From NCBI GenBank assembly GCA_035939775.1, contig DASZFO010000159.1, forward strand, positions 1 through 64,000: a DNA stretch of 64,000 nucleotides, read 5' to 3'. A model generated the notes under the pieces. That model was given only the letters and a program-made list of their open reading frames with translations. It ran no database searches and had not been told where the DNA came from. Shown piece by piece: positions 1 to 64,000 of the stretch. Source of the DNA: Pirellulales bacterium. Its GTDB lineage: Bacteria; Planctomycetota; Planctomycetia; Pirellulales; DATAWG01. How positions within the stretch are numbered: position 1 is the stretch's first letter; the number at the start of each line of letters is the position of its first letter. The position numbers and the translations under genes were made by a program.

Positions 1-78
1 CGGTCATTTGACGATGCCCTTTCTGAGGCGGCGTGGCTGCGCGGCGGAACTCCCGGCGGATATCTTAATACGAGGTGA
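1..78 (+). CDS. Possible C-terminal end of an upstream gene (partial)
   Basis: Frame 1 is open from the window edge to a TGA at 76-78 and would encode a 25-residue tail ending GGYLNTR. It points the same way as the DUF4178 gene that follows. I do not recognise the family. The next 224 bases hold only a 34-codon open frame (180-284, plus) that has no ribosome-binding site I trust and may be the decayed end of a gene. The call rests on an open frame and composition only. Confidence 0.3.
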   Translation, partial: RSFDDALSEAAWLRGGTPGGYLNTR

Positions 79-302
79 CCGAATCATACTACCGCAGTCG
101 GCAGCCTGAATAGGGCAAGCCGGAAGGCCGACACCGATGAAACAATTCCTCCTTTCCGAATCGGATCAGCGATCTTTACATGGAGAAGCTCAAGCATCAC
201 ACTGATTTGCACTATTTCCACGCCGCGGCCCGCGATAATTGGCTCGGCGTGTCCCGCAAGCAAGTTCTGGGGGAGCGAGTTTAAGCCGGTGGATGTCTTG
301 CA

Positions 303-2237
303 GTGAACCATGTTGAGGCCAATTGTCCCGCTTGTGGATCACCGATTCGATTTGAAATCGGATCGTCGGTCGTGGTGGTCTGCCCGAATTGCCGGTCGGT
401 CGTGGCCCGCGGCGATCGGAAGCTCGAAGACCTCGGCAGAGTTGCGGCGCTAGTCGACGCCGGCTCGCCGCTCGAAGTCGGGCGCAAGGGGAAATACGGC
501 GGAGCGCCGTTCGAACTGACCGGACGAGCGCAATTCGCCCACGAAGCGGGAGGTGTGTGGGACGAGTGGTATGCCAGTTTCCCAGGCGACCGCTGGGGCT
601 GGCTCGCCGAGGCCCAGGGGCGATTCTACCTCACGTTCGAGAAACATCTCGCCGCGGACGCGAAGCTGCCTGAACCGGACAAGATCGAGTTGGGCCATCG
701 GTTCACGATCCCCGGCGTCGGCGTCCTGGTGGCGAGCGAGATCGGCCGAGCGATGGCGCAGTCTGCCGAAGGAGAAATCCCCTATCGGCTCGTGCCCGGT
801 GCGCCGCTCGAATACATCGACTTGAGCGGGCCAGGAGGCAAGTTCGCCACGTTCGACTATAGCGATGCTGAGACTGCCGTCTATCTGGGCGAGGAGGTGA
901 CGCTCGACGATCTGGGGATCTCGCCCGCCGCCGCGACGGAGCGCGAGCCGCGGCACGTCGGGGCGCTGCAAATAAACTGCCCCCAGTGCGGCGGCGCGCT
1001 GGAACTCAAGGCTCCAGACGTCGCCGAGCGAGTCGCTTGCCCGTATTGCAATTCGCTTTTGGATTGCGCGCAGGGAAAGCTGCAATACCTCGAAACACTT
1101 TCTCCGGGGAAGTTCAAGCCGACGATTCCATTGGGCACGACCGGCATGCTGGGCGGCAAGCCATACACGGTGATCGGCTTTCTCGTTCGGCACACGACGT
1201 ACCTGCACACGAACTACTATTGGAACGAGTATCTGCTCTACGGCGTCGGGACCCGCTTCCGCTGGCTCGTCGAGAGTGATCATCATTGGAGCTTCGTTGC
1301 CGCCGTGCCGCCGGGCGACGCGGAAGTGCAGTCGCGAATCGCCACCTACAACGGTCGCCATTTCCGCTTGTTCGAGAAATCCACGGCCATCGTGGATTAC
1401 GTCTCGGGCGAATTCTATTGGAAGGTCCACGTCGGCGAACGAGTTGCGCTCGACGATTTCATCGCGCCCCCGGAAATCTTGTCGCGGGAGACCACGCTGC
1501 CGGAAGGCGCCACTGCGGTCGACGCCGCCGATGCTCGACTGAGAGCGAAAGGCGAAATCAACTGGTCGCTCGGCACGTATCTTGAGCCGGCCGAGGTCGC
1601 CGCGGCGTTCAAGCTGCCGCCGCTTCGCGCCTCGATCGGCGTGGGCGCAAACCAACCGTTCCATTCCAAAGGCGTCTATCGGATCTGGGGCGTGTTGGTC
1701 ACGGCGGCAGTCGTGCTGTGGATTGTCCTTTCAATCCTGATGCCGTCGCATAGGCTGCTCGAAAAGACTTTCTCGCTCGATCCGCCTGCCGCGCCGGAGA
1801 CGGCGCGCACAGTTTTCGAATCGCCGATCGTTCTCGACGCCCATCGCAGCCTGCGCTTCGACATTTCGGCGCCGGTCGATAATTCGTGGCTCTATGTCGA
1901 TGGCGATCTGTTCAACGACGAGACGGGACTGGTGCAGCCCTTCTCCGTCGAGGTTGGCTACTATCACGGCGTCGATTCCGATGGTTCCTGGACCGAGGGG
2001 AGCCGCTCGAACGGTGCCTTTGTATCGGCCTTGCCGCCGGGCAACTACACGCTCCGGCTCGAAACGCAATGGCAATATGCGACCCGACCGATTCAAATGT
2101 CCGTTCGGCTGGAAGAATCCGGCCCGCGGATCTTGTACCTGTTGATCGTCGTGCTCGCGCTGTCGATCGTGCCGATAGCGGTCGCGATCCGACAATTCAA
2201 CTTTGAGAAGCAGCGTTGGGAAAACAGCAATTACTGA
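303..2237 (+). CDS. DUF4178 zinc-ribbon membrane protein
   Basis: 644 aa. It has two copies of the same module: a zinc ribbon (CPACG near residue 8 with CPNC near 28; CPQCG near 228 with CPYC near 245), each followed by a DUF4178-type beta domain with the typical W-x-E-Y/WL pattern (about 50-190 and 270-395). Hydrophobic segments near 460-482 and 612-636 suggest membrane anchoring, with an extracytoplasmic beta domain between them. The start is GTG at 303, with GGTGGA about 9 bases upstream. DUF4178 proteins have no established activity. Their genes are repeatedly found beside DUF350 and spermidine-synthase-like genes, as here, which suggests a shared membrane or polyamine role (inference). 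Confidence 0.8.
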   Translation: MNHVEANCPACGSPIRFEIGSSVVVVCPNCRSVVARGDRKLEDLGRVAALVDAGSPLEVGRKGKYGGAPFELTGRAQFAHEAGGVWDEWYASFPGDRWGWLAEAQGRFYLTFEKHLAADAKLPEPDKIELGHRFTIPGVGVLVASEIGRAMAQSAEGEIPYRLVPGAPLEYIDLSGPGGKFATFDYSDAETAVYLGEEVTLDDLGISPAAATEREPRHVGALQINCPQCGGALELKAPDVAERVACPYCNSLLDCAQGKLQYLETLSPGKFKPTIPLGTTGMLGGKPYTVIGFLVRHTTYLHTNYYWNEYLLYGVGTRFRWLVESDHHWSFVAAVPPGDAEVQSRIATYNGRHFRLFEKSTAIVDYVSGEFYWKVHVGERVALDDFIAPPEILSRETTLPEGATAVDAADARLRAKGEINWSLGTYLEPAEVAAAFKLPPLRASIGVGANQPFHSKGVYRIWGVLVTAAVVLWIVLSILMPSHRLLEKTFSLDPPAAPETARTVFESPIVLDAHRSLRFDISAPVDNSWLYVDGDLFNDETGLVQPFSVEVGYYHGVDSDGSWTEGSRSNGAFVSALPPGNYTLRLETQWQYATRPIQMSVRLEESGPRILYLLIVVLALSIVPIAVAIRQFNFEKQRWENSNY

Positions 2238-2253
2238 CGGTTCGGAGAATGAG

Positions 2254-2436
2254 ATGTTCACACGAATCTACGCAGCCTTCGGCGTGCTTCTGATCGGCGG
2301 GTATCTGGCGGCCACGCTGGCCGGCTGGGACGTCACCTCGCCGGAGCAAGAGCGGTTGCCGTCGAACGTCCGGCAATCGCCCGGCGGATATCGTTCGTTT
2401 CACTTCTGGCACTCCGGTTTTCATGGAGGCAAATGA
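2254..2436 (+). CDS. Small membrane-anchored protein, 60 aa
   Basis: 60 aa beginning MFTRIYAAFGVLLIGGYL. It has one N-terminal hydrophobic segment (about 5-24) and a short polar tail ending FHGGK. An in-frame ATG upstream exists, but ATG 2254 has GGAG just before it and lies 16 bases after the DUF4178 stop. Its stop overlaps the next start in an ATGA arrangement, which indicates translational coupling with the DUF350 gene. I recognise no family. Position and coupling suggest a small subunit of the same membrane system. Confidence 0.65.
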   Translation: MFTRIYAAFGVLLIGGYLAATLAGWDVTSPEQERLPSNVRQSPGGYRSFHFWHSGFHGGK

Positions 2437-2672
2437 TGACGCTTAGTGAATTGGCCGCCAAGGTGTCGGGCGAGGTCGCCGCGGCCTTGGTCTTCAGCCT
2501 GATCGGCTTGGCCCTGTTTGGCATTGCGTTCGTCGTGGTGATCAAGATCATCAAGCATGTTCCGTCGAGCGTCCGCAAGGAGATCGAGGAAGACCAGAAC
2601 ATTGCCCTGGCGATCATCATCGCCTCGATGATCCTGGGCATCTCGGTCATCGTCGCGGCAGCGATCCACTAG
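2433..2672 (+). CDS. DUF350 family small membrane protein
   Basis: 79 aa with two hydrophobic helices (about 15-38 and 55-78) separated by a charged stretch containing KEIEEDQNIALAI. This is the half-module size and pattern of DUF350 (YjfL/UPF0719-like) proteins. Its function is unknown; relatives occur with glutathionylspermidine-synthetase-like or spermidine-synthase-like enzymes and with PspA-type envelope genes. It starts on the ATG that overlaps the preceding stop, so it is co-translated with the 60-aa protein. It lies 63 bases before the spermidine-synthase-like gene, which supports one operon. Confidence 0.8.
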   Translation: MMTLSELAAKVSGEVAAALVFSLIGLALFGIAFVVVIKIIKHVPSSVRKEIEEDQNIALAIIIASMILGISVIVAAAIH

Positions 2673-2735
2673 CGGCCGGAGGCTTGGGTCCAGGCAAAGG
2701 GGAGAGGGCCTCGGCATTCGCGAAGTATTTGACAT

Positions 2736-4316
2736 ATGAATGAGATCGAACCACGCGAACGACCACCGCTTGCGCGTCCACTTGCCTCTGGCCGCTGGCC
2801 TCCGGCACCTGTACTGCTCCGCACCCCCATTCTCTTCCTGAACGTGCTCGTCGTCGCCACTTGCGGGCTGGTGTATGAGCTACTCGCCGGGACGCTGGCC
2901 AGCTACGTGCTTGGGGATTCGATCACACAGTTCTCCGTCATTATCGGCGTCTATCTGAGCGCGCTGGGTGCGGGGGCATGGTTGTCGCGATTCGTTGAGC
3001 ACGGATTGGCCCGCTGCTTTGTCGAGGTCGAGATCAGCGTAGCGCTCGTCGGCGGCCTGTCCGCGCCGCTGTTATTCCTGAGCTTCGCACGGTTGGGGTG
3101 GTTTCACGTTGTACTCTACGGTGTGGTATTCGCCATCGGCGTGTTAGTCGGACTGGAGTTGCCGTTGCTGATGCGGATACTGCGCGACCATCTCGATTTT
3201 AAGGACCTGGTGTCGCGCGTGCTGACGTTCGACTATATCGGCGCGCTCGTCGGCTCGTTGTTGTTTCCGCTGTTCTTCGTGCCGCGGTTGGGTCTAGTAC
3301 GGACTTCGCTTGCCTTCGGAATCCTGAACGCCGTTGTGGGCCTGTGGGGCACCTGGCTCTTGCGGCCGCTGATCCCCGGCGCCGTCGTTTGGCTCCGGGG
3401 TCGAGCGATTCTCGTGATCGTGCTGCTCGCGGCCGGCATCGCCAAGGCAGAACTTTTAACGTCGTTGGCCGAGGAGGATCTGTTTTCCGATCCGATCGTC
3501 TATGCCCAATCGACGAGATACCAGCGGATCGTCATGACCCATGGCCGGGCCGGCTTCCAGCTCTTTCTGAACGGAAATCTGCAATTCAGTTCTGCCGACG
3601 AATACCGCTATCACGAAGCGCTCGTGCATCCGGCGCTCGCCTCCTGTGGCACGCCGCGCCGCGTACTCGTACTGGGAGGCGGCGACGGTCTGGCGGTGCG
3701 CGAAATCCTCAAGCACGATTCGGTCGAACATGTGACGCTCGTCGATCTCGATCCCGACATGACGCGGCTCTCCAACCGCTTCCCGCCGCTGGGCGACCTG
3801 AACGGCCATGCGCTCGACGATCCGCGCGTCGAGGTGGTGAATGAGGATGCGATGATCTGGCTCGAACGGCCGACCGAGCCTTACGACGCCGTCATTGTCG
3901 ATTTTCCCGATCCGAGCAATTTCGCCCTGGGCAAGCTCTATACCACGCGGTTTTATCGGCTCGCGCGGTCGCACCTGGCCCACAGCGGCGCGATGGCGGT
4001 GCAATGCACCTCGCCACTTTTCGCGCGACAGTCGTATTGGTGCATCGTGAGGACGATTGAGGTGGCCGGGTTCAATGTGCAGCCGTACCACGTGGCCGTG
4101 CCGTCGTTTGGCGTCTGGGGGTTCGCGCTGGCAAGGCTCGAACCGTTCGATCGGCCGACGCACGTGGCCGGCCCGTTCCGATTCCTAAACGACGAAACGC
4201 TGCCAGCTATGTTCCGCCTCTCGGCCGACATGACGCCCGTGGTCGTCGAGGTGAATCGCCTCGACAACCAGGTGCTCGTTCGCTACCACGAGTCGGAATG
4301 GAGGAAGTGGGAGTAA
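2736..4316 (+). CDS. Membrane-anchored spermidine-synthase-like aminopropyltransferase
   Basis: 526 aa. The N-terminal half (about 28-240) has six or seven hydrophobic helices; the C-terminal half is a spermidine-synthase Rossmann domain. Visible motifs are [15 protein letters not shown] (nucleotide/decarboxy-AdoMet binding loop), the acidic strand end [13 protein letters not shown], and [16 protein letters not shown], which matches the catalytic D-x-x-D/P region of SpeE-type enzymes. Soluble spermidine synthases are about 280-300 aa, so the membrane part is an extra module seen in a known bacterial subfamily. Substrates are not proven; transfer of an aminopropyl group to an amine is the family reaction. 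It sits between the DUF350 and FAD oxidoreductase genes. Confidence 0.8.
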
Positions 4317-4373
4317 TCATGAAGTACGAAGTACAAATGACGAAGGATTAGGCAGAAGTTGACGGATTAAGAG

Positions 4374-6038
4374 ATGCCGCGCGACTGGAATCGCCGTGAT
4401 GCGCTGATTGGGTTGCTCGGCTTGCCGGCCGTGCTTGCCGGCTGCCGGGGGCGCGACAGCACCGAGGCGGAGTTCGATGGTCGGATTGTCGGTCCGTCGC
4501 TTGAGCTTGGCCATCGCATCCGCGACGGATTGCGGATCACCCCTGCCAATGACGCATGGGAGAAGACTGGCATCGTGATCGTCGGCGGTGGAGTAGCCGG
4601 GCTGTCCGCGGCGTGGCGATTGCTCAAGGCCGACTGCGAAGACTTTGTGTTGTTGGAACTGGAACGCGCGGCCGGCGGGACTGCTCAGAGTGGAACCTCG
4701 CCCGCCGGCGTCTCCGTATCGACCCCGTTTCCCTGGGGCGCACACTACATTCCCGCCCCGACGCGCGAAAATGCGGCGCTCATCAAGTTGCTCTCCGAGA
4801 TGAGCATCCTCGAAGGGAGCGATGCCGACAGAGAACCGATTGTCGCCGAGCAGTTTCTCTGTCGCGATCCGCAAGAGCGCATTTTTTATCGCGGCCATTG
4901 GCACGAGGGGCTTTATCTCCACGCTGGGGCAAGCGCCGACGATCTGGCACAATACGGGCGATTTCAGGACGAGATCAATCGCTGGGTCGCGTGGCGCGAC
5001 GGCCGCGGACGTCGGGCATTCGGCATCCCGATCGTCTCGGCATCCGACGATCCGGAGGTCAGGGCACTCGACAAGCTCTCGATGGCCGATTGGCTCGCCG
5101 AGCACAGCTTCATTTCGCCGCGACTTTGCTGGCTCGTGGATTACGCCTGCCGAGACGATTACGGTCTCACAGTCGGGCAGACGAGCGCTTGGGCGGGTCT
5201 ATTCTATTTCGCCTCGCGCATCGTCCGGTCGGGGGCTGAACCAAGGCCGCTCATCACTTGGCCAGAGGGAAACGGCCGATTGGTCGCACATCTTTCCGCC
5301 GGCCTCGCGCGGCAAGCACGGCTCGGAATGGCAGCAATCGAGGTCATTCCTGTCGAACGGGACGGGCGATCGAGCGTCGATATCGTCGCTCTCTCGCAAG
5401 ACGGCCGGACCGCGCGCGGTTTCCGTGCCGAGCGTGTGATTTTCGCCGCGCCACAGTTTATCGCCCGCCACGTCGTGCGGCCCTATCGCGACGATCCGCC
5501 GCGGCATTTGAGTGAATTCCAATACGGCACATGGTTGGTCGCGAATGTGTTCCTCCGAAATCGCCCCGCCGAGCGCGGCTTTCCGCTGGCCTGGGACAAC
5601 GTAGTCTACGAAAGTCCGTCCCTCGGTTACGTCACGGCGACGCACCAGCGCGGGCCGGAATCGGGCCCGACGGCGCTCACCTATTACTACCCTTTCTGCG
5701 ACGACAATCCGCGCCGCGCCCGTGAGCGGCTGCTTGATCTCGACTGGCGAACATGCGCGGAATTGGCTCTGGCCGACCTCGCGATTCCACATCCCGACGT
5801 CCGACCGCTCGTCGAGCGAATCGACGTAATGCGCTGGGGCCATGCCATGATCCGTCCCGTGCCGGGCTTCATTTGGGGCCTGCATCGCCCCACCGCCGCC
5901 CAGCCCTACAGGAAGATCCACTTTGCCAACACTGACCTGAGCGGTGTTGCGCTCTTCGAAGAAGCCTTCTACCACGGCATTAGGGCGGCAGAGGAAGCGT
6001 TGCTCGCTCGCGGGCGACGGATTGCATCGTATGTCTAG
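4374..6038 (+). CDS. FAD-dependent amine-oxidase-like oxidoreductase, exported
   Basis: 554 aa. The N terminus RRDALIGLLGLPAVLAGC looks like a lipoprotein (lipobox LAGC) or Tat-type signal. A dinucleotide fold follows with VIVGGGVAGLSAAWRLL (about 62-80) and the glutamate at the end of the second strand (LLELE). The rest matches the flavin-containing amine oxidoreductase/NAD(P)-binding class, with a C-terminal HGIRAAEEALL segment typical of the FAD-closing helix. Coming directly after the aminopropyltransferase gene, it may oxidise a polyamine or a product of that enzyme (inference). The 57-base spacer contains short direct repeats (AGTACGAAGTAC). Confidence 0.75.
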   Translation: MPRDWNRRDALIGLLGLPAVLAGCRGRDSTEAEFDGRIVGPSLELGHRIRDGLRITPANDAWEKTGIVIVGGGVAGLSAAWRLLKADCEDFVLLELERAAGGTAQSGTSPAGVSVSTPFPWGAHYIPAPTRENAALIKLLSEMSILEGSDADREPIVAEQFLCRDPQERIFYRGHWHEGLYLHAGASADDLAQYGRFQDEINRWVAWRDGRGRRAFGIPIVSASDDPEVRALDKLSMADWLAEHSFISPRLCWLVDYACRDDYGLTVGQTSAWAGLFYFASRIVRSGAEPRPLITWPEGNGRLVAHLSAGLARQARLGMAAIEVIPVERDGRSSVDIVALSQDGRTARGFRAERVIFAAPQFIARHVVRPYRDDPPRHLSEFQYGTWLVANVFLRNRPAERGFPLAWDNVVYESPSLGYVTATHQRGPESGPTALTYYYPFCDDNPRRARERLLDLDWRTCAELALADLAIPHPDVRPLVERIDVMRWGHAMIRPVPGFIWGLHRPTAAQPYRKIHFANTDLSGVALFEEAFYHGIRAAEEALLARGRRIASYV

Positions 6039-6109
6039 CGGCGAGCTGGACGGGTAAAAGACATGAGCGAACAGCCTCACCGCCGAACGATTGTCAATCG
6101 TCACGACGT

Positions 6110-6541
6110 TCATTGGAAACGACGGGCTGCACGTTGGATTGCAACCGATTCCAACAACTGGTGCAGTTTGATGATGCTCACTGGCTTGGTGAAATAGTGC
6201 TCGAAACCGGCATCTCTGGCTTGGAGCCGATACGCTTCATCCACATGGCCTGTCGTCGCAATGAGCACGGCGTCAGAGAACTCTTTGCGCAATTGCCCCG
6301 CCAATTCGTATCCGCTCATCCTCGGCAGACCGAGATCGAGCAAGAAAACTTCTGGGCGGAATCCTTCGGCGATTTCGAGGGCGGCGTTCGCCGAATAGGC
6401 GCGCTGAACTTCATGGCCTCGAAACGCCAAGAGCGTGGCCAGCGAGTCGGCTTCATCCGCGTTGTCGTCCACGATCAAGACGCGCAATGGTTCAGTCTCA
6501 GCAAGCGCCCTGCCGACATCATCATGCGTGGGTGTTGTCAT
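6110..6541 (-). CDS. Stand-alone response-regulator receiver protein
   Basis: 143 aa, a single CheY-like receiver (about 19-135) with no output domain. The acidic pair is in VLIVDDNADEA, the phospho-acceptor Asp in FLLDLGLPRMSG, the conserved Thr in LIATTGH and the Lys in FTKPVS. A 12-residue N-terminal extension precedes the domain. No kinase is adjacent; it is convergent with the FAD oxidoreductase gene. Phosphorylation by a hybrid kinase elsewhere, with output through protein interaction, is the usual role. Confidence 0.9.
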   Translation of the reverse strand: MTTPTHDDVGRALAETEPLRVLIVDDNADEADSLATLLAFRGHEVQRAYSANAALEIAEGFRPEVFLLDLGLPRMSGYELAGQLRKEFSDAVLIATTGHVDEAYRLQARDAGFEHYFTKPVSIIKLHQLLESVAIQRAARRFQ

Positions 6542-6752
6542 CGGTCACCAGATGAAAGTGCAACCCCTGTCCTACCATAGATTATACGAGCAAAGATCCG
6601 TCGCGTCTCCACCCGAGCGCGATCCGGGAGGCTTTGCGCCGGCTGAGCGCTCTCGCTGAAACCAGACAAGCCGGCGGCGTTTCTTTTGGCCGATCGGGGA
6701 CCGTTACGCTGCGAACAGTCGCAGCATCGGCATTATTATATGCCTTTGGCGG

Positions 6753-6872
6753 TTAATCCGGTTTGTATCCAAGTTTCTTGACCTGTTGAAAGTCCGATTC
6801 CGCTTTGTCTTTCTCGCCCGTCCCTTTGTAGGAAACACCCCGAATGCATAACGCCGCCTTCCCAACACTCCA
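6753..6872 (-). pseudogene. C-terminal remnant of a TPR protein
   Basis: The minus strand here reads a 39-codon tail containing ALCIRGVSYKGTGEKDKAES followed by DFQQVKKLGYKPD and a stop. That is the last TPR repeat and terminal motif (A-x-x-DF-x-x-A-x-x-L-x-x-x-P) of a Sel1/TPR-type protein. An in-frame stop lies directly upstream at 6873-6875, beside the end of the PfkB gene, so the rest of the gene is missing. It is best read as the fossil end of a deleted or replaced gene. Confidence 0.6.
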
Positions 6873-6875
6873 TTA

Positions 6876-7778
6876 TCAGCTCCACCCAGCCGCGACGCGC
6901 GATGGATCGAATCGCGCTGGCAGGAGATTTGCCGCGCTCTCGGCGGCAGCCGCCATGCCGAAGCGAACGGCGTCGCACGGGTCATTCCCTCGAAGCAGCG
7001 CCGTGGCGATCCCGGCGGCCAACACATCGCCGCAGCCAATTGGATTAACGACGCGCGCCAGTTGCGGCGGATCGAGGCGATAAAGCTGCGCACGGCCGCG
7101 AACCCACACGGCCTGTCGTCCTGCGCTGACAACGACCCATTGCGCGCCGCGGTGATTCAATTCAGCCATCGCGCGGTGTAAATCCTCCTCGTTCGCCAGC
7201 GCTCGCCCGACCGTCGCGGCCAATTCTTCTCGATTCGGTTTCACGATCAATGGCTGTTGTTCTAGCGCCAAGAGCAGTTCCTCTCCACGAATGTCCAACA
7301 GGACCGGACAACGAACGTTTGCAAGCAAGTCTCGAAAAAAGCTCGCCGGTGTTCCGGCGGGGAGCGAGCCGGTGACCACAATGAAGTCGGCGGCGCCTGC
7401 TTCTTGCACGAAGGCCGCGCGAAACTGCGCCAACTCCTCTGCTGAAACCACCTTGGCGTTCTCGACCAGCTCGGTCGTCGTGCCAGATTGGTAGTCGAGA
7501 ATCGAAATGCAAGTCCGCGTCGGCGCGGCGGTCTCGATCCATCGGACAGACATCATCATTGCAACGAATTCGCGATCCATATCGGCGCGATCCGATCCAC
7601 CGACGAACGACAGAACGCGACTCTCGGCCCTCAGCAGATGCAACGCGATTCCGACGTTAAGCACCTTTCCCGATCCGCAGCGAACCACTTGGGAGGCCCG
7701 ATTCACTTCTCCGGGACGGAAGTGATCGCACGCATAGATCTGTTGCCAGGCCGGCGTAAGTCCCGCGGCGAGAATCAT
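6876..7778 (-). CDS. PfkB-family sugar (phosphate) kinase
   Basis: 300 aa, the length of 1-phosphofructokinase/tagatose-6-phosphate kinases. It opens with ILAAGLTPAWQQ, which replaces the usual T-x-NPA-x-D start, and has the substrate loop GSGKVLNVGIAL. The C-terminal signature NPIGCGDVLAAGIA is the PfkB signature 2 with GCGD in place of the common GAGD; the catalytic Asp is kept. The KPNREEL box is also present. It most likely phosphorylates a sugar phosphate, FruK/LacC-like, but the altered N-terminal motif leaves the substrate open. It lies 3 bases after the prolyl-oligopeptidase remnant on the same strand. Confidence 0.8.
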   Translation of the reverse strand: MILAAGLTPAWQQIYACDHFRPGEVNRASQVVRCGSGKVLNVGIALHLLRAESRVLSFVGGSDRADMDREFVAMMMSVRWIETAAPTRTCISILDYQSGTTTELVENAKVVSAEELAQFRAAFVQEAGAADFIVVTGSLPAGTPASFFRDLLANVRCPVLLDIRGEELLLALEQQPLIVKPNREELAATVGRALANEEDLHRAMAELNHRGAQWVVVSAGRQAVWVRGRAQLYRLDPPQLARVVNPIGCGDVLAAGIATALLRGNDPCDAVRFGMAAAAESAANLLPARFDPSRVAAGWS

Positions 7779-7781
7779 GGT

Positions 7782-8280
7782 CTAGCCCGCATTTCTAATT
7801 GCACGACGGAACCTGATTCCTAGCTGGTCGAACAAGAATGCGAGGATGTTTACCTGCTCGTCGATCTGCTCCGTTAACGGCGTGCCCATTCCATGGCCAG
7901 TGTTGGCGCTGGTGCGCAGCAAGATCGGCGCCGTCGACGTGTTCGCCCCTTGCAGCCGGGCGATCATCTTCCGCGATTGCATCGGATCGACGCGCGGGTC
8001 GTTGGCGCCCGTGAGCATGAGAGTGGCCGGGTACTTTGCGCCTTGGATCACGTGGTTGTAGGGCGAATAGGCGACCAACGACCGAAACTGGTCGGCGTCC
8101 GTGACCGTGCCGAACTCCGGAACGTTGAACTTTCCGTTGGGCGACAGCTCGAAGCGCAGCATATCGTAGATCCCGACCGTGGAGACCACGGCCTTGACCA
8201 ATTCCGGATGCTGCGTGAGTGTGGCCCCCATCAACAGATCGCCGATGATCGCCAGATGAATTCGGCGAAACTTACAACAA
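7782..8280 (-). pseudogene. Prolyl oligopeptidase, C-terminal remnant
   Basis: The readable part (ATG 8234 down to 7782) is 150 aa and matches the end of S9A prolyl oligopeptidases: LTQHPELVKAVVSTVGIYDM, the catalytic Asp region NDPRVDPMQSRKM, and the His in TGHGMG. Full enzymes are about 700 aa. Reading upstream in frame gives LAIIGDLLMGATLTQHPEL, where the nucleophile motif (GGSNGG between LAI and LLMG) has been lost. The frame then runs without a start codon into the 3' end of tRNA-Ala at 8282. The Ser is absent and the propeller domain missing, so this is a non-functional fragment. Confidence 0.85.
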
Positions 8281-8281
8281 G

Positions 8282-8354
8282 TGGAGACGAGCGGGATCGA
8301 ACCGCCAACCCCTAGCTTGCAAAGCTAGTGCTCTCCCAATTGAGCTACGTCCCC
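8282..8354 (-). tRNA. tRNA-Ala (anticodon TGC)
   Basis: The minus strand folds as a 73-nt cloverleaf: acceptor GGGGACG/CGTCTCC, D arm GCTC..GAGC, anticodon arm CTAGC-TTTGCAA-GCTAG with anticodon TGC, and a T arm around GGTTCGATCCC. The discriminator base is A and no CCA is encoded. It lies 36 bases after tRNA-Ile on the same strand, the order found in rRNA spacers. Confidence 0.95.
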
Positions 8355-8390
8355 GTGGAATTGGTCCGCTGCCGCTGCGCCGACTTGAAA

Positions 8391-8464
8391 TGCGCGCGCC
8401 AAGAGTCGAACTTGGGACCTCGTCCTTATCAGGGACGCGCTCTAACCAACTGAGCTACGCGCGC
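8391..8464 (-). tRNA. tRNA-Ile (anticodon GAT)
   Basis: The minus strand gives a 74-nt cloverleaf with acceptor GCGCGCG/CGCGCGC, D arm GCTCAGTTGGTTAGAGC, anticodon stem CGTCC/GGACG with loop CTGATAA (anticodon GAT), and T arm CCAAG-TTCGACT-CTTGG. The discriminator is A and no CCA is encoded. It precedes tRNA-Ala, and no 16S or 23S sequence lies on either side. Confidence 0.95.
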
Positions 8465-8704
8465 AACCACGATTTAGCCGACGCTTTCCGCAACCGCGCG
8501 GCGCCAAATGGCCGCCACGCAACCGGTAAAGAATAGCGTATTTTAGGGCCGACAGCCGGGCTGTCAAAGGGGTTCGCGCGCCTTGACGGGCCTGTAATCG
8601 GCTCCTTACGATGAACGATTAAACTTTGCGAAGCTATCTTTGTCGTGTGCCGGGCGATCTGTTCGGGGCCCGAACGTCCCAATCTGGTTGTTGGCGGAAT
8701 TCCA

Positions 8705-10081
8705 ATGGATCGAACGAAGGTCGGCATTGTCGGGCTAGGGACGGTCGGCTCGGGCGTCGCCCGGCTGCTGTTGGACCATGCCGATCGGACGACGCGGCAC
8801 GCTGGCCGACGGTTGTGGCTCGAGCAAGTCGTGATTCAGGATTTGGAAAAGCCTCGCGACGTCACGCTGCCCGAAGGAATCCTATCGACCGATCTCAAGC
8901 GGATCACCGACAACAAGGAGATCGCCGCCGTCGCCCATTTGGTGGGCGGATTGGAGCCGGCCCGCACGATCATGCTCGAAGTGCTCAAGAGCGGCAAGGA
9001 CGTGGTCACGGCCAACAAGGCGCTGCTGGCGGAGCACGGACAAGAACTGTTCGACTGCGCCCGCACGATGGGGCGCTCGATCGCCTTCGAGGCGGCGGTG
9101 GCCGGCGGCATTCCGATCATCGCCAATATCAGCCAATGCCTTTCGGCCAATCAGATTCTCTCGATTCGTGGCATCCTCAACGGCACCTGCAATTTCATCC
9201 TGACGCAAATGGAGGAGACAGGGGCCGACTATGATTCCGTACTCGCGGAGGCCCAGCGCCGCGGTTACGCGGAGGCCGATCCGACGATGGACGTGGATGG
9301 CACCGACACGGTTCAAAAGCTGGCCATTCTGGCCCACCTGGCGTTTGGATCCGCGGTCCAGTGGGGAAACATCCCGCGGCGCGGAATCGACCAACTCAAC
9401 ATTGCCGATCTGAGATTTGCCAAGGAGCTGGGTTATCGGGTCAAGCTGCTAGCCGTCGCCGAACTTGCAAAAAAGGGGTCGGGAGTCATTTTCGGCGACC
9501 GCGGTGGAAAGTTGGAACCGGCTAGGAGAATGAGTCCCGACTCCTTTTTTGGCGGATTGGAATTGCACGCTTCGCCGGCGCTGGTGAAAATCGGCACACC
9601 GTTGGCGGAAGTTCGTGGGGCGTTTAACGCCGTAAGCCTCGTCGGAGACGCGGTCGGCCCGCTGTTTTTTCACGGCCTCGGCGCCGGCCAGATGCCAACG
9701 GCCTCCGCGGTGATGGCCGATCTGATCGACACCGTGGTTGGCCGGGCGGCGATCACATTCCGCTCTCTGAAACTCTGGTCCGATCAGCGCGTGCAAGTGG
9801 AGTTGGCGGATCACGCCTGCTCGACCGGGAGGTATTACTTGCGATTCAATGTGGCGGACCGGCCCGGTGTTTTGGCCGACATTGCCGGCATATTGGGGCG
9901 CAACGGCATTTCGATCGCCTCGGTGATTCAACATAATCAAGACGGCGACGATGGCACGGTGCCACTAGTGATTATGACTCACGCGGCCGCCGAGGGGGCG
10001 ATGCGCGAGGCGTTCGACGTCATCGGCCGCCTGCCGCACGTGCGCGCTCCCAGTTCGCGGTTTCGGGTTTACGATTCGTGA
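8705..10081 (+). CDS. hom: Homoserine dehydrogenase
   Basis: 458 aa. It reduces aspartate-semialdehyde to homoserine with NAD(P)H. N-terminal Rossmann motif VGIVGLGTVGSGVARLL (about 5-21), catalytic domain with TANKALLAEHG and GILNGTCNFILTQM, the substrate/Lys region ADPTMDVDGTD, and a C-terminal ACT domain (about 380-458; RFNVADRPGVLADIAGIL) as expected for feedback control by threonine. The ATG at 8705 fits the conserved beginning; a start 60 bases upstream would add an unrelated tail. It heads a plus-strand hom/ApgM-like/lysC group, so it supplies homoserine to the enzyme encoded next. Confidence 0.93.
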   Translation: MDRTKVGIVGLGTVGSGVARLLLDHADRTTRHAGRRLWLEQVVIQDLEKPRDVTLPEGILSTDLKRITDNKEIAAVAHLVGGLEPARTIMLEVLKSGKDVVTANKALLAEHGQELFDCARTMGRSIAFEAAVAGGIPIIANISQCLSANQILSIRGILNGTCNFILTQMEETGADYDSVLAEAQRRGYAEADPTMDVDGTDTVQKLAILAHLAFGSAVQWGNIPRRGIDQLNIADLRFAKELGYRVKLLAVAELAKKGSGVIFGDRGGKLEPARRMSPDSFFGGLELHASPALVKIGTPLAEVRGAFNAVSLVGDAVGPLFFHGLGAGQMPTASAVMADLIDTVVGRAAITFRSLKLWSDQRVQVELADHACSTGRYYLRFNVADRPGVLADIAGILGRNGISIASVIQHNQDGDDGTVPLVIMTHAAAEGAMREAFDVIGRLPHVRAPSSRFRVYDS

Positions 10082-10202
10082 GCGATTAGCTTGCGGCCGG
10101 CAATGGCCGGGCCCAGAGGGCAGCCCGCTGGCCAGGTGCCACACGATTAGACAGAGTCAGACCCGGTTTTTGCACTTTGATATGTAGCACGACGCGCACG
10201 AA

Positions 10203-11408
10203 ATGAAATACGCACTGATTATTCCCGATGGATCGGCCGATGAGCCGCAGGAATCGCTCGGCGGCAAGACGCCACTCCAGGCCGCAGACACTCCCGCGAT
10301 GGACGACGTGGCGCGGCTGGGAGTCGTGGGGCGGGCCAATCATGTGCCGCGGTCGCTGCCGGCCGGCTCGGACGTGGCTTGCCTGAGCCTATTGGGCTAT
10401 GATCCGCTCGCACACTTCACAGGCCGCGCGCCGCTCGAGGCGGCCGCTCAAGGGATCGATCTCGGCCCGACCGATTGGGCCGTCCGTTGCAATTTGGTGA
10501 CGGTACACGACCAGGTGATGCGCGATTTCACCGCGGGACATATCTCGAGCGAGGAGGCTCGCGAGTTGCTCGCGGCCGCTCAAGAGCAATTGGGAAATAA
10601 CGATCTGCAATACTTTCCCGGAGTCAGTTATCGCAATCTTCTCGTCTATCGCGGGACGAAACATGCGCCGCCATTTTCGGCCGATACCCGCACCACGCCG
10701 CCGCACGATCTCACCGACAAATCGGTGCTCGACGACTATCCGCGCGGGCCGGGAAGCGCGCTCTTGAACCAATTGATGAGCGACAGCGTGGCTCTGTTTG
10801 ACGACCATCCAGTGAACGCCAAGCGCCGTCAACAAGGAAAGCCTCCGGCGACAAACGTCTGGCTCTGGGGGCAGGGGCGGGCACCCGATTTGAAGCCGTT
10901 CGCCGAGACCTACGGTCGCCGTGGGGCAATGATTACGGCCGTCGATCTGCTCCGCGGGCTAGCCGCGCTGCTCGGCTGGCAGCGGATTGAGGTCCCTGGC
11001 GCGACAGGATACACCGACACCGATTATTCGGCCAAGGGGCGCTATGCAATTGCGGCGATCCCGGATACCGATCTGATCTGCGTCCACATTGAAGCAACCG
11101 ATGAAGCGTCGCACGAAGGGGACGCTGCCGCGAAAGTCAAGGCCTTGGAAGAAATCGATCGGCACATCGTCGGGCCGCTCCATGCGGCGCTCAAGCAACA
11201 AGGAGATTACCGCATCCTGATTTCCCCTGATCATCCGACGCCGCTACGAATCAAGACACATAGCCATGGCCCCATCCCGTTTGCGCTGGCCGGCGCCGGG
11301 ATCGCTCCAGATGGGAGCATGGCTTACGATGAACTCGCGGCAGGCAAGTCGCAGTTGGCTTTTGAGCAGGGGTGGCGGCTGATGGGGTACTTTCTAGGAA
11401 CGACATAG
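10203..11408 (+). CDS. ApgM-like phosphoglycerate-mutase-family protein, candidate homoserine kinase
   Basis: 401 aa of the alkaline-phosphatase superfamily, archaeal-type cofactor-independent phosphoglycerate mutase branch. Visible are ALIIPDGSADEP (first metal Asp), the nucleophile region GSDVACLSLLGYDP, IEATDEASHEGD and ISPDHPTP (metal-binding Asp/His). Genomes lacking ThrB often carry such a gene next to homoserine dehydrogenase and aspartokinase, and the model TIGR02535 names this group a proposed homoserine kinase. That exact context, hom upstream and lysC downstream, is present here, so I favour homoserine phosphorylation over glycolysis (inference). There is no clear Shine-Dalgarno sequence before ATG 10203. 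Confidence 0.75.
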   Translation: MKYALIIPDGSADEPQESLGGKTPLQAADTPAMDDVARLGVVGRANHVPRSLPAGSDVACLSLLGYDPLAHFTGRAPLEAAAQGIDLGPTDWAVRCNLVTVHDQVMRDFTAGHISSEEARELLAAAQEQLGNNDLQYFPGVSYRNLLVYRGTKHAPPFSADTRTTPPHDLTDKSVLDDYPRGPGSALLNQLMSDSVALFDDHPVNAKRRQQGKPPATNVWLWGQGRAPDLKPFAETYGRRGAMITAVDLLRGLAALLGWQRIEVPGATGYTDTDYSAKGRYAIAAIPDTDLICVHIEATDEASHEGDAAAKVKALEEIDRHIVGPLHAALKQQGDYRILISPDHPTPLRIKTHSHGPIPFALAGAGIAPDGSMAYDELAAGKSQLAFEQGWRLMGYFLGTT

Positions 11409-11432
11409 ACTTCGCACCTCGCACTTGTTGCA

Positions 11433-13208
11433 ATGTCTCTCATTGTTCAAAAATTCGGCGGCACGAGCGTGGCCGATAGCCAGAAGATTCTCGCGGCGGC
11501 TCGCAAGGCGATCCGCGCCCAGCAGCAGGGCCACCAGGTCGTGATGGTGGTCAGCGCGATGGGCAAGAACACCGACGTGCTGGTGGACCTGGCCCACGAG
11601 ATCAGCGACCGTCCCTCCGCGCGCGAGATGGACATGCTTCTCTCCACCGGCGAGCAAGTGAGCGTGGCGGTGATGGCGATGGCCATCCACTCGCTCGGAT
11701 ACAAGGCAATCAGCCTCACGGGCGCTCAAATCGGCATCCGAACCGACAGCTCGCACACGAAAGCCCGCATCCATTCGATTTCGACCGATCGAATGCGTCG
11801 GGCGGTGGACGAAGGGAACATCGTCATTGCCGCCGGCTTTCAAGGGATCGACGAAGACTACAACATCACGACGCTCGGCCGCGGCGGCAGCGATACGACG
11901 GCCGTGGCGCTAGCCGCGGTGCTGCGGGCCGATGCCTGCGAGATTTATACCGATGTCGACGGCGTCTACACGACCGATCCGCGACAGCTTCCCGAAGCCC
12001 GGCGCGTCAAGCGAATCAGCTACGACGAGATGCTCGAGCTGGCGAGCCTCGGGGCCGCCGTGATGCATAGCCGTTCGATCGAGTTTGCCAAGAAGTTCTC
12101 CGTGCCGATCCACGTGCGGAGCAGCTTTTCCGACGTGCCGGGGACGATGATCGTCGCCGAGCCGGAAGCGCCGGACCAGGCCGTCTGCGGCGTGGCGCTC
12201 GTGAAAGACGAAGCCCGGGTGACGATCGAAGGCGTCCCCGATCGCCCGGGAGCGAGCCTGGCGATCTTTTCCAAAATCGCCGCCCGCAAGATCGCGGTCG
12301 ACATGATCGTGCAAAACGTCGGCGCGGAAGGAAAGGCCGACATCTCGTTTTCCGTCGATCGCGAGGAGTTGCCGGCTACGCTGGAGGCAGTCCAGGAAGC
12401 GGCCGAAGAACTCGGCGCTTCCGGTTATAGCCACGATGATCGCGTCTCGAAGGTCTCGGCAGTCGGGCTGGGGATGGCCCGGCAGACGGGAGTGGCGCAG
12501 AAGATGTTCCGCGCTTTGGCCGACGCCGGCGTGAACATCCTCGTCATCACCACGAGCGAGATCAAAATCTCCGTGCTGGTGGCCCGCGATCAGGCCCAGA
12601 CGGCGCTGCGGATCGTCCATGCGGCCTTCGACCTGGCGAAAGAGCCGGCGGGCATCAACGGCCCACGTGCCGCGGGAAAAACGGCGCCGGCCTCGAGCGA
12701 AATCGAAATCGTGCGCCGGCTGCAAGGGATGGAGAATCTGACGATCGATGAGGTGTCGCTCGACGAATCGCAGGGCCTGGTGACGATCCTCGACCTGCCC
12801 GACCGCCCTGGTATCGCAGCCCAAACGTTCGACGAGATTGCCAAGGCCGGCGTGTTCGTCGATATGATCGTGCAGAGCTTCGGCCGAGATGGCCAGGCGA
12901 ATATCAGCCTCACGGTGGCGCAGGCCGATTTTGAACGCTCGGTCGAGCACGCCCAGCAACTCGCTCGGCGGATCGGCTGCGGCGGCGTCAATAGTTGTCC
13001 AAGGGTGGCCAAGCTGTCGGTCTCGGGGATTGGAATGCGGAGCAACACCAGCGTGGCCGTCCGCATGTTCCAATCGCTGGCCGAGGCGGGGATCAATGTC
13101 GATATGATGAGCACCAGCGAGGTCCGCGTGAACGTTGTGGTCGACGGCCGGCAGGGTAAAGCGGCGCTGGCGGCATTGCAACGCGCATTTGCCGACGCGC
13201 AGAAATAG
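11433..13208 (+). CDS. lysC: Aspartate kinase with four ACT domains
   Basis: 591 aa, against about 405 for a usual monofunctional aspartokinase. The kinase domain begins LIVQKFGGTSVADS and includes the conserved TLGRGGSDTTAVALAA and EIYTDVDGVYTTDPR. Two ACT repeats follow (about 265-400: VTIEGVPDRPGASLAIF and VSAVGLGMARQTGVAQKMF), then a linker and a second ACT pair (about 440-590: VTILDLPDRPGIAAQTF and LSVSGIGMRSNTSVAVRMF). Each pair has the PDRPG and MIVQ-N/S features of the LysC regulatory pair, so the regulatory region looks tandemly duplicated. It catalyses the first step to threonine, methionine and lysine, and lies 24 bases after the ApgM-like gene. Confidence 0.93.
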   Translation: MSLIVQKFGGTSVADSQKILAAARKAIRAQQQGHQVVMVVSAMGKNTDVLVDLAHEISDRPSAREMDMLLSTGEQVSVAVMAMAIHSLGYKAISLTGAQIGIRTDSSHTKARIHSISTDRMRRAVDEGNIVIAAGFQGIDEDYNITTLGRGGSDTTAVALAAVLRADACEIYTDVDGVYTTDPRQLPEARRVKRISYDEMLELASLGAAVMHSRSIEFAKKFSVPIHVRSSFSDVPGTMIVAEPEAPDQAVCGVALVKDEARVTIEGVPDRPGASLAIFSKIAARKIAVDMIVQNVGAEGKADISFSVDREELPATLEAVQEAAEELGASGYSHDDRVSKVSAVGLGMARQTGVAQKMFRALADAGVNILVITTSEIKISVLVARDQAQTALRIVHAAFDLAKEPAGINGPRAAGKTAPASSEIEIVRRLQGMENLTIDEVSLDESQGLVTILDLPDRPGIAAQTFDEIAKAGVFVDMIVQSFGRDGQANISLTVAQADFERSVEHAQQLARRIGCGGVNSCPRVAKLSVSGIGMRSNTSVAVRMFQSLAEAGINVDMMSTSEVRVNVVVDGRQGKAALAALQRAFADAQK

Positions 13209-13217
13209 GAATCCCAC

Positions 13218-13595
13218 GTGTATTGTCAGAACTGCGGCCAATTCCTGGGTGAGGCGACGAGTTGCGGGCGCTGCGGGTGGTCGTTCGGTGCGCCGCCACC
13301 CATGGGCGCTCCCGTACCTCCGCGGCATGACATCGGCCAGGATGCGGGAATGCGGTTTTTGCTGCCGGTGGGCCGGTCGGGGTGGGCGATCGCGGCGGGC
13401 TATGCAGGATTGTTCGCCGTGCTATTTTTCCCCGCGCCGATCGCGCTGGTGTTGGGCATCGTGGCGATCCGCGACATTCAAAAGCACCCCGAAAAGCACG
13501 GCATGGGGCGAGCGATTTTCGCCGTGATCACGGGATCGATCTTCACCTTGTTCTTGCTCTTGGCACTTCCGGCCGTGCTTGGCCATCGCTTGTGA
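13218..13595 (+). CDS. Zinc-ribbon DUF4190 membrane protein
   Basis: 125 aa. An N-terminal zinc ribbon (CQNCG ... CGRCGW) is followed by a Pro-rich linker and a DUF4190 module of two membrane helices (about 50-72 and 88-115) with the conserved glycine-rich first helix and IVAIRDIQKHPEKHGMGRA between them. The start is GTG at 13218, 9 bases after lysC. Its function is unknown; it is the first of three small membrane proteins on the plus strand. Confidence 0.75.
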   Translation: MYCQNCGQFLGEATSCGRCGWSFGAPPPMGAPVPPRHDIGQDAGMRFLLPVGRSGWAIAAGYAGLFAVLFFPAPIALVLGIVAIRDIQKHPEKHGMGRAIFAVITGSIFTLFLLLALPAVLGHRL

Positions 13596-13776
13596 CGTGT
13601 TCGCCGTTTCCGCGATTGCTCCAATTTCGCATATCTGCTTGCAGTTTTCCCGGCCTGCGATTAGATTCTCCGCTGGCTGAGGAATGAATCGTCGGTAAGA
13701 AGGCCTGGTTCTGGCGGTCGCTAACCACGGGCGACGATCGTGATCGGTGTATCGTGACGCGCGTTGAGGAGTCCTC

Positions 13777-14169
13777 ATGTTTTGCACGAACTGCGGCTCG
13801 AAGAATCCGGACGGAGCGACGGTCTGCTCCGCCTGCGGCATGGCGTTTGTAAATCCGTATCAGGCGAGCCAAGCCGCCGGCGGTTACGGCTCGCCCGGGA
13901 TGCGACCCAACATTCCGACTTATTTAGTGCAAGCAATTCTCATCACGTTGTTCTGTTGCTTGCCGTTCGGGATCGTGGCCATCGTCTACGCAGCCCAAGT
14001 CGGCAGCAAACTGGCGGCGGGCGACTACGCCGGAGCGCAGGCCGCCTCTGGCTCGGCGAAAATGTGGTGCTGGATTGGATTCGGGCTCGGATTGATTGTC
14101 GCCGTTGTTTATGCCGTTTGCAGCATGGCCTTTGTGGGGATGAACCAGGGTGGCCGCGGATGGCATTAG
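13777..14169 (+). CDS. Zinc-ribbon CD225/dispanin-like membrane protein
   Basis: 130 aa. A zinc ribbon (MFCTNCGSKNPDGATVCSAC) precedes a CD225/dispanin-like pair of helices: ILITLFCCLPFGIVAIVYAA, a linker with KLAAGDYAGAQAAS, and a second helix WCWIGFGLGLIVAVVYAV. The CCLPxGIVAI-x-YA motif is characteristic. ATG 13777 has GAGGAG about 8 bases upstream. The biological role is not established in bacteria. Confidence 0.85.
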   Translation: MFCTNCGSKNPDGATVCSACGMAFVNPYQASQAAGGYGSPGMRPNIPTYLVQAILITLFCCLPFGIVAIVYAAQVGSKLAAGDYAGAQAASGSAKMWCWIGFGLGLIVAVVYAVCSMAFVGMNQGGRGWH

Positions 14170-14181
14170 TCGGCTCTCGCC

Positions 14182-14631
14182 ATGTCTGAAGACCACCCAG
14201 CGAACTGTCCGCCGCGCCGGCTTCGATCGCCGTTGGTCATCGCGGTCGGGTGTCTGGCGGCTGTCGCGGCGAGCGTTTTGCTTTATCGCATCGACCCGGC
14301 GGACGGGGGCATCTATCCAGCCTGCCTGTTCCATCAGCTCACGGGCTTGCATTGCCCAGGTTGCGGAACGCTCCGGGCCATGCACCAACTATTGCACGGC
14401 CAATTGGCGGCGGCGCTCGCCATGAATCCGTTGGCGGTCTGCACGCTGCCGCTGTTGATTGCGGCAGGGCTTTGGAACCTGCTGCCGATGCGATTCCAGC
14501 TCGCTCCGCCGCTGTCGCATCGCCGGCTGCTGCCGTTCCATTGGATGTGGCTAGTGGTGTTCGTCGTGATCGCATTCGGCATACTGCGAAACGTGCCGGC
14601 CTATCCGTTCACGCTGCTGGCGCCACACTGA
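14182..14631 (+). CDS. DUF2752 membrane protein
   Basis: 149 aa with three hydrophobic helices (about 15-33, 77-95, 120-140). The hallmark is the loop LFHQLTGLHCPGCGTLRAMH, the CPGCG-x-x-R-A motif of DUF2752 proteins, followed by HGQLAAALAMNPL. It starts 12 bases after the dispanin-like gene, so co-expression is likely. The family is uncharacterised. Confidence 0.85.
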   Translation: MSEDHPANCPPRRLRSPLVIAVGCLAAVAASVLLYRIDPADGGIYPACLFHQLTGLHCPGCGTLRAMHQLLHGQLAAALAMNPLAVCTLPLLIAAGLWNLLPMRFQLAPPLSHRRLLPFHWMWLVVFVVIAFGILRNVPAYPFTLLAPH

Positions 14632-14720
14632 GACAGAGGTCGGAGGTCAGAGGTCGGGATTTCGCCCCGTCGCTTGCGACGGGATCGCCTAGAAGCTCGA
14701 CTTCGGACGACTTCTTAAGC

Positions 14721-15269
14721 CTATCTCGCTATTTTGAGCGAATTCAAAAAGACTTCGGCGTCCGGAGAGTTGACCGCTTCGACTGCACCGGTCACTTCGG
14801 CACGGTAGAATCGCCCGCCGACAACGCCAATCCGCACCCGAATCGATTTCTTGTCCGCGATCGTGCCGTCGATCTCGCGGCCCGAGACACCACCGAAGTT
14901 GATCTGCTTTTTCACTTCTTCAATATCGATTCCGTCCGTAATTGGCAGGGTGTTCGCGAAGTCGTCGTACAGGGCATCGATTTTGTCTTGATCACTAACG
15001 GCACCCGGATCGGGCAGCTCAGTATATCGAATCGTGTAGCTGAGGTTTCCAGCACTCACGCTCCAGGCCTTCGTGGCGGACGCATCCCGACTGGGCATCG
15101 CGATCGGGTCTCCCGGCATCTTGACGGCAAACTTCCCGTCGTCCAGTTCGTACTCTTTCCATCCCGTGGGCGCGGCGCCGCCAGAGCCGGGCGGTCCGGA
15201 GCCCGCCGTACCGCAACCGCACAACGTCACGGCAACAACGATCCCGCAATACCCGAGCGCAATCCGCAT
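14721..15269 (-). CDS. Predicted lipoprotein
   Basis: About 182 aa from Met 15269, which opens a lipoprotein signal MRIALGYCGIVVAVTLCGC with the lipobox LCGC; a start 27 bases further upstream would put charged residues before it. The mature part has a Gly/Pro-rich linker, then an alpha/beta domain containing FAVKMPGDP, YTIRYTELPDPG and VGGRFYRAEVTG. This resembles other small planctomycete lipoproteins with a PsbP-like fold, but I cannot name a family. It stands alone on the minus strand, convergent with the DUF2752 gene. Confidence 0.7.
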   Translation of the reverse strand: MRIALGYCGIVVAVTLCGCGTAGSGPPGSGGAAPTGWKEYELDDGKFAVKMPGDPIAMPSRDASATKAWSVSAGNLSYTIRYTELPDPGAVSDQDKIDALYDDFANTLPITDGIDIEEVKKQINFGGVSGREIDGTIADKKSIRVRIGVVGGRFYRAEVTGAVEAVNSPDAEVFLNSLKIAR

Positions 15270-15394
15270 AAACAACGACTCCAACATGCCTGCCACATCT
15301 GCGACTGGACGCGAAATTGTGAATGACGAAATGCCCGAGAACCCGACATTCGTCGATCCGTGCCGGGCCGAACGGCCCTCTCTTTGACTATGAT

Positions 15395-16501
15395 CTATTC
15401 CAGCTCTTCAAGCCAGAGGCGGATTTCATTTTCATATTCGCTGGCCAGGCCGCCCACGATCAACTGCCGGTGGAAGCTGGCCGCACCCTCTTTCAGCAGC
15501 TCGGCCGCTTCCGCGCTGGGGAACCGTCGCATCGGGTCGGGAGCGATCAGTCCGCGGCAGAAGTTCATCAGCAACTCGTTGCAAACCACCTCTTGCGGCA
15601 AGAGTTGCGGCAGCCGTTGGGCCAGCACTCGCTTGGCCTCGAGCAGGTCCCGATAAGTGTTAATGCCTGCAAACGTCGGCCGTCCGGCGAGCATCTCGAC
15701 CAGCACGTAGCCCAGGCTCGCCAGATCGGAGCGCGGAGTGCATTCCCCGCCTTCGAGCACCTCGGGGGCCGTATAGGTCGGCGTGCAGGTCCGTTGTGCG
15801 GGAACCGCGTCCAGCGGGAACGCCGAGCCAATGTCGACGATCTTGGCATTCCCGGTTCGCTTCACCATGATGTTCGACGGCTTGATGTCGCCGTGGACGA
15901 TCTCCTCGCGATGCAAAGCGGCCAGCGCCGCCAGACATTCGCGAACGATCGCGACCGCGATCCCGGGCTTGAGCCGGGGCTGCATCGGACCGGCCGTCAC
16001 GATCACGTTGTTCAAGTATTCCCAGCGACGTTGATCGACTCGCTCGCGCGTCCGGTCGAGCATCCCGGGCGTCAGCAGCCGGCCGAGATCATAGCCGTCG
16101 ATCCACTCCATCTCCATCAAACGGATCCGATTGCGATCGACGAAGTTATACACATCGAGCAGATTGTCCTGCTGGATTTGCGCGACCCGGGCTGCCACGT
16201 GGGCCATGCGGGCCATCGCGTCGTCGTAGCTGCGAGACGTTTCGTAGCGCTCGGGCGAGAAAATCTTCATCGCCACGGGGAGCGTGAATCCGTCCGTGCC
16301 GCGGCGCTGGGTGAGAAAGACCACTCCCTGGCCGCCGGAGCCGAGAAGCCGCAACAGGCGATGGTGCTCCGTCCAGCTCAGACGCTGATCCTCGATCAGC
16401 TTCTCATAGCGGGTGAGCAGCTCATCGGGGCAGCGCTTGGCAAGATGTCCGCCGAAAGTCAGCGTCGCTTTGCCGTCGAGAAACGTCGTGGTGTTGTCCA
16501 T
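15395..16501 (-). CDS. Serine/threonine protein kinase
   Basis: 368 aa, a kinase domain over most of the length with no membrane helix or sensor domain. Glycine loop LLGSGGQGVVFLTQRR, ATP-binding Lys in PVAMKIF, catalytic loop IVHGDIKPSNIM (HGD instead of HRD, catalytic Asp kept), metal-binding KIVDIGSAF (DIG instead of DFG), and the activation-segment end TYTAPEVLEGG. The HGD and DIG variants resemble a lineage of bacterial kinases that lack the HRD arginine and so may not need activation-loop phosphorylation (inference). Upstream lies a palindromic repeat. Confidence 0.9.
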   Translation of the reverse strand: MDNTTTFLDGKATLTFGGHLAKRCPDELLTRYEKLIEDQRLSWTEHHRLLRLLGSGGQGVVFLTQRRGTDGFTLPVAMKIFSPERYETSRSYDDAMARMAHVAARVAQIQQDNLLDVYNFVDRNRIRLMEMEWIDGYDLGRLLTPGMLDRTRERVDQRRWEYLNNVIVTAGPMQPRLKPGIAVAIVRECLAALAALHREEIVHGDIKPSNIMVKRTGNAKIVDIGSAFPLDAVPAQRTCTPTYTAPEVLEGGECTPRSDLASLGYVLVEMLAGRPTFAGINTYRDLLEAKRVLAQRLPQLLPQEVVCNELLMNFCRGLIAPDPMRRFPSAEAAELLKEGAASFHRQLIVGGLASEYENEIRLWLEELE

Positions 16502-16637
16502 ATCTTGGGTGATTTACCTCCTTGCAAATCCGTGGTGTGTGACGGCGTCCAAACGATTCTCCATCAAAACTATCATAGTTTGCCGGGGGCACGCTAGTAA
16601 AGGCGAGACCGAATGGCGAATGCTTCGACCGCGCTTC

Positions 16638-16704
16638 GTTTAACCTGGAGCCAACGGCGACGAAACGCGCGTCGCCCGCCATCGCCGTTGGCTCCGGGTT
16701 AAAC
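16638..16704. repeat. Inverted-repeat element, GTTTAACC family, copy 1
   Basis: The arms 16638-16660 and 16682-16704 are 23 bases each and pair with one mismatch; both contain GGAGCCAACGGCGA or its complement and end in GTTTAAC. The loop is 21 bases. A second copy with the same outer 19 bases is at 59924-59996. It lies between the dehydrogenase 3' end and the kinase 5' end on the minus strand. There is no U-run, so it is not an ordinary terminator. Confidence 0.8.
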
Positions 16705-16722
16705 GATGGTGGGTATGCGAGA

Positions 16723-17697
16723 TCATTTGGCATTCGCCGCTTTGCGAATTGGGAATCCGAGCCGCTTATCGATCAAGTTCAAAAGCGGCTTGCCTGCCAG
16801 ATAGCGGCGGAGATTCTCGCAAAAAAAGTCGGTGATTTGGTCCGCGCGGAGTGCGCTCTCGCCGCCGACGTGCGGGGTGATGATCACGTTAGGCATCTCC
16901 CACAATCGGCTTTCGACAGGCAACGGTTCCATAGCCGCCACGTCGACGCCGGCCCCCCACAGGCGCCCCGATTCCAGCGCAGCCACTAAATCCGGCTCCA
17001 CGACGACGGGTCCGCGGGCGACGTTGATGAGGATCGATCCGCGCCGCATGAGCGCGAGCCGCCGGGCATCGATCATTCCGCGCGTCACTTGCGTTAGTGG
17101 GACGCAGAGCACTAGGATATCGACCAGCGGCAGCATCTCGTCGAGCCGATCGGCGGCCCACAATTCCTCGACGTGTGACGGCTTATCGATCGGATAAAGG
17201 TCGGTCGCTAGAATCCGCGTCTTGAATGCGGCCAACAACTCTGCCACGCGCCGCCCCACGCCGCCTAGTCCCGCGATGCCGATCGTGGCGCCGTGCAAAT
17301 CGCGGACGGGCCGGCGGATGTACTCCTTCGCCTGTTGCGCTCGGAAAAACGTCGGCAGGCCGCGAATCAGTCCGAGCAACAGCGCGAGCGCTTGCTCGCT
17401 CACTTGATTGGCCAGCACGCCGGAGATGTTCGTAATGATGATCGGCGATTCGATCATCGACGGCATTTGCAGATGGTCCGTGCCGGCGGCCGAGGATTGA
17501 AGCCACTTCAGCCGGTTGAGCTGAACGACCTCGTCCCAGGGGGTCGGCACCTTGGGATGCCCGCAGAATATGTCCGCCGTCAGGATTTCCTCGGCGATGC
17601 GCTCTTGGCCGGCGTTGACCAACTCGGCATTCGGCGCGGCGGATTGAATCTTGTCTAAATGGCGCTGTTGCAGCGGATAGCAGAGCACGATTCGCAT
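16723..17697 (-). CDS. D-2-hydroxyacid dehydrogenase
   Basis: 324 aa, the usual length. The NAD-binding motif is GIAGLGGVGRRVAELL (about 143-158). Catalytic residues follow the family order: Arg in NVARGPVV, Glu near VDVAAMEPLP, and His in TPHVGGESAL. The substrate domain is formed by the first 100 and last 30 residues. It reduces a 2-keto acid or oxidises a D-2-hydroxyacid with NAD(P); the exact substrate cannot be read from sequence. It stands alone between the kinase and the UbiA gene. Confidence 0.88.
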   Translation of the reverse strand: MRIVLCYPLQQRHLDKIQSAAPNAELVNAGQERIAEEILTADIFCGHPKVPTPWDEVVQLNRLKWLQSSAAGTDHLQMPSMIESPIIITNISGVLANQVSEQALALLLGLIRGLPTFFRAQQAKEYIRRPVRDLHGATIGIAGLGGVGRRVAELLAAFKTRILATDLYPIDKPSHVEELWAADRLDEMLPLVDILVLCVPLTQVTRGMIDARRLALMRRGSILINVARGPVVVEPDLVAALESGRLWGAGVDVAAMEPLPVESRLWEMPNVIITPHVGGESALRADQITDFFCENLRRYLAGKPLLNLIDKRLGFPIRKAANAK

Positions 17698-17948
17698 GGA
17701 GTGATCGCAGGTGGGCGGGGGGAAATGAATTCAGGCAGGAGTCGCGATTCCAATTGTGGCCTTTTCTCCAACCCTGGCAAGAGCATCGAGCGGCAAATCT
17801 TCAGTTCTGGAAGTTGTGCGGCGACGTCAATTATAATGCGAATTAGACAGTAGGGTGACTGCATGGGTTCGCGGCTCAGTGAAACTGCGGAACTCCGAAA
17901 GAAATCCTGATTCTGCAATTCAATCCGGAATACTTGAGGGGCCATGCC

Positions 17949-18914
17949 GTGACGGAAACCGCGACGGCTGATCCCCGGAAATCGAAGCTGCTGGCCTACG
18001 TGCAGCTCCTGCGTCTGCCGAATGTTTTCACGGCAGTGGCTGACGTGTCGATGGGCTATTTGTTCACCCACGACGCGAGCGACTGGCGGCCGGCGCTCGC
18101 CGGGGCACTGCCGCTGCTCTTGGCATCGGCGCTGTTGTACATGGCTGGGATGGTGCTCAACGACGTGTTCGACGTCGAGCTGGATCGGGCCGAGCGCCCG
18201 GAGCGGCCGTTGCCTTCCGGACGAATCTTGATATCGCAAGCACGTTGGATCGGCTTCGAGCTGCTGTTGTTTGGCGGAATCGCGGGAGCCGCGGTCAGTT
18301 TTTGGTCGCACGATCCGCGGCCGGCGGCAGTCGTGATCGGGCTGGCGGCGCTGATCCTCGTCTACGATGGCCTGCTTAAACAGACGCTGCTTGGTCCGCT
18401 AGCGATGGGAGGCTGCCGGTTTTTGAACGTGTTGCTCGGGATGAGTGCGGCGAGCCAGCCCTGGCAAACTGCGAACTACATCGTGGCGGTGGGGATCGGA
18501 GTGTACATCGTCGGCGTCACCTGGTTTGCCCGAAGTGAGGCCGAGCCGCAAAGCCGACGAGGGCAGCTCCTGTTGGCGATGTTGCCAATGTTTGCCGGGA
18601 TGGGGCTTTTGGCGTATTTCCCAGAGGAGTTGCCTCAGACGGCTGATTTCGAGCCACATCAATTGCTGATCGATCCGCAAAAATGGCATTTATGTTGGGT
18701 GCTGCTGGCCTTGTTGACGGGTTGGCGCTGCTTGCGTTGCGTGGTCCAACCGTACGGTGAATTCGTGCGGGAGGCGATCCGACAGTGCCTCGTGTCGTTG
18801 ATCATTTTCGACGCGGCCATCGTCGTCGCCGTTCGCGGAGTCCCCTGGGGAATCGCCGTGGTGTTGCTGATCGTCCCGATGACGATCCTCGGCCGATGGA
18901 GCTACTCGACGTAG
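17949..18914 (+). CDS. eboC: UbiA-family prenyltransferase, EboC-like
   Basis: 321 aa with eight or nine membrane helices. The first Asp-rich motif is VLNDVFDVELDRAERPERPL (N-D-x-x-D-x-x-x-D) and the second region is LVYDGLLKQTLLGPLAMGG. GTG 17949 is chosen because GAGGGG stands 7 bases before it; TTG 17934 overlaps that site. UbiA enzymes attach polyprenyl chains to small acceptors in the membrane. Neighbours (TIM-barrel EboE-like and phosphatase EboF-like genes) point to the eboC role in the ebo cluster, known in cyanobacteria for export of a scytonemin precursor and in other bacteria for an unknown metabolite. Confidence 0.75.
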   Translation: MTETATADPRKSKLLAYVQLLRLPNVFTAVADVSMGYLFTHDASDWRPALAGALPLLLASALLYMAGMVLNDVFDVELDRAERPERPLPSGRILISQARWIGFELLLFGGIAGAAVSFWSHDPRPAAVVIGLAALILVYDGLLKQTLLGPLAMGGCRFLNVLLGMSAASQPWQTANYIVAVGIGVYIVGVTWFARSEAEPQSRRGQLLLAMLPMFAGMGLLAYFPEELPQTADFEPHQLLIDPQKWHLCWVLLALLTGWRCLRCVVQPYGEFVREAIRQCLVSLIIFDAAIVVAVRGVPWGIAVVLLIVPMTILGRWSYST

Positions 18915-18920
18915 ATTGCC

Positions 18921-19868
18921 GTGCTTCTCGCCTATAACACCAACGGCCTCGCACTTCACGACCCAGCCGAAGCGATCAAGTTATTGGCCGAGATTGGGTA
19001 TCGCGGCGTGGGGCTGACGATCGATCGGGATCTGCTCAATCCGTACGTCGACGGGTTTGAGAAATCGATCGCGCAGGTGCGCAAGCTGCTCGAGCAATAT
19101 GAGATGCGGTCGGTTGTCGAAACCGGGGCGCGATTTCTCCTCGATCCGATGAATAAGCATGAGCCGACATTGATGACGGCCGAGCGAGCGGGCCGCGCGC
19201 GGCGGATCGAGTTCTACCGCCATGCCATCGACATCGCGCAGGCATTGGGGAGCGATTGCGTTTCGCTGTGGTCCGGCAAGCTGAATGCTTCCATGAACCG
19301 CCGGGGACTGTCCCCTTTTGTGGAGTCTTCGGAACAAAAGGGGACTGTCCCCCTTTCCGCAGGCGATTCTCAGATGGGCTCTAAGGCGGCGTTCTCCCGC
19401 TTGATCGAAGGTTTGCAGCAAGTCTGCGACTATGCGGACCTGAAGCAGGTGATCCTCGGCTTCGAGCCCGAGCCGGGGATGTTCATCGACCGCATGGACC
19501 GCTACGAGGAGCTGGCGGCGAAATTTGCCGGATCGCCGCTGCGGCTCACGCTCGACATCGGCCATTTGCATTGCCAGGGTGAAGTGCCGATCGCCGGCCA
19601 GATTCGCATTTGTGGTCGGCGGATCGTGAACGTGCATATCGAGGACATGCGAACCGGGATCCACGAGCACCTGATGTTCGGCGAGGGGGAGATCGACTTT
19701 CCACCGGTGATCGCCGCCCTGCGGGCAATCGATTACCGCGGACTGCTGCAAGTGGAATTGAGCCGGCATAGTCATGTGGGACCGGAGGCGGCCCGGCAGG
19801 CATATGATTATCTGCATCCGCTCGTGGCGGCCAAGCAGCCGCAACTGGCGAGGCCGGAGAAACGGTGA
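18921..19868 (+). CDS. eboE: Xylose-isomerase-like TIM-barrel protein, EboE-like, with in-frame palindromic insertion
   Basis: 315 aa sugar-phosphate isomerase/epimerase-type TIM barrel. It opens MLLAYNTNGLALHDPAEAIK and has metal-site segments GFEPEPGMFIDRMDRY, LTLDIGHLHCQGE, VNVHIEDM and LLQVELSRHSH. It starts with GTG 6 bases after eboC. Residues about 125-155 (NRRGLSPFVESSEQKGTVPL and flanks) are not part of the fold. They are encoded by a 90-bp palindromic element (19295-19384) inserted in frame in the loop after the strand VSLWSGK. The product is probably still active, since the insertion is in a loop and the catalytic segments are intact (inference). Confidence 0.78.
   Translation: MLLAYNTNGLALHDPAEAIKLLAEIGYRGVGLTIDRDLLNPYVDGFEKSIAQVRKLLEQYEMRSVVETGARFLLDPMNKHEPTLMTAERAGRARRIEFYRHAIDIAQALGSDCVSLWSGKLNASMNRRGLSPFVESSEQKGTVPLSAGDSQMGSKAAFSRLIEGLQQVCDYADLKQVILGFEPEPGMFIDRMDRYEELAAKFAGSPLRLTLDIGHLHCQGEVPIAGQIRICGRRIVNVHIEDMRTGIHEHLMFGEGEIDFPPVIAALRAIDYRGLLQVELSRHSHVGPEAARQAYDYLHPLVAAKQPQLARPEKR
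19295..19384 (-). repeat. In-frame GGGGACTGTCCCC palindromic element, copy A
   Basis: 90 bp inside the EboE-like gene, in the opposite orientation to copies B and C. It contains two self-palindromic 13-mers GGGGACTGTCCCC joined by TTTTGTGGAGTCTTCGGAAC and bounded by GAACCGCC and GGCTCTAA. By eye it matches copy C (31520-31609, reverse complement) with only a few mismatches. 90 bases is 30 codons, so the host frame is kept. Confidence 0.88.
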
Positions 19869-19968
19869 AAAGACGTGACTGGCCAACGGTCGCGTGCGGT
19901 GTTACGATTCTTGCTTGCCGCGAAGAGTAGCGGCCATTTGCACTCGAACCGCCATCGGAGCAACCATC

Positions 19969-20385
19969 ATGGCCGACAAGCAGGCGTTGATCGACGGGCT
20001 GAATGAAGATTTGAATCTGGAACTCGAGGCCGTGCTGCGGATGATCTACCATTCGGCGACCGCCACGGGACTATTGGGGCACGAGCTGCGCGAATCGCTC
20101 AAAGAGGACATCACCGGCGAAATCGGGCATGCCACGTATCTAGCCGATAAAATCGTGGCCCTAGGCGGCGAGCCGCACATCCATCCGCAGATGCCCAAGA
20201 AGCACAAGTCGGCCAAGGAAATGCTCCAAGACGACGTGGCGGCCGAACGAACAATCATCGAGAACTACACTCGCCACATCGCGATGGCGGAGGAACTCGG
20301 CGAAAAAGGGCTCGTCATCCGCTTGGAAGATATCCTCGCCGAGGAAACGGACCACGCGGAAGAACTCGAGCGCCTCGCCCGCTAG
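19969..20385 (+). CDS. Ferritin-like di-iron protein
   Basis: 138 aa, a four-helix bundle. Putative di-iron ligands are Glu in LELEAVLRMIYHS, E-x-x-H in GEIGHATYL, Glu in AAERTIIENY and E-x-x-H in AEETDHAEEL, the spacing of bacterioferritin/Dps-like ferritin domains. ATG 19969 has GGAG 8 bases upstream. It lies between the EboE-like and EboF-like genes and ends 12 bases before the latter, so it is probably co-transcribed. It may store iron or act as a small oxidase; the family alone does not decide. Confidence 0.8.
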   Translation: MADKQALIDGLNEDLNLELEAVLRMIYHSATATGLLGHELRESLKEDITGEIGHATYLADKIVALGGEPHIHPQMPKKHKSAKEMLQDDVAAERTIIENYTRHIAMAEELGEKGLVIRLEDILAEETDHAEELERLAR

Positions 20386-20397
20386 AGCTAGGTGCGA

Positions 20398-21735
20398 ATG
20401 TCCGATCATGTTGTCTTGCTGAGCGTTCCTGGGCTGCGAGACAAGGATCTCGCCCGGCTGCCGAATCTGCGCGGCTTGGTCGCGGCCGGCGATCGGGCGT
20501 CGCTCGTGCCGAGCTTTCCCTGCGTGACCTGTCCCGTGCAGGTCAACATGACCACTGGCAAGCCGCCGGCCCAGCATGGCGTCGTGGCCGATGGTTTCTA
20601 TTGGCGGGATAAGCGGCAGGTCGAGATGTGGACCGCCTGGAACGATGTGATTCAAGGGCCGCAGATTTGGGACGTCCTGCGGCAGCACGATGCGGAGCTG
20701 CGCTGTGCCGTCTGGTTTCCGCTCTTGTCGAAGGGGGCGGGAGCGGATTGGATTTGCACGCCGGCCCCGATCCACAATCCCGACGGCTCGGAATCGCTGT
20801 GGTGCTACACGCGGCCAACGGAGTTGTATGGCGAGCTGCGCGACGCGCTGGGCCATTTTCCGCTCCAACATTTTTGGGGACCGTTGTCGAATATCAAATC
20901 GACCGCTTGGATCGTTGACTCAGCAGTTCACCTGGCCCGGCGCCAGCGGCCGAATTTTTTCTACATCTACTTGCCGCATTTGGACTACGCCGCCCAGAAG
21001 ACCGGACCCGATAGCCCCGAGGCGCAGCAGGCCCTGATCGACCTCGACGACGTTCTCGGCCGGTTGTTTGCCGGCTTCGGCGAAGCATACGGCGGGCTGT
21101 CGACGCGGAAAGACGAACCACTGTGGCTGATCGCCAGCGAGTATGCGATCGGGTCCGTCGATCACGTTGTCTATCCGAATCGAGTGCTTCGCGAGGCGGG
21201 ACTGCTCATGGTGCGCGAAGAAGATGGCTGCGAGCAGCTTGAACTCTCCAACAGCCTCGCCTGGGCCATGGTGGATCATCAGTTCTCGCACGTCTATGTG
21301 AACGGCGGAGCTGCGGAGATCGCTCACGTGAAGGAGTTGTTCACCGGCCGAGAGGGGATCGACGAAGCGCTTTCCGGCGACGATCTGGCCCGATATGAAT
21401 TGAATCACGAGCGAGCCGGCGAGGTGGTGCTGGTGTCAACGCCCAATAGTTGGCAAGCCTATTATTGGTGGCTCGACAATGGCCGAGCGCCGCGGTTCGC
21501 ACGATCGGTCGACATTCATCGCAAGCCGGGCTATGACCCAGTCGAACTTCATTTTGATTTCGCGACCAAGAGCATCCCGCTCGACGCGATGCGCATCAAA
21601 GGGTCGCACGGTGCGCCGGCCCGCGAGAAATGGCAGCACGGCATGATGCTCACCTCGCAGCCAGGAGTGCTGGAGGGGCCGCCGATGGCCGATACCGACG
21701 TCTTCGATCTGGTCTTGCGGCAGTTCGGGATTTGA
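20398..21735 (+). CDS. eboF: Alkaline-phosphatase-superfamily phosphodiesterase, EboF-like
   Basis: 445 aa of the nucleotide pyrophosphatase/phosphodiesterase type. The nucleophile Thr lies in [20 protein letters not shown], followed by [10 protein letters not shown]; later metal-site segments include [13 protein letters not shown] and GSHGAPA near the end. ATG 20398 has AGGTG upstream. The product class and the eboC-eboE neighbours fit EboF, an enzyme of unknown substrate in the ebo cluster. Genes eboA, eboB and eboD are not seen here. Confidence 0.78.
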
Positions 21736-21764
21736 GCTTGGCTTATCAGTTCGTAAGAGGTGCC

Positions 21765-22760
21765 TCACCTTCCGGCACGTGCGCCAAACCGTCCGCGCGC
21801 AAGCCACGCGGCGAGACCCCATGCCGCGCCGCCGATCAGCAGCGCGACGCTCGACGGTTCGGGGACCGAATTCAACTGGGCCACGAAGCCATGATTCACT
21901 AGCGACGAGTCAAGATACTCGCCGACGACCATATCGCCCGAAATGCCGTAGGCCTGCGTGGCGGCCGTTCCAGGAAACGGCACGTCGAGCGTGAACCAAT
22001 TGGCGCCGTCATAGAGGAAACCATGATAGATGCCGGACGAATCTTGATAATCGCCGACGATGTTGTCGTCCGAGATGCCGTACGCGGCCGTCGAGATGCT
22101 GTCTGGGAAATCGAGCGTGCTGTACGACGAGCCGTCGTACGAGAATCCATGCACGTGGCTACCCTCCAGGAAATAGCCCACGATGTCGCTGCCGCTGATT
22201 CCGTAGGCGACCGTCAATTGCGTGCCCGGCGTCGGATCGTCGAGCGTCGTCCAACTCGCGCCGTCGTAGTGAAAGCCATGAATCGCCGAACCGCCGACGA
22301 AATAGCCGACGATATCGTTGCCGCTTATGCCGGTGGCGACCGTGTAGTTGCCGGACGGGTCGTCGAGCGAAGTCCAGCTCGAGCCGTTGTAGAGGAAACC
22401 GTGCGTTTGACTTGCCGAATCGGTATAGAGACCGACGATACTGTTGCCGGAGATGCCCGAGATCGTCGTCGTCGTGCTGCCGGGGAAATCCAACGGCGTG
22501 AACGACGAGCCATTGTAGAAGAAGCCGTGGTTGGCCGCCGTGGCACTATAGTAGCCGCCGACGACGTTCGATCCCGAAACGCCCACGGCAAAAGTACCCT
22601 TCACGGCCTGCGGGTCGTTCAACGCCTGTGGCGAATTCAGCGGAGCGATCGGCTCGGCCCGCGACGGTCTGGCGGCTGCCAAGACGAAGGCCATCGGCGC
22701 AAGCGATGCTGAAAGCAAAACGACGATGTGTTTGGCGGCGAGCGCCTGTTTGCAGTTCAC
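21765..22760 (-). CDS. PEP-CTERM protein with repeated GIS-x-x-IVG units
   Basis: 331 aa. N-terminal signal (about 1-36), then seven or more tandem units of about 36 residues with the pattern GISG(N/S)DIVGYY..HGF.YDG(A/S)SW.TLD, forming a beta-propeller-like array. The C terminus is a PEP-CTERM sorting signal: VPEPSSVALLIGGAAWGLAA then an Arg-rich end. Such proteins are processed by exosortase and delivered to the surface or an extracellular matrix. It is convergent with the EboF-like gene. Confidence 0.88.
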   Translation of the reverse strand: MNCKQALAAKHIVVLLSASLAPMAFVLAAARPSRAEPIAPLNSPQALNDPQAVKGTFAVGVSGSNVVGGYYSATAANHGFFYNGSSFTPLDFPGSTTTTISGISGNSIVGLYTDSASQTHGFLYNGSSWTSLDDPSGNYTVATGISGNDIVGYFVGGSAIHGFHYDGASWTTLDDPTPGTQLTVAYGISGSDIVGYFLEGSHVHGFSYDGSSYSTLDFPDSISTAAYGISDDNIVGDYQDSSGIYHGFLYDGANWFTLDVPFPGTAATQAYGISGDMVVGEYLDSSLVNHGFVAQLNSVPEPSSVALLIGGAAWGLAAWLARGRFGARAGR

Positions 22761-22795
22761 TAGACGGTATCCTTTGCCCTACTGCTAGCATCAGA

Positions 22796-25591
22796 TTAAC
22801 CATCAGAGTCGGTGATTGCAAGCCTTTTGTGGGGACGGGGGGCAGAAACTTCAGTAGATACTTCCTCGTCGTCGCACTCATCCTCGACGGTGTCATAGGC
22901 TTCGGAATCGTCGCCGTCCATTTCCTCATCCGCATCGCCATCGGGCTCGGCTTCGTCCGATTCGTCGCCAATTTCATTCTCTTCATCGATGTCATCCTCG
23001 TCATCTTGGTGCGCGATCTGAATTGCGGCGCGGCGGCGCGGGGGTGGGAAATCTTCCAGGTCGGCTTCGGCGTCGGGCCCTTCGTCGTCAAACGGCGCGG
23101 CGGCGTGGTTCAGATCGGGCAAGATACGGTTTCGCTTGGGCGCTGCCGCGGTCGGCTCCGGCTCTTGGCCAAGCATCGCGGCCCATTGGTCGAGCGTGAT
23201 CAACACCTCGCGGGCTTGCGAGCCGTTGTAGGCGCCGACGATCCCGTCCTCGGCCATATAGTCGATCAACCGGGCCGCTCGTCCGTAGCCGATCCCGAGC
23301 GCGCGCTGCAAGAGCGAGACGCTGCCGCGCCCTTCACGGATCACAATATCAACAGCCGCCTCGTAGAATTCATCTCGGCTCCGTAGGTCGGCGCCCTTGC
23401 CCACGGAGGGGTCCGTCGCCTTGAGCTGCACGAGTTCCTTGACGAACTGCGGCTCGCTCGTCCCCACGAAATCGACCACTTTGTTGATCTCATCGTCGCT
23501 CAAGTAGGTTCCCTGGCCGCGCAAGAGCGTGCTCGTGCCGGGCCAGAGGAAGAGCATGTCGCCATTGCCCAGCAGCTTGTCGGCCCCCATTTCGTCGAGC
23601 ACCACGCGGCTGTCGGTGCGGCTGGCCACTTGAAACGCGATCCGCGCCGGCAGGTTCGACTTGATCAGGCCGGTGATCACGTCGACCGTAGGTTTCTGCG
23701 TCGCCAACACGAGATGGATGCCGACCGCCCGGCTCTTTTGGGCGAGCCGGATGATGTGCTGTTCGACTTCCTTCGCGGAGGTCATCATCAGGTCGGCCAT
23801 TTCGTCGGCGACGATCACGATGTACGGCAGATGGAGCGGAATCTGCGACCGCTCTTCGTCGTTCTCCGGCTGAAGGCGATCCATCAACTCTTCTTCGCCG
23901 AGTTGGTTGTAAACACTGATATGCCGCACGCCTGCCCGCGCCAAGAGGGCATAGCGCTCCTCCATCTTCTCGACCGCCCAGGCCAGAATCGCCTCGGCCT
24001 TGCGCATGTCGGTGACGACCGGGTGCATCAAGTGCGGCAGACGCTTGTAGGGGCTCAGTTCGACCATTTTCGGGTCGATCATCAGCATCCGCACGTCGTC
24101 CGGCCCGCGCGACATCAGGATCGACACGATCATCGAATTCAGGCAGACACTCTTGCCGGTGCCGGTCCGCCCCGCGATCAAAAGGTGCGGCAGCGTCGTG
24201 AGATCAACCACGAGCGGATTGCCGGAGACATCTTTGCCAAGATAGATCGGGATTCGCATCTTCTTGGCCTTGCCCGATGCTTCCTCGATCACTTCGCGGA
24301 GCCGGACAAGCTGCCGCTCGTTGTTGGGCACCTCGATGCCGACCGTGTTCTTGCCTGGAATCGGAGCAACGATCCGCACGCTCGGCACGCGCAGCGCGAT
24401 CGCCAGATCGTCAGCCAGCCCGGCGATCTTTGAGAGCCGCAGACCCGCTTCGAGTTCCACTTCGTATTGCGCGATGACCGGGCCGGTCTCGATCTCGACG
24501 ACTTTCACTTTGAAGCCGAAGCTGGCGAACGACTTTTCGAGCATCTTGGCCTTCTGGCGGACCTCTTGCTCATGCGCTTCGAGCGACACCGTTTCGCTTT
24601 CCAAGAGCAAGTCGATCGGCGGCAACTCGTATTGGATTGGCTCGTCGGTGCGGCTGGCCGCCTCGAGTTCCTGCATCACCTCTTCCCGCTCGTGCTGGCC
24701 GGGGAGATTGCGAATTCGCAGCGCCGAAGCCACCCGCGCCGCGAATCCGGGACGGTTCGGCGTCGCCGCCGACTCGGCTTGCGATGAGTCCTCGCTCTTG
24801 TCGCCGGCTTGAACTTCGGGGGCATCTTCTTCCGCGGCGGATTCGTCAGATTCTTCCTCGTCTTCGCCGCCGGTCTGGGCTGCATCGTCGTCGGTCAACC
24901 GTTTGCCGCGGATTCGAACGGCTGGCTCCCCATCTTCACCGTCCGACTCTTCCAACTCGTCGATATCGTGGGCCCGCGCCTTGATCTTTGGTTTCGGCTT
25001 CTGGCCGCGAGGATCGATCCGGCGAACCTGGCGGCCGACGTGCAACACGCCAGCCAACGGCAGCCAGATCGACCAAAGACTCACCCGAATCAGTAAGTAG
25101 TCAGTCGAGAGCAACAGGCCGACCATGATCAGGCTGATCGTGAGGATCAGTGCGCCGGTGTGGGCGAAGTTCATTTCCAACACGGCCGAGCCGGCTGCCC
25201 CGAGGTAGCCTCCCGGCCCGATCACCGGTCCCGGCGACGCCCCGCCGAACGACATCGCCAAAAGCGTCGTTACACCCACGAGCGCCACTCCCCATCCGGC
25301 CAACCGCAGCATCGGCTCGGTGATCTTTCGCCGGGCCAGCAACACGGCATCGAGCACGGCCAGCGAAACGATGAGGAAATACGCCCCCAGGCCGATCGCT
25401 TGCAACAGGAACTCGGCAACGATCGCCCCCGAACGCCCGCAGGCGTTGGAAATCTTTGCATGCAGCGGATATACGAGCGTGCTGGGCGGATCGGCCGGGT
25501 TGTAGGTGAACAGCGCGAGCGTCAGAAAGACGCACAGCGCCAAGAGCGACAGCGCAACGACATCCAGCTTGTGACTGCGTTTTTCGAGCAT
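22796..25591 (-). CDS. ftsK: DNA translocase FtsK
   Basis: 931 aa from Met 25591 (MLEKRSHKLDVVALS); a start 60 bases upstream adds an unlikely charged tail. There are four N-terminal membrane helices (about 10-170), an acidic/Pro-poor linker (about 220-330), and an ATPase motor with Walker A AGRTGTGKSVCLNS and Walker B IVIVADEMADLMM. A C-terminal winged-helix gamma domain (about 770-840; GSVSLLQRALGIGYGRAARL) binds KOPS DNA. FtsK moves DNA at the septum to complete chromosome segregation. An unusual tail of about 80 mostly Asp/Glu residues follows the gamma domain, where E. coli FtsK ends. Confidence 0.93.
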   Translation of the reverse strand: MLEKRSHKLDVVALSLLALCVFLTLALFTYNPADPPSTLVYPLHAKISNACGRSGAIVAEFLLQAIGLGAYFLIVSLAVLDAVLLARRKITEPMLRLAGWGVALVGVTTLLAMSFGGASPGPVIGPGGYLGAAGSAVLEMNFAHTGALILTISLIMVGLLLSTDYLLIRVSLWSIWLPLAGVLHVGRQVRRIDPRGQKPKPKIKARAHDIDELEESDGEDGEPAVRIRGKRLTDDDAAQTGGEDEEESDESAAEEDAPEVQAGDKSEDSSQAESAATPNRPGFAARVASALRIRNLPGQHEREEVMQELEAASRTDEPIQYELPPIDLLLESETVSLEAHEQEVRQKAKMLEKSFASFGFKVKVVEIETGPVIAQYEVELEAGLRLSKIAGLADDLAIALRVPSVRIVAPIPGKNTVGIEVPNNERQLVRLREVIEEASGKAKKMRIPIYLGKDVSGNPLVVDLTTLPHLLIAGRTGTGKSVCLNSMIVSILMSRGPDDVRMLMIDPKMVELSPYKRLPHLMHPVVTDMRKAEAILAWAVEKMEERYALLARAGVRHISVYNQLGEEELMDRLQPENDEERSQIPLHLPYIVIVADEMADLMMTSAKEVEQHIIRLAQKSRAVGIHLVLATQKPTVDVITGLIKSNLPARIAFQVASRTDSRVVLDEMGADKLLGNGDMLFLWPGTSTLLRGQGTYLSDDEINKVVDFVGTSEPQFVKELVQLKATDPSVGKGADLRSRDEFYEAAVDIVIREGRGSVSLLQRALGIGYGRAARLIDYMAEDGIVGAYNGSQAREVLITLDQWAAMLGQEPEPTAAAPKRNRILPDLNHAAAPFDDEGPDAEADLEDFPPPRRRAAIQIAHQDDEDDIDEENEIGDESDEAEPDGDADEEMDGDDSEAYDTVEDECDDEEVSTEVSAPRPHKRLAITDSDG

Positions 25592-25641
25592 GCGCGCGTT
25601 CGTGTGGCGATCGAAATCGCCGGCGCCTCCACGGATTCGGC

Positions 25642-25721
25642 CGAAAAACAACTTCGCTGCTTTGTCGCCCTCACCCGACCTCTCCCAAAGGGCGAGGGGT
25701 TTGAGGAGAAGTTGTTTTTCG
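25642..25721. repeat. Palindromic repeat with 14-bp terminal inverted repeats
   Basis: Arms CGAAAAACAACTTC (25642-25655) and GAAGTTGTTTTTCG (25708-25721) are perfect inverted repeats. Inside, CCCTCACCC, CTCCCAAAGGG and GGCGAGGGG form a second stem. The inner core resembles the CCCTCACCC/CTCTCCC repeats dispersed in many bacterial genomes (recalled, not checked). No other copy is in the window. Confidence 0.7.
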
Positions 25722-25854
25722 ACCGACCGTTGGTGGCCCGGTCAACTCTGGGCGCGTCCGTGCCCGAAATCGGTCCGTGTTGTCCAAAGTACAGGTCGGC
25801 CGACAAAACGCTCGGGGGTCAATTCCGCGGCGTTCAGCCTTGCTGTTTGCCTGA

Positions 25855-25975
25855 GAGACAGGACGCGGATGATTGCTCTATGGCACATAACCGGCAGGCC
25901 GGTTTCGACCGGCCGTGCAGCACCCGAACAATCCGGCGCGCAAGCGCACCTATCCTCGCTGGGAAGTCTAGCACG
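25855..25975. other. Structured intergenic stretch, possible RNA element
   Basis: Complementary segments nest tightly: GGCCGGTTTCGACCGGCC is a perfect hairpin with a TTTCGA centre, enclosed by GCAC/GTGC and then by GGATgATTG/CAATCC. Flanking mini-hairpins are CCTGAGAGACAGG and GCGCGCAAGCGC. The minus-strand reading ends in CTCTCAGGCAAA, as glycine riboswitches do, but the rest of that consensus is not met. Strand and function are undecided. Confidence 0.35.
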
Positions 25976-26093
25976 CCGGTGCGGCGCGAGAAGCGGCGGG
26001 CGCCCACCGGCGGCGGCAACGCCATAAATCGGGTTCCGGACTTGCCGGAATTGCGGATAATGAGGGCGAGAATTCCGATACCGGGTTTGCCCC

Positions 26094-28013
26094 ATGATCC
26101 TGTTGAGCGTTGAATCCATCGTCAAGCATTTTGGCCCCGATCCGGTGCTCGACGGCGTGACGTTCGAGGTTCGGCCGCGCGAGCGGATCGGTCTGGTCGG
26201 GCCGAACGGGGCCGGGAAGACGACGTTGCTCAAGATTCTCGCCGCCGAGGAGCAAGCCGACTCGGGCGTCGCCGAGCTGCATCCCTCGGCGCGGCTCGCC
26301 TATCTCGAACAGCAGCCGCTCGTCACGCCGGGACGCACGCTTTGGGACGAAGCCCGCGGCGGGCTCGAGCACCTCGTCAACATGGGGCGCGACGCGGAGG
26401 AAACGGCTCGGGCCTTGAGCGAGGCGACCGAACCACGCGACCGCGACCGGCTCGGCAAGCAGTTCGATCGCTTGCAGCATCAATTGCACCTGCACGGGGC
26501 ATATAACTTCGATCACAAAATCGAGCGGGTGCTGGGAGGTCTCGGATTCGGTCCGGACTGTTTTCAACAGTCGGTCGAGACCTTGAGCGGCGGACAGCAG
26601 AATCGGCTCATGCTGGCACGCATCCTGCTGGCCGAGCCGGACATCATGCTCTTGGACGAGCCGTCGAATCATCTTGACATCGAGGCGACCGAGTGGCTCG
26701 AAGCGTTTCTGAGCGAAAGCGAGCAGGCGATGATCATCGTCAGCCACGATCGCTATTTTCTTGATCGCGTGACCAATCGCACGCTCGAACTTTATCGCGG
26801 CGAGGTCCAGTCGTTCCCCGGCAATTTCTCGGCCTATTGGCGACAGAAGGCCGAGCGACGGGAGGTGCAGCGGCGGACCTACGACAAGCAACAGATTGAG
26901 ATCGCCAAGACGGAGGATTTCATCCGGCGGAACTTCTACGGCCAGAAGAGTGCTCAGGCGAAGGACCGCGAAAAGAAGCTGGCCCGCATCGAGCGCATCG
27001 CCGAGCCGCGCGAGATTACCGCGCCCAGGATGGGATTTCCCGAGGTGAAGCCCAGCGGCGAGATCGTCTTGCGGGCCGAGCACTTGGCGAAGGCGTTTGA
27101 CCGGCCGCTGTTTCGCGAGCTATCGTTTCAGATCGAGCGCGGCCAACGGTGGGGCATCCTGGGACCTAATGGCTCGGGCAAGACCACGCTGCTGCGTTGC
27201 CTGATCGCCAGCGAGCCGCTCGACGAAGGATCGGTCCATCTAGGGACGGGCGTGCGGATCGGCTATTTCGACCAATTGCTCGGCGAATTGGACGACGACG
27301 CGCAAGTGGTCGATGCGATCCGTCCGCCGCACAAACAGTTCACTGAGCCGCAGCGCCGCGAGCATCTCGCCCGCTTCGGCTTGACCGCCGACATGGTTTT
27401 TCAGCCGGTGAAGAGCCTCAGCGGCGGCGAGCGGAATCGGGCGGCGCTGGCGCGGCTGGCGACGCTCGATGCCAACTTTCTCGTGCTCGACGAGCCCACG
27501 AACCATCTCGATCTCTGGGCCCGCGATTCGCTCGAGCGCTCGCTCTCTGAATTCGACGGAACCGTGCTCCTGGTCAGCCACGATCGCTACTTTCTGAATC
27601 GCGTCGTCGATCACCTGCTGATCGTCGAGCCGGGCCGATTTCGGATCGTCAACGGGAACTACGATGCGTACCTGCACCTTGTCTCGCGTGGCTTGGCCGC
27701 CGGCGAGGCGACGGTGGAGGACCAGATGGAGAAAAATCCGGCGACTGTCGGAGCGGCTTCAGCGACCAAGGACTCGACCGATGTCAAACCCGCCAAACGG
27801 AAACGCAGATTTCCTTATCGAAAGGTGGCGGATTTGGAGCGCGAGATTCTCGATCAAGAAACTCGTTTGGATGAATTGAACGTCGCGCTGGCCGATCCGC
27901 AGACCCACCGCGACGGCGGCCGAGTGCGGGAGGTGAAGGCCGACATCCTGACGGCAAAGGAGACGCTGCGGACGCTTTACGAACATTGGGAAGAGGCCGT
28001 GGAGTTGAATTGA
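26094..28013 (+). CDS. ABC-F family ATP-binding protein
   Basis: 639 aa with two ABC domains and no membrane helices. Domain 1: Walker A GPNGAGKTTLLK, signature LSGGQQNRLML, Walker B LLDEPSNHLD. Domain 2: GPNGSGKTTLLR, LSGGERNRAAL, VLDEPTNHLD. The interdomain linker (about 240-310) is charged and helical, and a C-terminal coiled coil (about 560-635) follows a KRKRRFPYRK basic patch, as in the Uup/EttA/YheS group. ABC-F proteins act on the ribosome or DNA. The C-terminal extension favours a Uup-like member, but subfamily assignment needs a tree. Confidence 0.9.
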   Translation: MILLSVESIVKHFGPDPVLDGVTFEVRPRERIGLVGPNGAGKTTLLKILAAEEQADSGVAELHPSARLAYLEQQPLVTPGRTLWDEARGGLEHLVNMGRDAEETARALSEATEPRDRDRLGKQFDRLQHQLHLHGAYNFDHKIERVLGGLGFGPDCFQQSVETLSGGQQNRLMLARILLAEPDIMLLDEPSNHLDIEATEWLEAFLSESEQAMIIVSHDRYFLDRVTNRTLELYRGEVQSFPGNFSAYWRQKAERREVQRRTYDKQQIEIAKTEDFIRRNFYGQKSAQAKDREKKLARIERIAEPREITAPRMGFPEVKPSGEIVLRAEHLAKAFDRPLFRELSFQIERGQRWGILGPNGSGKTTLLRCLIASEPLDEGSVHLGTGVRIGYFDQLLGELDDDAQVVDAIRPPHKQFTEPQRREHLARFGLTADMVFQPVKSLSGGERNRAALARLATLDANFLVLDEPTNHLDLWARDSLERSLSEFDGTVLLVSHDRYFLNRVVDHLLIVEPGRFRIVNGNYDAYLHLVSRGLAAGEATVEDQMEKNPATVGAASATKDSTDVKPAKRKRRFPYRKVADLEREILDQETRLDELNVALADPQTHRDGGRVREVKADILTAKETLRTLYEHWEEAVELN

Positions 28014-28286
28014 GCGCCTCTGCTTTTCGGCCGATCCGCAGTCTTGCCCGAATCTGGGCGGACTTTGCCGGCTTTATTGATAAGACCGTTCAGACCCGAC
28101 TCTGAGTCTCGTTGTGCACCAACTTAGCGCGCGAGTTCGTCAAGACCTAACGGCCTGGGCAATCTGTGCAGCGACGACGAGTGCGCATGGATTCGGTTGT
28201 ACGCGAAATGTCGATAGGTCTGGTAATCCCGCTCGTAATGGATTTGTGGCGGCGGGGCCGCGCGGCACGACGAATGGAATCGCACG

Positions 28287-30032
28287 ATGCAGTTTTCGAA
28301 TACAACCCAAATGCTGGCCAGGGCGCCACGGCGTTTAGAGCCTATCCGAGAACTGGCTGCGGAGAGGGGGACAGTCCCCTTTGGTTCCCGACCATCTGGC
28401 GATGGTGCCCGCTCCACAAAGGGGGACAGTCCCCGGCGGTTCTCGGATAGGCTGTTAGTCGGTGTCGCGATTGTTTTGATCGGCTTGATCTGCGGCTGCA
28501 CGCCGTGGGGCGAGTACGTTCACAACGGATTCAAAGTCGGGCCAAACTATGGCCGGCCCGCGGCTCCGGTCGCCCGCGACTGGATCGACGCCAACGACGT
28601 GCACGTGCGGCACGATGAACAAGAGCAAACCCGTTGGTGGAGCGTGTTCCACGATCCGGCGCTCGACGCGCTGATCTGCACGGCCTACCGCCAGAACCTG
28701 ACGTTGCGGGCCGCCGGATTCCGGATCCTCGAAGCCCGGGCGCAACTCGGTATCGATACGGGCAATCTCTTCCCTCAAACGCAAGACGCCGCTGGCGCTT
28801 ATCGCCATAGCGAAGCCAGCCGGGAAAATGGCGGAGGAGGAGGCGGGGGTAGTCGATTCAGCAACAATGTCAACTTCGGCTTCAATATGGCCTGGGAACT
28901 CGATTTCTGGGGGCGCTTCCGGCGGGCCATCGAATCCGATTCGGCAAGTCTCGACGCCTCGGTCGAACTCTACGACGCAGCTTTGCTCACACTCCTGGGC
29001 GACATCGCCACCGATTACGTGCAGATGCGCACGACCGAGCAGCAGATCAAGTACGCGGAGGAAAATGTAAGGATTCAACGCGAGACATTGCGCATCGTCG
29101 AAGTCCAGGTCGTCGGGCCCGGTCATAGCGAATTGGATATCGACCAGGCTCGGAGCACGCTATTGGCCACCGAAGCCGCAATTCCTGAGCTAGAAATCAG
29201 CTTGCGTCAATCGATTACCCAACTCTGCATCCTGCTCGGAATTCCGCCGGAGGATTTGCGAGCCCGGCTCGGCCCCGGTCCGATTCCGACGGCGCCCGCG
29301 GAGGTAGTCGTCGGCATCCCGGCCGATCTGCTCCGCCGCCGGCCGGACGTGCGAGCCGCCGAGCGGCAACTGGCCGCCCAGTGTGCACTGATCGGCGTCG
29401 CCGAATCGGCCTTCTACCCCGCGATTTCGATCAATGGCAGCTATGGATGGTCCGCGTCGAATCTCAGCCATCTTTTTGAGCCCAACGCGATCACTGGCTC
29501 GGTCGGACCGTCGTTTCAATGGAATGTACTCAACTACGGCCGGATTCTGAACGGCGTTCGCTTCCAGGACGCCAAGTTCCAGGAACTCCTGGCAACCTAT
29601 CAAAACACCGTGCTTGCCGCTAATCAGGACGTGGAAAACGGATTGGTGACCTTCTTGCGCGGTCAAGTGCGCACTCAGCTTCAGCAGGAGGCAGTGGATG
29701 CCGCCAGAAAAGCCGTCGATATCGCGACGTTTAAGTATAAGTCCGGAAGCGCGAATTTCACTACCGTCACGCAGGTCCAACAAACTCTCGTCGTGCAGGA
29801 AAACACGCTGGCTCAAGCGCAAGGCGAGATCGTCACCGGCTTAATCCAAGTTTATCGAGCATTGGGAGGCGGATGGCAGATTCGCTTGACGGGATGCAAT
29901 GAAAACCTTCCGCCGCCGGGAGTCGCCCCCGCGCCCTGGCAGCCGCCCAAGGAGTCGGAAGAGGTGCCTGCCCCGACCGACGTGACGCCGCCACCGCTGC
30001 CGCAGAAGACGCCCGAGAATAACAAGAACTAG
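28287..30032 (+). CDS. RND efflux outer-membrane factor lipoprotein, with repeat inserted in its signal peptide
   Basis: 581 aa TolC/NodT-type outer-membrane factor. The lipoprotein signal core LLVGVAIVLIGLICGC precedes the mature start CTPWGEYVHNGFKVGPNYGR. Two OEP repeats follow, with paired ELEISLRQSITQLCILLG and LLRRRPDVRAAERQLAAQ motifs. It is a close paralogue of the factor at 39863-41440; both starts are preceded by the shared CGAATGGAATCG, which supports ATG 28287. Between MQFSNTTQMLARAPRR and the hydrophobic core lie 41 codons encoded by a palindromic element (28335-28457), so the n-region of the signal is greatly lengthened. No pump gene is adjacent, so it may serve an unlinked pump. 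Confidence 0.85.
   Translation: MQFSNTTQMLARAPRRLEPIRELAAERGTVPFGSRPSGDGARSTKGDSPRRFSDRLLVGVAIVLIGLICGCTPWGEYVHNGFKVGPNYGRPAAPVARDWIDANDVHVRHDEQEQTRWWSVFHDPALDALICTAYRQNLTLRAAGFRILEARAQLGIDTGNLFPQTQDAAGAYRHSEASRENGGGGGGGSRFSNNVNFGFNMAWELDFWGRFRRAIESDSASLDASVELYDAALLTLLGDIATDYVQMRTTEQQIKYAEENVRIQRETLRIVEVQVVGPGHSELDIDQARSTLLATEAAIPELEISLRQSITQLCILLGIPPEDLRARLGPGPIPTAPAEVVVGIPADLLRRRPDVRAAERQLAAQCALIGVAESAFYPAISINGSYGWSASNLSHLFEPNAITGSVGPSFQWNVLNYGRILNGVRFQDAKFQELLATYQNTVLAANQDVENGLVTFLRGQVRTQLQQEAVDAARKAVDIATFKYKSGSANFTTVTQVQQTLVVQENTLAQAQGEIVTGLIQVYRALGGGWQIRLTGCNENLPPPGVAPAPWQPPKESEEVPAPTDVTPPPLPQKTPENNKN
28335..28457 (+). repeat. In-frame GGGGACAGTCCCC palindromic element, copy B (longest)
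   Basis: 123 bp, exactly 41 codons. Terminal inverted repeats AGCCTATCCGAGAAC (28339-28353) and GTTCTCGGATAGGCT (28439-28453) are perfect over 15 bases and extend to TTAGAG/TGTTA. Two GGGGACAGTCCCC 13-mers lie at 28367-28379 and 28422-28434, with a longer central loop than copies A and C (18 extra bases, six codons). It lies within the signal-peptide-encoding part of the outer-membrane factor gene, in the same frame as copy C. Confidence 0.9.
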
Positions 30033-30040
30033 GAATCTTT

Positions 30041-30439
30041 ATGCGACTGCCGTCCGCTCGTGCGCCTTTCGCCGCGAGACTTTTGCTCATTGGCGCCTTC
30101 GGCGTTGGGATGTTTTGCCAAGTTGCCCAGGCCGACGAGCCTGGCGGCTGGCATCTCTGGCCGGGGATTTGTCTGCATCCCCCCTGCATGATGTGTCCCG
30201 ACGATTATTGCCGGAAACCTATCCCACCTCTCTGCCCCGTCTGCTGCTTCGGATGCAATGACTATTGTCCCAAGCCTCTGCCGTGCATCGCGCCGGTGAA
30301 GTGCTGCGGTCCGGACGACTACTGCTGCAAACCGCTGCCGGTGATGCTGCCGCTCTGCCCAACGCCGTGTTACACGTGCGGCCCGCCACCGGCCTGCGGT
30401 TGCCAGCACGAACACTGCGGCAGCGGATCGGCACATTGA
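30041..30439 (+). CDS. Secreted Cys/Pro-rich protein
   Basis: 132 aa. Signal peptide to about residue 31 (LLLIGAFGVGMFCQVAQA). The mature part has about 24 cysteines and repeated units of the form C-x-DDYC-x-KP-x-P (MCPDDYCRKPIP, GCNDYCPKPLP, CCGPDDYCCKPLP), then a His/Cys-rich end GCQHEHCGSGSAH. The repeats could bind metal or form a disulfide-rich surface layer; nothing more specific is supported. It starts 8 bases after the outer-membrane factor gene, so the two are probably co-expressed. Confidence 0.75.
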   Translation: MRLPSARAPFAARLLLIGAFGVGMFCQVAQADEPGGWHLWPGICLHPPCMMCPDDYCRKPIPPLCPVCCFGCNDYCPKPLPCIAPVKCCGPDDYCCKPLPVMLPLCPTPCYTCGPPPACGCQHEHCGSGSAH

Positions 30440-30751
30440 TTTGAGATCGCTCGCAATTGCCAAGCGCCCGACGCGGAGCCGACGCTGCAAGCGTCGGCAT
30501 CGATGCTGGCTACAGCCCGCGAGTATCTTGGAGACGAAACAACGTCGCGCTGGCACTGGCCGGGCCAAGACGTCGCCGCGCTGGCCCCATCCTCCGCGGA
30601 TTTCCAGCCTGCACTCAATCACCGTCAAATCGGCCTTTTGCCGGCGGGCAGTCGGCGGTACACTCTCCCGCCGCGTTTAGAAGCGGCCAGGCCGCAAGGA
30701 TGCGGTTGAGGCGGTTGGATTCATCTTCCCGCCGTTTGCCAAGGAGAAGGC
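30440..30751. other. 312-base gene-free region with CCGACGCT hairpin
   Basis: No credible coding frame. At 30478-30498 GCCGACGCT and AGCGTCGGC form a near-perfect hairpin that recurs at 35051-35069 and 51964-51984. The rest is GC-rich, with no U-run terminator after the Cys-rich gene and no promoter I would assign. Confidence 0.6.
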
Positions 30752-32422
30752 ATGTCGGTAACTAAGCATTCGAATAATCCGCGTTTGTCGGTGGCGATGA
30801 TTGCCCGTGACGCCGAGCATTTGATCGCCGCGTCGCTCGATAGCGTCCGCGAGATGGCCGACGAAATCATCGTGGCCGACACCGGCTCCATCGATCGGAC
30901 TCGGCACGTGGCGCTGGCCCGGGCGACGCACGTCGTGACGATCCCTTGGATCGACGACTTTTCGGCTGCCCGCAACGCTTGCCTCGATCGGGCGAAAGGA
31001 GATTGGGTCCTCTGGCTCGATGCCGGCGAAACGATCGACGCCGCCACCGCCGATGAGATTCGGCGATTTGTCGATGAAGATGCCGATCCATCGCAGGCCT
31101 ATCTGATCCTCGTCCAGCTCCCGCCGGCCCAGGATAATCTGGCTGGAGAGCAGGTCGCGCGCATTCGCTTGATGCCGAACAAGAAGGAAATTCGGTTTCG
31201 CGGCCGAGTCCGCGAGAACCTGCGGGGCGCACTCGGCGCGCTCGGAATGTCGATCGAGCCGACTTCATGGTGCATCCACCGCACAGCGGCCGATCACGAT
31301 CCGGCGATCAAATCGCGGAAGGCCCGCCGCGACCTGAAGCTGGCGGAGCTGGAAATCCGCGACCGCGGTCCGGCGGCCAGCCCGTTGATCGCGTCGGGCG
31401 AGGCCTGGACCAACCTGGGTGAATCGCGGCAGGCGATCGATTGCTTTCAGCAGGCGCTGGCCCTATCCGGTCGCGGCTCGACGGAAATGCTCGAGGCCTA
31501 TTACGGAATGCTCGCCACCTTAGAGCCGTTCCGAGAACCGCCTGCGGAGAGGGGGACAGTCTCCTTTTGTTCCGAAGACTCCACAAAAGGGGACAGTCCC
31601 CGGCGGTTCTCGCAGCCACAGGACCACGATCTCCAGATCAAGACCTGCTTGGAAGCGCTGGAGATCTTTCCGTTCGACGCCCAGTTGCTCTGCGCCATTG
31701 CCAGCTACATGCAGAATCGCGGGCGGATTGATTTGGCCAACCGGGCCTATCAATCGGCCGTCACGCATGGGCAAATCAATCTCGAGACCTGGCATCTCAC
31801 CTCGCTGCACGAAGTGGCGGCGAGCTGCCTTAGCCTGTCGCTCGAATTATTGAACCAAGACGATGACGCCAGGCACGTGCTGGAAGAGGCGTTGTCCGCC
31901 GGCGGCGATGCCGTACGCCTGCGGCGCCGCTTGATCGATCTGCACATCAAGCACGATCGCCGGAAGGAGGCGTTGGAGCAGGTCGGCTTGCTCCCGGGCC
32001 AGAGCGGGCAGCTCGATGTCCTGCGGACGGCGGTTCGCGGAGCTTGTCTGGCTGGAAAGAAGGAATGGAATTCCGCTCGCACGTTTCTTCAAACCGCCTA
32101 CGACGCCGGCTGCCGCGATCTCGTCTGTCTGCGCTGGCTGGCCGTCACGCTAATCGCTTGCGATCAACCCTCGGCGGCCGAGCCGATCCTGCGGCAATGG
32201 CAAGCCGCGGCGCCCGGCAATCTCGAAGCACAGAAATACGTCGAATCGCTGTCGGTTCAATCAAGTGCCACGAGCGGCTCATCCCGCGTTGCTCCGCTCG
32301 CGCCGGCGGATACCGAGCGGCGACTGCGAGGCGATGTCCCAACCAGTCCGGCCCTCGGCCTCTTCCCGCCGCACTCGGGCGGATTCTCCACAGTCGGCAT
32401 CAATGCGACGTCCGGCAAGTGA
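30752..32422 (+). CDS. Glycosyltransferase family 2 - TPR protein, with in-frame palindromic insertion
   Basis: 556 aa. GT2 domain in the first 230 residues: LSVAMIARDAEHLIAASLDS, the acidic DEIIVADTGSIDRT, WVLWLDAGETID (nucleotide-sugar/metal region) and VRENLRG. The C-terminal half consists of TPR-like helical pairs (ESRQAIDCFQQALALSGRG; QLLCAIASYMQNRGRIDLAN). Such SunS-like GT2-TPR fusions usually glycosylate proteins or peptides, or build surface glycans. Residues about 257-288 (from LEPFREPPAERGTVSFC on) come from a palindromic element at 31520-31609, in frame, between two TPR helices. ATG 30752 has AAGGAG 6 bases upstream. Confidence 0.82.
   Translation: MSVTKHSNNPRLSVAMIARDAEHLIAASLDSVREMADEIIVADTGSIDRTRHVALARATHVVTIPWIDDFSAARNACLDRAKGDWVLWLDAGETIDAATADEIRRFVDEDADPSQAYLILVQLPPAQDNLAGEQVARIRLMPNKKEIRFRGRVRENLRGALGALGMSIEPTSWCIHRTAADHDPAIKSRKARRDLKLAELEIRDRGPAASPLIASGEAWTNLGESRQAIDCFQQALALSGRGSTEMLEAYYGMLATLEPFREPPAERGTVSFCSEDSTKGDSPRRFSQPQDHDLQIKTCLEALEIFPFDAQLLCAIASYMQNRGRIDLANRAYQSAVTHGQINLETWHLTSLHEVAASCLSLSLELLNQDDDARHVLEEALSAGGDAVRLRRRLIDLHIKHDRRKEALEQVGLLPGQSGQLDVLRTAVRGACLAGKKEWNSARTFLQTAYDAGCRDLVCLRWLAVTLIACDQPSAAEPILRQWQAAAPGNLEAQKYVESLSVQSSATSGSSRVAPLAPADTERRLRGDVPTSPALGLFPPHSGGFSTVGINATSGK
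31520..31609 (+). repeat. In-frame palindromic element, copy C
   Basis: 90 bp from TTAGAGCC to GGCGGTTC within the GT2-TPR gene. Internal 13-mers are GGGGACAGTCTCC (one substitution) and GGGGACAGTCCCC, separated by TTTTGTTCCGAAGACTCCAC. It is in the same orientation and codon phase as copy B; the encoded AERGTV..STKGDSPRRFS is shared. It is nearly identical to the reverse complement of copy A. Confidence 0.9.
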
Positions 32423-32432
32423 CCGAGCCGAT

Positions 32433-33686
32433 TTACTTTCCCCGCTGATCGCCCGTGCCGCCCGTGCGGCGGACGCCGCGGCTTGCCGCATTGTCTGCGG
32501 ACTGCGGTGGAACGGCCGTCTTGAAGAGGGCATCATCGCTGGGGGGCGCCAAGGTCGGCTCGTTGCGGCCCGTTGCCGTCAACGTCGTCGGGGCCTTGAC
32601 CAGGATCATCATCGCGACGAGCCGGTCGGTGCCGATTGCCGGATCGGCCACGGCGAGCGCATATTCGCCAATATCGAGATTGTAGTCGCGCACCGTGGCC
32701 AACAGCGCGCGGCGCTGGCGAGCCAAATCGGCGTGACAGTTGAGCAGCGTTTGCAGGTCGGCCTGACCCTTGCCGCGAGATTCCTCCGCATAATGAACGG
32801 CCGACGAAGCGGCATGCAGAGCCGCGGTTCGGGCTTGGATCGCTTCAAGCCTGATGGGCAGCCCGCGATCGATTGCCCGAGTTCGCGGCGGGGGCACCCT
32901 TGAAGCAAACAACGTGTCAAAGTACGTGCGATAGGGTCCGACTAGGGGTGGATCGGCGGTCAACGGAAGTTGCGTGTTGCCGGCGATGCCAAACAGATCG
33001 GCCAACTCCTGCTGGGCAGTCGCAACGCCGAGACGCGCTTCGTGCATCCGCGCTTCGGCCGCCGCTCGAGCGGCGGATAGCTCGGAGGCCTCCAAGCCTT
33101 TTGCGGCCTCGATCAGCTCGAGGCGAGCCAATTCATCGGCGGCCCAGTTGTAATCCACCTCAGCCGCCGACAGTTTCCAATAATCGCGGACGACCCACGA
33201 CTGCCGGTTGCGGTCGTTGCCGGCGCGAGCGAACAATTCGAGCAGTGTCGTCGGCCGGCCGGCAAGCGCGGAATCCTTGGGAGCCGTCAGCCCCTGAGCG
33301 ATGAGATCCGCCGCGGCGGCCGCAGCCGCTTGGGCCGGTCCATTGGCATTGGTTTCGGCGGCCGTCCTGGCGTCGGTCGCGGCGGCATTGGTAGCCGGAG
33401 GGTTAGTCGTAAAACCGCTCGCTTGGCGAACCGCCGGGTCGACAATCGGCGCCCGCGGCACGGAGACCATGGGCGGACTTTCGTTGCCCGATTGACCCGT
33501 GTCGTCCGCCGTGCGACGTTTCATCACCGACTTCAGCGCCGATGGATCGGGACTTGCCGTCGTCGATCGGTCAGTTGATCGATCGCCCGCCGCCGGCGTC
33601 GGATTATCGTCCGCGACCGCCGGACCACCGCGGGCCAACTGCATCACGAATGTCCCGCAGGCGAAAAGCAGCATGATCTTGTTCAT
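32433..33686 (-). CDS. TolC-like coiled-coil secreted protein
   Basis: About 417 aa from Met 33686, which opens a signal peptide (MNKIMLLFACGTFVMQLARG, cleavage near AVADD). Starts further upstream bury this signal behind charged residues. After a Ser/Thr/Ala-rich low-complexity region (about 30-130) come long Ala/Glu/Arg helices (SELSAARAAAEARMHEARLG; QARTAALHAASSAVHYAEES) with the periodicity of outer-membrane-factor coiled coils, but without the canonical OEP motifs. I regard it as a divergent TolC-like or periplasmic coiled-coil protein. It is convergent with the GT2-TPR gene and divergent from the permease gene. Confidence 0.55.
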   Translation of the reverse strand: MNKIMLLFACGTFVMQLARGGPAVADDNPTPAAGDRSTDRSTTASPDPSALKSVMKRRTADDTGQSGNESPPMVSVPRAPIVDPAVRQASGFTTNPPATNAAATDARTAAETNANGPAQAAAAAAADLIAQGLTAPKDSALAGRPTTLLELFARAGNDRNRQSWVVRDYWKLSAAEVDYNWAADELARLELIEAAKGLEASELSAARAAAEARMHEARLGVATAQQELADLFGIAGNTQLPLTADPPLVGPYRTYFDTLFASRVPPPRTRAIDRGLPIRLEAIQARTAALHAASSAVHYAEESRGKGQADLQTLLNCHADLARQRRALLATVRDYNLDIGEYALAVADPAIGTDRLVAMMILVKAPTTLTATGRNEPTLAPPSDDALFKTAVPPQSADNAASRGVRRTGGTGDQRGK

Positions 33687-33867
33687 GATCGAACCTATTA
33701 GTGCAACGCGATTCCAAACCTTGATTTTCATCCAACTAGCGGCTGCCAGCAAGTAGCCTGACAATTTGCCCTACGAGCGTCAATGCGAGTGTGGGCGAAA
33801 ACGTTGCTTCCCATTAGAATTGGAACACGAACGCGGGATCGATTCACCCGCGCGGAGAACGACGGTT

Positions 33868-34992
33868 ATGCGGTTCACGACGATTGCCTGGAGAAATCTG
33901 CTGCGCCGCCCGACGCGGACGTTGCTGACCGTCGTCGGTCTGGCGATTGCCGTGGCGGCGGTCGTGGCGCTCGTGGGAATCTCCGACGGTTTCGAACGTT
34001 CCTACGTCAATCTGCTGCACGACCGGCAGGTCGAGCTGATCGTTCAGCGGGCCAGCGGGGGCAACAATCTCAATCGCTTGCTCGATCCGAGCCTTCGGAA
34101 GAGTTTGCAGGGTTTGGCTGAAGTGAACGAAGTGTTCCCCAGCCAGATGGACGTCACGTCGTTTCCCGACTACGACCTCTCGGCGGTCATCACGATCGGT
34201 TGGGAGCCCGGCTCGCGATTGATGAACCGGCTGGCAATCACCTCGGGCCGCACCCTCCGCCCCGGCGACCACGCCAAGGCAATCATCGGCGCCGTGTTGG
34301 CCGCGAACATGAACAAGAAGCCGGGCGAAAAGCTCACGATGTATGGCGAGGAGATCGAGATCGTCGGCGTCTTCGATAGCCACAGCGTCTTCGAGAACGG
34401 CTCGGTCTTCATGCCCATCGGAGAATTGCAGCGTTTGATGAGCACTCGGCTGGTCACGGCCTTCAGCGTCAGCGTGAACCGTCCCGACGATCCGGCTGAG
34501 GTGTCGGACGTGGCTCGGCGGATCGAGCGGATGGATCCGACGCTGGCTGCGCTGCCGGTCGCGGATTTCGTCGACAACATTCAGCAGATTCGCCTGGCTC
34601 GCGGAGTGGCCTGGGCCGTATCGGCGATCGCGCTGGTGATCGGGGCGATCGGAATGCTCAATACGATGGTGATGTCGGTCGCCGAGCGGGTCCGCGAGAT
34701 CGGCACCCTGCGGGCGATCGGTTGGACCAAGCGGCGCGTGATGTCGATCATCCTCTGCGAATCGATCTTGTTGAGCATCGGCGCAGCGGCGCTGGGCACT
34801 TTGACGGCGATCGGCCTGACGAAGTTCTTGAGCGGCTTCCGTTTAACGTCTGGCGTCATCGCGGGGCAGATCGCCCCGGCCGTGATCTTGCAGGGCTTGC
34901 TGGTCGCGATCCTGATCGGGATCAGCGGCGCCGCCTATCCGGCGTTCTGGGGCGCGAGCCAGCGCCCGACCGACGCCATGCGGCGGAAGTAG
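33868..34992 (+). CDS. FtsX/MacB-type ABC transporter permease
   Basis: 374 aa. N-terminal helix after AWRNLLRRPTRTLLTVVGLA, a large periplasmic MacB-PCD-like domain (about 45-240), then the FtsX domain with three helices (about 255-365) including MLNTMVMSVAERVREIGTLR and the IGWTKRR-x-V motif, ending GASQRPTDAMRRK. ATG 33868 has GGAG upstream and directly precedes the conserved start. Its ATPase partner normally lies next to it but is absent here, so that gene must be elsewhere. Family members drive lipoprotein release, peptide export or cell-wall hydrolase control. Confidence 0.88.
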   Translation: MRFTTIAWRNLLRRPTRTLLTVVGLAIAVAAVVALVGISDGFERSYVNLLHDRQVELIVQRASGGNNLNRLLDPSLRKSLQGLAEVNEVFPSQMDVTSFPDYDLSAVITIGWEPGSRLMNRLAITSGRTLRPGDHAKAIIGAVLAANMNKKPGEKLTMYGEEIEIVGVFDSHSVFENGSVFMPIGELQRLMSTRLVTAFSVSVNRPDDPAEVSDVARRIERMDPTLAALPVADFVDNIQQIRLARGVAWAVSAIALVIGAIGMLNTMVMSVAERVREIGTLRAIGWTKRRVMSIILCESILLSIGAAALGTLTAIGLTKFLSGFRLTSGVIAGQIAPAVILQGLLVAILIGISGAAYPAFWGASQRPTDAMRRK

Positions 34993-35028
34993 AAAGTAGG
35001 GCATGCTGGGCATGCCAACTAAACTGTG

Positions 35029-35069
35029 GCGGAGGCTGCCAGCCTCCGCGCCGACGCTAGCAGCGACGG
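35029..35069. repeat. Tandem hairpins (GCGGAGGCT and CCGACGCT)
   Basis: GCGGAGGCT-GCC-AGCCTCCGC (35029-35049) is a perfect 9-bp hairpin, followed at once by CCGACGCTAGCAGCGACGG (35051-35069), a second imperfect hairpin of a family also seen at 30478-30498 and 51964-51984. The pair is enclosed by GTGGC/GCCAC. It lies just after the permease stop and could end transcription, but it has no U-run. Confidence 0.65.
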
Positions 35070-35193
35070 CCACACGCCACGTTCTTTTCGCGCTGCGGTT
35101 TTCATTTTGCACGAGATGGTTCTACAATGGCGGCGTTGTCGATGCGAAGTTTGCTTTCGCGTCGACTCGCGCGCGTCCACGGATGGGTCGGAA

Positions 35194-36387
35194 ATGCTCT
35201 CGCTCGATACGAACGGATTTTCGGGGTTCGGCCGCTCGGCCCTTTGGGCGCGGTCGAGGACGAAGCTAGGCGGTGTTGACCTCGAAGCCGATGCCCGCCA
35301 ATCACGCCGTGCGTTGCGGCGATTCTGCCCGGCCCGGCCCGGCGTCTATGGCATGATCGACGCCGGCGGTACGTTGATCTACGTCGGCAAGGCGAAATCC
35401 CTTCGCCATCGGCTGCTCACTTATCTGCAAACAGAGCCGGGCGATCCGAAGGCCGCGCGAATTATTGAGCACGCCGAGCGGCTCGTCTGGGAGCCGGCGG
35501 CGCATGAGTTGATTGCCTTGGCCCGTGAGCTGGAGTTGATCCGCCGCTGGCGACCGGAATTCAATGTGCTCGGCCAGCCCGGCAGATTCCGCCGCTGTTA
35601 CGTCTGCCTTGGCCGCGGCCCAGCGCCTTATGCGTATGTCGCGCCGCAGCCGAGCGAGCGAAGTCAGCAGGCGTTCGGGCCCGTTCCTTCCCGGCGACGG
35701 TTGGCCGATGCCGTGCGGCAAGTCAACAAATGGTATCGGCTCCGAGATTGCCCGGAGCGCGTGGCGATGGTGTTTGCCGATCAGTTGGAGTTATTCAACG
35801 CCGACCGCCGGCCGCAATGCACGCGGTTCGAGCTGGGCACCTGCCCCGCACCCTGCGCCGCGGGCTGCACGAGCCGCGACTATCTGGCCAACGTGGCGGC
35901 GGCCAAAAGTTTCCTCGAGGGAACGAACGTCGGCCTGCTCGACCGATTGGAGCGTGAGATGCTCGCCGCCGCCGAAAGCTGCGAATTCGAGCGGGCCGCC
36001 AACCTCCGCGACGCGTGGCAACCGCTGGCTTGGTTGCACGACCACCTCAATCGGCTCCGGCAGGCGCGAGGCGAGTTTTCGTTCGTCTATCCGGTCACGA
36101 GCACGACTGGCCGAGCATATTGGCTCGTCGTGGATCGAGCGCATCTGGTTGATGTGGTCCGCGCGCCGAGAGATTGCGTATCGGCCGAGCGATGCTTACT
36201 TCGGTTGACGCGAGCCTTCGGCGCCCAAGTCCGATCCAAAGACGGGCCACGCAAGGAAGACATGGAACACATGCTCCTGGTGCTGACTTGGTTTCGGCGC
36301 CATGCCGACGAATTCGGGCGAACGATTCCCCCGAAAAGGGCGAAGGCCATCTGCCGAAACTTGGCCGAGATTCGCCGCGCCGGATGA
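35194..36387 (+). CDS. UvrC-like GIY-YIG nuclease lacking the RNase H endonuclease domain
   Basis: 397 aa. GIY-YIG domain with PGVYGMIDAGGTLIYVGKAK and the catalytic Arg in SLRHRL; the Glu appears in AHELIALARELELIRRWRPEFN. A Cys cluster (CTRFELGTCPAPCAAGCTSR) follows, as in UvrC, then a UVR-like motif (CEFERAANLRDAWQPL). Full UvrC is about 600 aa and has an RNase H-like second nuclease plus helix-hairpin-helix domains; both are missing. It therefore resembles Cho or planctomycete UvrC-like proteins, probably making a single incision. ATG 35194 precedes a Ser/Gly-rich leader. It is convergent with the glycosylase gene. Confidence 0.8.
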   Translation: MLSLDTNGFSGFGRSALWARSRTKLGGVDLEADARQSRRALRRFCPARPGVYGMIDAGGTLIYVGKAKSLRHRLLTYLQTEPGDPKAARIIEHAERLVWEPAAHELIALARELELIRRWRPEFNVLGQPGRFRRCYVCLGRGPAPYAYVAPQPSERSQQAFGPVPSRRRLADAVRQVNKWYRLRDCPERVAMVFADQLELFNADRRPQCTRFELGTCPAPCAAGCTSRDYLANVAAAKSFLEGTNVGLLDRLEREMLAAAESCEFERAANLRDAWQPLAWLHDHLNRLRQARGEFSFVYPVTSTTGRAYWLVVDRAHLVDVVRAPRDCVSAERCLLRLTRAFGAQVRSKDGPRKEDMEHMLLVLTWFRRHADEFGRTIPPKRAKAICRNLAEIRRAG

Positions 36388-36402
36388 GCGACAGTGTGTT
36401 CC

Positions 36403-37095
36403 TCACGCTCCGCGCGAGGATTCATCACCCGGATCGTGATGAGTAAACTCGATGGTCCGCATCCGCTCGGCTACCAACTTCATGTCGGCTACGAACGCCT
36501 GTTGAATATCGGCGCGGATCGCGTCGGGGCAGTGCAGAATCGCAGCCGGATGGAAGGTCGCAATCGTCCAAGGCGCCCAGGCTGTCGGACGAATCTGGCC
36601 ATGCTGCCTGCTCACGCGAAAGGTCGGTCCCAACAGGGACTGGGCCGCCATGGCGCCTAAACAAATGACGACCTCTGGGCGGATTGCCTCAAGCTCGGCC
36701 TCCAACCAAGGAATCCAGGCGTGGATTTCGCGGCTCGTCGCCTTTGCCGCCCGATGTTCGCGCTCCCGCCGCCCCGATTTGAAATGCTTCACGACGTTGG
36801 TCAGATAGATTTGGCGGCGATCGATGCCGACCTCTTGCAGGACGGCGTCCAATAGTTTGCCCGCAGGCCCGGCAAAGGGCCGGCCTTCCCGGTCATCTTC
36901 GCCACCCGGCTGATCACCCACGAATACGGCGCGGGCGTCGCTGGGGCCTTCGCCAAACACGGTTTGCGTCGCCTCGCGATGGAGTTCGCAATCGCGACAG
37001 GTCCGAGCCGCCAGACGGAGGCCGTCGATCGACCGATCCTGCGGTATGAAATCGGCGGCGGAAGTTTCGATTTGTCGCTGTCGAATCATACCCAA
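36403..37095 (-). CDS. Family 4/UdgX-like uracil-DNA glycosylase
   Basis: 230 aa. Fe-S type UDG fold: four Cys positions start at RTCRDCELH, motif A is FVGDQPGGEDDREGRPFAGP, then YLTNVVKHFK, and the C-terminal motif TFHPAAILH. The 'QPG-x-x-ED-x-x-GRPF-x-GPAG' and 'VKHFK' features match UdgX, which binds uracil DNA covalently through a His in an inserted KRRIH loop. Here the loop reads SGRREREHRAAKATSREIH, so a His is present but the KRRI is changed. Uracil excision is likely; covalent trapping is uncertain. It is convergent with the UvrC-like gene, with a 15-base gap. Confidence 0.78.
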   Translation of the reverse strand: MGMIRQRQIETSAADFIPQDRSIDGLRLAARTCRDCELHREATQTVFGEGPSDARAVFVGDQPGGEDDREGRPFAGPAGKLLDAVLQEVGIDRRQIYLTNVVKHFKSGRREREHRAAKATSREIHAWIPWLEAELEAIRPEVVICLGAMAAQSLLGPTFRVSRQHGQIRPTAWAPWTIATFHPAAILHCPDAIRADIQQAFVADMKLVAERMRTIEFTHHDPGDESSRGA

Positions 37096-37223
37096 TCATT
37101 CGCGAAGCAACGCGAAAGAACCAGTGGCGTTTTTTGGCCACCGCGACGGCGACAAAAAAACCGGCTGTCCACGCGGAGCAGCCGGCTGTGAATATCGCCA
37201 ACAATTGTCGAACAGGATGAGTC

Positions 37224-38558
37224 TCAGACGACTCTGGTCCGTCCGGGAACCGGCACCGGATAGTTGCCCTTGTCATCCGGCACAACCGGGGGAGTGGCGT
37301 CGAAGCTATACTCCTTCGGCATAATGCTGATCTTCGAGTTGATTGCCTCGTCCCATGTCAGACTCTGACCGGAGTAGGTCAGCATCCGGCCGAAGATGGC
37401 CATCATGGTGCTCTCCGCACCCCGCTTCGCCTCGTTATATGGCGTATCGGAGCGGATCGCCGCAAACAGATCGTCGTGCTCGACCTGGTAAGGGTTCTTG
37501 TAACGCTCGCCGTAGCCCCACGTCGAGCCTCCCTTGACGTCGATGCGCGATCCGCTGATGTCGCAGGTCCCCTTGGTGCCGTGGGCATATTCGGCAACTT
37601 GGTCCCAGCAGCCCGGAATATGGCGGCATTGGCTAAACACGCGTGAGCCGTCGGCATATTCGAGTTCGACGCAATGATGGTCGAATGTCTGGCCCTGGTC
37701 CTTGCCCTTGCGGACCTCGCGGCCTCCCATGCCATTGCCGCGGACTGGCAAAGTGTCCTTGACCCAATGGGCCACGTCCAAGTTGTGGATGTGCTGCTCG
37801 ACGATGTGATCGCCGCAAGTCCACACGAAGTAGTACCAATTGCGCATCTGGTATTCCATTTCCGTCATGCCGGGCTTTCGCGGCCGGGTCCAGGGGGTCT
37901 GCCCGTTCCAATACACGCGCATGGCCGTGATGTCGCCAATTTCCCCGTCCTGAAGCCGCTTCACGGTTTCGAGATAGTTTGCCTGATGGCGGCGCTGCAA
38001 ACCGACGCCCACCTTGAGGTTCTTCTTCTTCGCTTCCTCGGCTGAGGCCAGCACGCGGCGGATGCCGGGCGCATCGGTCGACACCGGCTTCTCCATGAAC
38101 ACATGTTTGCCGGCGTTCACCGCCGCTTCGAAGTGGATCGGGCGGAAACCGGGCGAGGTGGCCAGGATCACCAAGTCGACCCCCGAATCGATCGCCTTTT
38201 GATAAGCGTCAAAGCCGACGAACTTGCGGTCTTCCGAGACATCCACTCGGTCTTTGAACTTCTTGCTGATGCCGTTGTATGCGCCATCCAAGTTGTCGCG
38301 GAACGCGTCGGCCATGGCCACGAGCTTGACCGGCCCCGTTGTGCTCAAAGCCTGTTCGCAAGCGCCGGTGCCGCGGCCGCCGCAGCCGATCAGGGCGATC
38401 TTGATCGTGTCATCGCCGGCCGCATGAGCCGAGCGGGCGATGCCGAGCGTGCTTGCCAGCGCCCCGCCGGCCGCGATGACCGACGACGTCTTGAGGAATT
38501 CGCGCCGCGAAGGCGTTACGATGGGGGAGGAATTGGCGGAGGGAGTCGGATCACTCAT
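37224..38558 (-). CDS. Tat-exported Gfo/Idh/MocA family oxidoreductase
   Basis: 444 aa. Tat signal SRREFLKTSSVIAAGGALAS with cleavage near SAHAAGDD. The Rossmann motif is IALIGCGGRGTGACEQAL; then FMEKPVSTD (EKP motif), the catalytic-loop region NWYYFVWTCGDHIVEQHIHN, and a C-terminal substrate domain. Planctomycetes encode large numbers of these, thought to act on sugars or glycans outside the cytoplasm with bound NAD(P). No sugar gene is adjacent, so the substrate is open. Confidence 0.9.
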   Translation of the reverse strand: MSDPTPSANSSPIVTPSRREFLKTSSVIAAGGALASTLGIARSAHAAGDDTIKIALIGCGGRGTGACEQALSTTGPVKLVAMADAFRDNLDGAYNGISKKFKDRVDVSEDRKFVGFDAYQKAIDSGVDLVILATSPGFRPIHFEAAVNAGKHVFMEKPVSTDAPGIRRVLASAEEAKKKNLKVGVGLQRRHQANYLETVKRLQDGEIGDITAMRVYWNGQTPWTRPRKPGMTEMEYQMRNWYYFVWTCGDHIVEQHIHNLDVAHWVKDTLPVRGNGMGGREVRKGKDQGQTFDHHCVELEYADGSRVFSQCRHIPGCWDQVAEYAHGTKGTCDISGSRIDVKGGSTWGYGERYKNPYQVEHDDLFAAIRSDTPYNEAKRGAESTMMAIFGRMLTYSGQSLTWDEAINSKISIMPKEYSFDATPPVVPDDKGNYPVPVPGRTRVV

Positions 38559-38766
38559 CTTGGATTCTCCGAAACGTACGAGGGGTGGGATGTCGCATTG
38601 CGGCCCGAGATTCGGCGGCCGGCCAAACGATCAATCTAACCTGACTTGGCCGCGAATTCTAGCAGTGGCCGGCAATAAAAAGGCGTTTCGGGGCAAGCCA
38701 GGCAGAGCGATACCGCTCCCTCGCTCGCGCATCGGGCTAGTATCGGCGATGAAAAATCCGGGCTAA

Positions 38767-39537
38767 TCAGGCCTGAGCATTGACATTTGACCCGGCGGGC
38801 AAGTTGCCCAAGAGCTGCACCAAATTGCTCAAGCCAGGGCTTTGCGACGAAGAATCGGCCCCAGCGAAAAGATCAGAGGCAAGCTGGCCTCCGGCGGAAT
38901 TACTACCGTTGTTTTGCAGCAGTTGCACTAGCAGATTGAGCCCCTGCTGATTTCCGGAATCGAGCGCACCGGCCTGCGAATTTGTCGTCGAATTTATCGT
39001 CGAATCGGTCGGTGAATTGGATTGCGAACCCGATTGCGAACCGGTTTCCGAACTCGACTCCGCATGATGGTGATGATGGAGACGCCCCGCTCCGGCCTGT
39101 TGCTGGAGCTGCTGAGGATCGATGCCGTTTTTCTGAAGCGTCTGGGTGATGGCGTCGGCAATGGCTTGCAGAATATCCGACGCGCCCGAGCCGCTCGTCG
39201 TCGAGCCGGAAGCGGTCGACGTCGATGCCGCGCTGCCGCCGTTGGAACTCGAGTTGCTTCCCGACTCGTAAGTCTGAAGCGCGGCTGTGACCGCCGCGTC
39301 GATTTGCTGGCGCAGATCGGTCAGGCCGGCCGAATTCCCGATGGTCGCCGACGAAGCATCTGACGGCGAAGCTCCGCTGGAAGACGAGGCCTGGAGATTC
39401 GGATCGAACAGCAAGGCGACGATGAGGCCGCCGCCGGCAGCGCCTCCCGATGCAGTTCCGGTCGAACTGATGCTCGATGGGCTCGCGAGAGCATTGATTT
39501 GCGAACTCGTACTTCCCACCGCTCCAATACCAGCCAT
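38767..39537 (-). CDS. Ser/Gln/Gly-rich low-complexity protein
   Basis: 256 aa, not recognised. About half is Ser, Gly, Ala, Gln or Asn. Three short amphipathic segments stand out: DLRQQIDAAVTAALQTYES, ILQAIADAITQTLQKNGIDP followed by QQLQQQAGAGRLHHHHH, and GLNLLVQLLQNNGSNSAGGQ, the last echoed near the C terminus as LSNLVQLLGNLPAGS. No signal peptide or membrane helix is evident. The pattern of short helix plus 'GID(P)..LQQ' recurs in secreted or appendage-related low-complexity proteins of planctomycetes (weak recollection). It stands alone between the oxidoreductase and the efflux locus. Confidence 0.6.
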   Translation of the reverse strand: MAGIGAVGSTSSQINALASPSSISSTGTASGGAAGGGLIVALLFDPNLQASSSSGASPSDASSATIGNSAGLTDLRQQIDAAVTAALQTYESGSNSSSNGGSAASTSTASGSTTSGSGASDILQAIADAITQTLQKNGIDPQQLQQQAGAGRLHHHHHAESSSETGSQSGSQSNSPTDSTINSTTNSQAGALDSGNQQGLNLLVQLLQNNGSNSAGGQLASDLFAGADSSSQSPGLSNLVQLLGNLPAGSNVNAQA

Positions 39538-39862
39538 GGTAATGCTTCTCCTAGTCGACCTGCTGAGCGAAAAGTCGCGTGAGGATTCTTAATCCATTGC
39601 TCCCCGCGGCTAGTGGTAATATCGACCATGCCCGCCTTGCCACTCGATTCGAAAGAACCGTGCGACTCGGTGCGTGAGGAGCTATTACGACCCACTGCCC
39701 GCGTTTCCCAGTAGTCGCCGATTTTGCATAGCGCCCTGATCTCCGCGGATCGATTGGCTGGCTAATCTGGGCAGCGCAGACATCGCGATGCGCGGCGGCT
39801 CATGCCATTGAAAACGGACTGCCTCCGTAAGCCAGTTCACTCTCCGCACGGATTTTCGCCGG

Positions 39863-41440
39863 TTATTTCGGCGCTGGCAGGCTTGGCTTGACCTCGGTTG
39901 GCGCGGGCGGCTGCACGGTCTCCGGCGGCGGCCGCCACGGAGCTGGGGCGACTCCGGGGGCTGCGAGCGCTTCGTTGCAGCCGCTGAGCCGAATCTGCCA
40001 TCCGCCCCCCAAGGCCCGATAGACCTGGATCAGTCCGCTGACGATTTCCCCTTGCGCTTGGGCCAGCGTATCTTCCTGCTGAACCAAGGCCTGCTCGACC
40101 TGGGTGACCGTGGTGAAGTCGACCGTGCCGGCTTTGTATTGCACGAGCGCGATCTGGACCGCTTTCTTGGCGTTGTCAACGCTCTCCTGTTGAAGGCGAG
40201 TGCGCATCTGGCCGCGCAAAAACGTGACCAGCCCATTTTCGACGTCCTGATTGGCGGTGAGGACTGATTGTTGATAAGTGGCCAGCAGCTCTTGGAACTT
40301 GGAATCCTGAAGGCGCACGTTGTTCGAAATCCGGCCGTAGTTGAGCAGGTTCCACTGGAACGTTGGGCCGACCGAGCCGGTGAGCGCCGCCGGCTCGAAC
40401 AGGTGGCCCAGATTCTGGGCCGCATAGCCATACGAGCCGGTGATGGAAATCGCCGGATAAAACTGAGATTGAGCGACGCCGATCAAGGCGCACTGGGCCG
40501 CCAACTGGCGTTCCGCGGCCCGCACGTCCGGCCGGCGGCGCAACAAGTCCGCCGGAATGCCAACCACCACATCTGGCGGCGCGGTCGGAATGCCGCCCGG
40601 CCCGAGGCGAGCGCGAAGTTCCTCCGGCGGCATCCCGAGCAATACGCAAAGCTGGTTGATCGTTTGCCGCAAGCTGATTTCCAGCTCGGGGATCGCAGCC
40701 TCCGTGGCGGCAAGCGTGCTGCGGGCCTGATCCAAGTCCAATTCGCTAATCGTGCTGGCTTTGAACCGCGCGTCGACGATCGTCAAGGTCTCACGCTGCA
40801 CACGAATGTTGTCCTCGAAGTATTTGATGCGCTGTTCGGTGGTCCGCATCTGCGCGTAGTCGGTGGCCACGTCGCCCAGCAGCGTGAGCAGCGCGGCATC
40901 GTAGTTCTCGACCGAGGCGTCGAGATTGTCCGAATCGGCTTCGATCGCTCGCCGGAAGCGTCCCCAAAAGTCGAGTTCCCAGGCGAGATTGAAGCCGAAG
41001 TTCCACTGGCTAAAGAAATGCTTCGTCAGATTGTTCGACGCCAGCGCGGTCCGTTTGCTGACGGCATTGCGCTGATAGTTGCCGGTGGCGTCTTGAGTCT
41101 GCGGGAAGAGATTCCCGGTGTCGATTCCCAATTGGGCTCGCGCCTCGAGAATCCGGAAGCCCGCTTCGCGGAGCGTCAGGTTTTGCCGGTAGGCGGTGCA
41201 GATGAGAGCTTCGAGCGCTGGATCGTGGAACGCTCCCCACCACCGCGTCTGCTCGTCTTCATCGCGCCGCAAGCGCGAATCGTTGGCGTCGATCCAATCA
41301 TGGGCGACCGGCGCCGCGGGGCGACCGTAGTTCGGCCCGACTTTGAAGCCGTTGTGGATGTAATCGCCAATGGGCGTGCAACCGCAGAACAGTCCCGCCA
41401 TGAGCAGGGGAGCGCACAGTTTCCACGTGAAGCCACGCAT
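39863..41440 (-). CDS. RND efflux outer-membrane factor lipoprotein
   Basis: 525 aa from Met 41440, which gives a clean lipoprotein signal MRGFTWKLCAPLLMAGLFCG-C. A longer open frame upstream adds sequence with no homology to the paralogue at 28287. The mature protein has the NodT/OprM-type repeats: ELEISLRQTINQLCVLLG and LLRRRPDVRAAERQLAAQCA in the first half, VENGLVTFLRGQMRTRLQQE and TTVTQVEQALVQQEDTLAQA in the second. It forms the outer-membrane channel for the upstream pumps. It is the last gene of the adaptor-pump-pump-channel locus, 319 bases after the second pump. Confidence 0.9.
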   Translation of the reverse strand: MRGFTWKLCAPLLMAGLFCGCTPIGDYIHNGFKVGPNYGRPAAPVAHDWIDANDSRLRRDEDEQTRWWGAFHDPALEALICTAYRQNLTLREAGFRILEARAQLGIDTGNLFPQTQDATGNYQRNAVSKRTALASNNLTKHFFSQWNFGFNLAWELDFWGRFRRAIEADSDNLDASVENYDAALLTLLGDVATDYAQMRTTEQRIKYFEDNIRVQRETLTIVDARFKASTISELDLDQARSTLAATEAAIPELEISLRQTINQLCVLLGMPPEELRARLGPGGIPTAPPDVVVGIPADLLRRRPDVRAAERQLAAQCALIGVAQSQFYPAISITGSYGYAAQNLGHLFEPAALTGSVGPTFQWNLLNYGRISNNVRLQDSKFQELLATYQQSVLTANQDVENGLVTFLRGQMRTRLQQESVDNAKKAVQIALVQYKAGTVDFTTVTQVEQALVQQEDTLAQAQGEIVSGLIQVYRALGGGWQIRLSGCNEALAAPGVAPAPWRPPPETVQPPAPTEVKPSLPAPK

Positions 41441-41759
41441 GAGTCGATTCCATTCGCCATGCCAGCGGCACGCACTGGTCGGAAGCCGCATGCTCTCCGG
41501 CCGGTGTGTTTCGCGGTCAAAGTCTGCCCAGCCAACCGTGAAGGCGTTTTCGCAAAATCCGCTACGACCGGCATTATCGGATTTATCGTCATTCCTTGCG
41601 CAGCCGCCGAGCAATTCGTTCAGATCAACTATCAAATCCAGCTGGGAGAACGGGAGAGTCCCCGCCGGATTCGTCGGTGGAGGAACGTCGCAATCCGCCG
41701 TCGTTATCCATACCATGAATCCGGAACAGCCATCCCAATCTTCCGCTCTTGCCTCGCCA
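41441..41759. other. 319-base spacer between pump and outer-membrane factor genes
   Basis: The minus-strand frame stays open through this stretch into the outer-membrane factor, but the sequence is not conserved in the paralogue and would place a lipoprotein signal about 135 residues inside the protein. I read it as non-coding. No hairpin terminator is obvious, so read-through from the pumps is possible; it may contain a separate promoter for the channel gene. Confidence 0.5.
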
Positions 41760-44700
41760 TCATTCGGCCGGGTCGCTAATGGGCATTGGCGCTGGGTTGA
41801 TCGGCTGCGCCCGATGTCTCCGCTCTTTGAAGGATTGGATAACATAAAAGAAAATGGGCGTCAGAAAGATCCCGAACAGCGTCACCCCAAGCATTCCGCT
41901 GAATACAGCGATTCCCAGAGTGCGGCGCATTTCGGCGCCGGCCCCGCTCGCGATCACCAGCGGGACAACGCCGAGAATGAACGCGAACGACGTCATCAGA
42001 ATCGGCCGCAAGCGAAGCCGGCAGGCTTCCAGTGTTGCTTCCATTCGCGGCACGCCCGACTCGCGCCGATCCTTGGCAAACTCGACGATCAGGATCGCAT
42101 TTTTGCTCGCTAAGCCCACCAGGACGACAAAGCCGATCTGAGTGAAAATGTTGATGTCGAGGCTGGCAATCTGCACGCCGATCACGGAACAGAGCAAGCA
42201 CATCGGCACGACCAGAATCACAGCTAGCGGCAGCGACCAGCTTTCATATTGCGCCGCCAGCACCAAGAAGACGAACAACACCGCCAGTGCGAAGAAATAC
42301 ATCGCCTGGCTGCCGGCCTCGAGTTGGAGATACGCCAGATCGGTCCATTCGTAAGCCATCGAGCGGGGCAATTCGTCGGCGGCGATCCGCTGGGCCATAT
42401 CGACGGCCTCTCCGGAGCCGGTTGCGGGACCGGGGTCGCCCGTGATGGCAGCGGCGGAATACAAATTGTAGCGCATGACCATCACCGGGCCGCTTGTGTC
42501 GCGCACGGTCATGAGGGTGGCCAAACGGATCATCTGCCCCTGATTGTTCCGCACTTGAAGCTGCCGCACGTCGGGGACTTGATCGCGGAAACGAGAATCG
42601 GCTTGCACGTTCACCTGCCATGTCCGCCCGAACTCGTTGAAGTTGTTGACGTAATAGGAACCGAAGTAAACTTGCAACGTGCTGAACAAGTCGCTGACCG
42701 AAACTCCCAGCGCTTCGCATTTGGTGCGGTCTATATCGAGGTAGAGCCAAGGCGTGTTCGCGCCGGAGCTGTTGAACATGTTGCGCAAACCCGGCGTGCG
42801 ATTGCCGCGGGAGACGATTTGGTCACTGTAGCGTTGGAGAGTTCCCAAGCCCAGGTTGCCGCGATCCTCGACCATCAATTTGAAGCCGCTGGTCGTCCCG
42901 AGGCCGTCGATCGGCGGCGCTCCGAATGCAGACACGACCGCTCCGCGCACTTCCTGGCAGCGGCGCTGCAAGTCGGCGGCGATAGCGTCGGCGGTAAGAT
43001 TGGCGGCGCGACGCTCTTCGAACGGTTTCAGAATCACATACATCGAGCCGAGATTCGGGGCATTGGCGTTCAAGATCAGCGACTGCCCGGAGATGCCCAC
43101 CGTGTGCTCGACGCCCAGCGTCTTGCGCGCAATCTCCTCGATCCGGGCCATCATGCGCGAGGTGCGCTCGACCGAAGCTGAGTCGGGCAACTGCACGTTC
43201 AGCAGCAAATAGCCTTTGTCTTGCTGCGGGACAAATCCCGTCGGCGCGCGGTTGAATTGCCAGTAAGTCGCCACGAGCAATCCGCCATAGACCGGCAGCG
43301 CCAGGCCGCTGATTCGCAGCAAGCTGCCGACGGAGCGGCCATAACCGCCGACGACTCGATCGAAGAGGCGATTGAAGGCTCGGAAAAAGCCGCCAAGGAC
43401 GGCATTCACCGGCCCGATGATGAACCATCCGATGGCGCCGCCGAGGATCGCGCCAGGAGTGAAGTACGCGGCATCGATGGCCCAGGGGAGCCACTTCGGC
43501 GCTTCTGCGCCGGGCAACGCGGGGAGACCGATTCGCCCCGCCAGATACTTCTCGCCCAGTGAAAGCGTGAGCAATCCACCCAGAATTCCGAACAGCCACC
43601 AGGGGACTGCTTCCTTGCGATGCTTGTTACCGTCGGCGCCTTCCTCCGTCCGGAAAATCACCACGGCACGCGACGGCGTCATCGTAATCGCGTTGACCGC
43701 CGAGATAATCGTGGAAACCGCGATCGTCACCGCGAATTGGCGAAAGAACTGGCCGGTCACGCCGCCGAGAAAGCAGCAGGGGATGAAAACGCAGCTCAGC
43801 ACGAGCGTGATCGCCATGATCGGCCCCGTGATTTCGTGCATCGCTTTGATCGTGGCGGTGCGCGCATCCAGACCGGTCGCAATCTGCCGCTCGATGTTCT
43901 CCAGAACCACGATCGCGTCATCCACGACGATCCCGATGGCTAATACCAAGCCGAACAGCGTCAGGTTGTTGAGCGTGAAGCCCATCGCGGCCATCACGGC
44001 AAACGTGCCGATGAGCGACACGGGAACATCGATCATCGGCAAGATCATGGCGCGCCAATCTTGCAGGAAGATCAACACCACGATCGCCACCAGGATTACA
44101 GCGTCGCGAAGCGTGTAAAACACCTCGTTGACGGACTCCCGAATGAACGGAGTCGTATCGTAGACGATCTGATAATCGAGCCCGTCTGGAAAGCGCGATT
44201 TCAGCTCGCGCATCTTGGCGTAGACGCCGGCGGCCGTGTCGAGCGCGTTCGAGCCGGGAAGCTGATAGATCGATAGGGCAACGGACGGCTGCCCGTCGAG
44301 CGTGCAGGATTGGTCGTATTGTTGAGAACCCAGTTCGACGCGCGGCTGCCCGTTGGGCAAGCGCGTGACCACGTCGCGGAGCATCACGATGCCGGTCGCC
44401 GGGGGCGCGGGGCTGCCGCTGGTCCCGGCGGCGCCCGATGTGCCCGCGCTTCCGCCGGAGCCGGCTGCAGCCGTGCTGGCAGAGGGAGCGGCCGCCGAAC
44501 TGCCGGTTGACGAACTTGCAGAGCCGGCCCCCGCTCCCGCCCCTGCACCGGCCTTGACAATGATCTTCTCGAATTGTTCCGGATCGGTCAGTCGGCCGAG
44601 CGTGTTGATCGTGAGCTGGAATTGCTGGCCCTTGGGGACCGGCTGCTGGCCGATTTGTCCCGCCGCGACTTGAATATTCTGCTGACTGATCGCGCTAACC

Positions 44701-45314
44701 ACATCCATCGCGCTCAAATTGAGTGCGGCGAGCTTGTCGGGATCGAGCCATGCCCGCAAGCTGTAGGCCCGCTCGCCCAAATAGGTGATCCCCGCGACGC
44801 CGGACACCCGGCCGAGTTCGTCCCTGACGTAAATCGTCGCGTAGTTGCTCAGCCAGATATCGTCGTATCGCTTGTCGGGCGAGATGAGGTTCACGATCAT
44901 CAGCGTGTTGGGAGACGTCTTCTTGACGTTGATCCCCTCGTTCTGCACGAGCGCCGGGATGACGGGCAGAGCCAGGGCCACTCGGTTCTGCACCAGCACC
45001 TGGGCCATATCGGAATCCATGCCGAGCTTGAACGTGACCGTCAACTTGTACGCGCCGTCGTTAGTGGATTGCGAAGACATGTACAACATGCCCTCGACGC
45101 CGCTGACCTGTTCCTCGATCGGGGCCGCCACGGTGTCGCGCACCGTCTGGGAATTGGCGCCCGGATAGAAGGCCGTGACTTGGACCGTGGGAGGCGCGAC
45201 ATCGGGATATTGCGCCACCGGCAACGTGAACACGGCCACGCCGCCGGCCAGCACGAACACCACGGATATCACCGTGGCGAAGATCGGGCGGTCAACGAAG
45301 AATTCCGCTATCAC
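41760..45314 (-). CDS. RND multidrug efflux transporter, HAE1 family (second pump)
   Basis: 1184 aa, AcrB/MexB type with 12 membrane helices and large periplasmic loops after TM1 and TM7. The N terminus is MIAEFFVDRPIFATVISVVF; the TM4 proton-relay aspartates are in AIGIVVDDAIVVLENIE. The porter domain contains a Ser/Ala/Gly insertion of about 55 residues (about 255-310, encoded at 44385-44555) between IIVKAG and VMLRDVVTRL. A second unusual stretch (about 565-640) between TM6 and TM7 adds extra hydrophobic segments (AVPWWLFGILGGLLTLSL). It starts 9 bases after the first pump, as in heteromeric MdtB/MdtC-type pairs. Confidence 0.92.
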   Translation of the reverse strand: MIAEFFVDRPIFATVISVVFVLAGGVAVFTLPVAQYPDVAPPTVQVTAFYPGANSQTVRDTVAAPIEEQVSGVEGMLYMSSQSTNDGAYKLTVTFKLGMDSDMAQVLVQNRVALALPVIPALVQNEGINVKKTSPNTLMIVNLISPDKRYDDIWLSNYATIYVRDELGRVSGVAGITYLGERAYSLRAWLDPDKLAALNLSAMDVVSAISQQNIQVAAGQIGQQPVPKGQQFQLTINTLGRLTDPEQFEKIIVKAGAGAGAGAGSASSSTGSSAAAPSASTAAAGSGGSAGTSGAAGTSGSPAPPATGIVMLRDVVTRLPNGQPRVELGSQQYDQSCTLDGQPSVALSIYQLPGSNALDTAAGVYAKMRELKSRFPDGLDYQIVYDTTPFIRESVNEVFYTLRDAVILVAIVVLIFLQDWRAMILPMIDVPVSLIGTFAVMAAMGFTLNNLTLFGLVLAIGIVVDDAIVVLENIERQIATGLDARTATIKAMHEITGPIMAITLVLSCVFIPCCFLGGVTGQFFRQFAVTIAVSTIISAVNAITMTPSRAVVIFRTEEGADGNKHRKEAVPWWLFGILGGLLTLSLGEKYLAGRIGLPALPGAEAPKWLPWAIDAAYFTPGAILGGAIGWFIIGPVNAVLGGFFRAFNRLFDRVVGGYGRSVGSLLRISGLALPVYGGLLVATYWQFNRAPTGFVPQQDKGYLLLNVQLPDSASVERTSRMMARIEEIARKTLGVEHTVGISGQSLILNANAPNLGSMYVILKPFEERRAANLTADAIAADLQRRCQEVRGAVVSAFGAPPIDGLGTTSGFKLMVEDRGNLGLGTLQRYSDQIVSRGNRTPGLRNMFNSSGANTPWLYLDIDRTKCEALGVSVSDLFSTLQVYFGSYYVNNFNEFGRTWQVNVQADSRFRDQVPDVRQLQVRNNQGQMIRLATLMTVRDTSGPVMVMRYNLYSAAAITGDPGPATGSGEAVDMAQRIAADELPRSMAYEWTDLAYLQLEAGSQAMYFFALAVLFVFLVLAAQYESWSLPLAVILVVPMCLLCSVIGVQIASLDINIFTQIGFVVLVGLASKNAILIVEFAKDRRESGVPRMEATLEACRLRLRPILMTSFAFILGVVPLVIASGAGAEMRRTLGIAVFSGMLGVTLFGIFLTPIFFYVIQSFKERRHRAQPINPAPMPISDPAE

Positions 45315-45323
45315 GGCCGATTC

Positions 45324-48300
45324 CTACGAAGGTTCTGCACGGTATCTGCGAAACAACTCCAGCAACGTCAGCGCCAGCAGCACTCCAGCGGACGCACCGA
45401 CCCAGGCGGCCCACGGCAGACCGACTACGCCCAACTCCCCGAGCAAGAAACCGATCGTCAACCCCAGCAGGCCTCCAGCGACCGTCGAGCCGATCCAGCG
45501 CGTCGCGGTGGCCGAAACCAAGCGGGTTTCGCCGATGGATTGAATCACGTAAAAGAACACGGGCGTCAGAAAAATGCCGAACAGGGTCACTCCTAGCATA
45601 CCGCTGAAGACCGCCGTGCCCAACGATCGTCGCATCTCCGCACCGGCGCCGGAAGCCAACATCAACGGAATCACGCCGAATATAAACGCGAACGAGGTCA
45701 TCAGGATGGGGCGCAGCCGCAGCCGCGAGGCCTCCTCCGTCGCGTCAAATCGCGACCGTCCCTCCTCGTGCAATTGCCGTGCGAACTCGACGATTAGGAT
45801 GGCGTTTTTGCAAGCCAGCCCGACGAGCACCACCAATCCGATCTGCACGAAGATGTTCACGTCCAGATGCGTGCCGAGCACCCCGGCCAACGAGCAAAGC
45901 AAGCACAACGGCACGACCAGAATCACCGCCAGCGGCAGCGACCAACTCTCATAGAGTGCGGCGAGCGCGAGGAACACGCAAACCACCGCCAACGCGAAGA
46001 CAACCATCGACGTGTTGCCCGCTCGCTTCTGCATGAACATCAGCTCGGTCCAATCCCCCTTCATGCTGATCGGCAGCGTTTCGGCGGCGAGCTTGTCGAC
46101 CGCGGGAATGGCTTCGCCGGAACTGAGTCCGGATTGCAAGTTTCCGGTGATCGCCGCAGCCGTGTACAGGTTATAGCGCGTGACCGCGATCGGGCCGCCG
46201 GTCGACTGCAAGTTGGCCAGCGTGCCGAGCGGGACCATTTGGCCACGGTTGTTCCGCACTTGGAACAGATTGATGGCGGTGGTTTGATTTCGATACGGCC
46301 CTTCGGCTTGGAGAGTCACCTGCCAATGGCGGCCGAAGTCGTTGAAGCTGTTCACGTAAAGCGAGCCGAGGAAAATGTCGAGCGTTTGATTCACGTCTTG
46401 CAAAGACACTCCCAACGAGGCGGCCTTGAGCCGGTCGATGTTCAAGAAGAGTTGAGGCGTGTTGGAGCGGAACTGAGTCGAGACACTAATCAGGCCGGGC
46501 ACGTCCGTCTGCAACTTGCGATCCAGCGAATCGGTTTGCATCTGCAACGAGGGGAGCCCCAAGTCGCCGCGGTCTTCGATCATCACCTTGAAGCCCCCCG
46601 CCACGCCGACGCCGGGAATCGGCGACGCGCCGTAGACAGTCACGACCGCGTCCTTGATCTGCTTGGCCCACGCGCGCCGCAGGTCGGCCATGATGGCCGT
46701 GTCGGGGCGAAAGGGGTGCCGCCGCTTTTCGAACGAATCGAGCACGATGAACATTGAGGCCACGTTGGGCCCGGTGGCCTGCATCACGAACGACAACCCC
46801 GAGATTCCCACTGTATGCGCGATCCCCGGCGTTTTCCCGGCAATCTCGGCAACTTTGGCCACCACCGCCTGGGTCCGTTGCAGCGATGCCGAATCGGGGA
46901 GTTGGATGCTGACGATCAATCGGCCCTGATCCTGCTGCGGCACGAAGCCGATCGGGGCCTTGGAAAACATCAAATACGTCAGCACCATCAACGCTCCGTA
47001 GGCCGCCAGAATCACGAGGTTCACGCGCATGAAGCTCGCGACGACTTTCCCGTAAGCTGTCGTGCTCGCGCCAAACGCCGCGTTAAACAGCCGAAAGATC
47101 CAGCCGAGCGATAAATCCAAAATCTTCGTCACGGGATCGCGCCGGCCGTCGCGCGGCTTCAAGAGCAGGGCGGCGAGCGCCGGGCTGAGCGTCAGCGAAT
47201 TCAAGGCGGAGAAGACGGTCGAAACGGCGATCGTCACGGCGAACTGCCGGTAAAACTGCCCCGTGATGCCGCCGACGAAAGCGCACGGCACGAATACCGC
47301 GCACAGCACGAGTGCCACGGCGATGATCGGCCCCGTCACCTCGTCCATCGCCTTGCGCGTCGCCTCGCGCGGCGGTAGACCGTGCTCGAGCCAGCGCTCG
47401 ACGTTCTCGACCACCACGATCGCGTCGTCCACGACGATGCCGATCGCCAGCACCAGGCCGAAGAGCGAAATATTATTCAGGCTATAGCCGAGCAAGGCCA
47501 TGATCGAGAAGGTGCCGATGATGGCAACCGGCACGGCAATCAACGGAATCAGCACCGACCGCCAGGTTTGCAAGAACAGCAGCACCACCACGCCGACGAG
47601 GAGCGTCGCCTCCAAGAGCGTGTTGACGACGTCGGACACCGACTCGCGGATAAACGGCGTCGTGTCGTAGGCGATTTGATAATCCAACCCTTCCGGAAAC
47701 CGGCTCTTCAATTCCTCCATCTTCGCCCGCACGCTATTGGCCACATCCAAAGCATTCGTGCCGGGAAGTTGAAAGACCCCCAGCCCAACCGACGGCTTGC
47801 CGTCGAATAAGCAGGACTGGTTGTAGTTTTGAGCGCCCATTTCGACCCGGCCGACGTCGCTCAAACGAACGATCGCCAGCGACGGCTGATTCGGCATGAA
47901 CGAGGAGCCGGCCGCGCTTGCGGTTGGGCTGGCGGACGTTGCGCTGGTCGACGATGCCGCGCTGTAGGAAAGGTCCGTGTTGGTCGAAGGGGCCGTGTTG
48001 GACGAAGGAGCCGCGTTGGATGAAGGGGCGGTCGAGAAAGCGCCGCCGGTAGTGGACCCGCCTCCGGTCATGCCGCCGCCCCCGGTCGTGCCGCCCCCCG
48101 CCGCGGTTCCGCCACCGCCAGTCGACACTCCGGGCGTCGCCAATAGCGTCGCACCCGCGGTGGTGCCGCCGGCCGGTGCGGCGCCGGCGGTGGTTACGGT
48201 GGCCGTCGTTGCGCGGCCCGCAGTCGTACTTGTAGACAATGTCGGCCCGCTCGTACCAGCCGTGCCGCCGCCGGTCCCAACCGTTAACAGGCTGGAGTTC

Positions 48301-49202
48301 ACGGCGCTGGTCGAAGCTGCTGTCGTCGCTGGGCCGGTTGGCTGCGTGGCGTTCGTTCCCGGCGCGGGCAACCCAAAGCTTGATGCCAAAACCGGCGGCC
48401 TGCGCGCCGTCGCGGGCTGTGTCATCCGAGTCGGATTCACCTTGACGATGATGTTTGCGAATTCCTCGGGGCGCGAAAGCCGGCCCAGCGCGTCGACGGG
48501 CAGTTGAAACATCTGACCGCCCGGCGCTGGCGGCTGACCGATTTGCCCCGCCGGCACGTCCAGATTCTGGGCCCGGACCGCGTTGGCCACGTCAATAGCG
48601 GTCATGCCGCGGGCCGCGAGCTTCTGCGGATCCAACCAGACCCGGATGCTGTAGTCGCGCTGCCCTTGGTAGGAGATGTCCGAAACACCCGGAACGCGGA
48701 GCAATTCATCCTTGACGAAGATCGTCGCGTAATTACTCAAGTAGATATCGTCGTAGCGCCCGTCGGGCGAATAGAAGTTAACGATCATCAAGATGTCGGG
48801 CGTCTTCTTGCGGACCGTGATTCCCTGATTCTGCACTTCGGTCGGAAGCTGCGGCATGGCCAGCGCCACGCGGTTCTGGACCATGACCAGGGCCGTGTTC
48901 AGATCCACGCCGATGTCGAAGGTCACGGTCAGCGTGTACGAGCCGTCGTTTCCCATTTGCGATGACATGTAGAGCATCCCCTCGACGCCGTTCACTTGCT
49001 GCTCGATCGGCGCCGCGACCGTGTCAGCCACGACCTTCGCGCTGGCTCCGGGATAGGTGATGGAGATGGATATGCCGGGTGGCGTGATGCGCGGATATTG
49101 GGCGATCGGCAGATAGAAGAGCGCGATCGCCCCGACCAGCGTGATCACGATCGAGACGACGGAGGCAAAAATCGGCCGATCGATGAAGAAGCGCGAGATC
49201 AT
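45324..49202 (-). CDS. RND multidrug efflux transporter, HAE1 family (first pump), with large low-complexity insertion
   Basis: 1292 aa, about 250 more than AcrB. N terminus MISRFFIDRPIFASVVSIVI; TM4 relay LAIGIVVDDAIVVVENVE. A Thr/Gly/Ala/Ser-rich segment of about 175 residues (about 257-430, encoded at 47900-48435, with GGGTTGGGGMTGGGSTTGG) separates IIVKVN from AIVRLSDVGRVEMGAQNY, a junction that is normally a short beta hairpin of the PN2 subdomain. The C terminus carries an extra hydrophobic pair (VAGGLLGLTIGFLLGELG). It lies between the adaptor (28 bases) and the second pump (9 bases). It exports drugs or other amphiphiles using proton force. Confidence 0.92.
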   Translation of the reverse strand: MISRFFIDRPIFASVVSIVITLVGAIALFYLPIAQYPRITPPGISISITYPGASAKVVADTVAAPIEQQVNGVEGMLYMSSQMGNDGSYTLTVTFDIGVDLNTALVMVQNRVALAMPQLPTEVQNQGITVRKKTPDILMIVNFYSPDGRYDDIYLSNYATIFVKDELLRVPGVSDISYQGQRDYSIRVWLDPQKLAARGMTAIDVANAVRAQNLDVPAGQIGQPPAPGGQMFQLPVDALGRLSRPEEFANIIVKVNPTRMTQPATARRPPVLASSFGLPAPGTNATQPTGPATTAASTSAVNSSLLTVGTGGGTAGTSGPTLSTSTTAGRATTATVTTAGAAPAGGTTAGATLLATPGVSTGGGGTAAGGGTTGGGGMTGGGSTTGGAFSTAPSSNAAPSSNTAPSTNTDLSYSAASSTSATSASPTASAAGSSFMPNQPSLAIVRLSDVGRVEMGAQNYNQSCLFDGKPSVGLGVFQLPGTNALDVANSVRAKMEELKSRFPEGLDYQIAYDTTPFIRESVSDVVNTLLEATLLVGVVVLLFLQTWRSVLIPLIAVPVAIIGTFSIMALLGYSLNNISLFGLVLAIGIVVDDAIVVVENVERWLEHGLPPREATRKAMDEVTGPIIAVALVLCAVFVPCAFVGGITGQFYRQFAVTIAVSTVFSALNSLTLSPALAALLLKPRDGRRDPVTKILDLSLGWIFRLFNAAFGASTTAYGKVVASFMRVNLVILAAYGALMVLTYLMFSKAPIGFVPQQDQGRLIVSIQLPDSASLQRTQAVVAKVAEIAGKTPGIAHTVGISGLSFVMQATGPNVASMFIVLDSFEKRRHPFRPDTAIMADLRRAWAKQIKDAVVTVYGASPIPGVGVAGGFKVMIEDRGDLGLPSLQMQTDSLDRKLQTDVPGLISVSTQFRSNTPQLFLNIDRLKAASLGVSLQDVNQTLDIFLGSLYVNSFNDFGRHWQVTLQAEGPYRNQTTAINLFQVRNNRGQMVPLGTLANLQSTGGPIAVTRYNLYTAAAITGNLQSGLSSGEAIPAVDKLAAETLPISMKGDWTELMFMQKRAGNTSMVVFALAVVCVFLALAALYESWSLPLAVILVVPLCLLCSLAGVLGTHLDVNIFVQIGLVVLVGLACKNAILIVEFARQLHEEGRSRFDATEEASRLRLRPILMTSFAFIFGVIPLMLASGAGAEMRRSLGTAVFSGMLGVTLFGIFLTPVFFYVIQSIGETRLVSATATRWIGSTVAGGLLGLTIGFLLGELGVVGLPWAAWVGASAGVLLALTLLELFRRYRAEPS

Positions 49203-49230
49203 GACGATGGCACTCTCGACGCGGAGGCGA

Positions 49231-50574
49231 TTAGGTCGCTTTCTCGTTTGGCTTTTCCGCGCCGGCTGGCGGGACGGGGGCAGGAGTTGCTTCCCCTTTT
49301 TTCGGCGATTCGACGTCTTGCTTCTCCGCGCCGGGCCGCGACTTGTCCGCGTTCGTAGGGGCCGGTTGCGACCCCGTGGCCCCGTTTTCCGAAGAGACGG
49401 ATTCAGCCGCCGTGCCGAGCGTCGGCATCGTCACGCGGTCCGGCCGAATCTGCATTCGGGAGCGAACTTGCTGAATGGCCCCCACGACCACCCATTCCTC
49501 CGCCTTCAATCCCGAATCAATCACCCGCAGGCCATTCTCTTGCAACGCGCCGGTCTCGACGCGCCGCTGCTCGATCGTGTTGTTCGGACCGACGATGAAA
49601 GCGTATTTCAATCCCTGATCCGATCCCAAGGCACGATCGATCACCAACAGCGCCGGATGCGGTTTGCCGATTGGCAGCCGAACTCGCACAAACATGCCGG
49701 GCGAGAGGAGCCGAGTGCCGTTTATCGGCTTGGGATTGGCGACCTCGCCCCGCACCATGATGCTGCCGGTCCCTGAGTTGACCTGGTTGTTGACGAAATT
49801 GATTGTTCCTTGCTCGGGAAACCCTTCCTCCCCTTCCAGGCCGATGAACACGGGGATTTCTCCCTGCCGGTAGCGCTGAATTCGACCTTCGTTCACCGCG
49901 CGTCGGATGCGCAGCAACGTGCTCTCGTCCATGTCGAAATAGACGTACATCGGATCGGTCGAGACCACCGTGGTCAATTGAGTCTGATCCTGATTGACCA
50001 GGTTGCCCGGCGTCAAATAATAGCGGCTCACCTGTCCATCAATCGGAGAGGCCACCTTGCAATAGCCGAGATTGATCCGGTAGACCTCGAGGCTCGCCTT
50101 GGCGGCTTGGACCGAGGCAATCGCCTCTTCTTCGGCCGCCTGGTAGCGGTCGAGGTCTTGCTTGCTGATCGCCCCCGGAGTTCGTGAGAGTTCCTTGGCC
50201 CGCGCATTGTCGGCTTTGGCTTCCTTCACTCGGGCCTCGTTCAGCAACACCTGCCCTTCGGCTTGATCGTATTGGGCTTGATACGGCTTGGGATCAATCT
50301 CGAACAGCACATCCCCGCGGTTGATTTCAGCCCCCTCCTTGAACGGCGTGCTGACCAGGTAGCCGGTGACGCGGGGAATGATGTTAACCGATTCCTTGGC
50401 CTCGGTGCGCCCCGTGAAGTCCACGAAGTCGGTCACCTGCTGCGCCACGGGCTGGCTGACGGGAATGGCAGGCGCCTGGGCAGTGGCCACGTCAGTCTGT
50501 TTCGGAGCGCATCCGTTCCACGGTCCCGCCGCAATCAGAATCAGACCGACGTCGAGCAACAGGCATCGCTTCAT
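49231..50574 (-). CDS. RND efflux periplasmic adaptor (membrane fusion protein), lipoprotein
   Basis: 447 aa from ATG 50574; a TTG two codons earlier is less likely. Lipoprotein signal MKRCLLLDVGLILIAAGPWN with GC at the lipobox. The HlyD-type order is visible: barrel/lipoyl segment VTGYLVSTPFKEGAEINRGD, an alpha hairpin (LLNEARVKEAKADNARAKEL ... QAAEEEAIASVQAAKASLEV), lipoyl return VASPIDGQVSRYYLTPG, then the beta barrel and membrane-proximal domain. The C terminus is Pro/Ala/Lys-rich and low in complexity. It bridges the two pumps to the outer-membrane factor and is first in the locus. Confidence 0.92.
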   Translation of the reverse strand: MKRCLLLDVGLILIAAGPWNGCAPKQTDVATAQAPAIPVSQPVAQQVTDFVDFTGRTEAKESVNIIPRVTGYLVSTPFKEGAEINRGDVLFEIDPKPYQAQYDQAEGQVLLNEARVKEAKADNARAKELSRTPGAISKQDLDRYQAAEEEAIASVQAAKASLEVYRINLGYCKVASPIDGQVSRYYLTPGNLVNQDQTQLTTVVSTDPMYVYFDMDESTLLRIRRAVNEGRIQRYRQGEIPVFIGLEGEEGFPEQGTINFVNNQVNSGTGSIMVRGEVANPKPINGTRLLSPGMFVRVRLPIGKPHPALLVIDRALGSDQGLKYAFIVGPNNTIEQRRVETGALQENGLRVIDSGLKAEEWVVVGAIQQVRSRMQIRPDRVTMPTLGTAAESVSSENGATGSQPAPTNADKSRPGAEKQDVESPKKGEATPAPVPPAGAEKPNEKAT

Positions 50575-50834
50575 GGTCAACTCGACATAGCCAGCGCAAC
50601 CTGCCTGTCGCCCTGTTTCCTCGTTCCCGTTGCCCGCTCCATTATCGTGGCTGTTTTGCTGTCAGAATCTTATAGCGCTAACCTTCGATTGCAAGTCGTC
50701 GACGACAATCCCTATCGTCCCGTTGATAATGGCTTGTCTTCCGCGGGATGGCCAAAATGCCCGCGACCTTTGCAGACCGGTCGGTTCGGTGCTAATTTCG
50801 CTGATGGCGGATATTCTGCAAATGGAGCAAACCC

Positions 50835-51905
50835 ATGTGTAATCTTTGGGGCGGCCTTCGACTCGGATTGGTGTTGCTCGCATTATTAGCAGCGGCATCT
50901 GCCGGCGCGTCGCTTAAAGCCGGCGAGCCGGCGCTGGCGCGGTTTGAATTCAGCGAGGTCCACATGGCGGTGGATTTCCAAGTCACGCTCTACGCCCCGG
51001 ACGAACCGGCCGCCAAACGGGCTGCCGCGGCCGCTTTCGCTCGCATCAAGCAGCTCGATGAGATGATGAGCGACTACCTGCCGCAAAGCGAGTTGAGCCG
51101 CTTGAGCGACACGGCCCCGTCGCCCAAACCCGTTCCCGTGAGCGATGATTTGTGGCGGGTGCTCACGCGCGCCAAGGCAATTTCAGAGCAAACCGGCGGT
51201 GCCTTCGATTGCACGGTCGGGCCGCTGGTGAAGCTCTGGCGCCGAGCGCGGCGGACCGGAGAGCTGCCCTCGACCGAGGCCATCACCGCGGCGCGCGAGG
51301 CGGTCGGCTATGGGTTTCTCGAGCTGGACTCGGAGCAACACGCGGTTCGGCTGCTCAAGCCGAAAATGCGGCTCGATCTGGGGGGAATTGCCAAGGGGTA
51401 CGCCTCCGACGCGGCGCTGTCCGTATTGAGAGAACAAGGCATCATGCGGGCTCTTGTGGCTGGCAGCGGCGACATCGCAGTGGGCGACCCGCCGCCGGGG
51501 CGGAATGGATGGCGGATTGGAATCGCCCCCCTCGAACTGAAGGGTTCGCCCAGCCGCTACGTGCTGCTGGCCAACGCGGCGGTCTCTACCTCGGGCGATT
51601 CGATGCAGCACGTGGTGATCGGCGGCAAACAGTTTTCGCACGTCATCGATCCCGCGACGGGACGGGCGCTAACCGATCATTGTTCCGTGACGGTCATTGC
51701 CGCCGATTGCACGACGACCGATGGCCTTTCGACCGGAGTGAGCGTCATGGGACCGACGGCCGGCTTGGTACTCGTCGAAAGACTGCCCGGCGTTGCGGCG
51801 TATATCATGCGCCGGCCGGAAGGAACGTTAGAGACATTCCAATCGACCCATTTTCGGCGATTCGACGATGACCGGGGCGGGCAATCGGAGAATGCAGTTA
51901 AGTAA
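50835..51905 (+). CDS. apbE: FAD:protein FMN transferase (ApbE family), exported
   Basis: 356 aa. Signal peptide (LGLVLLALLAAASAGASLKA). ApbE motifs: MMSDYLPQSELSRLSD near the N-terminal domain, SEQTGGAFDCTVGPLVKLW, RLDLGGIAKGYASDAAL (FAD/Mg site), LVAGSGDIAVG, and VSTSGDSMQHVVIGGKQFSH with VIDPATG and TTTDGLSTGVSVMG (metal and FAD residues). It covalently attaches FMN to Thr of exported flavoproteins such as Rnf/Nqr subunits. GGAG lies about 8 bases before ATG 50835. No target flavoprotein is adjacent. Confidence 0.9.
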   Translation: MCNLWGGLRLGLVLLALLAAASAGASLKAGEPALARFEFSEVHMAVDFQVTLYAPDEPAAKRAAAAAFARIKQLDEMMSDYLPQSELSRLSDTAPSPKPVPVSDDLWRVLTRAKAISEQTGGAFDCTVGPLVKLWRRARRTGELPSTEAITAAREAVGYGFLELDSEQHAVRLLKPKMRLDLGGIAKGYASDAALSVLREQGIMRALVAGSGDIAVGDPPPGRNGWRIGIAPLELKGSPSRYVLLANAAVSTSGDSMQHVVIGGKQFSHVIDPATGRALTDHCSVTVIAADCTTTDGLSTGVSVMGPTAGLVLVERLPGVAAYIMRRPEGTLETFQSTHFRRFDDDRGGQSENAVK

Positions 51906-51963
51906 GCCGACCGTCGAAAACGGTCAGACCTGCAGTGAATACGGCCGACATGGCGCGGTCCGC

Positions 51964-51984
51964 GCCGACGCTAGCAGTGTCGGC
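51964..51984. repeat. CCGACGCT palindrome copy
   Basis: GCCGACGCTAGCAGTGTCGGC folds into a stem with one G-T pair. It follows a perfect GGCGCG-GTC-CGCGCC hairpin (51952-51966), the same tandem arrangement as at 35029-35069. It lies just after apbE, before the 81-aa gene. Confidence 0.6.
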
Positions 51985-52141
51985 AACGACCTTTCCCTCG
52001 CCGCTCATACTCCGCCGCTGGCTTGCGATCTGCTATTTGACGGCTCAGGTTCAACAGGTAACATCCGGCCCACTCGGAACGGGCGGTAATGGGGCGCGCA
52101 GGGCGCCGGCAACGATTCACCGATGTGGAGGGACAGCGATC

Positions 52142-52387
52142 ATGGGATTCTTCGTTTGGATTCGGGAGGGAGTCCGACGGGCAGTGCTGATGGGGTTCTC
52201 CGACGCCGTCACTCAAATCGGCGAACGGCACGAAGGAGAAGATTTGGGTCTGCACCTGGCTGCTAGCTTGCGGCAGGGCATATCCGTCGAGACAGAAGGC
52301 AAGACCGGGGCGGCAACGATTGCCCCGCCGGCCGGCCGGAAACGGCTCGGCAAATCGCTCGAGCAGATCCGCAACGAGAGCGCCTGA
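52142..52387 (+). CDS. Hypothetical small protein, 81 aa
   Basis: 81 aa starting MGFFVWIREGVRRAVLMGFS with a mixed hydrophobic/basic N-terminal helix, a Glu/His middle (QIGERHEGEDLGLHLAA) and a basic, Pro-rich end. GGAGGG lies about 10 bases before ATG 52142. I do not recognise it. Codon use resembles its neighbours. A membrane-associated amphipathic helix is the only structural feature I can support. Confidence 0.55.
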   Translation: MGFFVWIREGVRRAVLMGFSDAVTQIGERHEGEDLGLHLAASLRQGISVETEGKTGAATIAPPAGRKRLGKSLEQIRNESA

Positions 52388-52392
52388 GTGAC

Positions 52393-52469
52393 GGGTGCCA
52401 TGGCCACTGCCCTGAGTGGCCATGCGCCAACACAGTCCGTGCCCACGCCGAGCCGTGGGCATGGCACCC
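52393..52469. repeat. GGGTGCCATG palindromic repeat
   Basis: The outer arms GGGTGCCATG (52393-52402) and CATGGCACCC (52460-52469) are perfectly inverted. Inside are two nested stems: GGCCACTGCCCTGAGTGGCC and GCCCACGCCGAGCCGTGGGC. The whole could form a three-way junction. It separates the 81-aa gene from the convergent histidine kinase gene and may act as a bidirectional stop, but it has no U-run. Confidence 0.65.
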
Positions 52470-52505
52470 AAAGCCGATCGCAGCGGCGCGGCATGAATGC
52501 CTCGG

Positions 52506-54422
52506 CTAGTTACTCCGGCTTTCCAATTCTTCGCTTCGTACTTCGAACTTCGTACTTTGTACTTCTACTTTTTCGTTGAGGATCAGCGGCAAATCGACGG
52601 CGATCGTGGTCCCTTTCCCCGGCGCGCTGTCGACGACGGCGGTCGTCCCGAACAGCCGCGCCCGCTGGCGGATGCCTTGCAGCCCGAACCGCTCGCGGCT
52701 GACTTTGGTCGGATCAAAGCCGCGGCCCCAGTCGCGGATCACCAGTCGGAGCGTGCTGCCGTTTTCATAGATTTCGATCCGCGCCCGGCGGCTGCCGCTG
52801 TGTTTGCGGATATTGCTGAGCGCCTCTTGGACGACCCGGAAGATGGCGCTTTCCAGCGGGGGCACCAATCGATCAAATGTCGCTCGATGGACGAACTCGA
52901 TCTCGGGCACTTCGCCGCGAGCTTCGTTGATCAGGTATTCCACGGCGGCAATCACCCCGAGTTCGTCGAGCACGGGAGGCCGCAAACCGCTGATCAGCCG
53001 CCGCGCTTCATTGACCGCCTCGCGGAGCAACCGCGCTCCGCGATCGAATTCCGTCTCGCGGAGACCGTCATCCTCAGCGTGCTTGGAGGCTTCGAGGTGC
53101 ATGAGCGCGCCGGTCATCTCCTGAACCATTCCGTCGTGGATCTCGTAGGCGACGAGCTGCCGGTCGCGCTCGTGCAAGTCCAGCAGACGCCGCAAGAAAT
53201 CCTGCTCCCGGAGCAAGGCGGCATCAGCCCGCTTGCGATCGGAGATATCGCGGGTGATGACGATCAGTGAATCGATCTTTCCGTCGCGCTCGATCGGGCC
53301 AAACCGGCTGGCGTACCAGGCGATGTTGCCGTCGGGGGCAATGAGCGACGATTCCAATTGAGCCGGCTTTCCCGTCTGGACGACCGAGTCGATCGTTTGC
53401 CGGACACGTCGGCGGTCTTCTTCGTTGGTCGTGAAATCGAAGACGCTGGCGCCCACCACGTCCTTCATTTCGTATTGCGGCCCGACGCGATTGAGGAACC
53501 GGATCGCGCCGCTTCGGTCGATCACGAGGATGAAATCGGGCGCGTGCTCGACCAGCCCGCGCCACTTTTCCTCGCTGGCCTGCAGCGCATCGGCGGTCCG
53601 CCGCGATTCGGTCACGTCGCGCAGCGAGCCAGCCATCCGCACCATCTCTCCGGCTTCGCTCCAGATCCCCAAGCCACGAGCGCTGAACCACCGATATTCG
53701 CCCGATTTCGTCAGCAACCGATACTCGACGTCGTAGGGCACGCGATGTTCGACATGCTCGGCGACGGCCTTCATAATCCGTTCTCGGTCGTCGGGATGAA
53801 GCCGCGACATCCAGCTTCCCAGAACGTTCGGAAACTCTTCGTCGCGAAATCCGAGCAGTTCCTTCGTTCGCGGGGAGTACCAGACCGGCGTCTCGGGCGA
53901 GTACCAAGGAACGCCGGGGAGAACCAGGGCGTCCCACAGACCTTCGTTCGCCCCGCGGACCGCCAGGTCGAATCGCTCGTTGCCGCGGCGCAGGGCTTCT
54001 TCCATTTGCTCGCGGTTACGAAACTCGGCGATCTTTCGCTTGGCCGCCGCAATGCGGACGTCGCACCATTGCCAGTCGAGGGGCAGCGAAAAGCAATCGT
54101 CGGCGCCCGCATCGAGAACGGCCCGTGCGGCCGCGGGTCCGCTCCGATCGGTCACGACCCAGATCACCCGCAAATGGCCGTTGCCTTCAGTGCGCACGCG
54201 GCGGCAGAGTTCTAGGCCGTCCGGATCCGCCTTGCGGCTCTCAATCACGAAAAGTGACGGGCGCTGTTCCAGAACGACGTTCCAGGCGGCCGCCACGTCG
54301 GAACAGGGCACGACCTTAAAGCCCCACTTGACGAGATGGGTCTCCCATTCCGCTTGGAGCGCGACATCCGCGGTTTCAACGAGGGCTTTCACGGGGTTTT
54401 TCCATAACGTCGGGGGGTACAA
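52506..54422 (-). CDS. PAS histidine kinase, NarX/DegS type, with degenerate receiver
   Basis: 638 aa. An N-terminal receiver-like domain (about 10-130) lacks the phospho-acceptor Asp (LFVIESRKADPDGLELCRRV has Glu) and is probably not phosphorylated. Two PAS/PAC domains follow (about 150-280 and 290-410), then HisKA_3 with the phospho-His in QLVAYEIHDGMVQEM and a HATPase ending WGRGFDPTK and GLQGIRQRARLFG. The last 20 residues (KVEVQSTKFEVRSEELESRS) come from short DNA repeats. It diverges from the LuxR-type regulator gene at 54592, its likely partner. Confidence 0.9.
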   Translation of the reverse strand: MYPPTLWKNPVKALVETADVALQAEWETHLVKWGFKVVPCSDVAAAWNVVLEQRPSLFVIESRKADPDGLELCRRVRTEGNGHLRVIWVVTDRSGPAAARAVLDAGADDCFSLPLDWQWCDVRIAAAKRKIAEFRNREQMEEALRRGNERFDLAVRGANEGLWDALVLPGVPWYSPETPVWYSPRTKELLGFRDEEFPNVLGSWMSRLHPDDRERIMKAVAEHVEHRVPYDVEYRLLTKSGEYRWFSARGLGIWSEAGEMVRMAGSLRDVTESRRTADALQASEEKWRGLVEHAPDFILVIDRSGAIRFLNRVGPQYEMKDVVGASVFDFTTNEEDRRRVRQTIDSVVQTGKPAQLESSLIAPDGNIAWYASRFGPIERDGKIDSLIVITRDISDRKRADAALLREQDFLRRLLDLHERDRQLVAYEIHDGMVQEMTGALMHLEASKHAEDDGLRETEFDRGARLLREAVNEARRLISGLRPPVLDELGVIAAVEYLINEARGEVPEIEFVHRATFDRLVPPLESAIFRVVQEALSNIRKHSGSRRARIEIYENGSTLRLVIRDWGRGFDPTKVSRERFGLQGIRQRARLFGTTAVVDSAPGKGTTIAVDLPLILNEKVEVQSTKFEVRSEELESRSN

Positions 54423-54591
54423 TCTAATCCGATAGCGGTTAGCATATCAAGGATTCGATCATGCGACCGGTCGGCGCTCGCGCGCTGTTGACGCCGCGGC
54501 CGGTCGCCGGAACCAAACGCCGCAATTCGCAGGCGGCCCTCCTGTATTCTAGTTCACCGACCACTCAGTTTGCGAACCCTTGGAGTGCGGC

Positions 54592-55224
54592 ATGAGCATC
54601 AGAATCTTGGTTATCGACGACCATGAGGTTGTCCGCACAGGTTTGAAAAGTCTCTTGCAAGGGACCGACCTCAAGATCGTCGGCGAAGGGGCCACCGGAG
54701 AATCGGTCTTGCGGCTGACGAAAAAGCATAATCCGAACGTCGTCCTGATGGACATCCGGATGCCGGATGGCGACGGGCTCGTAGCGCTAGGGCGGATCAG
54801 ATTGGATCATCCGACCTTGCCCGTGCTGATTTGGTCGGCTTTCGACAACCCGACGTATGTCGCGCGCGCCGTGGCGCTGGGCGCCAATGGATACGTGTCG
54901 AAGTCGGCCAGCAAAGACAAACTCGTCCAAGCGATTCGAACTGCCGCGGCGGGTGAGACAACGTGGACGCGCGAGGAGCTGCGCCGCGTGACCGGCGCCT
55001 TGGCGACCCCGCGGCTTTCCGCAGACGTCGAGGTCCCCCTCACGCAGCGCGAGAATGAGGTGCTGCGCCAATTGACCCTCGGAGCGACCAACAAGGCAAT
55101 CGCACAAGCCCTGCACATCAGCTACGAGACCGTCAAGGAGCACGTGCAACATATTCTACGGAAGATCGGCGTCACGGACCGAACCCAGGCGGCGGTTTGG
55201 GCGGTTCGGAAGAAACTAGTCTGA
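54592..55224 (+). CDS. LuxR/NarL-type response regulator
   Basis: 210 aa. Receiver (about 1-120): ILVIDDHEVVRTGLKSLL, phospho-Asp in VVLMDIRMPDGDG, Lys in VSKSASKD. A linker follows, then a GerE/LuxR HTH (about 148-208): LTQRENEVLRQLTLGATNKA and ISYETVKEHVQHILRKIG. ATG 54592 has GGAG 7 bases upstream. It diverges from the PAS kinase, the classic arrangement for a NarX/NarL-type pair, so the kinase probably phosphorylates it. Confidence 0.93.
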   Translation: MSIRILVIDDHEVVRTGLKSLLQGTDLKIVGEGATGESVLRLTKKHNPNVVLMDIRMPDGDGLVALGRIRLDHPTLPVLIWSAFDNPTYVARAVALGANGYVSKSASKDKLVQAIRTAAAGETTWTREELRRVTGALATPRLSADVEVPLTQRENEVLRQLTLGATNKAIAQALHISYETVKEHVQHILRKIGVTDRTQAAVWAVRKKLV

Positions 55225-55280
55225 ATGCCGAATGCCGAATCGAGCATTCTTTATCTGGTTCTTTTTTTTGGCGGCGTCAT

Positions 55281-55619
55281 ATGGGCGGACCTTGCGAACC
55301 CCAGGCTGCGATCGGCCGCCTTGGGGGAGACCTTGAGCTTTACCGGGAGTTGGTGCGGAGCTTCCTCAACGACTCTGCCGGGTTGCTCCCTCGACTGCGC
55401 GCTGCCATCTCCGCAGGCGACGCTGACGCCCTCCACAAAGCGGCACATGGTTTGAAGGGAGTTGCAGCGACGTGCGGCGCAGTGGGCGTTGCCGAAGTTG
55501 CCGCCAGCCTGGAAGCGTCGGCCGTTGACCGCAACTTGAGCGTTATCGGCGAACTGAATGAACGACTGCATGCCGAGTTGGCCGGCGCGGCAAACCTGCT
55601 CGCGGTCTACTACTGGTAG
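55281..55619 (+). CDS. HPt (histidine phosphotransfer) domain protein
   Basis: 112 aa, a stand-alone HPt four-helix bundle. The phospho-His lies in LHKAAHGLKGVAATCGAVG, with the following glycine as required. LELYRELVRSFLND and an ASLEAS helix complete the pattern. A frame extending upstream would overlap the regulator gene; ATG 55281 gives a normal HPt length. It lies 56 bases after the LuxR regulator. It can shuttle phosphate between a hybrid kinase and stand-alone receivers such as those at 6110 and 56416 (inference). Confidence 0.88.
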   Translation: MGGPCEPQAAIGRLGGDLELYRELVRSFLNDSAGLLPRLRAAISAGDADALHKAAHGLKGVAATCGAVGVAEVAASLEASAVDRNLSVIGELNERLHAELAGAANLLAVYYW

Positions 55620-56072
55620 TCGCGGCCGCCGCGTTCCGCCGCCCCGGCGATGGCCAATCTGAGTGGGTCTGGGCCACCTCGCGCGTGCTCTGAGAGATGG
55701 CCGATCAAGCTGGTCAACCGGCGGGCAGCATGGACGCCAACTGCCAGTATTTGTTTCCGAATCGCGAATCGGCCGATCGAAAAACAACTGGAGGCCAGCC
55801 AATCGTAGCACGCCACCGCTGCGATCGGAAAAGTCGGCAGAAGGTGGTCGGTTGGAGGAGGGCTGGGCCGGATCATGGCGGCGCCAATACTGCGACACTC
55901 GCGGCCAAAACGGGACCATCCGTCATCGTGCGGCGAATTCTAAGGTTCATTTCCCAGAGTCGGCACGATTTCTGCTCGTGGTTTCCGCAGCCGATCAGGC
56001 TGGTCGTTCCCCCCCATAGGCGCGGTGATCAATGGCAATTGGGCTGCAAGCACGGCAAAGGGAGTGGAAATC
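55620..56072. other. 453-base gene-free region
   Basis: I see no supported gene. The open frames here have atypical composition and no ribosome-binding site. The stretch contains CGATCGAAAAACAAC, which resembles the arm sequence of the repeat at 25642. No terminator with a U-run and no clear promoter are visible. Confidence 0.5.
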
Positions 56073-56396
56073 ATGTTGAGGATGAGTCATCGCCGTTCTG
56101 GTTCCAAAAACCCTGCGGCCGCCGTAAGCGGAATCGCTGAGACCATTTGTGAAAGCGGCCGCGACCTTCGCGACAGCTTGCAGCAGATGGGATGCAAGGC
56201 CAAGAACATGGCACAGGTCGGCTGGGAGACCGCCCGCGGTACGGCCTCCGATTTCGTCGAGAAAGGGTGCCACAAAGCGATGGAGGTGAGCGAATCCTTG
56301 GAAACTCGAATTCGCACCCGTCCCTTGCGAGCAATTCTATCCGCCGCTGGGATTGGCTTCCTCGCGGGAATGCTCTTGAAACGCCGTCGCCCGTAA
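56073..56396 (+). CDS. DUF883/ElaB-YqjD-like membrane-anchored protein
   Basis: 107 aa. A charged amphipathic helical region is followed by the C-terminal anchor TRPLRAILSAAGIGFLAGML with KRRRP at the end, the hallmark of DUF883 (P-x-x-A-x-x-x-AxG-x-GFL-x-G-x-L-x-x-RR). E. coli ElaB/YqjD bind ribosomes at the inner membrane in stationary phase. Two Cys near 26 and 41 are unusual. GGGAG lies 8 bases before ATG 56073. Confidence 0.78.
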   Translation: MLRMSHRRSGSKNPAAAVSGIAETICESGRDLRDSLQQMGCKAKNMAQVGWETARGTASDFVEKGCHKAMEVSESLETRIRTRPLRAILSAAGIGFLAGMLLKRRRP

Positions 56397-56415
56397 GGAA
56401 CGACCGCCGCACGCA

Positions 56416-56874
56416 ATGGACTCGAATTTTGCCATGAAATCGAACGAATACGGCCGCGATGGAGGATGTGGCCCGGCAAATCGAACGTTGCGGGTCTTAT
56501 TTGTCGAGGACACTCCGGCCGGTCAGTTGGTAGGGCTGAGGCTCTTTCAAGCCCAGGGGTATCGAGTCTTTTTGGCGGCCAACGGGCGCGAAGCCGTCGA
56601 AATCTTTGATCGCGAGCCGGTCGATCTGGTCGTCATGGACCTTCACATGCCGGTCATGGACGGCTGGCAGGCCGTCCGCGAGATCCGTCGCCGCGAGAGC
56701 GAACGCCCAGTCCCCATCGTGGCGGTTAGCGCGTATTCGAACCCGACCGATCCGGAATGGTTCCACGCGGCCGGCATCAATGCCTTTGTCGCCAAACCCA
56801 TCGACAAAGCGCGGCTCCTGCAGACGATCGCGCAACTTTGCTGGAAAGAAGAATCGCCCCGCGCGTCGGAATAG
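56416..56874 (+). CDS. Stand-alone receiver (CheY-like) protein
   Basis: 152 aa, a receiver at about 25-140 with a 24-residue polar leader. Acidic pair in LFVEDTPAGQL, phospho-Asp in LVVMDLHMPVMDGWQA, Ser in AVSAYSN, Lys in FVAKPIDKA. This is the receiver type most often fused to or paired with hybrid kinases and HPt proteins. It starts 19 bases after the DUF883-like gene and is convergent with the NtrC-type gene. Confidence 0.9.
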   Translation: MDSNFAMKSNEYGRDGGCGPANRTLRVLFVEDTPAGQLVGLRLFQAQGYRVFLAANGREAVEIFDREPVDLVVMDLHMPVMDGWQAVREIRRRESERPVPIVAVSAYSNPTDPEWFHAAGINAFVAKPIDKARLLQTIAQLCWKEESPRASE

Positions 56875-56883
56875 GCCGGATCG

Positions 56884-58368
56884 TCAACCCACGGGTTCGA
56901 GAGATCGCGGCAGCTTGGCCGGCTGCTGATCGGCGAGGTTGACCACCTGATCGATGCGAATGCCTAGAGTGCGAATCTTGTTGCGCAAGCTGCCCCGTGT
57001 AATACCCAGTATCTTGGCGGCCGTCGATTGATTGGCCCCCGTATGTCGCAGGACGCGGGTGAGCACGATCCGCTCGACGTATGCCGACACTTCGGCATAC
57101 AGGTCGGTCGATCGGGCCTGCATCCTCTCGTCGACGAAATCCTCGAGGGCCGCGATTTCCCCCGGTCGCGATTCCATCTCGCCATTGGTTTCCCCGGCGG
57201 CCGATCGCACCGCGGGTGGCAAGAACCCCGGTAGAAGCACCGATCCAATCGCCTGAAGCAGCGCCTGCTTAAGCACGCTTTGAAACTCCCGCACATTGCC
57301 CGGCCAACGATAGCGCATCATCATTTCCAGGGCTTCAGGCGATACCTCGCAAACGTCCTTTCCAAGTTCGCGGCTGAAGCGGTGCAGAAAATGCTCCAAC
57401 AGCACGGCGACGTCCTCGGTTCGCCCGCGGAGCGGCGGCAGTTTGATGCTGAAGCCGTTCAAACGGTAATAGAGATCGGGACGAAACTCACCTTTGCCGA
57501 CCAACTCTTCCAGGTCCCGATTGGTGGCGGCGATGATCCGCACGTCGGTTTCAATCGTTTCATTGCCTCCCACCCGCTCGAACCGTTGCTCCTGCAGCAC
57601 GCGCAGCACCTTGCTCTGCACGAGCGGGGTCATATCCCCGACTTCATCGAGAAACAGCGTTCCGCCGGAGCACTGCTCGAACTTCCCGATCCGCTTCGAA
57701 TCGGCGCCGGTGAACGAGCCCTTTTCGTGACCGAACAATTCACTTTCCAACAGCGCTTCGGGAATCGCCGCGCAATTGACGGCCAGAAACCGTCCTGCCG
57801 ATCGGGGGCTGTGCTGATAGATGGCCCGAGCGACTAATTCCTTTCCCGTGCCGCTTTCGCCATGAATCAACACCGTGACGTTTTGCGGCGCGACGCGGCC
57901 AATCGCCTTATACACCTCTTGCATCGCGGGGCAGCGGCCGATCAGGGCATCGCCGAGCTCGTCGGACTCGGATTCCTCGGCCATCGATACCGGCACGTGC
58001 ATGAACCGGCGAATCTCGAACGCACGAGCGACCAACTCGCGCACTTTGGGAAAATCCAGCGGCTTCAGCAGATAGTCGAAGGCCCCCAGCTTCATCGCTT
58101 CGATCGCTGTGTCGCTCGCCCCGCCGGCCGTGATGAAAATCACCGGAATTTTCGGATCGAGTTGGTGCAGCTTCTCGAACATCGTCAGCCCAGACATGTC
58201 GGGCAGCACGATATCGAGAATCACCGTGTCGGGCCGATGCCGCTTGACCATTTCCAGCCCTTCCGCGCCCAACTCGGCCGTGAAGACCGTTGTGTCGGTG
58301 TCTTGAAAGACGCGGCGGAAAATCTGCAAGACCATCGCATCGTCGTCAATGACCAAGAGGGAAGGCAT
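56884..58368 (-). CDS. NtrC-family sigma-54-dependent response regulator
   Basis: 494 aa from Met 58368, which has GGAG 8 bases upstream and directly precedes the receiver (MPSLLVIDDDAMVLQIF). Phospho-Asp in VILDIVLPDMSG. AAA+ domain: Walker A HGESGTGKELVARAI, the sigma-54 contact loop GHEKGSFTGAD (GSFTGA variant of GAFTGA), Walker B GGTLFLDEVGDM, and arginine-finger region AATNRDLEELV. The C-terminal Fis-type HTH is NQSTAAKILGITRGSLRNKI. It activates sigma-54 promoters. No cognate kinase is next to it on the same strand. Confidence 0.93.
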   Translation of the reverse strand: MPSLLVIDDDAMVLQIFRRVFQDTDTTVFTAELGAEGLEMVKRHRPDTVILDIVLPDMSGLTMFEKLHQLDPKIPVIFITAGGASDTAIEAMKLGAFDYLLKPLDFPKVRELVARAFEIRRFMHVPVSMAEESESDELGDALIGRCPAMQEVYKAIGRVAPQNVTVLIHGESGTGKELVARAIYQHSPRSAGRFLAVNCAAIPEALLESELFGHEKGSFTGADSKRIGKFEQCSGGTLFLDEVGDMTPLVQSKVLRVLQEQRFERVGGNETIETDVRIIAATNRDLEELVGKGEFRPDLYYRLNGFSIKLPPLRGRTEDVAVLLEHFLHRFSRELGKDVCEVSPEALEMMMRYRWPGNVREFQSVLKQALLQAIGSVLLPGFLPPAVRSAAGETNGEMESRPGEIAALEDFVDERMQARSTDLYAEVSAYVERIVLTRVLRHTGANQSTAAKILGITRGSLRNKIRTLGIRIDQVVNLADQQPAKLPRSLEPVG

Positions 58369-58866
58369 GGAAGGCTCCTTCATAGAAATCCGTGGCCCCA
58401 ATTCTCATTGCCTTGCGGCGCGACTCGAACTCAATGATATACGGCGGAAACCACCAACGACTCGCCAGATTTGACCAAAGCGCCTTGCTCAACCAGGCTT
58501 TAGGCCTCCGCCGGGACGACGTGGACAGCCATGGCGACCGGCGATCGGGGCCAAAAAAAACACCCCTTCGCGAACTATGGCGAAAGGGTGCGGAAGCGTG
58601 CTGGACCTCTACCCATATCTAATTTAGAGAATCCTCAACGGGTTGTCAAACATTTGAGCCTCTGATGCCGAGAAATCGCTCCTTACCGGCGGCCAGAGTG
58701 TTTCCACCATCAAAGCCGACAGCACGCGAATTCAGTCCAGTCACATCGCTGTCGATCCCGAAAGTCTTGCGGAGTTCGGCTACATTCTCACGCCCCTTGC
58801 AGGCGCAAGCCGCTGGCCGACGCCGAAGCAAGCTGATCAGCGATTCACGCGCCCTTGGCTGACTGG
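58369..58866. other. 498-base gene-free region with a minus-strand terminator
   Basis: A 61-codon minus-strand frame (58646-58831) exists but has no recognisable motif, and I do not call it. A terminator for minus-strand transcription lies at 58553-58590. The NtrC gene's promoter must lie between 58369 and 58552. Confidence 0.5.
58553..58590 (-). terminator. Rho-independent terminator
   Basis: On the minus strand CACCC-x-TTCGC pairs with GCGAA-x-GGGTG across a short loop (58561-58590), followed directly by eight T residues (58560-58553). It lies about 275 bases after the metallophosphoesterase stop and before the NtrC-type gene, and separates those units. Confidence 0.8.
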
Positions 58867-59856
58867 CTAGCCGTTCTCAACCAAGGTCGCGTCCGCGATG
58901 GCGAGAGATCGTCGCCCTTGCACATAGCTCACACGCGTAACGCCGAGCATCCGCTTCAGCTTGTCGGCCGCAACGTCTTTGATCGGGCCGGGAGATTCCG
59001 CCTTGCCCGGTTCCGGTTGCGGAAAGGCGGTGGAGCGGGCTGAATGGAAGGTGATGTTGCCTTCGACCTTTTGCAGAATTTGATGGATGTGGCCGTTGAG
59101 GACGGTGACCGAGCCGAAACGCTTGAGGAGTGCGAGCGCCTGGGCGCTGTCCTCGGTGCCCCAGCCCCATTTCGGATAGACGGTCCAGAGCGGCACGTGC
59201 GCGAATACGACGATCGGCGTGCTGTCGGCCAACCCGGCCAAATCCTGCTTGAGCCAATCAATTTGGTCGGCGCCAAGCACGCCCAGCCCGCCAGCCTTGA
59301 GGTTCATCACGTTGACGAGACCAGCGAAATGCACTCCCCGGTAATCGAAGCTAAGCCAACCGTTGCCGCGAGTTCCCTTGCCGTAGCGCTCGAGATAGAG
59401 CTTGGCATCGTCGGTGAACACGTCGTGCTCACCCGGAACGTAAAACGCTCCGCCCACCTTCGCACGGCTGACAATTTGGGCGCAGGTATCGAATTCGGCC
59501 GGTTTGGCCAGATGGGTAAGGTCGCCTGTGTGCAGGAGCAGGGCGGGGGGTTCAGCGGCCGAGTTGATTTGCGCGACGGCGCGATCGAGCGTTCCGGCGA
59601 CATCCTGGTTTGGCGCCTTCTTGAATCCGATATGGCTGTCGCTGATCTGCACGAATGTGAAATCGGCCTGCCCCGCCCCGCGGGGCTCATCGCCGAAGAC
59701 GCGCGATGACAGCACGCCGCCGCTCACGCTCCAAATCAATCCCGTGCCGGCCCAAGCCATGCATTCGAGAAACCCGCGGCGATCGACACCGTCGTCCGAT
59801 TGATTCACGGAAGTTGGAGAGGCTTCGCTACGATCGATATTGGAGCGGCAAGTCAT
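58867..59856 (-). CDS. Tat-exported metallophosphoesterase
   Basis: 329 aa. Tat-like signal DRRGFLECMAWAGTGLIWSV after a polar leader. Calcineurin-like motifs in order: FVQISDSHIGF (D-x-H), LLLHTGDLTH (GD), FYVPGEHDVF (Glu replaces the Asn of GNHD), VVFAHVPLW and VLNGHIHQ (GH-x-H). This is the exported phosphodiesterase/phosphatase class common in planctomycetes. The E for N change in the GNHD motif may alter metal use (inference). Its 5' end faces the sigma factor gene across the GTTTAACC repeat. Confidence 0.88.
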   Translation of the reverse strand: MTCRSNIDRSEASPTSVNQSDDGVDRRGFLECMAWAGTGLIWSVSGGVLSSRVFGDEPRGAGQADFTFVQISDSHIGFKKAPNQDVAGTLDRAVAQINSAAEPPALLLHTGDLTHLAKPAEFDTCAQIVSRAKVGGAFYVPGEHDVFTDDAKLYLERYGKGTRGNGWLSFDYRGVHFAGLVNVMNLKAGGLGVLGADQIDWLKQDLAGLADSTPIVVFAHVPLWTVYPKWGWGTEDSAQALALLKRFGSVTVLNGHIHQILQKVEGNITFHSARSTAFPQPEPGKAESPGPIKDVAADKLKRMLGVTRVSYVQGRRSLAIADATLVENG

Positions 59857-60157
59857 GGATTTACCTTCGGTTTGGATGAGTGGTGGATTTGCAATTGACC
59901 AACAACGATTTACTGCAAGCTTTGTTTAACCCGGAGCCAACGTCGGCGGCGGGCCGTTCGCGAGATTCCGCTCTCGCCGTTGGCTCCGGTTTAAACAAAC
60001 GTAACTACGTAACAACCGGGAACCGTGGCTTTCTGCCGATCTGGACCGGCGCCGCGCCGCAAAAATTCCCGCCCAGGTGAAACTTTTTCGCCGCGGGAAT
60101 AAAATGGGATAGGTGGCGGTCTGTTTGTTGGGAGTCCTGCGGCTGTGGAGAATCCGT
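59857..60157. other. 301-base divergent intergenic region with palindrome
   Basis: Between the metallophosphoesterase and sigma-factor genes, which are divergent. It holds the palindromic repeat at 59924-59996 and a GC-rich stretch. No coding frame. Promoters for both genes are expected here, but I cannot assign boxes. Confidence 0.5.
59924..59996. repeat. Inverted-repeat element, GTTTAACC family, copy 2
   Basis: Arms 59924-59942 and 59978-59996, 19 bases each with a single mismatch, contain GGAGCCAACG / CGTTGGCTCC and end in GTTTAAC / GTTTAAAC. The outer 19 bases match copy 1 (16638-16704). The loop is different and longer (35 bases). It lies between divergent genes, so it is not a terminator. 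Confidence 0.8.
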
Positions 60158-60700
60158 TTGCCTGTTGATGACGCCGATCTGCAATTCGAGATGAAGGTGC
60201 TCCCGCACCTCGACGCCGCATACAATTTGTCGCGCTGGTTGACGCGCAACGACCATGATGCGGAGGACGTCGTGCAAGAGGCGTGTCTCCGCGCGATTCG
60301 GTTCATTGCGACGCATCGCGGCGAGAACAGCCGCGGCTGGCTGCTGGCGATCGTGCGAAACACTTGTTGCACATGGCTGCAAAAGAATCGGCCGAGCGAA
60401 TTGAACCGTACCCTGCCGGTAGACCAGACGAACGAACCGCCGAGCGGCGAGTTGGACCCGCCGGCGATGGCAATCCGAAAGGCTGATCGGGAAATGGTCC
60501 AACGGGCGGTCGAGGAATTGCCGATCGAGTACCGCGAGGTGATCGTGCTCCGCGAATTGGATGGAATGTCGTACAAAGAAGTGGCCGAGATCGTCGGCGT
60601 GCCGTTGGGGACCGTCATGTCGCGGCTCTCCCGGGCGCGAAAGCGGTTGGAACAATCGCTCGGCCAACGTTTGGAGAAAGAGGCTGACCGTGGAATGTGA
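60158..60700 (+). CDS. ECF-type RNA polymerase sigma factor
   Basis: 180 aa. Region 2: AAYNLSRWLTRNDHDAEDVV with QEACLRA; region 4: ELPIEYREVIVLRELDGMSY followed by KEVAEIVGVPLGTVMSRLSR. I choose TTG 60158 because GGAG lies 7 bases upstream and the protein then starts at the conserved MPVDDADLQFEM; a GTG 45 bases earlier adds a hydrophobic tail. Its end overlaps the anti-sigma gene by 11 bases, giving translational coupling. The target promoter is unknown. Confidence 0.88.
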   Translation: MPVDDADLQFEMKVLPHLDAAYNLSRWLTRNDHDAEDVVQEACLRAIRFIATHRGENSRGWLLAIVRNTCCTWLQKNRPSELNRTLPVDQTNEPPSGELDPPAMAIRKADREMVQRAVEELPIEYREVIVLRELDGMSYKEVAEIVGVPLGTVMSRLSRARKRLEQSLGQRLEKEADRGM

Positions 60701-61502
60701 AGAAACCCGCAACCTGATCCATGCCTATCTCGACGGCGAATTAGACCTCGTGCACTCGCTGGAGATCGATCGGCATTTGGAGAGTTGCCAGGCCTGCGCC
60801 GACTTGGCCCAGCGGACCGAAGCGGTGCGGACCGCTGTCCAAAGCCACGCGCCGCGGTTCGCCGCGCCTGCGGAACTCATCGAGCGGCTCCGCGATTTGT
60901 CGAGTGATGCGCCGAGCCCAGTACGCGTCGAGCGTCGCGCGCGCCCATATCGCTGGGAGGCGCTCGCGTCGGCAGCCGTCGTGATTGCGGTGATGGCCGT
61001 GGGCTGGAGTCTGATGCATGCCGCCCCGGGTGAGTCCGCCACGGACCGCATGGCGATGGAGCTTTACTCCAACCACATTCGCTCGCTGATGCCGGAGGGG
61101 GAGCATTTAATGGACGTGGCCTCGACCGATAAGCACACGGTCAAGCCTTGGTTCGCCGGGAAGATCGATTTCTCGCCGCGAGTCGAGGATTTGAAGGAAG
61201 AAGGATTTCCGTTGACTGGGGGCCGTTTGGATTTGCTCGACGGCCGGCCCGTCGCGGCGTTGGTCTACAAGCATGGCCCGGAGGCGAGTCCGCACATCAT
61301 CAATCTCTTCATTCAGCCGCTGGCCGACGTTCCAGCGGCTGCCGATGAACCGAGAACCGATAGTTACCAGGGCTATCGGCTCATCTCGTGGCGCGACTCG
61401 GCGATGCGATACTGGGCTGTCTCCGATCTGAATCGCGAGGAGCTGGACCAGTTCGTCGGCCTGCTAAAGCAGCGGGCTGCCGATGATAAGGCCGCAAGAT
61501 AA
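60690..61502 (+). CDS. Zinc-finger anti-sigma factor, membrane anchored
   Basis: 270 aa. The N-terminal zf-HC2 zinc motif is CEETRNLIHAYLDGELD with H-x-x-x-C-x-x-C in DRHLESCQAC. One membrane helix lies at about 93-111 (ALASAAVVIAVMAVGWSLM), followed by an extracytoplasmic domain of about 155 residues (DFSPRVEDLKEEGFPLTGGR; GYRLISWRD) seen in other ZAS-type anti-sigma factors. The start is GTG 60690 inside the sigma gene, with GGAG upstream. It is expected to hold the sigma factor inactive until an envelope or redox signal. Confidence 0.87.
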   Translation: MECEETRNLIHAYLDGELDLVHSLEIDRHLESCQACADLAQRTEAVRTAVQSHAPRFAAPAELIERLRDLSSDAPSPVRVERRARPYRWEALASAAVVIAVMAVGWSLMHAAPGESATDRMAMELYSNHIRSLMPEGEHLMDVASTDKHTVKPWFAGKIDFSPRVEDLKEEGFPLTGGRLDLLDGRPVAALVYKHGPEASPHIINLFIQPLADVPAAADEPRTDSYQGYRLISWRDSAMRYWAVSDLNREELDQFVGLLKQRAADDKAAR

Positions 61503-61628
61503 CGATCATTTCGCCAGCGACGTTCGTAGGGATTGGGCAACTGCGCTCCGGCGTGCTACTATGGCAAGAGTGCCTTCCGAGCGCCCACGATTGCCCCTGG
61601 AGCCGCGACTTGCGGTTGTAATCCACCC

Positions 61629-63302
61629 ATGCACGTTCGTTCCGCGTTGATCGCCGTCATCGGCCTGTCGATCGTGACCGGCTGTGCAAAGCCCGACCCG
61701 CTTGAAGAGGCTGCCACCAACTATAAGCAAGGTTTGCTACGGTTGGAGCACCAGCATCCGGATCAATCGATCCAGTATTTTACGATCGCGATCCGCCTGA
61801 ATCCCAACTTCGTCGCCGCCTACAACGACCGCGGCCGCGCCCACCAGTATTTGAAGGACTACCCGGAAGCTACAGCCGATTTCAACCGCGCCATCGAACT
61901 CGACCCGCATCTTGCCGATGCCCACTGCAATCGCGGTTTCAATCGACAAGCTGCCGGCGATTTGGACGGCGCGCTGGCGGACTATAACGCTGCCATCGCG
62001 ACCGACGCCCGTCTGCCCGAGCCTTTCAATCGCCGCGGGCTGATCCATTATCAGCGCAAGGAATTGAAGGAAGCAGTCTCCGATTTCGACAACGCCATCG
62101 AATTGAAACCTGGCGAGGCAACTTTCTATTACAACCGCGGGCTGGCAAGACGCGACAACGGAGACAACAGCGGAGCGCTAAACGACTTCGGCAAAGCCAT
62201 CGAGCTGGACGAAAAATTCGCCGCCGCTTACAACGCTCGCGGGATGATCCTCATGGAGCGCGACAAGGTCGCGGACGCCATCGTCGATTTCAACAAGGCC
62301 GTCGCCGCCGATCCGCAGTATGCCGAGGCATACGCCAATCGCGGCTCCGCCCGCAAGGCGGAAGGCGGCGACCCCAAGCGAGCAATGGAAGACTACGATA
62401 AGGCCATCTCCGTCGATCCACAATTCGCTCCCGCGTATTCGCGGCGTGGCGAGGCACGGCTCGCCGCCGGAGACCCGCGCGGCGCGGTGGTCGATTACAA
62501 TAAGGCGATCAGTCTGAACGGCCATCTGGCGGAGGCGCACAACGGCCGCGGGTTGGCGCTGCTGGCGACAAAGGACTTCGCCGCCGCGATCAGCAGTTTC
62601 GATAAGGCCGTGGAAATTGATCCGAACTTTGTCGATGCCTATTCGAATCGCGCGCTGGCGAAGCATCTGACGGGCGATTTCACCGGCGCGATCGGGGATT
62701 ATTCTCAGGCGATCGAGATCAACCCGAAATTGGCCAAGATCTATCACAATCGGGGAGTCGCCTATCGCACACGGGCCGACGAGCGGCACATGCAGGCGGA
62801 ACATCGGCGGCCCAGCGATCCGCAAGGGGCCGAGGAAGAGGACAAGGCGGCCAAGGAGCAATTGAAGCTGGCCATTGCCGATTTCGACAAGGCGATCGAA
62901 TTGGATCCTCACATTCCAGAAGTTTTCGATCACCGCGGATTGGCCCGCCGCGCGCTCGGCGATCTGGACGGCGCGATCAAGGACTTCGATCAGGTGATCG
63001 AGCTGCGGCCGGACGCTCCGACCGCCTACAACAATCGCGCTTTGACGCGAGAAGACAAGGGAGATCTGCTCGGCGCGCTGGCCGATTTGAACCACTCGAT
63101 CGAAATCAATCGCAACGAAGCGGCAGCTTATGCCAATCGCGGCTTGATCCGCTTGCAGTTAATGCAAGGAGTCGAAGCGCAACAGGATTTCGAGGCCTGC
63201 CTGCAATTGCAGCCCTCGCTCAAGCCGAAATTGGACTTTCTCATTGACAGGGTGAAAAAAGTCCAAGACCGAGCGAAATCGTCGGCGGCCGACGCGAAAT
63301 GA
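61629..63302 (+). CDS. TPR-repeat lipoprotein
   Basis: 557 aa. Lipoprotein signal HVRSALIAVIGLSIVTGC with lipobox VTGC; a frame extending 96 bases upstream is rejected because ATG 61629 opens the signal. About 13 TPR units of 34 residues follow, with the pattern AYNNRG-x-x-x-x-x-GD-x-x-AI-x-D(F/Y)(D/N)KAIELDP. One unit holds an insertion of about 22 charged residues (AEHRRPSDPQGAEEEDKAAK). It is a protein-protein scaffold at the membrane with unknown partners. It shares the TPR style of the remnant at 6753. Confidence 0.88.
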   Translation: MHVRSALIAVIGLSIVTGCAKPDPLEEAATNYKQGLLRLEHQHPDQSIQYFTIAIRLNPNFVAAYNDRGRAHQYLKDYPEATADFNRAIELDPHLADAHCNRGFNRQAAGDLDGALADYNAAIATDARLPEPFNRRGLIHYQRKELKEAVSDFDNAIELKPGEATFYYNRGLARRDNGDNSGALNDFGKAIELDEKFAAAYNARGMILMERDKVADAIVDFNKAVAADPQYAEAYANRGSARKAEGGDPKRAMEDYDKAISVDPQFAPAYSRRGEARLAAGDPRGAVVDYNKAISLNGHLAEAHNGRGLALLATKDFAAAISSFDKAVEIDPNFVDAYSNRALAKHLTGDFTGAIGDYSQAIEINPKLAKIYHNRGVAYRTRADERHMQAEHRRPSDPQGAEEEDKAAKEQLKLAIADFDKAIELDPHIPEVFDHRGLARRALGDLDGAIKDFDQVIELRPDAPTAYNNRALTREDKGDLLGALADLNHSIEINRNEAAAYANRGLIRLQLMQGVEAQQDFEACLQLQPSLKPKLDFLIDRVKKVQDRAKSSAADAK

Positions 63303-63348
63303 CCGCCGGTGAAAAGACAGACGCGCAGCTCGCCGGCGCAAAGACAAG

Positions 63349-63372
63349 GGGCGGAGAAGAATCTCCGCCCCC
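63349..63372. terminator. Bidirectional stem-loop terminator between convergent genes
   Basis: GGGGCGGAGA-AGAA-TCTCCGCCCC is a perfect 10-bp hairpin between the convergent TPR lipoprotein and cold-shock genes. It lacks a clear U-run on either strand, so the exact mechanism is uncertain; location and stability support a stop for both. Confidence 0.65.
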
Positions 63373-63420
63373 GATGGGTATGCTTGTTCGACCCGAGAGG
63401 CCGCTTGAGACCAAGCGGGT

Positions 63421-63633
63421 TCAGGCGGGGGCCACGGAAGCGGCACGCGGACCTTTTCCCTTCGGTCCCGAGCCTTGTTCCACGGAATACTCGACTTGCT
63501 GCCCTTCTTCCAGATTGTCGAACTGCTGGTCGGCCACCGCCGAATGATGGAAGAACACATCGCTCCCATCGCCGGTGGCAATAAAACCGAATCCCTTGTC
63601 GTGAACCAACTTCTTGATCGTACCTAACGCCAT
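63421..63633 (-). CDS. Cold-shock domain protein (CspA family)
   Basis: 70 aa. RNP-1 motif GFGFIATGDG and RNP-2 motif DVFFHHSAV lie on a single OB fold (residues 1-62), starting MALGTIKKLVHDKG. The C terminus (GSGPKGKGPRAASVAPA) adds a short basic tail. It binds single-stranded nucleic acid and acts as an RNA chaperone. It is convergent with the TPR gene across the hairpin at 63349. A long gene-free upstream stretch could hold a cold-shock leader. Confidence 0.92.
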   Translation of the reverse strand: MALGTIKKLVHDKGFGFIATGDGSDVFFHHSAVADQQFDNLEEGQQVEYSVEQGSGPKGKGPRAASVAPA

Positions 63634-64000
63634 ACTAGACGCTCCTCACGCACGCTGACTAAGTTTCCTCGAGACCGATGTGTGCGCGACCGATCCCGAC
63701 CACCGCTCACGTGTCTGCCCGGAAGGAAGCCCGCCGCGCTCTTACACGTACGACGGCGTTGCCAGAGGCACTCCCTCCAGCGACACCGGCTGACCTACCG
63801 CCCCGGCACTCCCAACGGACCAAACCATCCTTGGCCGGACGAGGCTGTCAGACCGCCGACGTTCAGCCGCTAAGGGTATGTAAACCGCCGGCCTGAATCA
63901 AGCGGTCTTTGGCCCCCGGAGCCCTGTTTTTCCAAGTTTCTTTGGGCCATTGTGCGAGAAGCGTTAGGATTCTCCGCAGAGGGGCGGACGCAGTGGAAGA
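63634..64000. other. Gene-free end of window, upstream of the cold-shock gene
   Basis: 367 bases without a supported gene. It forms the upstream region of the minus-strand cold-shock gene, whose AGGAGCGT Shine-Dalgarno (minus strand, about 63639-63646) lies just before the ATG. I see no tRNA, no repeat family member and no reliable promoter boxes. Confidence 0.5.

Follow-up and report, generated by a model that had tools for sequence, protein, structure and literature searches.

An outer-membrane efflux factor gene of the OprM/TolC type (28287-30032, + strand), found in the 64,000-nucleotide stretch of DNA analysed here (the window), carries a palindrome in its lipoprotein leader, between MQFSNTTQMLARAPRR and the hydrophobic core LLVGVAIVLIGLICGC. 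What this palindrome is, whether it is translated as part of the leader, and how the gene tolerates it are the questions addressed below.

The palindrome and its host gene

The gene is an unbroken ORF of 581 codons with an ATG start, and its product matches the Pfam family OEP (PF02321, E 2.2e-45). The paralogous outer-membrane factor at 39863-41440 (- strand), 76% identical, lies 11 kb away next to an RND pump, has the signal MRGFTWKLCAPLLMAGLFCGC and contains no palindrome; as the initial annotation had noticed, both genes have CGAATGGAATCG in common. By inspection, RRFSDR-LLVGVAIVLIGLICGC has the features of a lipoprotein signal, i.e. a basic n-region, a hydrophobic core and a lipobox with its cysteine. 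Core and lipobox occupy 28452-28499 (+ strand), with Cys71 as the acceptor residue.

Alignment of the family described in the next section places the boundaries of the element at 28338-28454 (+ strand). It is 117 bp long, is 97% identical to the family consensus, and would be translated as codons 18-56 (EPIRELAAERGTVPFGSRPSGDGARSTKGDSPRRFSDRL), its last codon being the first Leu codon of the core. The left terminal inverted repeat, GAGCCTATCCGAGAACT (28338-28354, + strand), and the right one, GGTTCTCGGATAGGCTG (28438-28454, + strand), are common to the family copies, and 15 nt of the left arm are perfectly complementary to the right. Inside them lie two core hairpins with the sequence GGGACAGTCCC, the core that is repeated genome-wide, at 28368-28378 and 28423-28433 (both + strand); their spacing of 55 bp assigns the copy to the frame-neutral subtype. 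The RNA form of the element folds at -69.5 kcal/mol (z = -5.35), and no shuffled sequence folded equally well.

The element is flanked by a TTA target-site duplication (28335-28337 and 28455-28457), and joining the flanks restores MQFSNTTQMLARAPRRLVGVAIVLIGLICGC. The net gain is therefore 120 bp, or 40 codons. The initial annotation had described an insertion of 41 codons, removable as exactly 123 bp; the insertion into the signal n-region is borne out by the duplication and by the paralogue and relatives that lack the element, but the size was one codon too large. Its estimate of an n-region of nearly 60 residues agrees with the 55 or so that we count. The gene stayed open because 117 + 3 makes 120 and because the frame in which the element is read contains no stop.

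It might be argued that the gene is a dispensable paralogue in the course of being lost and that the insertion in it is neutral, considering that a close paralogue sits beside an RND pump only 11 kb away. However, the 581-codon frame has remained intact after the insertion and coding periodicity continues downstream of it (score 11.7 with a simple codon model), while core enzymes, as discussed below, bear the same element. We regard gene decay as very improbable.

A dispersed, MITE-like family

The core 13-mer GGGGACAGTCCCC has 936 matches (with at most one mismatch) in the 6.39-Mb genome, compared with 3 for a reversed control. Since most copies have two cores, this corresponds to several hundred copies. 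In a sample of 1.48 Mb, roughly one quarter of the genome, we counted 124 related copies; it should be noted that the survey used a draft assembly, and that gene context was assigned with the simple codon model plus Pfam. Intact copies range from 99 to 118 bp, most of them being 117-118 or 99-100 bp long (the usual frame-neutral forms have 117 or 99 bp), and 35 of them end in the terminal inverted repeat GAGCCTATCCGAGAACC and its complement. Exact 3-bp direct repeats flank 20 of 34 intact copies, whereas shuffled pairing of the flanks gave a mean of 6.1 and a maximum of 15 in 10,000 shuffles. The duplicated triplets are varied (TTA, TAA, TTC, TTG, TCC, ATA). Such 3-bp duplications are the mark of transposition, and, together with the ends, they point to transposition as the probable mechanism by which the family spread.

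A length within 70-300 bp, lack of a transposase of its own, many dispersed copies, terminal inverted repeats and target-site duplication are the features of a MITE. The label MITE-like is preferred because the search turned up no transposase gene bounded by the same ends; the parent element may have been lost, or may lie in the unsampled sequence. Matching ends were absent from the four DDE_Tnp_1 fragments and from the Y1 loci, and the sample held no convincing pair of such ends 0.5-3.5 kb apart. An IS5-type parent was discarded, as no DUF4096 gene was present and the four DDE_Tnp_1 fragments lack the ends. A 1.6-kb pair of inverted repeats (L066) spans ordinary genes and was attributed to chance. 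Mobilization by a RAYT, as for a REPIN, was likewise rejected: the four Y1_Tnp loci have neither the core repeat nor the terminal repeats around them, and 3-bp duplications argue against Y1 chemistry.

At least three or four copies are grouped within 1.6 kb on contig C248 (L139:16918-18519). Some copies have within them or next to them a repeat of a second family, which encodes SPSPLTGEGRGEGVA (L065:14908-15055, L085:719-767, L075:901-987 and L135:17099-17201); this family also occurs in frame in ORFs, RecG among them.

Copies within genes

Enough flanking sequence was available for 110 copies, 23 of which have same-strand coding signal on both sides. Among these 23, the reading frame is the same on the two sides and free of stops in 19, the same but with a stop in 3, and different in 1. 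The frame-neutral class, defined by a hairpin spacing of 1 mod 3, accounts for 17 of 18 in-gene copies as against 38 of 78 elsewhere (Fisher p = 3.5e-4); when only the family with the same terminal repeats is counted, the figures are 10 of 10 and 20 of 35 (p = 0.019). Most simply, the element inserted at many sites, and cells in which it had disrupted a gene were then lost.

The 19 in-frame copies in the 1.48-Mb sample fall in many unrelated conserved genes, as expected of a protein-coding palindrome. The hosts include a class-III aminotransferase, DNA polymerase X (PolX), an FGE-sulfatase-domain protein, the methionine synthase MetH, ferrochelatase, ZnuA, NAD synthase, RecG, an altronate/galactarate dehydratase, a TIM-barrel protein and a GT2/TPR protein. 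The copies in MetH, ferrochelatase, the FGE protein, ZnuA, PolX, the aminotransferase, RecG and NAD synthase split conserved domains or fall between them, and past the element the Pfam domains and the alignments to solved structures resume. When ferrochelatase is aligned to a solved structure, the match breaks off at residue 242 and is taken up again at 286, a stretch over which the template advances from 265 to 269; the element makes up residues 244-282. For MetH, a 20-residue gap marks the element. Orthologues of PolX and of the TIM-barrel protein from many genomes have no element, although the insertion site in PolX falls in a variable loop, long in the two nearest genomes too.

Two of these hosts are in the window itself. 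A short-subtype copy with a worn right end (31523-31614, + strand) lies in frame in the glycosyltransferase-2/TPR ORF 30752-32422, and another short-subtype copy (19289-19380, - strand) lies in frame in the xylose-isomerase-like TIM-barrel ORF 18921-19865 (+ strand). Separately, a copy at L141:6662-6766 (contig C106) is in frame near the N-terminal end of a protein that bears LEARQMLSA, a planctomycete surface motif.

The family consensus has four fully open frames, and the other two are open up to a stop at their extreme end. This gives no support to the idea that selection has kept the element free of stops, because four open frames also arise in 10-17% of shuffles.

Start of translation

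The initial annotation had recognized that a translation start downstream of the element would reduce it to untranslated sequence. Upstream of the core, the only ATG, GTG or TTG starts are ATG 28287 and ATG 28311, both of which precede the element, and a scan of the sequence between element and core found none. Past the element, the first standard starts are TTGs in the core itself, from which no more than about 4-7 residues would remain ahead of the lipobox cysteine. The sole possible downstream start is the non-standard CTG at 28452, the last codon of the element. A downstream start is therefore unlikely, and, unless this rare CTG start is used, the element would be translated.

If initiation did occur at CTG 28452, or at some other non-standard codon beyond the element, the element would be 5' untranslated sequence and its hairpin would act on the mRNA, an arrangement that has been suggested for many REPs. 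The leader from CTG would then be MLVGVAIVLIGLICGC. Codons 1-17 indeed carry little coding signal (left-flank score 0.6 in the codon model), and many REPs at apparent N-termini are probably extragenic according to a REP survey (PMC3733652). However, a leader from CTG would have no basic residue before its core, and no properly placed ATG, GTG or TTG exists downstream of the element. Moreover, the frame has been kept exactly, by 120 bp, and no stop has arisen. Copies of the family deep in conserved domains, such as those in MetH, ferrochelatase and others, have to be translated. We therefore hold an untranslated element to be improbable.

The explanation we favour, to which we assign a probability of roughly four in five, is that a non-autonomous MITE-like palindrome transposed into the lipoprotein gene in frame, next to codon 17, and is read through, the leader then being cleaved off. 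Initiation would take place at ATG 28287 (or ATG 28311), and the ribosome would proceed through the element, producing an n-region of about 55 residues whose basic end (RRFSDR) directly precedes the hydrophobic core. The whole leader would presumably be removed at Cys71 by the Sec machinery and the lipoprotein signal peptidase, leaving the mature protein unaltered; expression, translation, export and cleavage of the lipoprotein are predicted here from the sequence. Read-through would generate leader peptides such as GTVPFGSRPSGDGAR, and N-terminal peptides containing AERGTVPFGSRPSGD.

Removal of the signal peptide had been put forward in the initial annotation as the explanation of how the insertion is tolerated. 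This is reasonable, but it is not the whole reason, because the same element lies in frame within the mature domains of many cytoplasmic enzymes. Two further factors are important: the element neither shifts the frame nor brings in a stop, and relatives already have n-regions that are long and variable. Copies that break the frame would be purged by purifying selection, and the n-region would be one of several permissive sites.

Relatives and other leaders

Matches to the element at E <= 1e-10 were found in only six of 147 genomes of the order. Many matches occur in the window's own genome and in one genome from another family (G030), where copies are up to 87% identical; a genome of the same family (G001) has partial matches only. 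An exact 22-mer scan of the genome contigs, with the window's own genome left out, gave no match.

At the level of the locus, relatives are 48% identical or weaker, which suffices to assign the phylum only. The lipoprotein orthologue in G001 has a long n-region without the element; the n-region of the same-family orthologue L033 has about 40 residues and no element. In the orthologue L035 (G035:C86), the n-region is REGEAPAEPRAP, which derives from an unrelated dispersed palindromic repeat. To judge from these leaders, n-regions in this lipoprotein family are long and variable. The repeat at L035 encodes REGEAPAEP and has 230 matches in G035, none in G000, and 0, 0 and 1 in three other genomes of the genus of G035.

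Copies of the element directly before the core were also found in the leaders of two prepilins, two other lipoproteins (one of them ZnuA) and one Sec-type signal; these are listed without any claim of enrichment, given how often elements occur a short way upstream of genes. In the two pilin-like genes, the copies (L068:2597-2687 and L075:14988-15059) immediately precede the prepilin motif GFTLVELLVVI. A ZnuA-type lipoprotein (L109:18627-19760) has a copy in the signal n-region and a second within the mature domain.

The recurrence of copies in leaders of several other exported genes, the stable hairpin, and the basic RRFSDR abutting the hydrophobic core could suggest that the insertion is adaptive, the element giving leader or mRNA a function, for instance by slowing translation through the hairpin or by supplying basic residues that help targeting. 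We consider this very improbable, since most copies are extragenic or belong to unrelated genes, the paralogue and the relatives manage without the element, and n-region length varies freely across the lipoprotein family. A broader proposition is that this is a planctomycete family of mobile palindromes whose two main length classes (99 and 117 bp, plus the 3-bp duplication) and largely stop-free frames are shaped for life within genes, and that unrelated repeat families have independently and repeatedly settled in secretory leader n-regions. This is speculative, and we think it rather unlikely to hold as a whole.

Comparison with known palindromes

Among known systems, the bacterial MITEs (Correia/NEMIS, ERIC, RU-2; PMC2229807) are likewise non-autonomous, with terminal inverted repeats and target-site duplications, and occasionally form in-frame fusions; a RU-2 element partly forms the signal peptide of YPO1552 (PMC2229807). 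They differ from the present family, which has a large in-frame class that is frame-neutral by length, and for which no parent insertion sequence was found. The GTAG/CGTC REPs of Opitutus terrae (PMC3733652) are palindromes of the PVC superphylum that also occur in frame within core genes, and N-terminal cases have been discussed for them; however, they are 20-40 bp long, with GTAG/CGTC tags and RAYT transposases, unlike the 99-118 bp elements described here with their terminal repeats and duplications.

The closest likeness is to the Rickettsia palindromic elements (RPE) and the Wolbachia protein-coding palindromes (Ogata et al. 2000, 2002, 2005, cited in PMC2229807 and PMC10969869). In the accounts given by these sources, they are about 100-150 bp long and dispersed, with many copies in frame in conserved protein genes and some at N-termini. 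The present family has clear terminal inverted repeats and duplicates 3 bp of its target, whereas PMC2229807 lists the target-site duplication of RPE as unknown; moreover, its host is a planctomycete-like genome of 6.4 Mb with several hundred copies. By analogy, the element can be said to behave like the Rickettsia and Wolbachia palindromes in a different phylum, the likeness being one of behaviour alone. A description of such a palindrome family from a planctomycete was not found in the open-access literature.

Implications

Translated selfish palindromes have been described mainly in Rickettsiales with reduced genomes, where they are usually explained by genetic drift. That a planctomycete-like genome contains several hundred copies, some of them tolerated within MetH, ferrochelatase and similar enzymes, indicates that an intracellular lifestyle is not required. 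The 3-bp duplication and the frame-neutral length classes make the survival of random 30-40 residue insertions by proteins a testable question. For annotators, the lesson is that a long n-region or an odd loop may turn out to be mobile DNA.
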